A DNA stretch of 36,835 nt. It comes from Flavisolibacter ginsengisoli DSM 18119. Its GTDB lineage: Bacteria > Bacteroidota > Bacteroidia > Chitinophagales > Chitinophagaceae. Below the pieces are notes generated by a model, which worked only from the letters and a program-made list of their open reading frames with translations, made no database searches and had not been told where the DNA came from. A program made the translations under genes and the position numbers. Positions 1 to 36,835 of the stretch are shown in pieces (position 1 is the stretch's first letter; every line of letters begins with the position of its first letter). The DNA is taken from assembly GCF_900129295.1 (NCBI RefSeq), contig NZ_FQUU01000027.1, positions 1 to 36,835 of the forward strand, written 5' to 3'.

Positions 1-1064
1 GAAGCCGTAGCTCCCGGCGCAAAGTCCGCATCACCGTACTTCTTGTTAGATGGCAGGGCACCAAAAGTAATGACGTTTGCAGCCGGTACAATTGTGATGG
101 TTCCGCTGGCTGCAGTAAAGTTGTAATTGGCTGCACTTAACCCGCTCACCACAGGTGTTATGGTCACACCCGAAGTACCTGCATTGGTGGTAGCAGTATA
201 GTTGGTCGTATAGGTGGCTGTTCCACTGATTACAGAAGCTCCATCGCCATTCACAAAACCAGTTGGCGTATAGCTACCCGCATTAGTTACTGTTGCAACA
301 GCTGTGCCGTAAGCCACTGCGGTTTGGTTATCGGCAGTGATGGTCAATGTGCCTTTATTAACTATTTGGATAACATTTGCACTTACACTAGGTCGAATAT
401 TAGAACCATCTCCATTGTAAGAAGCTTGAATTTTCCGTCCAGTCGTAACTGCTAGGCTTGATGTTGAATAAGCTGCTTGACCTGAACTATTTAAGGTAAT
501 AGGTTGAGCATTCAGCTTTATTTGAGGGCTACTTGTAACATCGAAAAAATCTACTGTACCAGAATTTATCACGTTGCCGTTTCCTTGTTGAGTAACAGTA
601 GCAGTAAACGTTATTGACTGGCCATAAGTAGATGGATTATTTGAAGAAGAAATACTTGTTTGGGTATTTGTTGCATCTTTGAAATATGCATACGCTGTAT
701 CATGAGAAGTAACACCCACTGCTCTCAACCTCAAAGAATCCCCATTACAATCACAAACCGTCCAATTCGAAACAAACCCACCATTAGCATCTGCCAGCAC
801 TGTCCAGACCTGGTAAGATGAATCGGTGTGATCAATGGTATTACATGCCCTGCTAAGGTTCTTCACTTTAAGTCTGACACTATCGCCCGGCAAAAAACCC
901 TGCCCGGTAAACACCGCATTCGACCTCGGTGCATAATCCGGTTTGTCGGTAGTAACGGTAGCATTACCCACATTCTCTTTGTATTGGGCATTAGCGACAG
1001 TGGAAAATAAGGTCATCAGGATAACCCCCATGGTCATCCCCAGCAAACGTAGTTTGGGTTGCAT
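1..1064 (-). CDS. Large secreted MBG/Ig-like repeat protein, 5' part only
   Basis: This reading frame starts at the ATG read leftwards from 1064 and stays open to the left edge, so only the first ~354 codons are present. Residues 1-26 form a signal peptide (MQPKLRLLGM..., ending ...VANA before QYKEN). Then come a short N-terminal domain containing TDKPDYAPRS and GFLPGDSV, an Ig-like region (STYGQSITFTATVTQ) around residues 140-230, and an MBG-type module (AVAYGTAVATVTNAG, then a second beginning ITFGALPSNKKYGDADF). Proteins of this build in Bacteroidota are long cell-surface or secreted adhesin-like proteins, usually with a C-terminal T9SS signal; that end is outside the window. The frame continues upstream without a stop to another ATG at 1343 whose first residues resemble this start (see the remnant entry). 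The signal peptide favours 1064. Function unknown. Confidence 0.8.
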   Translation of the reverse strand, partial: MQPKLRLLGMTMGVILMTLFSTVANAQYKENVGNATVTTDKPDYAPRSNAVFTGQGFLPGDSVRLKVKNLSRACNTIDHTDSSYQVWTVLADANGGFVSNWTVCDCNGDSLRLRAVGVTSHDTAYAYFKDATNTQTSISSSNNPSTYGQSITFTATVTQQGNGNVINSGTVDFFDVTSSPQIKLNAQPITLNSSGQAAYSTSSLAVTTGRKIQASYNGDGSNIRPSVSANVIQIVNKGTLTITADNQTAVAYGTAVATVTNAGSYTPTGFVNGDGASVISGTATYTTNYTATTNAGTSGVTITPVVSGLSAANYNFTAASGTITIVPAANVITFGALPSNKKYGDADFAPGATA

Positions 1065-1343
1065 AGTTCTCTGGTTGAATAAGATTAAATGGTTTGGTGT
1101 ATTTATAGAGATAGCAGATGTATTGATATCACTCTGCCTTGTTCCATTGTTTGCAGTTAAGGGAACAGGCAAAAGCCTGGCTGTAGTATGCTTACCCGCA
1201 ATCAATATCTTATTGGCATGGATTGACATACCCGTCTGCTTTCGGCCCAATGAAAACCCGGAAGAGATAAAATGTTGGATAGCCCTGAAACAGGAAAGGA
1301 TGACGGTAAGCGTCATCCTAAGCAATGTTAGCTTTGGTTGCAT
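1065..1343 (-). pseudogene. Remnant of a duplicated gene start, in frame with the MBG-protein gene
   Basis: Reading leftwards from an ATG at 1343, the first 16 residues (MQPKLTLLRMTLTVIL) match the start of the 1064 gene (MQPKLRLLGMTMGVIL) at 12 positions. The DNA is also similar, so this is a paralogous 5' end. After about 18 residues the similarity ends. The 93 codons up to the 1064 ATG are open and in the same phase but look non-coding in composition. I infer a decayed duplicate of the signal-peptide region. An N-terminal extension of the real protein is possible but unlikely, because it would bury the good signal peptide. Confidence 0.5.
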
Positions 1344-2233
1344 AGTAAAGTAGTTAGTTGATTGCGACACGGCGATGCAATTAGTTTGTTATGGCAGCTT
1401 CAGCGGATGGTGGACGGTAGTTCTTTGGAATGACCAGGGGGCCATTCAGTTCAGAGGATGGAGGATCAGTGAATGCTGGAAAACTATAAAAGCGATGCAA
1501 ACATCTGTATTAATTCAAATGTTTATTTTCTTTTATGTCTTGCCCGCATCTTATGACGGTGAAATGGTGATAATGCCGGTTAAAAGCTCTGCCTTTCTAT
1601 TGGTAATAGTATAGATTCTTCAGGGGAGGTTGGTATACAGTTAGTTCTTCAGGAGCTCAATAATGACACTCTTTTATGGGATGGTGGATACGTTTAAAGA
1701 GGTTACGGCGTTCTTATGGTGATTAGCGACACACAATGTAAGTTAGTTTTTTAACCTATACAATGAACCGGCAAATTTTTTTTTGAAAAATACGGTAAGG
1801 ACCAGGTATTTCTACGTTAATGCTCACACTTTCAAGGCATTAAACTTCTGAAAAAAATGCTGCAACCGGCATGCAGATGTCTTCCGGGCAACAGCCTGGG
1901 AATAAAACTGCGGCGGGCGCAATGAACGCGGCGCAATTCTTAAGTGGCCTCTCTTTCCTAATTCACTTCTTCCTTCGATATTCCCTGTTCGATATTCGAC
2001 ATTCCCTCTCTCACCTTGTCAACATGTCAACTTTTCAACTTTTCAACCCTTAAACCTTCCATTCCATTTCCGTGACTCCTTTTTCTACCTCATCATTTCA
2101 CATTCTCCGCCCGGAGATAGTTTATTTCTGTTTTTAACTGTATTTTACCCCCCGATTGGAGCATCGGTTTACCGCCGGCTCCTCCCTTAATCCCCCTCCC
2201 GATGAATACTGCTAACACTGCCACTACAGCACT
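1344..2233. other. Long intergenic region between divergent surface-protein genes
   Basis: No credible gene. Short ORFs here have no recognisable product. A block at 1359-1391 (TGATTGCGACAC...TTAGTTTGTTA) is repeated imperfectly at 1720-1752 (TGATTAGCGACAC...TTAGTTTTTTA), which suggests duplicated upstream DNA. Bases 1964-2075 are pyrimidine-rich with repeated GTCAAC/TTCAAC words. Confidence 0.5.
2006..2030. repeat. Pyrimidine-rich CCTTGTCAAC intergenic repeat, copy 1
   Basis: This 25-base block, CTCTCTCACC then TTGTCAACATGTCAA, matches 16541-16565 at about 22 of 25 positions. Both lie in pyrimidine-rich DNA upstream of secreted or outer-membrane protein genes. It is probably a dispersed low-complexity intergenic repeat of this genome; no function is visible. 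Confidence 0.4.
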
Positions 2234-5200
2234 ATGCTAACCGCTATGGCCACCAACCGCCTCTACCTCTTTACGCGCATCCTGTTAGCGATGCTCATGG
2301 CCTTGTTATGCACCACCTCCCAGGCACAGAATGATAATTGTTCCGGCGCCATTCCCATCCTGCTTCCTAATGCAGGCTATGGATACGGAACGGTCAGCTC
2401 CGCCACCACCAACTTTTCCGGCCTAAGCATGCAGCCAGGGGAAAGCCTGGCACCTGCTAACAATGCGGTTGGGCAAAACCAGCAATCGGCCTGGTATACA
2501 TTCACGCTGCCTACCCCCCGTTATATAACCCTATCCTTGCTCCAGCCCGTGTCGTCTATCAACCAGGGAGATGTAGGCCTGGCAGTATATAAAACAGCCA
2601 ATTGCCTGCCTGTTCCGGTTGATCTGAGCACACAACTCTTTCCTTTAACAGGTTTTGGAAGCGTTTCGGCCAGTTGCGTAGGCCCTGGCACCTACCTGGT
2701 GCAGGTGGTGGGAAAAAGCAGCGCTAACGGGCCGGTTTTCCTGCAATTGCAGGCTGCCGCTACCGGGGCAGCCTATGATGCGGCTGCCGATGCGGCCGAC
2801 CTGGGACTGGCCGGACCCCTTCTTTCTTCGGTGCTCTACCCGGTTGACTGCCAGTCGCTGGAAAGCCCTTTTGAAGTATGCGGCTCGCTGGCTAACGCCC
2901 CCCAATATTCGAAAAGCTCCTGGCAGGTATTTAGCACGCCCGGTGTTTTTACCTCCCTGATCTTTTCCGTTAGCCTGCCTTCGCTGCCTGCGGGGCAAAA
3001 GATAGGCCTCCGCCTGTTTGACGGCGACCTGCGCTGGGCTGCCGGTAATATCACGGTGCTTTGCGATTCGCTGGTAACGGATGCATCGGGCCAGGCAGCA
3101 AGATTATTTACCTGCGGCAGCCTGCGTGCTAATAGGGTTTATTCTGCCGAATTGTTTTTTTACAAAGATTTCAATGCACCTGTGGAAGTGAGCGTAAGCA
3201 CTGATGCCCTGGTGATACAAAACAGTTTCAAAGCCGTATGCTCCGGCAACAGCTTTGTCCTTCCCTGGGGATCGGTGGCTACAGCGGATAGTACCTATTC
3301 CGATACCGTGCGCACGGTGGGTGGGTGCGATAGTTTGATACGGAATGTAACCGTGCAGTTTGATACAGCCCGCACCATCATTGATACCACCATTTACCAA
3401 TGCCCTATTCAAAATTATACCCTGCCCTGGGGGCAGGTGGTGAATGCACCGGGCGTATATACCCATACCTTGTTTTATAGCTCGGGCTGCGACAGCGTGT
3501 ACCAAACCGTACGCCTGCAGCTCCCCACTGTGCCCGTGCTCACCGATGCAGTGAACGCCTGTCCCGGTACTGGCTATACGCTTCCCTGGGGTCAAACGGT
3601 GACGGTGCCCGGCCGCTACAGTGATACCCTGAAAATGATAACTGGCTGTGACAGCCTGGTGCAGGTCATTGACCTTTCTTTTACCAACAATAGTGAAATA
3701 AAGTTCCGGCAGGACAGTGCCTGTGGCAGCGTTTATAATCTTCCCTGGGGAGGCATCGTCACCAGCTCCGGTATGTACTACGATACCATCCGCCGCGTGA
3801 ATGGCTGCGACAGTATTGTCACCCTACTAAGCCTGAAGCTGAAGCCTACCTGGGTACAAAAAGATACCGTCAGCCTTTGTGGTGGCAGCACCTACACCCT
3901 TCCCTGGGGTGCCGTGGCTGATACCAGCGGCATTTACCGGGATACCATCCGCTATGCGGGTATACTGCCCTGTGATAGCCTGGTGCGGCAGGTGACCCTA
4001 TTATTCAATCAACCCATAGTCCGGCCTGCGCAAGTTGCCTATCTCTGTGCAGGCGGCAGCTACACTCTTCCCTGGGGAACAGTGGTGAACAGCCCGGGAC
4101 AGTATAAGGATACCATCAAAACAGCCAGTGGCTGCGATAGTTTGACCAGGCAGGTTGACCTGCTGTTGCAAACGCCTGTGGTTAGTGATACTTCCATCCA
4201 ACTTTGCGAGGGAGCAACTTACCCGCTTCCCTGGGGTGGCCTGGCAGACAGGGATAGTGTCTATGCTCATAATACTCCCGGAACTTCCGGTTGCGATAGC
4301 CTCCGGCAAACCATCCGGGTGCGTGTATTGCGCAGCAGTGCTGATACTCTGAACCTGAATTTCTGCCAGGGGCAAGTGTATACATTACCGTGGGGACAGG
4401 TAACGGGCAGCGCCGGAACCTACCGTGATACCCTTCGCTATCCTTTAGGCTGCGATAGCCTGCTAAGAATAGTATACCTCTCGGCCAGCAATTACCAGGT
4501 AAAAGACACCCTTGTATCTCTGTGCCCCGGCGGCGCTTTTACATTGCCCTGGGGGCCGGTGGTCAATACACCCGGAATCTATACCGATACCCTGCGCTCT
4601 GTCAATGGTTGCGACAGCCTGGTAAGGCGTTATACTATTACCTTAAAAACACTGGTGATTGACCAGAAAAGCTATAGCAGTTGCACCGGGAGCTATACAC
4701 TGCCCTGGGGACAGGTAGCCACCAGCCCGGGCATATACAGGGATACCCTACAGTCTGTAGCCGGCTGCGACAGCCTGGTAAGGGAGATCAACCTTTCACT
4801 GGTTTCGCCAGGTTTTCAATACACCGATACCACCATCTGCCAGGGACAGGTATACCTGTTGCCCAATGGATCTAAAACCAATGTTGCAGGGATGTATAGG
4901 GATACCATTAGGGCCGCAGGGGGTTGTGATAGCATCATACAGGTTACCAATCTTACAGTGCTTACTGTTCAAAAGGATAGCATCCCGGCATTCCTTTGCG
5001 CCGGCCATTCCTATACCCTCCCCTGGGGTGTAGTGGTAACGGTTCCGGGCAATTACAGTGATACCATACGGGGAACACGCGGTTGCGATAGCCTGGTGCG
5101 TACAGTAATGCTGCAGCTTTCAGCTGTAAAATACAGGTATGATACAGTGCGTATCTGCAATGGTGCCTCCTATATGTTGCCCTGGGGTCCATTGGTGCAG

Positions 5201-6274
5201 GCTGCAGGGAGCTATGCCGATACGTTACACTATGTCAATGGCTGCGACAGCAGTATTCATACAATACGAGTCAATGTATTGACCACTGCAGTTAAAAGCA
5301 GTGCTGCCAGTTTTTGCAAAGACGCTTCCTATACCCTGCCATGGGGAGCCACTGTAACCATACCTGGCATCTACAGGGATACCCTGCGGTATAGTACCGG
5401 CTGCGACAGCCTGGTGCAGGAAATAAACCTGGTACAGAACCAGCCATTGTTAGTACAGGTGGATACCAGTTTGTGCAGCGGCCAGGCCTACCTGCTACCA
5501 AATGGACAAATGGCTACTGTAAGCGGCATCTACCGCGACACAGTACGCTCCAAAACCGGCTGCGACAGCCTGGTACACCTTACGAATGTTTCTATAAGCA
5601 CCATCCAAATAACGGCGATGAATATGGTTGCCTGTTCCGGTTTCCCCTACCAGCTACCCTGGGGCGCACAGGTAATGAATCCCGGTACCTATACAGACAC
5701 CATTCATTCAGCAAAAGGTTGTGATAGCCTGGTGCGCATCGTAAACCTATCCGGGGATAGTTTGGTCACTTCAGTTCAGAAGTCCAATGATATCAGTTGC
5801 CTCCAACCCTCTGCGCAACTCAGGGCTTCGGGTGGGGTCAGTTATGCCTGGTCGCCGCCGGGTGGTTTAAGTGATCTGCGTTTATACAATCCCGTGGCCA
5901 GTCCTGCAGCCACCACCACTTACCAGGTGCAGATCACCAAGGCTAATGGTTGCGTAGTAACAGATACTATTACTGTATTCGTTGGAACAGGCAACCTGGA
6001 TAATGCCTTCCTGGTGCCAAATGCCTTCACGCCTGATGGAGATGGAAAAAATGATTGCTTTGGCATTCGCCATTGGGGCGCCGTGAGCCATGTGCATTTT
6101 TCTATTTATAACCGCTGGGGCGTAGTGGTTTTCCAGACCAGCGACCCCCAACGCTGCTGGGATGGAACCTATAAGGGCACCCTATTACCTACAGCAAGCT
6201 TTGTTTATTTTATTGAAGCTACCACGCCTTGTGGACCTGTAGTCAGGAAGGGCACCGTGACGCTGGTGAGGTGA
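2234..6274 (+). CDS. T9SS type-B (gliding-motility C-terminal) surface protein with 16 LPWG/GCDSL repeats
   Basis: Secreted protein of 1346 aa. The signal peptide is residues 1-32 (hydrophobic core LLAMLMALLCTTSQAQ); an ATG at residue 5 is an alternative start. Residues ~33-330 form a non-repetitive N-terminal region with a domain containing YTFTLPTPRYITL. Residues ~333-1175 hold sixteen tandem ~53-aa repeats of pattern C-x4-Y-x-LPWG-x9-G-x-Y-x-DT-x6-GCDSL. Two copies have LPNG instead of LPWG and one has an insertion (GILPCDSL). Each has two conserved Cys, possibly a disulfide pair. Residues ~1180-1250 form a PKD-like module, and residues ~1253-1346 a CHU_C-type domain (VPNAFTPDGDGKNDCF, FSIYNRWGVVVF, WDGTYKG) that sorts cargo through T9SS. 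It probably acts outside the cell as an adhesin or scaffold; ligand unknown. Confidence 0.9.
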   Translation: MLTAMATNRLYLFTRILLAMLMALLCTTSQAQNDNCSGAIPILLPNAGYGYGTVSSATTNFSGLSMQPGESLAPANNAVGQNQQSAWYTFTLPTPRYITLSLLQPVSSINQGDVGLAVYKTANCLPVPVDLSTQLFPLTGFGSVSASCVGPGTYLVQVVGKSSANGPVFLQLQAAATGAAYDAAADAADLGLAGPLLSSVLYPVDCQSLESPFEVCGSLANAPQYSKSSWQVFSTPGVFTSLIFSVSLPSLPAGQKIGLRLFDGDLRWAAGNITVLCDSLVTDASGQAARLFTCGSLRANRVYSAELFFYKDFNAPVEVSVSTDALVIQNSFKAVCSGNSFVLPWGSVATADSTYSDTVRTVGGCDSLIRNVTVQFDTARTIIDTTIYQCPIQNYTLPWGQVVNAPGVYTHTLFYSSGCDSVYQTVRLQLPTVPVLTDAVNACPGTGYTLPWGQTVTVPGRYSDTLKMITGCDSLVQVIDLSFTNNSEIKFRQDSACGSVYNLPWGGIVTSSGMYYDTIRRVNGCDSIVTLLSLKLKPTWVQKDTVSLCGGSTYTLPWGAVADTSGIYRDTIRYAGILPCDSLVRQVTLLFNQPIVRPAQVAYLCAGGSYTLPWGTVVNSPGQYKDTIKTASGCDSLTRQVDLLLQTPVVSDTSIQLCEGATYPLPWGGLADRDSVYAHNTPGTSGCDSLRQTIRVRVLRSSADTLNLNFCQGQVYTLPWGQVTGSAGTYRDTLRYPLGCDSLLRIVYLSASNYQVKDTLVSLCPGGAFTLPWGPVVNTPGIYTDTLRSVNGCDSLVRRYTITLKTLVIDQKSYSSCTGSYTLPWGQVATSPGIYRDTLQSVAGCDSLVREINLSLVSPGFQYTDTTICQGQVYLLPNGSKTNVAGMYRDTIRAAGGCDSIIQVTNLTVLTVQKDSIPAFLCAGHSYTLPWGVVVTVPGNYSDTIRGTRGCDSLVRTVMLQLSAVKYRYDTVRICNGASYMLPWGPLVQAAGSYADTLHYVNGCDSSIHTIRVNVLTTAVKSSAASFCKDASYTLPWGATVTIPGIYRDTLRYSTGCDSLVQEINLVQNQPLLVQVDTSLCSGQAYLLPNGQMATVSGIYRDTVRSKTGCDSLVHLTNVSISTIQITAMNMVACSGFPYQLPWGAQVMNPGTYTDTIHSAKGCDSLVRIVNLSGDSLVTSVQKSNDISCLQPSAQLRASGGVSYAWSPPGGLSDLRLYNPVASPAATTTYQVQITKANGCVVTDTITVFVGTGNLDNAFLVPNAFTPDGDGKNDCFGIRHWGAVSHVHFSIYNRWGVVVFQTSDPQRCWDGTYKGTLLPTASFVYFIEATTPCGPVVRKGTVTLVR

Positions 6275-6483
6275 GAAAAGATGTAAAACTGAATATTTCA
6301 TCCTTGGATAGAACCTGGTGGTTTAGATCAACTGCCTCCTGAAGAACTTAACACTAAACAAGGGCATCACCTATTATAGGCATTATTCCGATTAAATATT
6401 TCTGCTCATAATGAAATGCCTGCATGGTAATCCGTAAGGTTCTATATTATTCAAAGCAGTGTAAATACTGGTTGTTATTTCAT

Positions 6484-6516
6484 AAAAAAAGGCTGTTCCT
6501 TTCCCGGAACAGCCTT
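6484..6516 (-). terminator. Rho-independent terminator of rimP-nusA-infB
   Basis: GGCTGTTCC and GGAACAGCC (6491-6499 and 6506-6514) form a perfect 9-bp stem, 11 bp counting flanking A-T pairs, with a 6-base loop. On the minus strand it is followed by seven T. It lies about 22 bases past the infB stop. Confidence 0.9.
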
Positions 6517-6537
6517 AGACTATTATTGTTAGCACTT

Positions 6538-9516
6538 TTACAGTGTTCTTTTCACTTCTTCTTCTTCGTAAGCTTCTATAATATCACCAGCCTTGATGTC
6601 ATTGTAGTTCTTGATGGTCAATCCGCATTCCATACCTACCAATACTTCCTTCACATCATCTTTGAAGCGTTTCAGGGAGCCCAATTCAGCACTTGCGGAG
6701 GCATTTGGATACACCACGATACCATCCCTGATCACTCTCACCTTATTGTCACGCCTTATCTTACCATCGATCACTACACAACCTGCAACGGTTGCCTTAT
6801 CGAATTTGAACACCTCGCGGATCTCCACGTTGGCTACGATCTTCTCCTGGATCTTGGGTTCCAGCATTCCTTCCATGGCACTCTTGATCTCGTCAATGGC
6901 CGTATAGATAATGGAATAGGTCTTGATCTGGATACCTGCATTCTCCGCAATCCTGTTGGCCTGCATGGAAGGACGCACGTTAAATCCAATGATCACGGCA
7001 TCGGAAGCTTCCGCCAGCACCACGTCACTTTCATTGATCTGGCCCACACCTTTATGGATAACGCTCACCAGGATCTCCTGGGTTGATAATTTCTGAAGGG
7101 AGTCACTCAGGGCTTCCACGGAACCATCCACGTCACCTTTGATGATCACCTTCAGCTCCTTAAAGTTTCCAAGAGCCAGGCGTCGCCCGATCTCGTCAAG
7201 GGTAATGTGCTTCTTGGCACGCATACCTTGTTCGCGAAGTATCTGGGCCCTGCGGTTAGCAATATCTTTAGCTTCTGCTTCATCAGCGTATACCTTGAAG
7301 GTTTCACCAGCCTGCGGTGCACCATTCAAACCTAGAATCAATACCGGTGTAGAAGGAGGCGCTTCATTTACCCTTTTGTTCCTTTCGTTCATCATGGCCT
7401 TCACGCGTCCGAAATGCTGACCGCTCACTACCAGGTCGCCGGCACGAAGCGTACCATTCTGTACCAGGATGGTGGCCACATAACCACGTCCCTTGTCCAG
7501 GGTAGCTTCAATGATGGTACCACTGGCTTCGCGGTTGGGGTTGGCTTTCAGGTCAAGGATCTCTGCTTCAAGTAATATTTTTTCAAGCAACAGGTCGATG
7601 TTCAGTCCCTGCTTGGCACTGATCTCCTGGCTTTGGAACTTACCACCCCAGGCTTCTACCAACAGGTTCATCTGGGCCAGTTGTTCGTATATCTTTTGCG
7701 GATTGGCTCCGTCTTTATCTATTTTGTTGATGGCGAAGATCATAGGTACACCAGCTGCCTGTGCGTGGCTGATGGCCTCACGGGTCTGTGGCATGATGGC
7801 ATCATCCGCCGCAATTACAATAACTGCTATATCCGTGACCTTGGCACCACGGGCACGCATGGCGGTAAACGCTTCGTGACCCGGCGTATCCAGGAAGGTA
7901 ATGTCTTTACCACCCGGCAGTTTTACCTGGTAGGCACCGATGTGCTGGGTGATACCACCTGCTTCACCGGCTACTACGCTGGCATTACGTATATAGTCAA
8001 GTAAAGAGGTCTTACCATGGTCAACGTGACCCATGATGGTGACTATAGGAGAACGGAACTGGAGGTCTTCTTCATTGTCTACATCTTCTTCTTCTTCCAT
8101 TTCCAGCTGCTTCTCCATATCAATGAACTCCACGTCGAAGCCAAACTCACTGGCTACCAGTTCTATCACCTCTGCGTCGAGACGCTGGTTGATGGATACC
8201 ATGATACCAAGTCCCATACATTTGGAGATCACTTCTGCAAAGGAAACATCCATCAGGTTGGCCAGTTCGCTCACACTGATGAATTCTGTTACCTGCAGTT
8301 TATTATCCTCGGCTCCATCCATGGCATCAGCCATTTCAGCCCTTCTTTCGCGACGCAGCTTGGCTTTGATGTTCTTTCCTTTACCACCACTGCCTGAAAG
8401 CTTGGCCTGCGTTTCCTGTATCTTACGTTGGATTTCTTTTTCGTCAATTTGCTTGTCTTCACCACGCTTGGCAAAGGCAGGACGCTGACCCGGGCGTGCA
8501 GGTGCCCCAAAACGGCTGCCACCAGCCTGCTGGCCAGTTCTACCCTTGTCTGTATTCCGCTGGATGGTAAAGCGTCCACCGCCTCCCTGTCCTGTAGTAG
8601 CTCCTTGCTGGCCTTGCGGTCCTCTCTGGATGCCCTGTGCGCCTCCGCCATCTTTTTTCTCAATGGGAATGCGTTTGCGTTTACGCTTTTCGTCGCTCGG
8701 CTTAGGCCGGGTATCACTATCCACGGGTAATTCTATTTTGCCTAAGATCTTAGGCCCTTCTATTTTTTCTGCTTTAATGTTTTCGATCACAGGCTCTGCT
8801 TCCTCTTCCGCTTGTGGCTGGGAAACTTCTGGCTTTGGTAGTTCGACAGGTGCCGGGGTTTCTTCCACCACTGGGGCCACTTCCGCTTCAGCGGCAGGTG
8901 CCACCGGCTCTTCGGGAGCAGGCGCTGCTTCTTTCTTGGGTTTTTTAACTCCTTTCTTTGGTCTTGTAGACGAATCAATGGCAGATAGATCAATCTTGTC
9001 CAACACCTTAGGCCCTTCAATTTCAGGAGTTTCCCTTCTTAGCACTTCAGGCTCTTCCGGTGCTTTAGGCTGCGGAGGTGCCACTTCTTCCTGCTGCACA
9101 GGTTCCGGAACTGCTTCAGGTACGGGCGCAGGGGTAGGAGCAGGAACGGGGGTCGGCTCGGGCTCAGGAAGTTTTACTTCCTCAACAACCGGCGCTGGTG
9201 CGGGCTCTTCTTTCTTAACCGCTTTAACGGGTTTTTCTTCCTTACGGAAGTGAATCTCCTCCTCGTCTTTTTTCTTCTTAGGCTCGGCAGCAGCTCCTTT
9301 GGGCAAATCGATCTGGATCGCCTTAAGCTTGGCTACTTTATCGCTCTGGAACTCTGCCTGCAAGGCACGGTACATGTCTACCGAAAGCTTTGCGGTGGGT
9401 TTCAGCTCGTCTTTGTCAAATCCTTTCCCCACCAGAAAGTCTACAAGGGTATCCTTACCGATGTTAAACTCTTTGGCGGCGGCCATCAACCTTGGTGTTG
9501 TTATTGTTTCTGCCAT
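6538..9516 (-). CDS. infB: Translation initiation factor IF-2
   Basis: GTPase of 992 aa that places initiator tRNA on the ribosome. An IF2_N module is at residues ~5-55. A long low-complexity linker rich in Pro, Ala, Glu and Lys, then Gly and Arg, spans ~65-400. A second N-terminal module ([20 protein letters not shown]) is at ~415-475. The G domain starts near residue 490 with [12 protein letters not shown] (G1), DTPGHEAF (G3, ~540) and NKIDKDG (G4, ~594), followed by the beta-barrel and C-terminal domains ending EEEEVKRTL. The length is normal for Bacteroidota IF-2, which has an extended N-terminus. It is the last gene of the operon, 110 bases after nusA, and is followed by a strong terminator. 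Confidence 0.98.
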
Positions 9517-9626
9517 TAACTGTTTTTATAGTTCTCTTGTTTACAAGTTTAAGAGTTACCAAGTTCGTTCTCTAAGCTGCAAGCTACAACTCATGAAACC
9601 GTAAACCTGTGAACTGTAAACTTTTT
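9517..9626 (-). other. Repetitive spacer between nusA and infB
   Basis: A 110-base gap inside an otherwise compact operon. It is built of short similar words (on the plus strand GTAAACCTGTGAACTGTAAAC, TTTACAAGTTTAAGAGTTACCAAG). Such GTAAAC/ACAAG-rich spacers look like small intergenic repeats. No TAnnTTTG box or terminator stem is evident. Confidence 0.35.
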
Positions 9627-10874
9627 TTATTCTTTTTCAAATTCTGCCTGCAACACTTTCCTTACATCCTCTATGGTTTCCTTTTCCAGGTCTGTTCTGC
9701 GTTCCAGCTCTTCGGCACTTAGTTCCAATACGCTTCTTGCCGTGTCGCAACCTACCCGCTTCAGTTCATCAATGACCCAGCTTTCTATCTCATCACTAAA
9801 TTCTTCCAGGTCAATATCAAATTCTTCTACTTCACCTTCATTGTCACGGTACACATCCAGCTCGTAATTGGTAAGCTCGGAAGCAAGCTTGATGTTGACT
9901 CCCCGGCGCCCGATAGCGAGGGATACCTGGTCTGGCTTTAAATAAATACTGGCATGTTTACCATCCTGGTCCAGTTCCATACTGGTGATCTTGGCAGGAG
10001 TTAAGGAACGCTGGATCAATAACTGGATATTGCTGGTCCAGTTGATGACGTCAATATTTTCGTTTTTCAGCTCGCGAACGATTCCATGGATACGGCTACC
10101 TTTCATTCCCACACAGGCGCCAACAGGATCAATACGGTCGTCGTAAGATTCAACGGCCACCTTGGCTCTTTCACCCGGCTCCCGAACGATCTTCTTAATG
10201 ACGATCAAACCATCGAATATCTCCGGTACTTCTATTTCCAAAAGCTTTGCCAGAAAATCGGGCGAGGTACGGGAAAGGATGATTACGGGGGTAGTATTTT
10301 TCATATCTACCTTTTTCACCACGGCACGGATGCTTTCTCCCTTCTTAAAATAATCCTGTGGTATCTGCTCACTTTTAGGAAGTATCAGTTCATTACCTTC
10401 CTCATCCAGCAATAAGATCTCCTTTTTCCATACCTGGTACACTTCTGCATTAATGATCTCACCAATGCGGTCCTGGTATTTCTTGGCCAGTACATTTTTC
10501 TTAAGGTCGGAAATGCGGCTGGCCAGGGTTTGCTTGGCTGCCAGGATAGCCCTGCGGCCAAAGTCAACCAGGTTCACCTCTTCATAAAGTTCCTCTCCCA
10601 CTTCATAGTCAGGAGATATTTTCAGGGCATCACTGTATTCAATTTCTTCCAGGGTATTGTAAATATCCCCGTCTTCAACAATAGTGCGGCGACGAAAGAT
10701 CTCAAGGTCACCCTTTTCAGCGTTCACGATCACGTCAAAGGTCTCGTCACTGCCATATTTCTTGCGCAGCAACGTCTTAAACACATCTTCCACTACACGC
10801 ATCAGGGTGGGACGATCAATATTTTCTGCGTCCTTGAATTCCTGGAAAGCCTCCATTAAATTGATACTTGCCAT
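9627..10874 (-). CDS. nusA: Transcription termination/antitermination factor NusA
   Basis: RNA-polymerase-binding factor of 415 aa that modulates pausing, termination and antitermination. In order: NusA N-terminal domain (~1-125, starting MASINLMEAFQEFKDAENID), S1-like RNA-binding domain (~130-200), and two KH domains (~230-375, including GACVGMKGSRIHGIVREL and VSLAIGRRGVNIKLASELT). A C-terminal helical segment ends LQAEFEKE. It lacks the repeated acidic C-terminal domains of the longer E. coli protein, as is usual in Bacteroidota. It lies 63 bases after rimP and 110 before infB on the same strand. Confidence 0.97.
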   Translation of the reverse strand: MASINLMEAFQEFKDAENIDRPTLMRVVEDVFKTLLRKKYGSDETFDVIVNAEKGDLEIFRRRTIVEDGDIYNTLEEIEYSDALKISPDYEVGEELYEEVNLVDFGRRAILAAKQTLASRISDLKKNVLAKKYQDRIGEIINAEVYQVWKKEILLLDEEGNELILPKSEQIPQDYFKKGESIRAVVKKVDMKNTTPVIILSRTSPDFLAKLLEIEVPEIFDGLIVIKKIVREPGERAKVAVESYDDRIDPVGACVGMKGSRIHGIVRELKNENIDVINWTSNIQLLIQRSLTPAKITSMELDQDGKHASIYLKPDQVSLAIGRRGVNIKLASELTNYELDVYRDNEGEVEEFDIDLEEFSDEIESWVIDELKRVGCDTARSVLELSAEELERRTDLEKETIEDVRKVLQAEFEKE

Positions 10875-10937
10875 ATGTTCGATTTTTAGCTGGGCCCGGG
10901 TAAACAGCAGGTTTTGCCTGGTGCTACCCTTGCTAGT

Positions 10938-11408
10938 TTAAAACTTGATTTGAATTTTTGTAGTTTTTATCTGATCAAATAAAATTGATTCCTGTTTGGT
11001 TTCTTTTTTCTTACCCTTCCCTTCTTCCCATTCTATCAGCACGCTGTCTTCGGCCACTTCCAGCAGTTTTCCTTCTTTTTTGGTGCCATCTGCCAGGGTA
11101 ATATCCACGAAACGCCCAATATTCTTTTTATACTGCCTCCGTATTTTTAAAGGCTCATCCAATCCCGGGGAGGAAACCTCCAGGGAAAAATTGCCATCTG
11201 GGTACATGCCGCTTTCTTCCAGGTCTTTATACAGCTTACGGTTATACTCTATCAGGTTGGAAAGGTTAACGCCTTCGTCAGCATCAATAAAGATCTTAAT
11301 ATTATTCGTAGGCTTCACCCATACGTCTACCAGGAAGTGCGTTGGATGCGCTTCCAGCAGTGTATTTATCTTCTGTTCTATTGCCTGGATTTGTGTTTCT
11401 AGTTGCAT
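10938..11408 (-). CDS. rimP: Ribosome maturation factor RimP
   Basis: Protein of 156 aa that assists 30S subunit maturation. The N-terminal alpha/beta domain carries the conserved VSSPGLDEPLK segment near residues 78-88. The C-terminal Sm-like barrel (~95-156) ends ILFDQIKTTKIQIKF. It is the first gene of the classical rimP-nusA-infB order. A well-formed promoter (11464-11496) and a leader hairpin (11422-11443) precede it. Confidence 0.95.
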   Translation of the reverse strand: MQLETQIQAIEQKINTLLEAHPTHFLVDVWVKPTNNIKIFIDADEGVNLSNLIEYNRKLYKDLEESGMYPDGNFSLEVSSPGLDEPLKIRRQYKKNIGRFVDITLADGTKKEGKLLEVAEDSVLIEWEEGKGKKKETKQESILFDQIKTTKIQIKF

Positions 11409-11421
11409 ATCGGTAAAAGAA

Positions 11422-11443
11422 GAAGGGAACTTTCGTTCCCTTC
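11422..11443 (-). promoter_or_regulatory. Leader hairpin of the rimP-nusA-infB mRNA
   Basis: On the mRNA strand, GAAGGGAAC-GAAA-GTTCCCTTC makes a perfect 9-bp stem closed by a GAAA (GNRA) tetraloop, 13 bases before the rimP ATG and inside the ~50-base leader. No T-run follows directly, so it is not a plain terminator. A role in mRNA stability or translational control is inferred only. Confidence 0.6.
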
Positions 11444-11463
11444 CTTCAGTTTCTTAGCCGGTG

Positions 11464-11496
11464 CAAAGGTAAGACAAACGTTAAATACATTCCAAA
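11464..11496 (-). promoter_or_regulatory. Promoter of rimP-nusA-infB
   Basis: On the minus strand TTTG (11496-11493), 21 bases, then TACCTTTG (11471-11464) fit the Bacteroidota housekeeping promoter TTTG/N19-21/TAnnTTTG. Transcription would start near 11460, about 50 bases before the ATG. Confidence 0.7.
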
Positions 11497-11521
11497 TTAA
11501 GCTTTGATTAATTGGCCTCTG

Positions 11522-11529
11522 TACCTTTG
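11522..11529 (+). promoter_or_regulatory. -7 box upstream of the DUF4834 gene
   Basis: TACCTTTG matches TAnnTTTG and ends 6 bases before the chosen ATG (11536). The mRNA would have almost no leader. The candidate TTTG upstream (11503-11506) is only 15 bases away, shorter than usual. Confidence 0.5.
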
Positions 11530-11535
11530 AAACGT

Positions 11536-11775
11536 ATGATTTTAAGGTTTCTTTTTTATGTTTTCCTGTTCTATATGCTCTATAGACTGGTCTTTGATTT
11601 CATTATACCCGTTTACCGGACCACAAAAAAAGTAAAAAGGGGTTTTAGAGAAATGAATGAGCGCATGCGCCAGCATACGGAGGGTTTTACACCCGAAAAG
11701 CCCCAGGTGGAGAAGCAAAAATCTGGTGACACTAAGCCCGGCGATTATATTGAGTTTGAAGAATTGAAAGATTAA
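11536..11775 (+). CDS. DUF4834-like small membrane protein
   Basis: Protein of 79 aa from the ATG at 11536 (MILRFLFYVFLFYMLYRLVF). A TTG eight codons earlier is open but overlaps the -7 box, so I rejected it. There is one N-terminal transmembrane segment (~2-25), then a basic stretch (RTTKKVKRGFREMNERMR) and an acidic tail (DYIEFEELKD). The pattern fits the Bacteroidota DUF4834 family of unknown function. It is divergent from rimP and followed by a tRNA. Confidence 0.75.
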   Translation: MILRFLFYVFLFYMLYRLVFDFIIPVYRTTKKVKRGFREMNERMRQHTEGFTPEKPQVEKQKSGDTKPGDYIEFEELKD

Positions 11776-11788
11776 TTATGTATTTCCC

Positions 11789-11796
11789 TATTTTTG
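11789..11796 (+). promoter_or_regulatory. -7 box of the CAU tRNA gene
   Basis: TATTTTTG, followed by C, matches TAnnTTTG. A TTG at 11764-11766 lies 22 bases upstream. It sits ~65 bases before the tRNA. Confidence 0.55.
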
Positions 11797-11861
11797 CAAA
11801 CCCGCGGAATCATCCCCGGGTAAATAATTGGTCCTTTTCAGGTAAAACCAGGGAAGGACAA

Positions 11862-11935
11862 GGATCCTTAGCTCAGATGGTTAGAGCATCTGACTCATAA
11901 TCAGAGGGTCGCTGGTTCGATCCCAGCAGGATCCA
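11862..11935 (+). tRNA. tRNA with CAU anticodon (Ile2 or elongator Met)
   Basis: A 74-base cloverleaf. Acceptor stem GGATCCT/AGGATCC with discriminator A, D-arm GCTCAGATGGTTAGAGC, anticodon stem TCTGA/TCAGA with loop CTCATAA (anticodon CAT at 11896-11898), T-arm GCTGGTTCGATCCCAGC. The anticodon and variable regions resemble bacterial tRNA-Ile2, whose C34 is changed to lysidine. Elongator tRNA-Met has the same anticodon and cannot be excluded. CCA is not encoded. Confidence 0.93.
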
Positions 11936-11940
11936 CTTTC

Positions 11941-11974
11941 AAAAAAGGAGTTACTGTAAAGTAGCTCCTTTTTT
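11941..11974 (+). terminator. Terminator after the CAU tRNA
   Basis: AAAAAAGGAGTTACT and AGTAGCTCCTTTTTT pair over 15 bp (one G-T) around a short loop and end in a T-run, directly downstream of the tRNA. Confidence 0.85.
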
Positions 11975-12039
11975 ATTTTAAGCTGCACAATAAGGAAAGT
12001 GTTTTGAAGATTTCGCCTGAAATACAATTATATCCCTCA

Positions 12040-12234
12040 TTATAATTGAGCAGTGTGCCTTTTTTGCCTAAGAAATACAAGTAAACTTAAGACCAGGAGT
12101 CCAATTGATAATCCCTTTATAAATCCATCTGTGGCGTCTGATATTGACATATAACGCTTAATGATAAAACCTGAATTCAATAATACTACGCCTGCAACGA
12201 GAAGTGCCACATTTGTTTTGTTCAATTGCTTCAT
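12040..12234 (-). CDS. Small two-helix membrane protein
   Basis: Protein of 64 aa from the ATG at 12234 (MKQLNKTNVALLVAGVVLLNSGF). An upstream in-frame ATG at 12258 would add eight polar residues. There are two hydrophobic segments (~8-25 and ~42-58) separated by IKRYMSISDATDGFIKG, and a basic C-terminus (RQKRHTAQL). No family recognised. It stands alone between the tRNA and the Met-rich protein gene. Confidence 0.5.
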   Translation of the reverse strand: MKQLNKTNVALLVAGVVLLNSGFIIKRYMSISDATDGFIKGLSIGLLVLSLLVFLRQKRHTAQL

Positions 12235-12454
12235 ATTGATTTTGGGATGGTGATACATTTTTATTTGTCCTTATCCTCCATTCATAGTCCTTACTGACCT
12301 TTGACTAAATAGAGTTATTTGAATTAGTTTTCAAAGTAAAGGTCTTTTACCAAGAAAATTTGCTACCCGGATCCGTGTTTAGGGCTGTTTTAATTTTACC
12401 TATAAGAAAATGTCCGCCTAATATTAATAAACAATAGCAATTTAGCCTGCCATT

Positions 12455-12493
12455 ATTAAAGGGTTACCAGTAAGATACCGGTAACCCTTTAAT
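12455..12493 (-). terminator. Hairpin downstream of the Met-rich protein gene
   Basis: ATTAAAGGGTTACC and GGTAACCCTTTAAT form a perfect 14-bp stem with an 11-base loop, 26 bases past the stop at 12519. There is no long T-run on the minus strand, so it is a weak intrinsic terminator or a 3'-end stabilising hairpin. Confidence 0.65.
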
Positions 12494-12518
12494 ATAAAAG
12501 ATCTCAGGATTGTCTTCC

Positions 12519-12899
12519 TTACATTTTCTTTTTCGACTTCATTTTTGACATGGAATGGTGTGCCACTGTGCCATTCATATACACGCAATCACCATTCTTT
12601 AAAGTCATAGTCTTACCATTTTTCATTTTCACCGTTCCATCGGTCATTACCTGGGTACCATTTTTCATGGTCATGTCCTGTTCCATAGGCATTGTCTTAC
12701 CATTCATCATGGACATCATCTTTCCGTCTTCCATCATTACACAATCTTTCATATGCTTATGCATACCTGTGCTCTTCATGGTTGATTTGTGATACTTTGT
12801 AGTGGTCTTGTGAGTCATTGGACGTTTTGTCATTGAATCCTGTGCATGCAGAGAAAGGCCGAGGCAACAAACCAGGGCCAGGAGAATTACCTGTTTCAT
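12519..12899 (-). CDS. Secreted Met-rich protein (DUF6799-like)
   Basis: Protein of 126 aa with a signal peptide (~1-19, MKQVILLALVCCLGLSLHAQ). The mature part contains about 22 Met and many Lys and His. It has repeated words such as MxxGKxM and MKNGT/MKNGK (GKMMSMMNGKTMPM, VKMKNGKTMTLKNGDCVYMNG) like the DUF6799 module, which is repeated about twice. Met/His-rich exported proteins often bind copper; that role is inferred here. The gene stands alone, with a hairpin downstream. Confidence 0.7.
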   Translation of the reverse strand: MKQVILLALVCCLGLSLHAQDSMTKRPMTHKTTTKYHKSTMKSTGMHKHMKDCVMMEDGKMMSMMNGKTMPMEQDMTMKNGTQVMTDGTVKMKNGKTMTLKNGDCVYMNGTVAHHSMSKMKSKKKM

Positions 12900-13215
12900 A
12901 TAGCTACAATTTTGGGTTAAAAAATGGTCCTGTTAAGTTACTTCATTAAATCCACCGGTTTATTTGTTCTACCATTTCTTTTTATGTAAAAATTCTTTTC
13001 CTGAATAAATATTGTTGAGCATAGAAGCATACCTCATTAGAAATAGCTGCTCTTTTTATAACCAGGAATTAAACATAGAAGCTTAATACTAATACGGGTG
13101 AATGAATAGCAGGATACAATATAATTGAACTTGTAAATGAATACTTCCTGAGAAAGATCGTTTTAACTGCTGGCAATACAATTGCATAACTGCAGACCTA
13201 AAGCTGAAATAAGCT
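12900..13215. other. AT-rich intergenic region
   Basis: About 316 bases between the divergent Met-rich protein gene and the DUF421 partner gene. I see no ORF, RNA fold or clear TAnnTTTG box. Confidence 0.4.
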
Positions 13216-13713
13216 ATGCCAGCCAAAAGACAAACCATTGAACACGTAAAAACAGATCTTGAAATTGATGAAGAACTACGACTTCATGAAAAAGGATGGG
13301 TCATTCAAAGAGTAGGACAGGTTATAGTAGTCCTGGTGATGATGGGTGGTGCACTTGGCTTGTTTGGAGAAGGGTTGTTCAGCAAGGCTACGCCTCACAT
13401 GGGAAATGTCAATGTTGAATATGAACGCTTCTTCCGTTACCAGACAGAAATGAGAATAGAGGTGAAATCAAGTGAGCATATCAGCACTATTTCTTTCCCA
13501 CAGGCATACCTCCAGAAATTTAAGCTGATACGTTTTATGCCTGAACCCGAATCCAACAGTACAGCCGGCAGCGAAACCATTTACAGCTTTTTACCCAGGG
13601 AAAATCATATTGTAAGCATTTACCTGGAAACCCAGAACTATGGCAACATTTCAGGACTTATGAAGATAAATGGCAAGGACCCTATTCAATTACAACATTT
13701 TATATACCCATAA
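13216..13713 (+). CDS. Single-pass membrane protein paired with DUF421
   Basis: Protein of 165 aa. A charged N-terminal ~30 residues (TDLEIDEELRLHEKGWVIQR) is followed by one transmembrane helix (~31-53, VGQVIVVLVMMGGALGLFG) and an extracytoplasmic beta-rich domain (~65-165). No named family recognised. The stop is 2 bases before the ATG of the DUF421 gene, so the two are almost certainly co-translated and probably act together in the membrane. Confidence 0.8.
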   Translation: MPAKRQTIEHVKTDLEIDEELRLHEKGWVIQRVGQVIVVLVMMGGALGLFGEGLFSKATPHMGNVNVEYERFFRYQTEMRIEVKSSEHISTISFPQAYLQKFKLIRFMPEPESNSTAGSETIYSFLPRENHIVSIYLETQNYGNISGLMKINGKDPIQLQHFIYP

Positions 13714-13715
13714 TT

Positions 13716-14171
13716 ATGAACCCTGTTTTCCGTGGCGCCGTTATTTATATATTCCTCCTGATCCTGTTCCGCATCATGGGTAAAAGGTCGCTGAATGAAA
13801 CTACCACCTTTGATTTTGTATTGCTGCTGATCATAAGCGAGGTAACCCAACAGGCATTGGTAGGCGAAGATTTTTCCCTCACTGCTTCTGCCCTGCTGAT
13901 AACAACATTGATGGGCATTGATATGATCTTAACCATTACCAAGCAAAAGTTTGCCATGTTTGGCAGGATAGTAGAAGGTGCTCCCCTGGTGATCGTAGAT
14001 AATGGTAAGCCATTGAAAAAACGTATGCAAAAGACACAGGTAGATGAAGAAGATATCCTGCATGCAGCCAGGTCCAACTTTGGCATTGAAAAAATGGAAG
14101 AGATCAAATATGCGGTTTTGGAAAAGGATGGCACCATATCCATTATTCCTGTTCAAAATTCTTCATCTTAG
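13716..14171 (+). CDS. DUF421 (YetF/YcaP-like) membrane protein
   Basis: Protein of 151 aa. Three hydrophobic segments occupy ~1-75 (GAVIYIFLLILFRIMGKRSLNETT, FDFVLLLIISEVTQQALVG, LTASALLITTLMGIDMIL). The cytoplasmic DUF421 domain follows (~80-148, GAPLVIVDNGKPL...EDILHAARSNFGIEKMEEIKYAVLEKDGTISI). The GKR and FGI/ME-IKYAVLE motifs are typical. Proteins of this family in spore-formers sit in complexes with germination or stress lipoproteins; the function here is unknown. It is the second gene of a pair and converges with the response regulator, 3 bases away. Confidence 0.88.
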   Translation: MNPVFRGAVIYIFLLILFRIMGKRSLNETTTFDFVLLLIISEVTQQALVGEDFSLTASALLITTLMGIDMILTITKQKFAMFGRIVEGAPLVIVDNGKPLKKRMQKTQVDEEDILHAARSNFGIEKMEEIKYAVLEKDGTISIIPVQNSSS

Positions 14172-14174
14172 TCT

Positions 14175-14594
14175 TCAGGTGTTATTAATGTGCTTGGACA
14201 ATTCCCAGTAATTAAATAAAGTGCGTAACATATCCTTAATAGCCTGGAAGCTTCCCGGCTTTTGAAAATAGCCCTGGACACTCAGTTGATGTGCCAGGCG
14301 GACTGCTGATGCACTGGCATTGGTGGATATAAAAACAAAGGGTATTCCTTTCTCCCGTAAATAGTCATTGTTCTGAATCTGCTGTTTGAACTCCAGCCCA
14401 TTCACCTGAGGCATATTAACATCAGAAAGTATAATAAATGGTTGTTCCTGGGTGGTCAGTAAATAATCCAGCGCTTTTTCTGCCCGGTCAAAATACCTGA
14501 TCTCATTGGGAACCTGGATAGCTCTTATGGCATCACTATATATTTCCTGGTCATCAATATCGTCTTCTACAATTATAATTGGACCTTTGGTCAT
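14175..14594 (-). CDS. Stand-alone response-regulator receiver protein
   Basis: Protein of 139 aa made of a single CheY-like receiver domain (Rcp1-like subgroup). The acidic pocket is E10-D11-D12, the phospho-acceptor is D58 in LSDVNMPQVNG, the switch residues are S90/T91 in FISTNAS, and the conserved Lys is K112 in FQKPG. There is no DNA-binding or enzymatic output domain, so it probably shuttles phosphate or acts by protein contact. No histidine kinase lies in the window. Confidence 0.9.
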   Translation of the reverse strand: MTKGPIIIVEDDIDDQEIYSDAIRAIQVPNEIRYFDRAEKALDYLLTTQEQPFIILSDVNMPQVNGLEFKQQIQNNDYLREKGIPFVFISTNASASAVRLAHQLSVQGYFQKPGSFQAIKDMLRTLFNYWELSKHINNT

Positions 14595-15102
14595 TACATT
14601 TAGTTGTTTCTAAGGCTACAAGGTAAACAGATTTCAATCCAATATCTTTTTCCTCAATGTATTAACACTTTCATCCCAATACATTAATTTTTAGTTGTAG
14701 CAATATGGTGTGGGTCTAACCACAAAGGTATCCGGGCAATATTCCCTCCCTGCATTTTACCCTTCATTTGATGCAATAGCTACACCATACCGATAGACCC
14801 AGCGTAAAGGTTTGTAATGCCCATGGCCTGGGTTTTGCCTGTAATGTATAGTCACCTTATAGGTAAAAGAAAACTTGCGCTTATACCACCTTGTTTGACT
14901 ACTTCTAAAAAATGTTTGGAAACAGGAAAAAGCAAATGGTAATATTCACAATTTTCTTTTTATCTTCAACTACTCAAGAATTCGCTTGCTATAACTCCAT
15001 TCCTGCTGAAAAGCGCATTTAACTCCTGGCAAAACCATTTCATTGAATTTCCCACTGTAGAAATACAGTGAATTATCTCTTAACGCTATTAAAACCAGTC
15101 GC
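14595..15102. other. Intergenic region without a gene
   Basis: About 508 bases between the divergent response-regulator and LamG-protein genes. A TACCTTG word (minus, 14624-14618) resembles a -7 box for the response regulator with one base missing. An imperfect direct repeat (AATGTATTAAC/AATACATTAA) lies near 14655-14690. No ORF is convincing. Confidence 0.35.
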
Positions 15103-16401
15103 ATGAAAAAAAACTTTACCCGCTTGTTATGGACAGTCCTATCCCTGTTTTTCATTTCTGCTCAATCACAAGCCCAGTCAGGACAGGCGCTCAATTTTGT
15201 ACCGAACCAGTATGCTACCTTGCCGGATAATATTCTTTCAGGCATAGGCACTGGAAGTTTTACCATTGAAGCCTGGGTATACTGGAGAGGCGGAGGAAAT
15301 TGGCAAAGGGTTTTTGATATTGGCACAAGCCAAACTAATTACATGTATTTGTCTGTTTCAGGTGATGTGGGTAGTGGTCAGGAAATCGTGTTTGGATGGG
15401 CCATGAATGGTTATCCGGAACGTCGGGCAACTTCAGCGTTTGCAATGCCTTTAAACGTTTGGACACACATTGCAATTACAGTCGATTACGCTGACCCTCT
15501 ATATCCTAAAGCATATATGTTTGTAAACGGGGTGCGTACCGGTCCTACTTTTGGAGGTCAGGGTATGTTGGACTTAGGATCTAACACACCATATACAGCA
15601 GCTGGAATGGGTACAAACCTAACAAGCAGTTGGTTGGGAAAATCAGAATTTGCAGATCCTCCATATAATGATGCCTATTTTAATGGTGCTATTGATGAAT
15701 TACGTATATCAAATGTTGTCAGGTATACCGATGCCGCAACCTTTACACCAGCTAATACATTCACACCTGATGCCAATACAACTGCGCTTTATCATTTCGA
15801 GGACCCAATTGGATCCACTACTGCTGCAAATTCAGCGGCTACCGCAGTAGGTCCAATCACTTTAAATGGAGCAACTTTTGTTGGAGTTACTGTTTTACCT
15901 GTATACATCCTCAACTTCGATGCGCAGAAAGCAGGAAATTCTGTGAAGGTGCAATGGAAGGTGTATTCCACAGGAGAAGGTGGTCAATTTGTAATTGAAC
16001 GCAGCCTCGATGGCAATAAGTTCCAGGCAGTAGGAACCCGCGACATACCTAATTCACAGGGTATATTCTCTTTCACAATGGAAGATCGCTCTTTCCAAAG
16101 TGGTAAGAATTACTATCGCCTCAAAGTGATGGAAAATGGCAGCCAGGCCAAGTTCTCCAACATTGTTGCGGTGGATGCCTTTACTACTTTGTATACGGCT
16201 TATCCAACCGTAACCTCATCCCAGTTATTTATTCAACTGCCGCAGGCTACCACCATCAGCATCTTTAATACTAATGGTGCTATGGTGAAAAGGGTTCAGC
16301 TGGCTAATTCACAGAACATCGATGTATCTAACCTTGCCAAAGGTTCTTACCAGGTGTTATTTGAAGGAGCTAAAGAATCCGTTCGGTTCATAAAGCTCTA
16401 A
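15103..16401 (+). CDS. Secreted LamG-domain protein with T9SS type-A-like C-terminus
   Basis: Protein of 432 aa. The signal peptide is ~1-24 (LLWTVLSLFFISAQSQAQ). A concanavalin-A/LamG jelly-roll domain spans ~28-245 (FTIEAWVYWRGG, WTHIAITVDY, YMFVNGVRTG, AIDELRISNVVRYT, YHFEDP). A fibronectin-like segment follows (~265-360, VKVQWKV...GGQFVIERSLDGNKFQAVG...YYRLKV). The C-terminal sorting-type domain (~362-432, YPTVTSSQLFIQLP...ISIFNTNGAMVKR...LAKGSYQVLF) fits T9SS type A. It is likely an exported carbohydrate- or matrix-binding protein. A good terminator follows. Confidence 0.88.
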   Translation: MKKNFTRLLWTVLSLFFISAQSQAQSGQALNFVPNQYATLPDNILSGIGTGSFTIEAWVYWRGGGNWQRVFDIGTSQTNYMYLSVSGDVGSGQEIVFGWAMNGYPERRATSAFAMPLNVWTHIAITVDYADPLYPKAYMFVNGVRTGPTFGGQGMLDLGSNTPYTAAGMGTNLTSSWLGKSEFADPPYNDAYFNGAIDELRISNVVRYTDAATFTPANTFTPDANTTALYHFEDPIGSTTAANSAATAVGPITLNGATFVGVTVLPVYILNFDAQKAGNSVKVQWKVYSTGEGGQFVIERSLDGNKFQAVGTRDIPNSQGIFSFTMEDRSFQSGKNYYRLKVMENGSQAKFSNIVAVDAFTTLYTAYPTVTSSQLFIQLPQATTISIFNTNGAMVKRVQLANSQNIDVSNLAKGSYQVLFEGAKESVRFIKL

Positions 16402-16417
16402 ACCATCCCACACATAC

Positions 16418-16449
16418 AAAGCCGCATTCTTTCAGAGTGCGGCTTTTTT
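16418..16449 (+). terminator. Terminator of the LamG-protein gene
   Basis: AAAGCCGCATTCT and AGAGTGCGGCTTT form a 13-bp stem with one G-T pair and a TTC loop, followed by a T-run. Confidence 0.9.
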
Positions 16450-16540
16450 ATTTTCGCTTAGTTGATTCTTTAAGAATTGATATATAGTTCCTAATATGAA
16501 AGGAAATATTAAGAATGCAGAATATGTATACCCTTCCCGC

Positions 16541-16565
16541 CTCTCTCTCCTTGTCAACTAGTCAA
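16541..16565. repeat. Pyrimidine-rich CCTTGTCAAC intergenic repeat, copy 2
   Basis: CTCTCTCTCC then TTGTCAACTAGTCAA matches 2006-2030. It lies in a pyrimidine-rich tract (16530-16645) upstream of the outer-membrane protein gene. Confidence 0.4.
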
Positions 16566-16642
16566 ACCTCAACACATCTACCTTTACAATTACTACCTTT
16601 CTCATTCCTTATTCCTAATTCTATATTCTGCTCTTCCCACCC

Positions 16643-16690
16643 TATTTTTGCCGCATTAACCTTTCATTAACCCATAGGAAAATACATTTG
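16643..16690 (+). promoter_or_regulatory. Two -7 boxes upstream of the beta-barrel protein gene
   Basis: TATTTTTG (16643-16650, followed by C) and TACATTTG (16683-16690) both match TAnnTTTG. They would give leaders of about 55 and 15 bases before the ATG at 16709. No clear -33 TTTG is seen for either. Confidence 0.5.
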
Positions 16691-16708
16691 TTGCAATTAA
16701 CCAATTAT

Positions 16709-17437
16709 ATGAGAAGAATTGTTCTGACAGTTTTGGCTTTTTGTGCTGTTCAACTGGTGTTCGCACAGGATACAACTGTGGTTCGTAAAACCGTTACGCC
16801 TGTTTCACCTAATGTGGGCGGCAATGATCATTTGCTATTACAGTTAGGCTATACCCAATGGCAGGGAAAACCAGATTCCATCAAGACCAAGGGCCTATCC
16901 CGCACTTTCAATATGTATTTTATGTTTGCATTCCCGTTCAAGACCAATCCACACCTGAGTGTGGCGCTGGGACCAGGGTTTGCAACTGACCATATGTTCT
17001 TTGATAAAATGGATATTGGCATCACCAGGAACACTGCTACAGTGCATTTTGATGATGTATCCGATACCACTCATTTTAAAAAATACAAATTATCCACTGC
17101 ATTCCTGGAAGCACCGGTTGAATTGCGCTATAGTTCAAATCCGCTTGACGACAAACGCAGTGTGAAAGTAGCCTTGGGTGTGAAAGTTGGTACCATGCTG
17201 GCTGCCTGGACAAAAGGTAAGACAGAAGTGAATAGCAACGGCAATACCCTCAGGTCTTATACAGACAAGGAAAAGAGTAAGCACTTCTTTAATACCAATC
17301 GCCTGTCCGTAATGGGTCGCCTTGGATATGGAAAATTCAGCTTATTCACATCCTATGCCATCACCCCGGTGTTCAAAGAAGGTGTAGCACCAACCGTGCG
17401 CCCGTTGACCATTGGTCTTACATTAAGTGGTCTGTAA
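16709..17437 (+). CDS. Outer-membrane beta-barrel protein
   Basis: Protein of 242 aa from the ATG at 16709. The longer frame from a TTG at 16688 overlaps the -7 box, so I rejected it. The signal peptide is ~1-19 (MRRIVLTVLAFCAVQLVFAQ). The mature protein alternates amphipathic strands (HLLLQLGYTQW, RTFNMYFMFAFPF, HLSVALGPGFATD, FLEAPVELRYSS, VKVALGVKVGTMLAAW, RLSVMGRLGYGKFSLFTSY) and ends LTIGLTLSGL, as in the OmpA-like/porin-family barrels (PF13568 type) of Bacteroidota. No substrate can be inferred. It is monocistronic, with a strong terminator behind it. Confidence 0.85.
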   Translation: MRRIVLTVLAFCAVQLVFAQDTTVVRKTVTPVSPNVGGNDHLLLQLGYTQWQGKPDSIKTKGLSRTFNMYFMFAFPFKTNPHLSVALGPGFATDHMFFDKMDIGITRNTATVHFDDVSDTTHFKKYKLSTAFLEAPVELRYSSNPLDDKRSVKVALGVKVGTMLAAWTKGKTEVNSNGNTLRSYTDKEKSKHFFNTNRLSVMGRLGYGKFSLFTSYAITPVFKEGVAPTVRPLTIGLTLSGL

Positions 17438-17466
17438 GTAATTTGCACAATAGTTGCGTTATAGTG

Positions 17467-17494
17467 GTCCCGCCGGATAGGCGGGACTTTTTTT
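17467..17494 (+). terminator. Terminator of the beta-barrel protein gene
   Basis: GTCCCGCC-GGATA-GGCGGGAC is a perfect 8-bp GC-rich stem followed by seven T. It ends only 8 bases before the hflX -7 box. Confidence 0.92.
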
Positions 17495-17502
17495 AATTCT
17501 AA

Positions 17503-17510
17503 TACCTTTG
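17503..17510 (+). promoter_or_regulatory. -7 box of hflX, nearly touching the ATG
   Basis: TACCTTTG matches TAnnTTTG and ends 3 bases before the ATG at 17514. The start of transcription would fall at or next to the A of the ATG, implying a leaderless mRNA. No TTTG is found at the usual -33 distance. Confidence 0.5.
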
Positions 17511-17513
17511 TAC

Positions 17514-18704
17514 ATGCTCGATAAGAAAAGAAAGATACACCACGAAGAAAGGGCCGTATTGGTAGGACTCATACAAAAAGACCAGCGGGAACAGGAAGTA
17601 ATGGAATACCTGGAGGAGCTGGCCTTCCTGGCCGAAACTGCCGGAGCGGTGGCTGTAAAGAAATTTATCCAGAAGCTGCCCCACCCGGATAGCCGCACCT
17701 ATATAGGCAAGGGTAAGCTGGAAGAAATAAAGAAATACATCAGTGACAGGGATATCAATGTGCTCATTTTCGACGACGAGCTCAATGGATCGCAGATCAT
17801 GAATATTGAAAAAGAAGTGGGCGTAAAGACGATCGACCGTTCCGACCTCATACTCGACATCTTTGCCCGGAGGGCCAAGACGGCACAGGCCAAGGCCCAG
17901 GTGGAACTGGCACAATACCAGTATATCCTGCCCCGATTGCGTGGTATGTGGAAACACCTGGAAAGGCTTGGTGGTGGTATTGGTACCAGGGGACCCGGTG
18001 AAACAGAGATTGAAACAGACCGTCGTATTGTGCGGGACAAGATCTCTCTTCTGCGAAAAAGACTGGCAGAAATAGACAAGCAATCCTTTACGCAACGTAA
18101 GGACCGGGGTGAATTTATCCGTGTTTCATTGGTAGGTTATACCAATGTGGGCAAGTCCACCATTATGAACCTGCTGAGTAAAAGCGAGGTGCTGGCAGAA
18201 AACAAGCTATTTGCTACCCTGGATACGACCACACGGAAGATGGTATATGAGAATACACCCTTCTTGCTAAGTGATACCGTTGGATTCATTCGCAAATTGC
18301 CTCACCATCTCGTAGAAAGCTTTAAAAGCACCCTTGATGAAGTGCGTGAAGCCGATATCCTCCTTCATGTAGTGGATATCTCGCATCTCAATTACGAGGA
18401 CCAGATAGGCGTGGTAGATAAAACACTCCAGGATATCGGTGCCTTTGACAAGCCAATTATTACAGTATTCAACAAGATGGACCTGTATATCAAGCACACC
18501 TTTGATGAATGGCTGGACGAAAGCACCAAGGAGCAGATATTGAAAGACCTGGAAGCCCGCTGGCATAATCATACCAATGGCAATGCCATCTTTATTTCGG
18601 CCCTGGAGCGGACCAATATTGACGAACTGCGCCGCACCATCCTGGAAAAGGTGAGGGAATTGTACCGGATAAGGTATCCTTACAAATCAGAATTTTTCTA
18701 TTAA
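17514..18704 (+). CDS. hflX: GTPase HflX
   Basis: Ribosome-associated GTPase of 396 aa that splits or rescues ribosomes under stress. The N-terminal HflX domain (~1-190) has RTYIGKGKLEE, VLIFDDELNGSQ and the glycine-rich GGGIGTRGPGETEIETDRR. The G domain starts at G1 GYTNVGKST (208-216), followed by the G3 segment DTVGFIRKLP and G4 NKMD. The ATG at 17514 was chosen over a TTG two codons earlier because the latter lies inside the promoter box. The Rieske gene follows on the same strand after 42 bases. Confidence 0.97.
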   Translation: MLDKKRKIHHEERAVLVGLIQKDQREQEVMEYLEELAFLAETAGAVAVKKFIQKLPHPDSRTYIGKGKLEEIKKYISDRDINVLIFDDELNGSQIMNIEKEVGVKTIDRSDLILDIFARRAKTAQAKAQVELAQYQYILPRLRGMWKHLERLGGGIGTRGPGETEIETDRRIVRDKISLLRKRLAEIDKQSFTQRKDRGEFIRVSLVGYTNVGKSTIMNLLSKSEVLAENKLFATLDTTTRKMVYENTPFLLSDTVGFIRKLPHHLVESFKSTLDEVREADILLHVVDISHLNYEDQIGVVDKTLQDIGAFDKPIITVFNKMDLYIKHTFDEWLDESTKEQILKDLEARWHNHTNGNAIFISALERTNIDELRRTILEKVRELYRIRYPYKSEFFY

Positions 18705-18746
18705 GAAGTAAGCACTTAATGAATCACATATAGCACACCCTTACCC

Positions 18747-19097
18747 ATGATTGAAAACAGGTGGATCAAAATAGCGGGCAGCATTGAAGAAATAGATTTT
18801 GGCAGCAACAACCTGGCAGAGGTGGATGCAGATGGCAAAAAGATCTGCCTGGGTCGTCGTGATAATGAAATATTTGCTTTTGCCTCAAAATGCCCCCATG
18901 CAGGTGGCTACTTATCCGAAGGTTATGTTGATGCCTTGGGCAACGTTGTCTGTCCCATTCACCGCTACAAGTTTTGCATGAAGAATGGCCGCAATGTCAG
19001 TGGTGAAGGCTACTACCTGAAGCACTGGCCGGTGGAAATAAGAGAAGATGGCGTGTTTGTAGGATTGGAGAAGAATAAGTTGTTTGGGCTGTTGTAG
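18747..19097 (+). CDS. Rieske [2Fe-2S] ferredoxin-like protein
   Basis: Protein of 116 aa consisting of one Rieske domain. The cluster ligands are C49-x-H51 (KCPHAGG) and C69-x2-H72 (VCPIHRYKF), with 17 residues between C51-type and C69-type motifs. This fits NirD or ferredoxin-like soluble Rieske proteins. It has no signal peptide and no oxygenase domain, so it probably transfers electrons to an unknown partner. It follows hflX by 42 bases; a functional link is not obvious. Confidence 0.92.
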   Translation: MIENRWIKIAGSIEEIDFGSNNLAEVDADGKKICLGRRDNEIFAFASKCPHAGGYLSEGYVDALGNVVCPIHRYKFCMKNGRNVSGEGYYLKHWPVEIREDGVFVGLEKNKLFGLL

Positions 19098-19164
19098 ATG
19101 CATTCTAAGAATGCGCAAATGATACAAGAACCCTAATAATTCCCAATAATGATTTTTATCCTTC

Positions 19165-20409
19165 TTAGAACTTTTCTATCATTTCCATGGTTTGGTGCTC
19201 TATCTCATCCTCGCTGGCAGCCAGTTCCATCCTGCTATGCCCTGCCCGCAGGATAATAAAACCACTAATAGCGCAAAAAGCCATGATGGCAGCCATGGGT
19301 ACGGCTGTACCATTAAAGAACACACCCACCAGCGCCGATGCCAGTGCACCAAAGATCATTTGTATGGCGCCCATCAAAGCGGAGGCACTGCCTGCTCCCT
19401 TGCTGAAAGGAGCCATGGCCAGCGCTGCGGCGTTGGGAAAGGTAAAACCCTGGCAACTGAGGAATAACAACATCAGCGCAATGATGCCATACAAACCAAG
19501 CAAGCCTGCTGCAATACCCACAATCAACAAAAACCCGACAAGAGACTGGGAAAGCAGCACAAACCTAAGGATCTGCGCACTATTGAATTTGCGCAATACC
19601 CGGTTATTCAGCTGGCTGCAACCAATGAGACCGGCTGCAATAAAGGCAAAAATGAGTCCGTATTGTTGTTCACTAACGCCATATAGCTGCATGAAAACAA
19701 AAGGAGAACCAGCCAGGTAGGCAAACAATCCTGCAGAGGCAATGGCACCCGAAAGGGCATAGGTGGTAAATTGCCGCTCCCTCAACACTTGCCTGTAGCC
19801 TTGAAGAATAGAAGCAGGTTTCAAAGAATAAGAAGGATCAGCCGCCTTGCTTTCGGGAAGCCATTTGACCACCATCAGGGATATTACAGTAGCAACAATG
19901 GCCAGTATAATAAAAACCACCTGCCATCCCAGGTGCGCCACCACATAGCTGCCCACGGTTGGTGCCAATATAGGCGAAACGCCAAGGATCAGGATGAGCA
20001 GCGAAAACACCTTTGCATTTTCATGTACCGGGAAAACATCCCGCACAATGGCATTCGGCGCCACCATTCCAACGCAGCCACCCACAGCCTGCAGGAAACG
20101 AAAAGCGACCAGGCTTTCCACCGACCGGGATAAGGAGCAGGCAACAGAGGCTATGATATAAAGTACCAATCCAATTAGTAGTGGCTTTTTTCTTCCAAAC
20201 CTGTCCAGCAGTGGCCCGCAAAGCAACTGCCCCACGCAAATGCCAATGAAAAAACTGGAGAGGGAATAGCTTACCTTATCCACCGTGGTATGCAGGCTGG
20301 CAGCAATGGTGGGGAATCCCGGTAAATACATATCGATGGAAAAAGGCCCGATGGCAGAAAGCAATCCTAAAATAAATATGAGTAAAGACCGGTTCTTAAT
20401 TGGCTTCAT
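19165..20409 (-). CDS. MFS multidrug exporter, Bcr/CflA family
   Basis: Protein of 414 aa from the ATG at 20409 (MKPIKNRSLLIFILGLLSAIGPFSIDMYLPGFP). An in-frame ATG 26 codons upstream would add a tail not typical of the family. Twelve transmembrane helices are expected. Family marks are FSIDMYLPGFPTIAASL in helix 1, GQLLCGPLLDRFGRKKPLL between helices 2 and 3 (MFS motif A), FRFLQAVGGCVGMV and APTVGSYV. Bcr/CflA proteins export drugs such as bicyclomycin, chloramphenicol or sulfonamides by proton antiport. It is a single gene; the substrate is unknown. Confidence 0.9.
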   Translation of the reverse strand: MKPIKNRSLLIFILGLLSAIGPFSIDMYLPGFPTIAASLHTTVDKVSYSLSSFFIGICVGQLLCGPLLDRFGRKKPLLIGLVLYIIASVACSLSRSVESLVAFRFLQAVGGCVGMVAPNAIVRDVFPVHENAKVFSLLILILGVSPILAPTVGSYVVAHLGWQVVFIILAIVATVISLMVVKWLPESKAADPSYSLKPASILQGYRQVLRERQFTTYALSGAIASAGLFAYLAGSPFVFMQLYGVSEQQYGLIFAFIAAGLIGCSQLNNRVLRKFNSAQILRFVLLSQSLVGFLLIVGIAAGLLGLYGIIALMLLFLSCQGFTFPNAAALAMAPFSKGAGSASALMGAIQMIFGALASALVGVFFNGTAVPMAAIMAFCAISGFIILRAGHSRMELAASEDEIEHQTMEMIEKF

Positions 20410-21277
20410 TGGTGAAAAAAACAATAAAACTATAGGGTTCCTGGAGAAATCAATTAAAATGTTAGGAAAACTGGCAATGCTTATCACCAGGGGTTCTGCC
20501 CATTCCAGTTTGTAAGGAAGCGATAATCTGTTTGGATTATTATAAAACTATAAATGAAAGTATTAATTACTATCTTTTTTTATTTTCCAATATGTCAAAG
20601 AGCTTCTCCAATATACTAAATAATTTAGCATTTCCATAATTTTCCAGTACTTATTTTTAAAGAATTTGCCTTACTTCATTTTGTTTATTATTGATGGACA
20701 ATCTCAGATAATAGGCAATGCTTTTATCAACTTCCAAATTGGCTGAGTAGTATTGGATTAGCTAACATTAAATAAGGCGGCAGGGAAGATTATAGAAATG
20801 CACATGGGTCTTAACGACAATAAAAAAAGCCCTGGTGATTACCAAGGCTTTTCAAGCACCCTGAGACTTCAAACCAGATTATCGAAAGTTTAAAGCGGAT
20901 TTATAATCTGAGATACCTTATAAAGCTTTGGTAAGTAATATGATAGAAGCAATGTTCGAGGAATAGAACTTTATAAATAAAGGGTACGTTTTCAATTTTT
21001 AGGGAAGATGCCACCATATGTTCCTTCTCTTTGTTTGCTGGACATACCTCGTTTTATATGTACCTATTTTGCCATTTTTCGGGTACAAGTAAAACGCTTA
21101 ATATACCTACTTTGCGTTTTTCAGGAGCTTCCTTTACCTGCACCTTCAGTAACCGTTTTGATTGGTTCTGTGGCTTGAGCTATAGTTGCCCCTTCTTTAA
21201 AGACATATAAAGCGGGTGATTGATTCCAATGGCAGTGTTCCTATTTAGGTTTATCCTCTCTTGTATCCATGAGTGAA

Positions 21278-21310
21278 TATGACATGAAAAGGAGGCTTAT
21301 TCATGTCATA
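21278..21310. promoter_or_regulatory. 11-bp inverted repeat upstream of the Fic gene
   Basis: TATGACATGAA and TTCATGTCATA are perfect inverted copies around an 11-base spacer. It lies just upstream of the -35 box, so it could be a regulator-binding site or a small hairpin. Confidence 0.6.
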
Positions 21311-21325
21311 AATTACCACGATTAC

Positions 21326-21354
21326 TTGACAATGCCACGAATACGGGATATATT
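21326..21354 (+). promoter_or_regulatory. Sigma-70-type promoter of the Fic gene
   Basis: TTGACA (21326-21331), 17 bases, then TATATT (21349-21354) match the E. coli-type consensus with a single mismatch. This differs from the TAnnTTTG promoters elsewhere in the window. The start would be near 21361, 47 bases before the ATG. Confidence 0.65.
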
Positions 21355-21358
21355 CGTG
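21336..21358. promoter_or_regulatory. Palindromic operator candidate over the Fic -10 box
   Basis: CACGAATA-N7-TATTCGTG is a perfect inverted repeat that covers the -10 box. A related half, ATGCCATGA, and its partner TCGTGGCAT (21366-21374 and 21387-21395) follow, so the ATGCCAyGA word recurs. The placement suits a repressor. Confidence 0.55.
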
Positions 21359-21395
21359 CCAAAAAATGCCATGAATAATGTCTCAATCGTGGCAT

Positions 21396-21400
21396 GGAGG
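21396..21400 (+). promoter_or_regulatory. Shine-Dalgarno sequence of the Fic gene
   Basis: GGAGG lies 7 bases before the ATG at 21408, an ideal ribosome-binding site. It supports that start over the ATG at 21378. Bacteroidota genes generally lack such sites. Confidence 0.7.
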
Positions 21401-21407
21401 ACATTCA

Positions 21408-22517
21408 ATGTATATCCATGAACAAAAAAACTGGCCTCAGTTCCAGTGGGATAAGGAGAACCTGGCGGAACTACTTACGTCGGTACGCTATCGTCAGGGC
21501 CGATTAATTGGCCATATGGAGGCTTTAGGATTTGCGCTTCGCGAGGAAGCCATGCTGCAAACCCTTACCCAAGAAGTAATTAAAAGCAGCGAGATTGAGG
21601 GCGAGATGTTGGATCAAAACCAGGTGCGTTCGTCTCTAGCCCGACGTCTTGGGATTGATATAGCCGGGAGCGTACCTGCGGATCGTAATGTTGAAGGTGT
21701 CGTCGAAATGATGCTCGACGCAACCCAAAACTTTCAGCAGCCACTCACGGAAGATCGTTTATTTGGATGGCATGCCGCCCTCTTCCCAACTGGAAGAAGC
21801 GGGATGCATAAGATCACAGTAGGAGCTTGGCGCACCGGCGAACGCGGTCCGATGCAGGTTGTTTCCGGAAGTATCGGAAAAGAAAAAGTCCACTTCGAAG
21901 CGCCGGACGCGGAAAAAGTTCCGGAAGAAATGACGCGCTTTCTCGACTGGTTCAATACAAACAGTGATCATGATCCTGTTCTAAAAGCAGGCCTTGCACA
22001 TCTATGGTTTGTGACCATACACCCCTTTGAAGACGGCAACGGACGCATTGCTCGTGCAATTGCCGACATGCAATTGGCCCTTGCAGATGAAAGTCCGCAA
22101 AGGTTTTACAGCATGTCCACACAGATCCTTAAAGAACGCAAGGATTACTACGACATACTGGAAGCAACACAAAAAGGCGCTTTGGACATTTCCACTTGGC
22201 TCACGTGGTTTTTACAATGCTTGGACCGTGCTTTTTTAGGCACTAATGACATTCTCTCCAATGTTCTTTTGAAAGCCCGGTTTTGGGAGAAGCATACAAG
22301 CGTCAGTCTAAATGATCGTCAAAAACTAATTATCAATCGGATGCTCAATGGCATCGAAGGAAAAATGACATCATCAAAATGGGGAAAGATGGCAAAGTGT
22401 TCAAAGGAAACGGCCATACGGGATATTCAGGATTTAATCAGCAAGGGTATCATGATAAAAGAAGAAGCCGGAGGCCGTAGTACTAGCTATGTTTTAAATG
22501 ATAGTACAAAGAAGTAA
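21408..22517 (+). CDS. Fic-domain protein (DUF4172-Fic-HTH), probable AMP-transferase
   Basis: Protein of 369 aa from the ATG at 21408 (MYIHEQKNWPQFQWD), which has a Shine-Dalgarno sequence; a start ten codons earlier is possible. The DUF4172-like N-terminus (~1-80) holds an inhibitory-helix motif S-x3-E-G at residues 60-65 (SSEIEG), which blocks the active site in class II Fic proteins. The Fic core has the intact motif HPFEDGNGRIAR (His205), so it is likely to transfer AMP from ATP to a target hydroxyl. The C-terminal ~100 residues look like a winged helix (KWGKMAKCSKETAIRDIQDLISKGIMIKEEAGGRST) that could bind DNA. It has a foreign-type promoter and RBS and is followed by a broken metallo-hydrolase gene, suggesting horizontal transfer. 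Toxin, regulator and defence roles are all possible. Confidence 0.92.
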   Translation: MYIHEQKNWPQFQWDKENLAELLTSVRYRQGRLIGHMEALGFALREEAMLQTLTQEVIKSSEIEGEMLDQNQVRSSLARRLGIDIAGSVPADRNVEGVVEMMLDATQNFQQPLTEDRLFGWHAALFPTGRSGMHKITVGAWRTGERGPMQVVSGSIGKEKVHFEAPDAEKVPEEMTRFLDWFNTNSDHDPVLKAGLAHLWFVTIHPFEDGNGRIARAIADMQLALADESPQRFYSMSTQILKERKDYYDILEATQKGALDISTWLTWFLQCLDRAFLGTNDILSNVLLKARFWEKHTSVSLNDRQKLIINRMLNGIEGKMTSSKWGKMAKCSKETAIRDIQDLISKGIMIKEEAGGRSTSYVLNDSTKK

Positions 22518-22579
22518 AAGATGCCAAACCGGACACCAAATCCATTGACATAACTTTAAAAAGAACACGTTGCAAACCA

Positions 22580-22714
22580 ATGATTAGAATTGAATTACTG
22601 CAAGCAAATCACGGTGACTCCATTTGGTTTACATTTATTGATACTGATGGCGTCACCCGGAACTTCAAAAAAAGCTACCACCCTTTCAATTCAGATCTAA
22701 ATTCATTGAGTTAG
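22580..22714 (+). pseudogene. Truncated metallo-beta-lactamase-fold gene, 5' end only
   Basis: A 44-codon frame beginning MIRIELLQANHGDSIWFTF. This closely resembles the first strands of MBL-fold metallo-hydrolases (M-x-I-x-x-L-x-A-x-x-GDS/C), which normally run to 300 or more residues through LIDGG and HxHxDH motifs. Here the frame departs after GVTRNF and stops at 22712-22714, with no metal-binding motifs. I infer a remnant left by a deletion. It lies 62 bases after the Fic gene on the same strand. Confidence 0.5.
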
Positions 22715-22767
22715 AAACTCTTGGTATAGTTAAACAGCAAGCATAACCCTTTACTCATTTTCTACAA

Positions 22768-22965
22768 ATGAATATGTTGCAAGCACAAAACCACAGCATT
22801 CGTTTAACCATCCTGTCTGGTTTGATTAGTGTCTATAAAATGAAGTTTTATGAGGCCCAGCTGGCTTTAACCAGCATTTGTGAGAAGTTAAGTGCTAAAG
22901 GGATCCCAATGAGTCCCAGACTTCTGGATCATATGATCTGGAACTATCAAAGAGAACAACAATAA
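22768..22965 (+). CDS. Small hypothetical protein
   Basis: A 65-aa frame, mostly helical by composition (LTILSGLISVYKMKFYEAQLALTSICEKLSAKG...LLDHMIWNYQREQQ). I recognise no family. It may be a real small protein or the end of a decayed gene belonging to the same accessory segment as the Fic gene. No promoter or ribosome-binding site decides the question. Confidence 0.3.
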   Translation: MNMLQAQNHSIRLTILSGLISVYKMKFYEAQLALTSICEKLSAKGIPMSPRLLDHMIWNYQREQQ

Positions 22966-23003
22966 GGAAAACTGGTTTAAAGTATATAGTCGTAACTTAG
23001 TAA

Positions 23004-23026
23004 TGGTGCAAATATTGGTGCAAATA
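23004..23026. repeat. Tandem 11-base direct repeat beside tRNA-Asn
   Basis: TGGTGCAAATA occurs at 23004-23014 and again at 23016-23026, one base apart. It lies ~45 bases beyond the 3' end of tRNA-Asn, on the side of the accessory segment. Such repeats can be recombinase arm sites of integrated elements; this is inferred. Confidence 0.4.
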
Positions 23027-23061
23027 AAAAGGGCTACAAGCTTTGACACTTATAACCCTTT
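23022..23061 (-). terminator. Terminator of tRNA-Asn
   Basis: On the minus strand AAAGGGTTATAAG pairs with CTTGTAGCCCTTT over 13 bp (two G-T pairs) around an 8-base loop, followed by TTATTT. Confidence 0.8.
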
Positions 23062-23071
23062 GATTCTGAAG

Positions 23072-23145
23072 CTCCCCCTGCTGGACTTGAACCAGCGACC
23101 CTCTGATTAACAGTCAGATGCTCTAACCAACTGAGCTAAGGAGGA
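23072..23145 (-). tRNA. tRNA-Asn (GTT)
   Basis: A 74-base cloverleaf on the minus strand. Acceptor TCCTCCT/AGGGGGA with discriminator G, D-arm GCTCAGTTGGTTAGAGC, anticodon stem TCTGA/TCAGA with loop CTGTTAA (anticodon GTT; plus-strand 23109-23111), T-arm GCTGGTTCAAGTCCAGC. CCA is not encoded. Its 3' end faces the Fic segment, the usual orientation for tRNA-targeted integration. Confidence 0.96.
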
Positions 23146-23195
23146 ATTTTACCACTGAAGCTTTCGCTAAAGCAGCATATCCCGTTTTGGGACGG

Positions 23196-23226
23196 CAAAA
23201 ATAGGAGATTTTACATTTCTACCAAA
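23196..23226 (-). promoter_or_regulatory. Promoter of tRNA-Asn
   Basis: On the minus strand TTTG (23226-23223), 19 bases, then TATTTTTG (23203-23196): a full match to the Bacteroidota TTTG/N19/TAnnTTTG promoter, ~50 bases before the tRNA. Confidence 0.75.
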
Positions 23227-23323
23227 TAGAAAATGAAGCGATTATGGTTTTCAATCAATATTAATAACGTTCTTTTCCATTATCTCCCCAAATCCCCCTT
23301 TATAGCATCCAGATCCTGGTTCC

Positions 23324-24004
23324 TTATTTTTTCAACAACGCCAATAATTCTTTGGCGGCTGCTTCCGAAGAGGCAGGATTCTGTCCGGTGATCAGCAAAC
23401 CATCTTTCACAACATAGGATGCCCAATCCTCCTTCTTGGAATACTGGCCACCTTTGTTCTTCAGTTCATCTTCCAGCAGGAAGGGAACCACCTTAGTTAG
23501 TTGCACTGCCTCTTCTTCTGAATTGGTAAACCCGGTAACTTTCTTTCCCTTCACCAAAGGTTCGCCTTTTTCATCCTTTACATTGAGCAATACGGATGGC
23601 GCATGACAAACAGCAGCTACGGGCTTTTTAGCAGACCAAAAATCCTGTATCAATTTTATGGAATCGGTGTCTTTGGTCAGATCCCACAAGGGTCCATGAC
23701 CACCCGGGTAGAACACCGCATCAAAATCAGCAGCTTTCACATCCCCTAACTTTTTGGTGTTGGCCAGCAACTTTTGCAACCCGGCATCCTTGTCAAAACG
23801 CCTGGTGGCTTCCGTTTGAGCACCAGGTTCTGCACTTTTGGGGTCTATGGGAGGCTGGCCACCCTTTGGTGATGCCAGGGTGATCTCTGCTCCTGCATCC
23901 TTCAATGTGTAATAAGGCGCAGCAAATTCCTCCACCCAAAATCCTGTTTTCTTTCCCGTATCTCCCAGCTCGCTGTGCGAAGTGAGTACCATTAATACTT
24001 TCAT
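23324..24004 (-). CDS. DJ-1/PfpI family protein (Hsp31-like)
   Basis: Protein of 226 aa. It has the class-I amidotransferase-like fold, with the nucleophile elbow AVCHAP (C133, H134), an acidic residue in GFWVEEFAAPYY (E25/E26) and the loop YPGGHGPLWDL. Relatives act as chaperones, glyoxalases or deglycases that repair methylglyoxal damage; which activity applies is unclear. It is the last of four genes, 25 bases after the FrnE-like gene. Its first 11 codons and upstream DNA are repeated at 26786-26865 in a chimeric pseudogene. Confidence 0.9.
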   Translation of the reverse strand: MKVLMVLTSHSELGDTGKKTGFWVEEFAAPYYTLKDAGAEITLASPKGGQPPIDPKSAEPGAQTEATRRFDKDAGLQKLLANTKKLGDVKAADFDAVFYPGGHGPLWDLTKDTDSIKLIQDFWSAKKPVAAVCHAPSVLLNVKDEKGEPLVKGKKVTGFTNSEEEAVQLTKVVPFLLEDELKNKGGQYSKKEDWASYVVKDGLLITGQNPASSEAAAKELLALLKK

Positions 24005-24029
24005 ATGCCTTCTTTTAAAATGTCAAAAA

Positions 24030-24731
24030 TTAATTACAAATGCCATCAGGGGTACAGAACCCAGCTGTTGCTTCATCACCTGTTACCAGCGCTGGCTTTT
24101 CTTCTTCCCATACCCTTTCCAACACCTGGGTAAACACATTGGTTGGCTGGGCACCGCTTACTGCGTATTTATTATTGAATACAAAGAAGGGTACTCCGCG
24201 AGCCCCTACCTGTTGGGCTTCATACTGGTCCAGGTTCACTTGCTGCCTGTAGGCATCTGTCTGCAACACATTCCTTACCTCTTCAGCATCCAGGCCCACT
24301 TCTGCTCCAAGGGCTACCAGTGTTTCCAGGTCACCTGTATTTTTTCCCTCAGTATAGTAAGCCTTAAATAATCGTTCCTTCATTTCATTTTGCAAACCTT
24401 TAGTCTTAGCCAGGTGCAGCAAACGGTGGGCATCCATGGTATTATTAATGACCGCCTTGTCAAAATTGTATTCCAGTCCCACTTCCCTGGCCATAGCAGC
24501 CATGCTGTCATTCATCTGTTTGCCTTCTTTGGCACTGACGCCTTTGCGACTGCCCAGGTATTCATGCACCGATTGGCCGGGTACATATTCCATATCAGGA
24601 TCCAGCTGGAAGCTGCGCCAAACGATCTCCACCTGCTCCCTGGCTTCGAAGCCTTCCAGCGATTTTTCAAATTTTCGTTTGCCTATATAGCAAAACGGGC
24701 AAACGATATCAGACCATATTTCTACTTTCAT
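24030..24731 (-). CDS. DsbA/FrnE-family oxidoreductase
   Basis: Protein of 233 aa. It starts directly with a thioredoxin-fold strand and a CPFC active site (C11-C14 in WSDIVCPFCYIGKRKFE). The inserted helical domain is followed by GARGVPFFVFNNKYAVSGAQP, which contains the cis-Pro loop. It has no signal peptide, so it is cytoplasmic as in the FrnE group, where members help in oxidative or cadmium stress. It lies third in the redox operon, 49 bases after the old-yellow-enzyme gene and 25 before the DJ-1 gene. Confidence 0.93.
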   Translation of the reverse strand: MKVEIWSDIVCPFCYIGKRKFEKSLEGFEAREQVEIVWRSFQLDPDMEYVPGQSVHEYLGSRKGVSAKEGKQMNDSMAAMAREVGLEYNFDKAVINNTMDAHRLLHLAKTKGLQNEMKERLFKAYYTEGKNTGDLETLVALGAEVGLDAEEVRNVLQTDAYRQQVNLDQYEAQQVGARGVPFFVFNNKYAVSGAQPTNVFTQVLERVWEEEKPALVTGDEATAGFCTPDGICN

Positions 24732-24780
24732 TATTTATTCCTTTTTTTTAAAGATCTATTGTTATAACATTAATCTACGT

Positions 24781-25884
24781 TCAGGCAGTTTGTGCTGTAC
24801 GCACCGGGTAATCAATATATCCCTTTGCACCTGTGGTATAAAAAGTTGCCGTATCAGGAGTATTCAATGGCACATTATTCCTGAAGCGCTCTACCAGGTC
24901 GGGGTTGGATAAAAACGGTACACCAAATGCCACAAGGTCTGCATCACCTTCTTCAATCACCCTGTTGCCGGTTTCCTGTGTAAATCCTTTATTGATGATC
25001 AATGTTCCCCGGTACAGGGGACGGAAATGCTTCGCCACACCCGAAACGGCATAGGGTACTTCTTCCACCGATGTAAATGGCTCTGTTAAATGCACATAGG
25101 CCAGGCCATAATCATTCAGGCGCGTAATGATGTATTCAAAGGTTGGGATGGTTTGTTCATCTACCAGCATACCAAACAGGTTATGCGAAGAAGGATTAAA
25201 GCGGATACCCACTCTGTTCAGGTCAATCACTGCTTTCAATTCATCCAGCAATTCAAACAAAATGCGGGCGCGGTTTTCAATAGATCCTCCGAAGGCATCG
25301 GTGCGCTGGTTGGAAGCGCCTACAAAAAACTGGTGCAGCAAATAGCCGTTCGCTCCGTGCAATTCCACGCCGTCAAATCCAGCCTGCACCGCATTGGCTG
25401 CCGCTTTCTTGAAATCCTGGATGGTTTGCCTGATCTCTTCAACCGTCATTTCCTTTGGCGTCTCGGTATCTACAAAACCATTGTGGGTATAGGCCTTGCC
25501 ATTAGGGTTGATGGCAGATGGCGCATGCGGCAACTGGCCATCCAGCAGGTCGGGGTGCGACATGCGACCTACATGCCATAGCTGCGCAAAGATCTTTCCG
25601 CCTTTAGCATGCACGGCTTGGGTTACCAGTTTCCATCCTTCTACCTGTGCTTCGCTGTAAATAGCCGGGACGTTAATAAAACCCACACCGATAGGACTTA
25701 CAAATGTCCCTTCAGTGATCAGCAACCCGGCCGACGCCCTTTGTGCATAATATTCAGCCGTCATGGCAGTGGCCACATTGCCTTCGTTATTGGAACGGCT
25801 ACGTGTCATAGGTGCCATTACCATGCGGTTTTGTAAGGTTATTGGTCCTAATTGGTATGTTGTTAATAATGCCTGTTCTTTCAT
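24781..25884 (-). CDS. Old yellow enzyme-family alkene reductase (NemA-like)
   Basis: FMN-dependent TIM-barrel enzyme of 367 aa that reduces C=C bonds of electrophiles with NAD(P)H. Family marks are MVMAPMTRSR (FMN contact, residues 21-30), QLWHVGRMSHP, and the substrate pair H176 and N179 with Y181 in ELHGANGYLLHQF. FGGSIENRARIL follows, and the phosphate loop lies near the end (ADLVAFGVPFLSNPDLVERF). It is second in the operon, 28 bases after the Rossmann protein gene. It likely detoxifies reactive carbonyls, nitro compounds or quinones. Confidence 0.95.
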   Translation of the reverse strand: MKEQALLTTYQLGPITLQNRMVMAPMTRSRSNNEGNVATAMTAEYYAQRASAGLLITEGTFVSPIGVGFINVPAIYSEAQVEGWKLVTQAVHAKGGKIFAQLWHVGRMSHPDLLDGQLPHAPSAINPNGKAYTHNGFVDTETPKEMTVEEIRQTIQDFKKAAANAVQAGFDGVELHGANGYLLHQFFVGASNQRTDAFGGSIENRARILFELLDELKAVIDLNRVGIRFNPSSHNLFGMLVDEQTIPTFEYIITRLNDYGLAYVHLTEPFTSVEEVPYAVSGVAKHFRPLYRGTLIINKGFTQETGNRVIEEGDADLVAFGVPFLSNPDLVERFRNNVPLNTPDTATFYTTGAKGYIDYPVRTAQTA

Positions 25885-25912
25885 ATTATTAAATTAGTGT
25901 TATTATGATTGT

Positions 25913-26416
25913 TTATTGTAAACTATGTGTTGTTGTGATCAGGCCTATTGATTCGAAAAGTGCAGCCACAGAAGTAGCGGCTTCGCAATCTGTCGATTCT
26001 ATAAGCACGGTGAAATGGTCTACATTTATTTCCTGGTACATTTGCAGCACCACGATCTTAGAATAAGGAAGGGCATCCGGCAGTGAGCCAAAAGGCTGAT
26101 CATCGTTCCCTGATAATATGATCACCACCTTATTCCTGGCTACATCACTGATCTTTTGAAGGACAGCGATGGCGTCTTCAACTTCTGCGGACAGGATAAT
26201 CATGTCTGCCTCCCAGGAAGCTTCACGGCTACAGTTGATGATTTCTATTGTAGCAATCGCTGGCATGGAGCACAGGGATTGAAAAAACGCTTCCAGTTTG
26301 GCGACATTTGGATCCATTAGCAGGATGTTCCGCGCCGTTCCGACCAGGCGGGTCACTACCAGGCGGGCATTTTCACTATCCGCCCCTATTACTGCTATCG
26401 TTTCTTTGTTTGCCAT
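25913..26416 (-). CDS. Small Rossmann-fold NAD(P)-binding-like protein
   Basis: Protein of 167 aa. It opens with a nucleotide-binding-type strand-loop (ETIAVIGADSENARLV), then ARNILLMDPNVAKLEAF, EADMIILSAEVEDAI and NKVVIILSGN. It resembles the N-terminal domain of F420-dependent or NADP-dependent oxidoreductases (NADP_oxidored_F420-like). The first loop is not a classical GxGxxG, so cofactor binding is uncertain. It is the first gene of the redox operon. A TAGCTTTG -7 box and an FNR-like box lie upstream. Confidence 0.7.
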   Translation of the reverse strand: MANKETIAVIGADSENARLVVTRLVGTARNILLMDPNVAKLEAFFQSLCSMPAIATIEIINCSREASWEADMIILSAEVEDAIAVLQKISDVARNKVVIILSGNDDQPFGSLPDALPYSKIVVLQMYQEINVDHFTVLIESTDCEAATSVAALFESIGLITTTHSLQ

Positions 26417-26432
26417 TGATCTCTATGAGACA

Positions 26433-26440
26433 CAAAGCTA
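26433..26440 (-). promoter_or_regulatory. -7 box of the redox operon
   Basis: On the minus strand TAGCTTTG matches TAnnTTTG, with a predicted start near 26429, 13 bases before the ATG at 26416. No TTTG at the normal -33 distance is seen, which would suit an activator-dependent promoter. Confidence 0.55.
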
Positions 26441-26484
26441 CCCACACCTACCTCCACCCGGGTTGACAAACGATAAGAAACAGT

Positions 26485-26500
26485 CTTGATAAAAGTCAAG
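26485..26500. promoter_or_regulatory. FNR/CRP-type binding site upstream of the redox operon
   Basis: CTTGATAAAAGTCAAG is a dyad close to the FNR consensus TTGAT-N4-ATCAA (one mismatch). Its centre lies about 63 bases upstream of the predicted transcription start, a usual place for Crp-family activators. It lies between the operon and a Crp-family pseudogene. Confidence 0.5.
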
Positions 26501-26529
26501 CGTTTGGAATGGATAACCGACCTGTAGCG

Positions 26530-26818
26530 CTACTTTTTCTGTGATAACTGGCGCCTGATGCGGCTCAATGTTTCCGGAGTAATACCCAGGTACGAAGCCA
26601 CCAGGTTCAGGGGAATACGCTGTATGATACCAGGGTTCGACTGAACCAATAGGTTGTATCTCTCTTCAGCCCCCGAAAGAAATGGAACTGATCAACCTGC
26701 GCTCCTTGGCAATGATATTGTTCTGGAAAAGTATGCGGAAGTAGCGTTCCATCTTCGGAAGCTTCACCATCATCTCTTCAAATCCGCTGTGCGAGGTGAG
26801 TACCATTAATACTTTCAT
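26530..26818 (-). pseudogene. Chimeric, frameshifted Crp/Fnr-family regulator pseudogene
   Basis: Read leftwards from 26818, the first 11 codons (MKVLMVLTSHS) are identical in protein to the DJ-1 gene start at 24004. The frame then becomes the C-terminal half of a Bacteroidota Crp/Fnr regulator (FEEMMVKLPKMERYFRI...IAKERRLISSISFG). A run of five C on the plus strand (26670-26674) carries one base too many and causes a stop. In the next frame the protein goes on: AEERYNLLVQSNPGI, then QRIPLNLVASYLGITPETLSRIRRQL to a stop at 26530. The cAMP-binding domain is missing. I infer a deletion that joined a duplicated DJ-1 start to the regulator, followed by a frameshift. Confidence 0.8.
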
Positions 26819-27247
26819 ATATATTTCTTTAAAGCTTTAAAAAGTTAAATAAGAATACCCAGGGGTACATCAAATGATCAATAGTCAACCAAGGCAGGAT
26901 TATCTTCCTTACTCCAACTAACACACGGGCAGATAAATTGGTTGACCAAATAACCCGGTCATTGTTGATCAGTTGGCATGACTGTTTCCAGTCACTAATA
27001 TTAACGTAGTACTTAAAAAATCATTCCCCCGGAGATTTTGAATTGAGCAGAGGTAAGGGTCTATGACCCAGCAGGAATTTATACATTTGTTTTCAGTGAG
27101 TATCCAATAGAAAATATATATAAGAAGAATGAAACCCTGGTGTCAATTTGTGAAATCTATTTTATTTAATGGCCTACAATGCTCAGTAAGGAGTTTGACA
27201 AAAACAGTAAATCCATTGTTGTCAATAACCGGAAATTGAGATTACCG
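26819..27247. other. Intergenic region with a decayed FrnE/DJ-1 junction
   Basis: Bases 26819-26870 resemble the 24005-24050 spacer and FrnE 3' end (shared GGGGTAC and TTCTTT/TTTAA blocks), so this is old duplicated operon DNA. Further on, nested inverted words TGATCAA/TTGATCA (26875-26881, 26965-26971) and GTCAACCA/TGGTTGAC (26884-26891, 26939-26946) are present. No gene seen. Confidence 0.45.
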
Positions 27248-27979
27248 TTACAGGTGCTGGTTCAGCATTCTTTGTAACACTGCCGGGTAGCTATCACCTT
27301 CTGTCTTTCCCTCACCCTGCATCCTGTATCCCTTTGTAATGCTATCTCCAAAGCAAACTACGGATTTAACCCCCGGCTTACAGTCCTTAATAGTTTCATA
27401 TACCGCGGCTGCAATGACCTTATAACCATTAGCAGTTGGGTGCACACCATCCGCAATTCCCATATTGGCTTCGTTCTGGAATAAGCTTTCTTTATCTGTA
27501 TTGGCTCCCCCACAGGCAGTGAGGATGGTGTTCAGGTCCACCAGTTTGCAGTTATTTTTTGCTGCCAGCCTGCGGATCACCATGTTCGCTGAATCAACCC
27601 GCGCCTGCGGTGCTTTAAGGTCGCCTTTGAACTGGGGTTTTCGTTGTACCAGGTATGGCGCATACACTGGCGGTATCGTCATCAAAACCAGGTCTGCCTT
27701 TTTTTTCAAACAGCTGATCAACTCCTGGTAGTTCTTTTCGTACTGTTCCATGCCCAGGCTCTTATCAGTGTGCAGCATATCATTGGTGCCCACCATCAAT
27801 ACCACCAGTTCCGGGTTCCTGCGCAGCACATCACGGTCAATACGTGCCAGCAGGTTGACAGTATTGTTACCATTAATACCTGCATTATAAACTTTTACTG
27901 AATCGGAAAACTGTCCTCCCCGGGCCATAGAGGTACAAAATAGCGATAACATAAAGAGTATTATAGAAAGAGTTTTCAT
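27248..27979 (-). CDS. Secreted SGNH/GDSL esterase with circularly permuted blocks
   Basis: Protein of 243 aa from the ATG at 27979. This start gives a signal peptide (MKTLSIILFMLSLFCTSMARG); a longer frame from 28051 would overlap the upstream gene. All SGNH blocks are present but rotated. First comes block II (YNAGINGNNT, G34/G37), then block III (MVGTND, N66) and block V (DGVHPTANGY, D177/H180). Only at the C-terminus comes block I with the nucleophile (VVCFGDSITKG, S213), followed by YPAVLQRMLNQHL, which normally precedes block II. The fold could still form, so it may be an active exported esterase or deacetylase. It is the last gene of the catabolic operon, 37 bases after the enolase-superfamily gene. 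A family mis-call is unlikely because every motif is matched. Confidence 0.88.
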   Translation of the reverse strand: MKTLSIILFMLSLFCTSMARGGQFSDSVKVYNAGINGNNTVNLLARIDRDVLRRNPELVVLMVGTNDMLHTDKSLGMEQYEKNYQELISCLKKKADLVLMTIPPVYAPYLVQRKPQFKGDLKAPQARVDSANMVIRRLAAKNNCKLVDLNTILTACGGANTDKESLFQNEANMGIADGVHPTANGYKVIAAAVYETIKDCKPGVKSVVCFGDSITKGYRMQGEGKTEGDSYPAVLQRMLNQHL

Positions 27980-28016
27980 ACTAATATCAGGGTTCTTATT
28001 TCTCAATATATAACTG

Positions 28017-29246
28017 TCATAATATCTTTTGATCCTGCTCCGCAGCATCAAAACGTGTCACTGCTTTATTAGTGATCTGCCAGTGATCTGAACTATGTGC
28101 TCTTACAAAATCTTCATCCACACTAATCCCAAGCCCATAGCCTCCTGGCACAACAGCGGAGCCGTTCTCCACCAGCAAAGGGTTTACCAGCACCTTATTA
28201 GCAACCGGGAACATATCCAGCTGGTGTTCCTGGCTTACAGGATCTTGAATGACTGAAGTAACCTGCCAGGTAGCGGCCACTCCTATAGCGGTGCATACAC
28301 CCAGGTGGGGAGCAATACGCAAGCCGTTGGCTTGTGCTGCTTCTATGATCTTCCATCCCCCGGTAATACCACAGCGCACCAGGTCGGGCTGCGCAATTTT
28401 CATGGCCTTCTCCCTGATCCAGGGCTCAAATTCCCGGATGGTCCTGAGCGGTTCTCCTATAGCTATTGGAGTTTGGATAGCTTTCGCCAGCCTGCTGTGT
28501 CCATGCACATCCTCCGGATCAATAGGAGATTCAAACCAGGCGGCTTTGAGTTCATCAAGCCCGCGGCCAATAGCATAGGCAGCATCATAATCATGACGGC
28601 AGATGGCATCAAAAGCCAGTTCTGCATCCCTACCAATGGCTTCCCTAATGGCAGCACATTCCTGCAGTGTATTTTCCACCGTATCACCAATAAAGATCTT
28701 CACACCCCTGAACCCTTCTGCCAGTTTCTCTTTGGCCAGTGCCTGTCTTTCGGCAAGCGTTGACCGGCGCAGTCCCGATACATACAGTGGCAGCTTTGAA
28801 TGGTATACAGTGCCCAGTAATTGTCCAATGGACTGTTTTGCGGCCTGGCCCTTTATGTCCCATACTGCCATATCAATAGCAGCAATAGCATCAATGGTGA
28901 AAGAAGCTGTATGCCCACGCACATGGTTCAGGTGATACAGGCGCTCATAGATGGCAGACGGGTCACAGGGATCCATACCGATAATGGCAGGTCCGAATAA
29001 ACGGGCAATAAGGGTAGCCGGCACTTCAGGCACCAGTGGGGCCTGTCCCTCACCCCATCCTACCAGCCCGGTATTGGTAGTGATCTTTACCAGGCAGGAT
29101 TCGGTCTGCCGGCTATAGGCATGCTGCCATTGCTTCTCAAAATAATAATCTGTACCCGGCAGGCGGTTGGGTGCATCACCATGTCCGCCAATACGGTAAT
29201 GGTGATCATATTTAAAAACAAAAACTTCAACGGTTTGAATCTGCAT
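28017..29246 (-). CDS. Enolase-superfamily (mandelate-racemase type) sugar-acid dehydratase
   Basis: Protein of 409 aa from the ATG at 29246 (MQIQTVEVFVFKYD). The N-terminal capping domain (~1-125) is followed by the barrel. Metal ligands fit D213 (AFDAICRHD), E239 (WFESPIDPED) and E265 (AIGEPLRT). The His-Asp dyad fits D288 (QPDLVRCGITGG) and H314 (APHLGVCTAIG). The usual K-x-K at the end of the second strand is K183-x-F185 (GVKIFIG), so one catalytic Lys is missing. It probably dehydrates an acid sugar to a 2-keto-3-deoxy acid using the His base. It lies 56 bases after the symporter gene. Confidence 0.88.
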   Translation of the reverse strand: MQIQTVEVFVFKYDHHYRIGGHGDAPNRLPGTDYYFEKQWQHAYSRQTESCLVKITTNTGLVGWGEGQAPLVPEVPATLIARLFGPAIIGMDPCDPSAIYERLYHLNHVRGHTASFTIDAIAAIDMAVWDIKGQAAKQSIGQLLGTVYHSKLPLYVSGLRRSTLAERQALAKEKLAEGFRGVKIFIGDTVENTLQECAAIREAIGRDAELAFDAICRHDYDAAYAIGRGLDELKAAWFESPIDPEDVHGHSRLAKAIQTPIAIGEPLRTIREFEPWIREKAMKIAQPDLVRCGITGGWKIIEAAQANGLRIAPHLGVCTAIGVAATWQVTSVIQDPVSQEHQLDMFPVANKVLVNPLLVENGSAVVPGGYGLGISVDEDFVRAHSSDHWQITNKAVTRFDAAEQDQKIL

Positions 29247-29302
29247 ATTACATTCTGTTACAAGTTCAGGGCACATGTGTAACCCTGCCTTTTATAATTA
29301 TC

Positions 29303-30874
29303 CTAACCAAATTTGATATAAAAAAACAGGATCACTGAAGTGACAAGAGCCCACCAGATAAAGGGATTGCGCAATCCCCGCTGCTGGTATTTTTCTGCCG
29401 CAGGCAGGCTCAAACTATCTTTCTTCCAGATCAATCCTTTCAGCTCCTCTTCCGTTTTTCCAGGTGTATACAGGCTTACCACTACACAGGCGGCCATACA
29501 TGTCCAGAAAACAATACCGGTACGGTTGTAAAAAGGCATGTGGGGGAAGAAATATTCAATGGCAAACGACAGGGGCACTGTTAAGAGGCCTGCCGTCAAC
29601 GCCCCGGCATGCGTGGTTCGCTTCCATAAGATCCCCAACAAAAACATGGTGGCAATACCCGGGGTAAAAAGTCCATACGCACTCAAAAGATACAGGAATA
29701 CCGGCCTGTCTGAATGGGTGATCAGGAGGGCAGTGCACAAAATACCCAATACGATTACTACTACTCCTGAGCGCCGGCCAAATTTCAAGGACTGCGCATC
29801 GGTGGCATCCTTGCGGAAATAGGGCAGGTACACATCCATGGTAAGGATGGTGGTGCAGGAGTTGATGGCCCCGGAAAGATGCGACATAATGGCCGCAATC
29901 AATCCCGCCATCACCAATCCTGAAAGTCCGGAAGGAAGCAGGTTTTGTACCAGCGTCGGAAATACCAGGTCAGCCTTTTCCAGGTGTGGAAATAATTTAG
30001 GCGCCACCAGTGCAGGACCAATGATCACGATGGGGATCAGCAATTTTAAATAGTCCGCAAAGATCACCCCCATACGGGCATGCCATTCATTCTTTGCCGC
30101 CAGTGTACGCTGCACAATAAACTGGTTGGTGGCGCAATAGAATACACTGATACAGATAGCACCACCCAGGTACATGGTCCATGGAAAGGCAGGATCATTG
30201 GCCGGCAATAGCATGTCCCAGTCCTTGGATGTTTCCAGCACAGCAGAAATACCACCAGCAGCTCTTATAGTAAAAAAAGACAAGGCTACCATACCCAAAA
30301 TCAGTACTCCTAACTGGAGCATCTCCGTCCAGATCACGGCACGAAGTCCTCCCAGGATCGTATACAGGCCGGTAGCTGATGCCAGGGCCACCACGCTCCA
30401 TACCATGGGAATATCCAGTAATGAATGCAGCGACAGCGCACCCAAATAGAGTACAGCCCCGATCTCCACGAAAATATAGGTGAACACTACCAGGATCGAA
30501 TAGTTGGTCCTGGCTGCAGCACCGAATCTTTTTTGCAGGAACTCCGGCATGGTATAAAAACCATTGCGCAGGTAGTAAGGCAGGAAGATCCACAGCAAGG
30601 CATTGAACCCAAGCAATACTGCTCCCCATTCTGTAAGAATGGCCACAAAGCCGCGGCTGTAGGCCACGCCCATGGTACCCACCAACTGGTGACTGCTGAT
30701 ATTGGCAGCCATGATACTGCCACCTATCATCCACCAGGGCAGCTTATCTCCAGCCAGGAAATAATCCTTTTTGGTATTCCCCCGTTTGGAAGAAGCATAA
30801 AGCCCAAGGGCCAACACTCCCAGGATATAAATACCGAATACGGCAGCGTCAAGTATGGAGAGTTTTGATCCCAT
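29303..30874 (-). CDS. Sodium:solute symporter (SSS/SLC5 family)
   Basis: Inner-membrane transporter of 523 aa with about 13-14 helices. Family marks are DYFLAGDKLPWWMIGGSIMAANISSHQLVG in the first helices, the internal GLRAVIWTEMLQ segment, and AAIMSHLSGAINSCTTILTMDVY. It resembles SGLT-like sugar symporters of Bacteroidota rather than proline or pantothenate carriers. In this operon it is the likely importer of the sugar or sugar acid. It lies 52 bases after the DapA-like gene. Confidence 0.93.
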   Translation of the reverse strand: MGSKLSILDAAVFGIYILGVLALGLYASSKRGNTKKDYFLAGDKLPWWMIGGSIMAANISSHQLVGTMGVAYSRGFVAILTEWGAVLLGFNALLWIFLPYYLRNGFYTMPEFLQKRFGAAARTNYSILVVFTYIFVEIGAVLYLGALSLHSLLDIPMVWSVVALASATGLYTILGGLRAVIWTEMLQLGVLILGMVALSFFTIRAAGGISAVLETSKDWDMLLPANDPAFPWTMYLGGAICISVFYCATNQFIVQRTLAAKNEWHARMGVIFADYLKLLIPIVIIGPALVAPKLFPHLEKADLVFPTLVQNLLPSGLSGLVMAGLIAAIMSHLSGAINSCTTILTMDVYLPYFRKDATDAQSLKFGRRSGVVVIVLGILCTALLITHSDRPVFLYLLSAYGLFTPGIATMFLLGILWKRTTHAGALTAGLLTVPLSFAIEYFFPHMPFYNRTGIVFWTCMAACVVVSLYTPGKTEEELKGLIWKKDSLSLPAAEKYQQRGLRNPFIWWALVTSVILFFYIKFG

Positions 30875-30926
30875 TTGCTTTCCTTAAGATTCAGAGTTAA
30901 GAATGAAACATTTTTCTCAAGTGCGA

Positions 30927-31838
30927 TCAGTCCATTGGCAGTCCCGCATCCCGGGCCACCTGTAGCAACTGTTCCTGGTACCAGGGCTCAAAAAATGCCG
31001 GCTCAGGTCCTCTGACTTTAGCAGAAGAGATCACCCCTTTTTTAACCAGTATCTCTTTCCACAGGCAGCGGTTGGCCACATCTTTTTCATAGGCTGCCAG
31101 CCTGGAAAAAGGTGTAAAATAACTTACGGCTTCCCTTTGTTTCCCTTCCTCCAGCAGTTGCCAGGCTCTGTTAAATTCTGCCGGCATATAGCAGGCAGGC
31201 ATGGTACCGCAACAACCTGCCTCATGTTCTTCAGGCAGAAATACTCCGCTGTTGCCGCCAAATACACCCGCAAGCTGGTTGTTGGGATGTGATAACAGCT
31301 TCCGGGCCTTTTGAATAATATTACCCGACTCCAGTTTGATGTATTTCAGGTTCTCCAGCTTTGATGCAAGTGTTATTAGAAAATCCACAGGCAGGGAAAT
31401 GTCACTCAACTGGTGATCCTGTAAAATAATTGGTATCCCTACCGCCTTGTCAATGGCTGTAAAATAGGCTTCGATCTCTCCCAGTCCCGAACGCCACCTT
31501 CCAAAGAAAGGAGGCATGCACATCACCGCATCAGCGCCTGCATCTTCGGCCGCGCGGGCCAGCGTTGCAGCACAATAGGAAGAAGGATGGTTGACAGTAA
31601 CTACTACGGGTATGCGCCCCGCCACTTTTTTGATCACAAAGGCGCTCAAGTCCTTTTTCTCTTCATCCAGCATCAGGTGGCCTTCAGAGGCATTGGCCCC
31701 GGTCACCAGGCCATGCGCCCCCTTCTGAACCAGGTATTCAATCAGGTGCTCCTGGCTTTCATAATCAATACGCTCATCCTCGTGAAAACAGGTGCCCAGT
31801 ATCGGGAAGATGCCTCTAAATGGTTTTTGTTCAGCCAT
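30927..31838 (-). CDS. DapA-like (dihydrodipicolinate synthase family) aldolase/lyase
   Basis: TIM-barrel class I lyase of 303 aa. The Schiff-base Lys fits K168 (LKYIKLESG). The glyoxylate-binding-type motif is GLVTGANASEGHLM (residues ~43-56). The usual catalytic Tyr motif (YNxP) is replaced by LQDHQ (139-143), so this is not a true DapA. A Tyr-less subgroup of sugar-acid aldolases is more likely. It may split a 2-keto-3-deoxy acid to pyruvate and an aldehyde. It lies 6 bases after the permease gene and 52 before the symporter gene. Confidence 0.88.
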   Translation of the reverse strand: MAEQKPFRGIFPILGTCFHEDERIDYESQEHLIEYLVQKGAHGLVTGANASEGHLMLDEEKKDLSAFVIKKVAGRIPVVVTVNHPSSYCAATLARAAEDAGADAVMCMPPFFGRWRSGLGEIEAYFTAIDKAVGIPIILQDHQLSDISLPVDFLITLASKLENLKYIKLESGNIIQKARKLLSHPNNQLAGVFGGNSGVFLPEEHEAGCCGTMPACYMPAEFNRAWQLLEEGKQREAVSYFTPFSRLAAYEKDVANRCLWKEILVKKGVISSAKVRGPEPAFFEPWYQEQLLQVARDAGLPMD

Positions 31839-31844
31839 AACAGG

Positions 31845-32573
31845 TTATAGAATTAAATAGATTAAAGACAGCAATGAAGACACGATCAAAAACACGGTCA
31901 CTACCTTTTGGAATATCCCATTGGGCAGCAGCCGGAAAGAAAACATACCCAGCACATAGCCCAACAAAGAGGGTATGATCAGCTTTATCAACAGGGTCCA
32001 TGTACCTGGAGCAAAATCAGCCTGCAGCGTCATGGTGATCACACCAAAACTCATGATCAGGAACAGGTAAGAAAGCATGGTGTTCCGCATTTGCTCCTTA
32101 TTGGTAAAAGCTGCATTCAGGTGCAGTGCTACCAGCGGACCGTTGATGCCCGTAGAGGGTGTAAGCAATCCACTGAAAAATCCACCCACCCATGTCATAT
32201 ATTGATGGGCAAAGAATACTTTGTTTTTCGTCAGCGATACTACTGAGGCCAGCAGGATAACGGCAAGGGTCACCTGCTTCAGTACCACTGCATGCACATA
32301 ACTGATGATGGCCAGACCGGCTACCAAACCCAGGGATGCACTCAAGATTAGTTTTAATAAAGTGAGGCGATGTATGGACCTGAGATTCTTACCCGAAAAC
32401 ATGGCGATCAGCGAAGTCAGAACAGACATGCACAGGTTGAAATAAACAAGCTGGGTAAAATCCATCTGGTTTACCAACAACAGCGTGGTAGCTATGGCAA
32501 AACCAAAGCCTATCAGGCCCTGTATCCAGCCCGCGATCATAAAAGCAACAAATACCAGGAGTATCGATGGCAT
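31845..32573 (-). CDS. TauE/SafE-family permease
   Basis: Polytopic membrane protein of 242 aa with about 7-8 helices. It has the two-repeat TauE/SafE pattern: an N-terminal GWIQGLIGFGFAIATTLLLV, and in the second half GGFFSGLLTPSTGINGPLVALHLNAA. Family members export or import sulfite, sulfoacetate and other organic anions. Here it may move an acid product or intermediate. Its ATG overlaps the stop of the preceding SDR gene (TGATG), indicating translational coupling. Confidence 0.88.
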   Translation of the reverse strand: MPSILLVFVAFMIAGWIQGLIGFGFAIATTLLLVNQMDFTQLVYFNLCMSVLTSLIAMFSGKNLRSIHRLTLLKLILSASLGLVAGLAIISYVHAVVLKQVTLAVILLASVVSLTKNKVFFAHQYMTWVGGFFSGLLTPSTGINGPLVALHLNAAFTNKEQMRNTMLSYLFLIMSFGVITMTLQADFAPGTWTLLIKLIIPSLLGYVLGMFSFRLLPNGIFQKVVTVFLIVSSLLSLIYLIL

Positions 32574-33343
32574 CAGCGGGTCATTTTCGAGGTCAGTGAA
32601 AGCCCGCCGTCCACCAGTAGAGTGGTGCCGGTTATATTCATATTACTAAAGGAACAAAGCATGCCCACATGTGCCGCCACTTCTTCCACCGTCACCAGCG
32701 TATGCATTGGGATGGAGTCCAGGTGGGTTTGCAATAATGCAGGGTCTTTTTGCTGGTTCTTTTTTGACAAACCTCCTTCTACAATACCGGGGGCTATTTC
32801 ATTGACCAGTATTTTATCAGCAGCCAGTTCCAGCGCCATTGTCTTACACAACATGCGCACAGCAGCTTTTGAAATGCAATAGGAAGATATGCGGGCATTG
32901 GGCCGCTCTGCTGCCCAACTGCCTATGAAAACGATACGGCCCTCAAGTGCTGCTTTTTTCATCCGCTGCGCCGCCTGCACCGCTATATGGTAACTGCCCC
33001 AGAAGTTGACATCCATTTGCTTCTGAACTTCTTTCACATCCAGTTCGGTGAGCTTCCCCACTACCACAATGCCGGCATTGGCTACCACCACCTGCGGTGT
33101 ACCCCAAGTGGCTTCCACCTTGTCAAGCCAGGCAGCTACCTCCTCTCCTGACGATACATCAGCCCTGGTATACAGCAGCTCATTACAACCTGCAGTCCTA
33201 AGCTGCTCCAGTTGTTGACCAGCCGCAGCTTCATCCGCCAGGTCACTGAGTGCTACACGCATGCCCAGTTTACCCAGGTGAATGGCAATGGCCTGCCCAA
33301 TATCTCCCAGTCCTCCGCTGATCAATGCTATTTTGTTCTTCAT
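32573..33343 (-). CDS. SDR-family oxidoreductase 1
   Basis: Protein of 256 aa from the ATG at 33343 (MKNKIALISGGLGDIGQAIAIHLG). The longer frame would start inside the preceding gene. The nucleotide loop is SGGLGDIG (residues 9-16), then ANAGIVVVG, and the catalytic residues are S142, Y155 and K159 (FIGSWAAE, SYCISK). It likely oxidises a sugar or 2-keto-3-deoxy acid with NAD(P)+. It is third in the operon, 10 bases after the FAH gene and overlapping the permease start by one base. Confidence 0.93.
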   Translation of the reverse strand: MKNKIALISGGLGDIGQAIAIHLGKLGMRVALSDLADEAAAGQQLEQLRTAGCNELLYTRADVSSGEEVAAWLDKVEATWGTPQVVVANAGIVVVGKLTELDVKEVQKQMDVNFWGSYHIAVQAAQRMKKAALEGRIVFIGSWAAERPNARISSYCISKAAVRMLCKTMALELAADKILVNEIAPGIVEGGLSKKNQQKDPALLQTHLDSIPMHTLVTVEEVAAHVGMLCSFSNMNITGTTLLVDGGLSLTSKMTR

Positions 33344-33353
33344 GCCTGGAAAC

Positions 33354-34214
33354 TTAAACCATTTTATTTTCAGTGTAGCCCAGCTTTTCAATTTCAACCC
33401 TAACCACGTCACCGGGTTTCATCCATTCCTTTCGCGGCATGCCCATGATCACACCTTCCGGCGTACCTGTCAGGATAAGATCCCCGGGTTCAAGGGTCAT
33501 ATATTCGGTTAAGAATGCAATGATCTCTGCAACTGTAAAAACCATATCAACCGTATTGGAATTTTGACGCTGTTCACCATTAAGGGAGCAGGTAAGTTGC
33601 AACGATTGCGGATCACCCACTTCATCTGCTGTCACCAGGTACTTACCTAAAGGCAGAAAGGCATCCAGGCTCTTACCCATCAGCCATTGAGAACTCATAA
33701 ACTGCAGGTCGCGACAGGAAAGATCGTTGGCCACACAATAGCCCAGTACATTGTCCAGTGCTTCTTCACGGCGCACATGCTTGCATTTCTTGCCGATGAC
33801 CACACCCAACTCCACTTCATAATCGAATTCAACACCCACAGGTCCTAAAGGCACATCATGACCATAGTCTGTGAGTGTATTGCTATACTTGGTAAATACT
33901 ACCGGCACGGTTGGTACCGCCATGCCGCTTTCAATGGCATGCCTGCGGTAATTCAAACCAATACAAATGATCTTGGAAGGATGAGGCACACAGGGTCCGA
34001 TAGACAGGCTATGTTCCCGTAATAGTTTGGCAGGTTCTTTAATCCCATTCGCCACCTGCTTTTTGATTTCTGCCACATCTTCCAGGGTCAGTGGATCTTC
34101 CGGCCGCCAGTCGGCATGTTTTGCTTTGAGGTAATCCGTAATATCCAACACGCCTTCGTTGGTTACTATTCCCGGGTATAGTTTATTCTCTTTTCGGTAG
34201 TATAGGATCTTCAT
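33354..34214 (-). CDS. Fumarylacetoacetate hydrolase-family protein
   Basis: Protein of 286 aa. The FAH-like C-terminal fold carries metal ligands in GVEFDYEVELGVVIGKK (E133, E135) and an Asp in ANDLSCRDLQ. The N-terminal part (~1-75) is the usual small domain, and GDLILTGTPEGV lies near the C-terminus. Relatives hydrolyse 2,4-diketo-3-deoxy acids (from L-fucose or L-rhamnose) to pyruvate and lactate or glycolate, or act as acylpyruvases. With two SDR genes and a dehydratase gene beside it, the diketo-acid hydrolase role is favoured. It lies 66 bases after the first gene. Confidence 0.93.
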   Translation of the reverse strand: MKILYYRKENKLYPGIVTNEGVLDITDYLKAKHADWRPEDPLTLEDVAEIKKQVANGIKEPAKLLREHSLSIGPCVPHPSKIICIGLNYRRHAIESGMAVPTVPVVFTKYSNTLTDYGHDVPLGPVGVEFDYEVELGVVIGKKCKHVRREEALDNVLGYCVANDLSCRDLQFMSSQWLMGKSLDAFLPLGKYLVTADEVGDPQSLQLTCSLNGEQRQNSNTVDMVFTVAEIIAFLTEYMTLEPGDLILTGTPEGVIMGMPRKEWMKPGDVVRVEIEKLGYTENKMV

Positions 34215-34280
34215 GCTGTTCTTTCGTTTGAAATTGTTTATCGTGGACTACATGGTTTCTTTTACAATAGTACGAAGCCA

Positions 34281-35024
34281 TTAATAGGTGGCACGTCCAC
34301 CCGTCAGGTCAAATGTAAAGCCGGTAGTGAAACTATTTTGTTTAGATACAATGTATAATGCCAGGTCAGTGGCTTCATCAAGCGTACCACAGCGCTTCAT
34401 GGGGATCTTGTCCGTCATGTATTTCACCTGCGCCTCGGGCATGGCATCCACCAATGGAGTTTGTATCACGGCCGGGGCCATCGCATTCACAGTGATCCCT
34501 GTCTCTGCATATTCCTTTCCCTGCACCTTGGTCATACCAATCACTGCCGCTTTGGAAGCCGAATAGGCCAGCATGCCCGCGTTGCCTTCTTTTCCCGCTA
34601 TGGAAGCCAGGTGCAGGATCCTTCCATAATTTGCCTTCAGCATATAGGGCAATACTGCTTTGGAAGTATAGAAGCTGCTCATAAAGTTCAGTTCAAATAC
34701 CTTGTGCAGGTCCTGGCTGCAAACTTCATGTGTTTTAGTATTTGTCTTCCCGGTAATGCCCGCACAGTTGATCAGTATATCCACACAACCCAATTCTTCC
34801 ACCACCTTTTGCACCGAGGCTTCCACGGCTTCCTGGCAGGTAATGTCCATTACTTCCAGTCGGGCTACGGAAGCATTTGCACCAAAGGCTTCTTCCAGCG
34901 CTTGCCTGTTAATATCATAAGCCACCAACCTGGCACCTTCAGCTAGTAAACGCCTTGATATAGCTAATCCTATTCCTGAAGCTGCACCTGTTACCAGCGC
35001 TACCTGGCCGGAAAAATTTCCCAT
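34281..35024 (-). CDS. SDR-family oxidoreductase 2
   Basis: Protein of 247 aa. TGAASGIG (residues 12-19), NCAG (86-89), S141, and Y154-x3-K158 in AYSASK are all intact. It ends FTTGFTFDLTGGRATY. This is a classical FabG-like sugar or hydroxy-acid dehydrogenase, resembling 2-keto-3-deoxy-L-fuconate or L-rhamnonate dehydrogenases, though substrate cannot be read from sequence. It is the first gene of the eight-gene operon, with a TATGTTTG -7 box ~40 bases upstream. Confidence 0.93.
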   Translation of the reverse strand: MGNFSGQVALVTGAASGIGLAISRRLLAEGARLVAYDINRQALEEAFGANASVARLEVMDITCQEAVEASVQKVVEELGCVDILINCAGITGKTNTKTHEVCSQDLHKVFELNFMSSFYTSKAVLPYMLKANYGRILHLASIAGKEGNAGMLAYSASKAAVIGMTKVQGKEYAETGITVNAMAPAVIQTPLVDAMPEAQVKYMTDKIPMKRCGTLDEATDLALYIVSKQNSFTTGFTFDLTGGRATY

Positions 35025-35067
35025 TGATCTGATTTATTGGTTTTGATTATTCCTCTATCCCTGTCAA

Positions 35068-35075
35068 CAAACATA
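35068..35075 (-). promoter_or_regulatory. -7 box of the catabolic operon
   Basis: On the minus strand TATGTTTG matches TAnnTTTG, ~45 bases before the ATG at 35024, in the 149-base gap shared with the divergent AraC gene. No good -33 TTTG is visible, which would fit dependence on the AraC-type activator. Confidence 0.5.
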
Positions 35076-35173
35076 GCCGTTAAAAAAACCGGGAAAGTCT
35101 ACTAATTGGTATATTCATTATACTTTTTTAACAAAACCCGGCTTACCTTGGCTTCCTGGTTGAATGCTAGCTT

Positions 35174-36055
35174 ATGAAGCCACAATTACACAAATTACCT
35201 TTAGCGGGAAACACTTCATTTCTATACAATCAATGGGATTGTCAATACTTTAATAAGCCCTGGCATTTCCACGAAGAATATGAACTTGTATGGATCCGCA
35301 GGAGTGAAGGCACCAAGTTTATTGGCGACCATATCTCCTATTTCAGGGAAGGAGATCTTTTTTTAATAGGCTCCAACATTCCTCACCTGTTTCGCAACAA
35401 CGAAGATTATTACGACCCCGGAACAGGGCTGCAGGCCAGTTCCATCTTCATACATTTTACGGAGGAAAGCCTTGGTACTGGTTTCTTTGACCTCCCCGAA
35501 CTGAAGTCCGTTCGTGAATTACTGGACCGGTCAGCCTATGCCCTGCAGATCAATGGAAGCACCCGGGATCTGATCACTGGTAAGTTGATGAACATGCAGG
35601 ATGAAGTATCACCACGGCGTTTGATCAGCCTCATAGAGATACTCGTACTCCTTTCTGAAAGCAGGGAAACGCAGGCTTTACTTGCCAATCCTTTTACACA
35701 GAAGCACACCACCACTGAACGTGACACCAGCCGCATCCAGAAAGTGCTTGAATATGTAATGAAGAATTTCCAGCATGACCTGTACATGCCAGATGTGGCA
35801 GCACTGCTGAACATGAGCGAAGCCTCTTTCTCACGCTACTTTAAACAAAATACTCAAAAGACCTTTTCCTGCTATCTCACCGAAGTGCGGATCAGCAATG
35901 CCTGCCGCCTGCTCATGCAGGGCGAAGAGAACATATCCCAGATTGCCTGGCTCTGTGGCTTTGAGAACATCTCCAATTTTTACCGTCATTTTAAAAAGAT
36001 CACCGGCATGGTGCCAAAAGAGTACCGCCACCGCTTTTACGAAGTGGCTGAATAA
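35174..36055 (+). CDS. AraC-family transcriptional regulator
   Basis: Protein of 293 aa. The N-terminal cupin sensor (~25-110) has HFHEEYELVWIRRSEGTKFIGDHI and FREGDLFLIGSNIPHLF. The C-terminal AraC DNA-binding domain (~190-290) has two helix-turn-helices (LYMPDVAALLNMSEASFSRYFKQ; ISQIAWLCGFENISNFYRHFKKITGMVPKEYRH). It is transcribed away from the catabolic operon, so it is the likely sugar-responsive regulator of that operon. Confidence 0.94.
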   Translation: MKPQLHKLPLAGNTSFLYNQWDCQYFNKPWHFHEEYELVWIRRSEGTKFIGDHISYFREGDLFLIGSNIPHLFRNNEDYYDPGTGLQASSIFIHFTEESLGTGFFDLPELKSVRELLDRSAYALQINGSTRDLITGKLMNMQDEVSPRRLISLIEILVLLSESRETQALLANPFTQKHTTTERDTSRIQKVLEYVMKNFQHDLYMPDVAALLNMSEASFSRYFKQNTQKTFSCYLTEVRISNACRLLMQGEENISQIAWLCGFENISNFYRHFKKITGMVPKEYRHRFYEVAE

Positions 36056-36179
36056 ATAGTCTCCCGGATAACCTAACATGTGGGCACATTTTTATTCCGG
36101 AAGGATAGTATTGGAAGCTTTATGCAATGTTTTGTCATTAACTATTTAAGGCAGCACTTATATTTTTAATAGCAAGGAA
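36056..36179. other. Short spacer between AraC gene and repeat array
   Basis: No gene, terminator stem or promoter box recognised. Confidence 0.4.
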
Positions 36180-36835
36180 GATGATATTCCGCGACCAGGC
36201 CTCAGAGAGGCGATATTTTGGTAGCAGAAATATTGTATTAGGAGAGCGCTATTTCAACAACAAAAGATGGCGAACTAGTATTGACAAATGTGTATTCAAC
36301 CCTAAGCAAAAATTATCATCCTGAGTTTTACGGGTAAAGAAATGTCGCCCCGCCGGGGCTTTGTTCTTCAATCATTTTGCCTTCTTCTACCAAAATACCG
36401 CCCTTACAGGGCTCGCCATTAATTAATCTGTTGCTATTTTTTCTTCATAATCTTTTTGAAAACAAAGAATGTGATATTTTCCAAGCCTCAGAGAGGCGAT
36501 ATTTTGGTAGCAGAAAAATTGAAATTTGGAGAAGCAAAGCCCTGTAGGGGCGACATTTTATTTAATCATGGCGAACACGTATTCACATGCACTATTTAGT
36601 GTTAAGGGCTGAGAGAATTTTGCCATTGGGCTTGCGCTCTCCTCCATATTCCTTCTTCTACCAAAATACCACCCCTACATGGCTTCTTCCCTAAGAAAAC
36701 TTATTGCTTTTCTCTCTAGATGATTCTTTTGAAAACAGAGCAGATGATATCCTGGTACGAAGCCTCAGAGAGGCGTTATTATGGTAGAAAAACATTGTAT
36801 TTTGGAGAAGCAAAGCCCTGTAGGGGCGACATTTT
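36180..36835. repeat. Array of ~280-bp repeats with hairpin modules in alternating orientation
   Basis: The word GCCTCAGAGAGGC (a 5-bp hairpin) followed by G-A/T-TATTTTGGTAG occurs at 36199, 36485 and 36762, spaced 286 and 277. Between them lie inverted modules (TTCTACCAAAATAC then CGCCC or CACCCC) near 36340-36415 and 36625-36683. Forward modules continue to CAAAGCCCTGTAGGGGCGACATTTT-type ends (in two of three copies). Linkers between modules are also alike (TTTTGAAAACA...GATGATAT). The array runs off the right edge; it contains no ORF. Confidence 0.8.

What the first reader, a model, noticed from the sequence alone, without database searches (positions are those of the whole stretch)
27248..27979. 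Circularly permuted SGNH/GDSL hydrolase
Seen: after a signal peptide the protein starts at block II (NAGINGNNT) and continues with GTND and DGVHP. Only then does it present VVCFGDSITKG and YPAVLQRML, the N-terminal part of ordinary SGNH enzymes. All catalytic residues (S213, G34/G37, N66, D177, H180) are intact in one frame. Known: SGNH enzymes normally have the GDS block near the N-terminus. Inference: a tandem duplication followed by loss of the outer halves produced a true permuted enzyme with new termini and a short linker (ETIKDCKPGVKS).
Basis: partly seen in the sequence, partly recalled or inferred. Interest (0 to 1): 0.82.

Follow-up and report, generated by a model that had tools for sequence, protein, structure and literature searches.

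The report
Rewired enzyme with reordered catalytic blocks
A small, probably secreted bacterial enzyme, likely one that strips ester groups from sugars, carries its active-site pieces in a rotated order, and the same rotation is found in a widespread family of related enzymes in several bacterial phyla.

Summary
Window 27251-27979 (-) encodes a 243-aa SGNH/GDSL hydrolase whose blocks run II-III-V-I. Its two parts match Pfam PF13472 in swapped order. Against a profile of 44 ordinary relatives, all rotations of the domain peak at the linker, 157.7 against 127.5 bits. It is no assembly error: a 74% orthologue with the same operon sits in a one-contig genome, and 84 distinct permuted sequences were aligned. 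Ser213, Asp177, His180 and Asn66 are invariant; AlphaFold2 gives a confident model (pLDDT 94). Permuted enzymes form one group in the trees (93/95 and 94/88; only 68 in a larger quick tree). Known SGNH permutations (AlgX/AlgJ, PatB1, WssI) put block V first; an order with block I last was not found in the papers searched. In relatives the neighbours are often SusC/SusD-like genes and FAD oxidoreductases; in the window the gene closes a sugar-acid catabolic operon. Best reading: a carbohydrate O-acyl esterase, probably a deacetylase, descended from one ancient permutation. Activity, substrate and the route of permutation are not shown.

The parts
27248..27979 (-). circularly permuted SGNH/GDSL hydrolase gene, 243 aa plus stop (P0001)
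27920..27979 (-). N-terminal signal-peptide-like segment, residues 1-20
   Evidence: hydrophobic N-terminus read from sequence; helix 4-17 of low confidence in the model; least conserved part between orthologues
27863..27886 (-). block II NAGINGNN, residues 32-39 (oxyanion Gly)
   Evidence: G34, G37 conserved in 90% or more of 84
27779..27790 (-). block III GTND, residues 64-67 (oxyanion Asn66)
   Evidence: N66 and D67 invariant in 84
27641..27643 (-). Arg113, in an insert usually written R-H in the family (R-K in the window protein)
   Evidence: R in 70 of 77 permuted rows, H next to it in 60 of 77; Cys before GDS plus R-H is shared with 7 of 44 ordinary relatives
27437..27451 (-). block V DGVHP, residues 177-181 (catalytic Asp177, His180)
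   Evidence: D177, G178, H180 invariant in 84
27365..27379 (-). new linker joining old C-terminus to old N-terminus, residues 201-205
   Evidence: rotation score peaks here; between helix 183-200 and strand 206-211; H180-to-G211 gap 28-33 residues in 84 of 84
27335..27355 (-). block I CFGDSIT, residues 209-215 (nucleophile Ser213)
   Evidence: C209, G211, D212, S213, T215 invariant in 84
27260..27289 (-). first SGNH helix (YPAVLQRMLN), residues 231-240, now at the C-terminus
   Evidence: secondary structure; Y231 invariant in 84
28017..29276 (-). sugar-acid dehydratase of the enolase superfamily, gene just upstream on the same strand
   Evidence: best NCBIfam models are gluconate/galactonate-type dehydratases, all below cut-off; 78.5% orthologue next to the permuted gene in G015
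29303..30874 (-). sodium/solute symporter
   Evidence: TIGR00813 above cut-off; 89% orthologue in G015
30927..35024 (-). rest of the presumed operon: DapA-like, TauE-like, SDR, FAH-type hydrolase, SDR
   Evidence: 'TauE-like' recognised by eye (no NCBIfam match)

Best explanation
It is a complete SGNH esterase whose chain was circularly permuted once, in a distant ancestor. The old N-terminal strand and nucleophile block (GDSIT) were moved behind the old C-terminal helix through a linker of about 5 residues, and new ends opened in the loop between block I and block II. It should fold like an ordinary SGNH enzyme, with Ser213 attacking the ester, His180/Asp177 activating it, and Ser213 NH, Gly37 and Asn66 forming the oxyanion hole. 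The most likely job is removing O-acyl (probably acetyl) groups from carbohydrates taken up or broken down by the neighbouring genes, in the periplasm or outside the cell here. Shown by calculation: gene order, permutation, conservation, one grouping in the trees, genomic context, a confident predicted fold. Inferred: activity, substrate, cellular place, route of permutation.
For: Swapped Pfam match that becomes one full match after rotation. Rotation scan peaks at the linker; in 80 of 84 members the cut at 203 beats native order and 5 random rotations; 44 of 44 ordinary relatives beat 5 random rotations unrotated, though these 44 built the profile. 84 distinct sequences with S213, D177, H180 and N66 invariant. 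AF2 pLDDT 94, pTM 0.87, five core strands present once each. Best solved folds are SGNH enzymes, among them acetyl xylan esterases 7ddy and Axe2 and a sialic acid esterase. One group in the trees. Protein under constraint in both parts: pN 0.17 overall and in the moved block I part, pS 0.79 and 0.87. Context: of 62 neighbourhoods, 39 hold a FAD-oxidoreductase-cluster gene, 33 SusC-like, 28 SusD-like, while 9 of 38 genomes related to the window's hold any PF12831 gene (a background not matched to those loci). Fusions to a FAD oxidoreductase (L117), a DUF6259 protein (L080) and a beta-helix-type protein (L092).
Against: No activity is known for any member that I found. In 47 of the 50 listed structure matches the alignment ends by model residue 205, because such aligners keep sequence order, so the placing of block I rests on the model's confidence and not on a measured overlay. 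The window's own genome has no PF12831 gene at the threshold, so the commonest partner is missing here. Single-origin support falls to SH-aLRT 68 with 121 rows, and the bootstrap had not settled. One relative (L188) is read from a start that leaves no signal peptide, and 15 of 67 assessable rows lack a hydrophobic start by a crude test, so secretion is not universal.
Confidence: 0.72

Rival explanations
1. Assembly or frameshift artefact: two neighbouring SGNH gene pieces joined by mistake.
For: Draft genome of 55 contigs.
Against: 74% orthologue with the same order and same operon in one-contig genome G015; 84 distinct sequences, and a record titled as a complete chromosome holds one (L062); 30 or 32 residues between H180 and G211 in 77 of 84.
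Confidence: 0.01
2. A real permuted fold, but no longer a carbohydrate esterase: it acts on another ester or lactone of the pathway, for instance a sugar lactone made by the operon's dehydrogenases.
For: The window operon resembles a non-phosphorylating deoxysugar/sugar-acid pathway (FAH-type gene best matches 2,4-didehydro-3-deoxy-L-rhamnonate hydrolase, below cut-off), and no lactonase was identified among the nine window genes scanned there; a relative without a signal peptide exists.
Against: The window protein has a signal-peptide-like start while such lactones form in the cytoplasm (recalled); in the family at large SusC- or SusD-like or FAD-cluster genes lie in 44 of 62 neighbourhoods; in G015 an SMP30-like gene (named by eye) lies beside the operon.
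Confidence: 0.15
3. An acyltransferase rather than a hydrolase, working like AlgX or PatB1, which are also permuted SGNH proteins.
For: The permuted SGNH proteins in the passages seen are O-acetyltransferases (PMC9487903, passages; PMC10302187, passages).
Against: Different cut point; canonical GDSIT, GTND and DxxH motifs instead of, for AlgX/AlgJ, GTSYS, Tyr and DxH; context is catabolic. Recurring neighbours were not scanned for membrane acyltransferases; none was recognised by eye.
Confidence: 0.07

Closest known systems
AlgX / AlgJ, WssI and BcPatB1 (permuted SGNH-like O-acetyltransferases)
   Same: Circularly permuted SGNH core with Ser-His-Asp triad (PMC9487903, PMC4148444, PMC10302187; passages).
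   Different: Their block V comes first (H-S-G-N; H-S-G-Y in AlgJ/AlgX and H-S-G-D in WssI by residue); here block I comes last (G-N-H-S). AlgJ/AlgX have GTSYS, Tyr in block III and DxH; here GDSIT, GTND and DxxH are canonical. They carry cap or extra elements; the window protein is about the size of the core alone.
Ordinary SGNH domains of Planctomycetota/Verrucomicrobiota/Lentisphaerota with C-GDSIT and R-H motifs (L121, L122, L124, L126, L129, L130, and L192 from G1054)
   Same: The first six lie in the ordinary group nearest to the permuted one (92/57 for that group); L192 joins L126. All seven share Cys before GDS and the R-H insert with the permuted family. L122 has FAD-oxidoreductase-type stretches before and after its SGNH domain, L124 after it.
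   Different: Canonical block order; six of the seven are domains of larger proteins. The FAD stretches of L122 and L124 are only distant relatives of the permuted enzymes' neighbours (best stretch 41 and 48 bits, against 604 for the fusion L117). In one search their position next to the permuted group is not resolved.
Acetyl xylan esterases AlAXEase (7ddy) and Axe2; Phocaeicola/Bacteroides vulgatus sialic acid esterase (7pzg/6njc)
   Different: Block order canonical; in these rows the alignment covers model residues about 22-202.

Membership tests
SGNH hydrolase superfamily (fold and catalytic residues) | Ser, Gly, Asn and DxxH of blocks I, II, III, V all present | tested here: met
   S213, N66, D177, H180 invariant in 84; G34, G37 in 90% or more
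SGNH hydrolase superfamily (fold and catalytic residues) | alpha/beta/alpha fold | tested here: met
   By prediction only: pLDDT 94; top PDB matches are SGNH enzymes
SGNH hydrolase superfamily (fold and catalytic residues) | triad and oxyanion-hole residues together in space | not testable with these tools
   Coordinates of the model are not returned
Canonical Lipase_GDSL_2 domain (PF13472), colinear | blocks in order I-II-III-V in one stretch | tested here: not met
   Two stretches in swapped order; one stretch only after rotation
AlgX/AlgJ/DHHW permuted SGNH-like proteins | block V first (order H-S-G-N) | tested here: not met
   Order here is G-N-H-S
AlgX/AlgJ/DHHW permuted SGNH-like proteins | altered block motifs (GTSYS or KDS; DxH or DHHW) | tested here: not met
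   CFGDSIT and DGVHP read
Carbohydrate esterases (acetyl esterase activity) | removes acetyl groups from glycans | not testable with these tools
   Needs an assay; context only

The most novel reading that the evidence does not exclude
A second, independent natural circular permutation of the SGNH fold (order G-N-H-S), with a single origin. It arose on the Planctomycetota/Verrucomicrobiota side from a still-living ordinary sister group that shares its Cys-GDS and R-H marks and, at the level of Pfam family, its FAD-oxidoreductase partnership, and later spread to Bacteroidota sugar-use loci. The esterase and the FAD oxidoreductase would then act as a pair in a not yet described oxidative route of glycan breakdown.
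Probability: 0.37. Interest if true: 0.68.

Novelty: new variant of a known kind. Interest (0 to 1): 0.52.

Why it matters
Natural circular permutations with a recognisable unpermuted sister group are useful test cases for how folds can be recut without loss of function. Here the nucleophile moves from the start to the end of the chain while all motifs stay canonical. Search profiles read such proteins as two partial hits, so this family is likely to be annotated only as a generic GDSL protein. The recurring pairing with a FAD oxidoreductase points to an unexplored step in glycan use.

Tried and rejected
Assembly error was rejected by orthologues. A two-domain remnant was rejected: 79 of 84 members end within 50 residues of C-x-GDS, and the other 5 (L080, L093, L113, L114, L117) are longer proteins. 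A search for intermediates with block I on both sides found none. Tandem ordinary SGNH genes do exist in two loci of the phylum of G811 (L191, L194), but the one copy of each kept in the tree (the other dropped there by a 65% identity filter; names checked) falls in a different ordinary group, so they do not show the route. The tree without the block I columns was made so that the moved piece could not drive the grouping (its bootstrap had not settled). The larger tree was a quick one with weaker support and leaves the nearest ordinary group unresolved. After the filing check I scanned L122 and L124 with a profile of 35 FAD-cluster neighbours: only distant matches, so the claim that both sides share one partner family was narrowed and the odds of the novel case lowered from 0.40 to 0.37.

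Biases and dropped rows. The genome-contig scan used a pattern with Cys before GDS, so the invariance of C209 is partly built in for those loci; loci from profile searches were not chosen so. Some matches counted carry a stop codon inside (4 of 41 full-length rows; 1 row). One permuted row (L150) was left out of the tree because the script did not find its GDS motif. Neighbourhoods: 62 of 64 chosen were read (L060 and L110 dropped because the script did not find the focal gene). Of the SusC, SusD, FecR, sigma, sulfatase and FAD labels only a representative of the FAD cluster was scanned with Pfam; the rest were recognised from sequence, and 7 of 42 FAD-cluster members are shorter than 500 residues. 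The background for PF12831 comes from relatives of the window's genome, not from the genomes of the 62 loci. A PF12831 plus polysaccharide literature search gave nothing, nor did a search pairing SGNH with FAD oxidoreductase and SusD, judged from its listing. CE20 and other esterase papers were checked for permutation and gave none in the passages seen. Absence of a permuted hit in the PDB lists is not proof of absence.

Full report
WHAT IS THERE. The minus strand at 27248-27979 encodes 243 residues. After a hydrophobic start the order is NAGINGNN (block II), GTND (III), DGVHP (V), then CFGDSIT and YPAVLQRML (block I and its helix). PF13472 matches residues 28-188 at profile positions 33-178, and the last 49 residues alone match positions 1-31. 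Moving the tail to the front gives one match over 1-178 with 108.7 bits, against 96.7 in native order.

IS IT MORE THAN CHANCE. I built a profile from 44 ordinary relatives and scored every rotation of the window domain. Native order gives 127.5 bits and the maximum is 157.7, reached when the cut falls at residues 199-205, the linker. For 80 of 84 family members the cut at 203 beats native order and five random rotations; over all 84 the mean gain on native order is 26.0 bits (0.2 to 37.8). All 44 ordinary sequences beat five random rotations unrotated, but they built the profile.

NOT AN ARTEFACT. G015, a one-contig genome of the same genus, has a 74% identical protein in the same order. Around it lie the enolase-type gene, symporter, DapA-like, TauE-like, FAH-type, one of the two SDR and the AraC-type genes at 64-89% identity. 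Between the two orthologues pN is 0.17 and pS 0.79 (saturated); the moved block I part has pN 0.17 as well, the signal-peptide-like part 0.40. Both catalytic parts are under constraint.

FAMILY. Profile search of 394 genomes of the family found 20 with a match, full-length permuted in each. In 395 genomes of the phylum 7 had matches at the threshold: 4 (own genome included) hold a full-length permuted one and 3 only partial ones. In 288 genomes of the phylum of a Lentisphaeria record (G811) 45 had matches, 28 of them full-length permuted, 26 without an internal stop, some with two to four copies. In 246 genomes of the phylum of a Planctomycetota record (G813) 9 had matches at a stricter threshold, 8 with a full-length permuted one, 7 without an internal stop. 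The named scan gave 80 loci, 67 of them one-frame full-length permuted, from records titled Bacteroidota, Verrucomicrobiota, Lentisphaerota, Planctomycetota and Fibrobacterota members. From 94 permuted ORFs, 84 distinct rows were aligned: N66, D67, D177, G178, H180, G185, C209, G211, D212, S213, T215 and Y231 are invariant. In the wider set of 77 rows S213, N66, D177, H180 and C209 stay at 77 of 77, G34 is 76, G37 75, D67 76, G185 75 and Y231 76. Five core strands occur once each in the AF2 model (pLDDT 94, pTM 0.87), and the linker lies between helix 183-200 and strand 206-211. The gap from H180 to G211 is 28-33 residues in 84 of 84, and 79 of 84 end within 50 residues of C-x-GDS.

ORIGIN. 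With 51 permuted and 29 ordinary rows the permuted ones form one side of a branch (93/95; 92% of 200 bootstrap trees). The same holds without block I columns (94/88; 97%; bootstrap not settled), and with 77 and 44 rows, though weakly (SH-aLRT 68, quick tree). In one search the nearest ordinary rows are nine planctomycete, verrucomicrobial, kiritimatiellal and lentisphaerial domains (grouped at 92/57), and early branches of the permuted group come from Lentisphaerota, Verrucomicrobiota and Planctomycetota. In one search this neighbourhood is unresolved. The trees are unrooted, so direction is inference. Seven of 44 ordinary rows share both the Cys before GDS and an R-H insert with the permuted ones. 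Two of these carry FAD-oxidoreductase stretches in the same protein: L122 before and after its SGNH domain, L124 after it (its start is cut by the contig edge). These are distant from the FAD neighbours of permuted genes (best stretch 41 and 48 bits, against 604 for L117). L121 is fused to a 3-keto-disaccharide hydrolase domain, L126 to SASA and sulfatase domains. No intermediate with two copies of block I was found, so tandem duplication with loss of the outer parts remains the usual textbook route (recalled), not a result.

CONTEXT AND FUNCTION. In 62 neighbourhoods a FAD-oxidoreductase-cluster gene is present in 39 (same strand within two genes in 36), SusC-like in 33, SusD-like in 28, any of these in 44, sulfatase-like in 10. 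As background, 9 of 38 relatives of the window's genome hold a PF12831 gene at E 1e-20, 22 matches in total, and the window's genome holds none; this set is not matched to the 62 loci and includes some genomes with permuted genes. One planctomycete member is a direct fusion of the permuted SGNH and PF12831 (L117). In the window the gene is the last of a presumed operon with a sugar-acid dehydratase, a sodium symporter, a DapA-like enzyme, two SDRs and an FAH-type hydrolase whose best model is 2,4-didehydro-3-deoxy-L-rhamnonate hydrolase, at 231 bits under a cut-off of 500. This looks like a non-phosphorylating pathway for a deoxysugar or sugar acid (pathway knowledge recalled). The simplest job for a mostly exported SGNH enzyme in such settings is removing O-acyl groups from the sugar substrate. 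N-termini support export in part: 52 of 67 assessable rows (of 84) have a hydrophobic start by a crude test.

AGAINST THE LITERATURE. In the passages seen, the 2022 review of SGNH hydrolases describes permutation for AlgX/AlgJ and the DHHW family (BcPatB1), order H-S-G-N (PMC9487903, all its 'permut' passages). PMC4148444 (passages), PMC10302187 (passages, adds WssI) and PMC5697884 (passage) say the same kind of thing. Searches for permuted SGNH, GDSL or acetylesterase papers gave no paper on a G-N-H-S order that I could see; one search listed 20 of 1,167, and the library lacks most subscription journals. PMC5408684 (passages), PMC3779223, PMC12313940, PMC5863359, PMC13276840, PMC6385246 and PMC12419801 (SGNH passages only) do not describe one in the passages seen.

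VERDICT. A real, conserved, apparently undescribed permutation variant of a well-known enzyme fold. The permutation itself is about as certain as sequence can make it; activity and substrate are inference.

Noticed in passing
L122:6378-10430 and L124:2-2830: Planctomycete proteins with an ordinary SGNH domain and PF12831-type FAD-oxidoreductase stretches in one chain (before and after it in L122, after it in L124); L121 is SGNH plus 3-keto-disaccharide hydrolase, L126 is SASA plus SGNH plus sulfatase.
   Followed up: partly
L091, L092, L095, L099, L101: Proteins of about 670 residues in flavobacteria and relatives in which a beta-helix-type region (Pfam Beta_helix below cut-off in L092, the one scanned) carries the permuted SGNH domain at its C-terminus.
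   Followed up: partly
window 28017-35024: Operon resembling a non-phosphorylating deoxysugar or sugar-acid pathway under a divergent AraC-type regulator; no lactonase was identified among the genes scanned.
   Followed up: partly
L188:4674-9549 and L052:6245-8654: An ordinary and a permuted SGNH gene lie in the same gene run with SDR and (by eye) Gfo/Idh-like genes; the L188 permuted copy has no signal peptide from the start read.
   Followed up: no
L191 and L194: Tandem pairs of ordinary SGNH genes in genomes of the phylum of G811, the sort of arrangement a permutation by duplication would need, though not of the nearest ordinary group.
   Followed up: partly
L096:7886-8666: Sphingobacterium humi copy of the permuted gene is split between two reading frames.
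   Followed up: no
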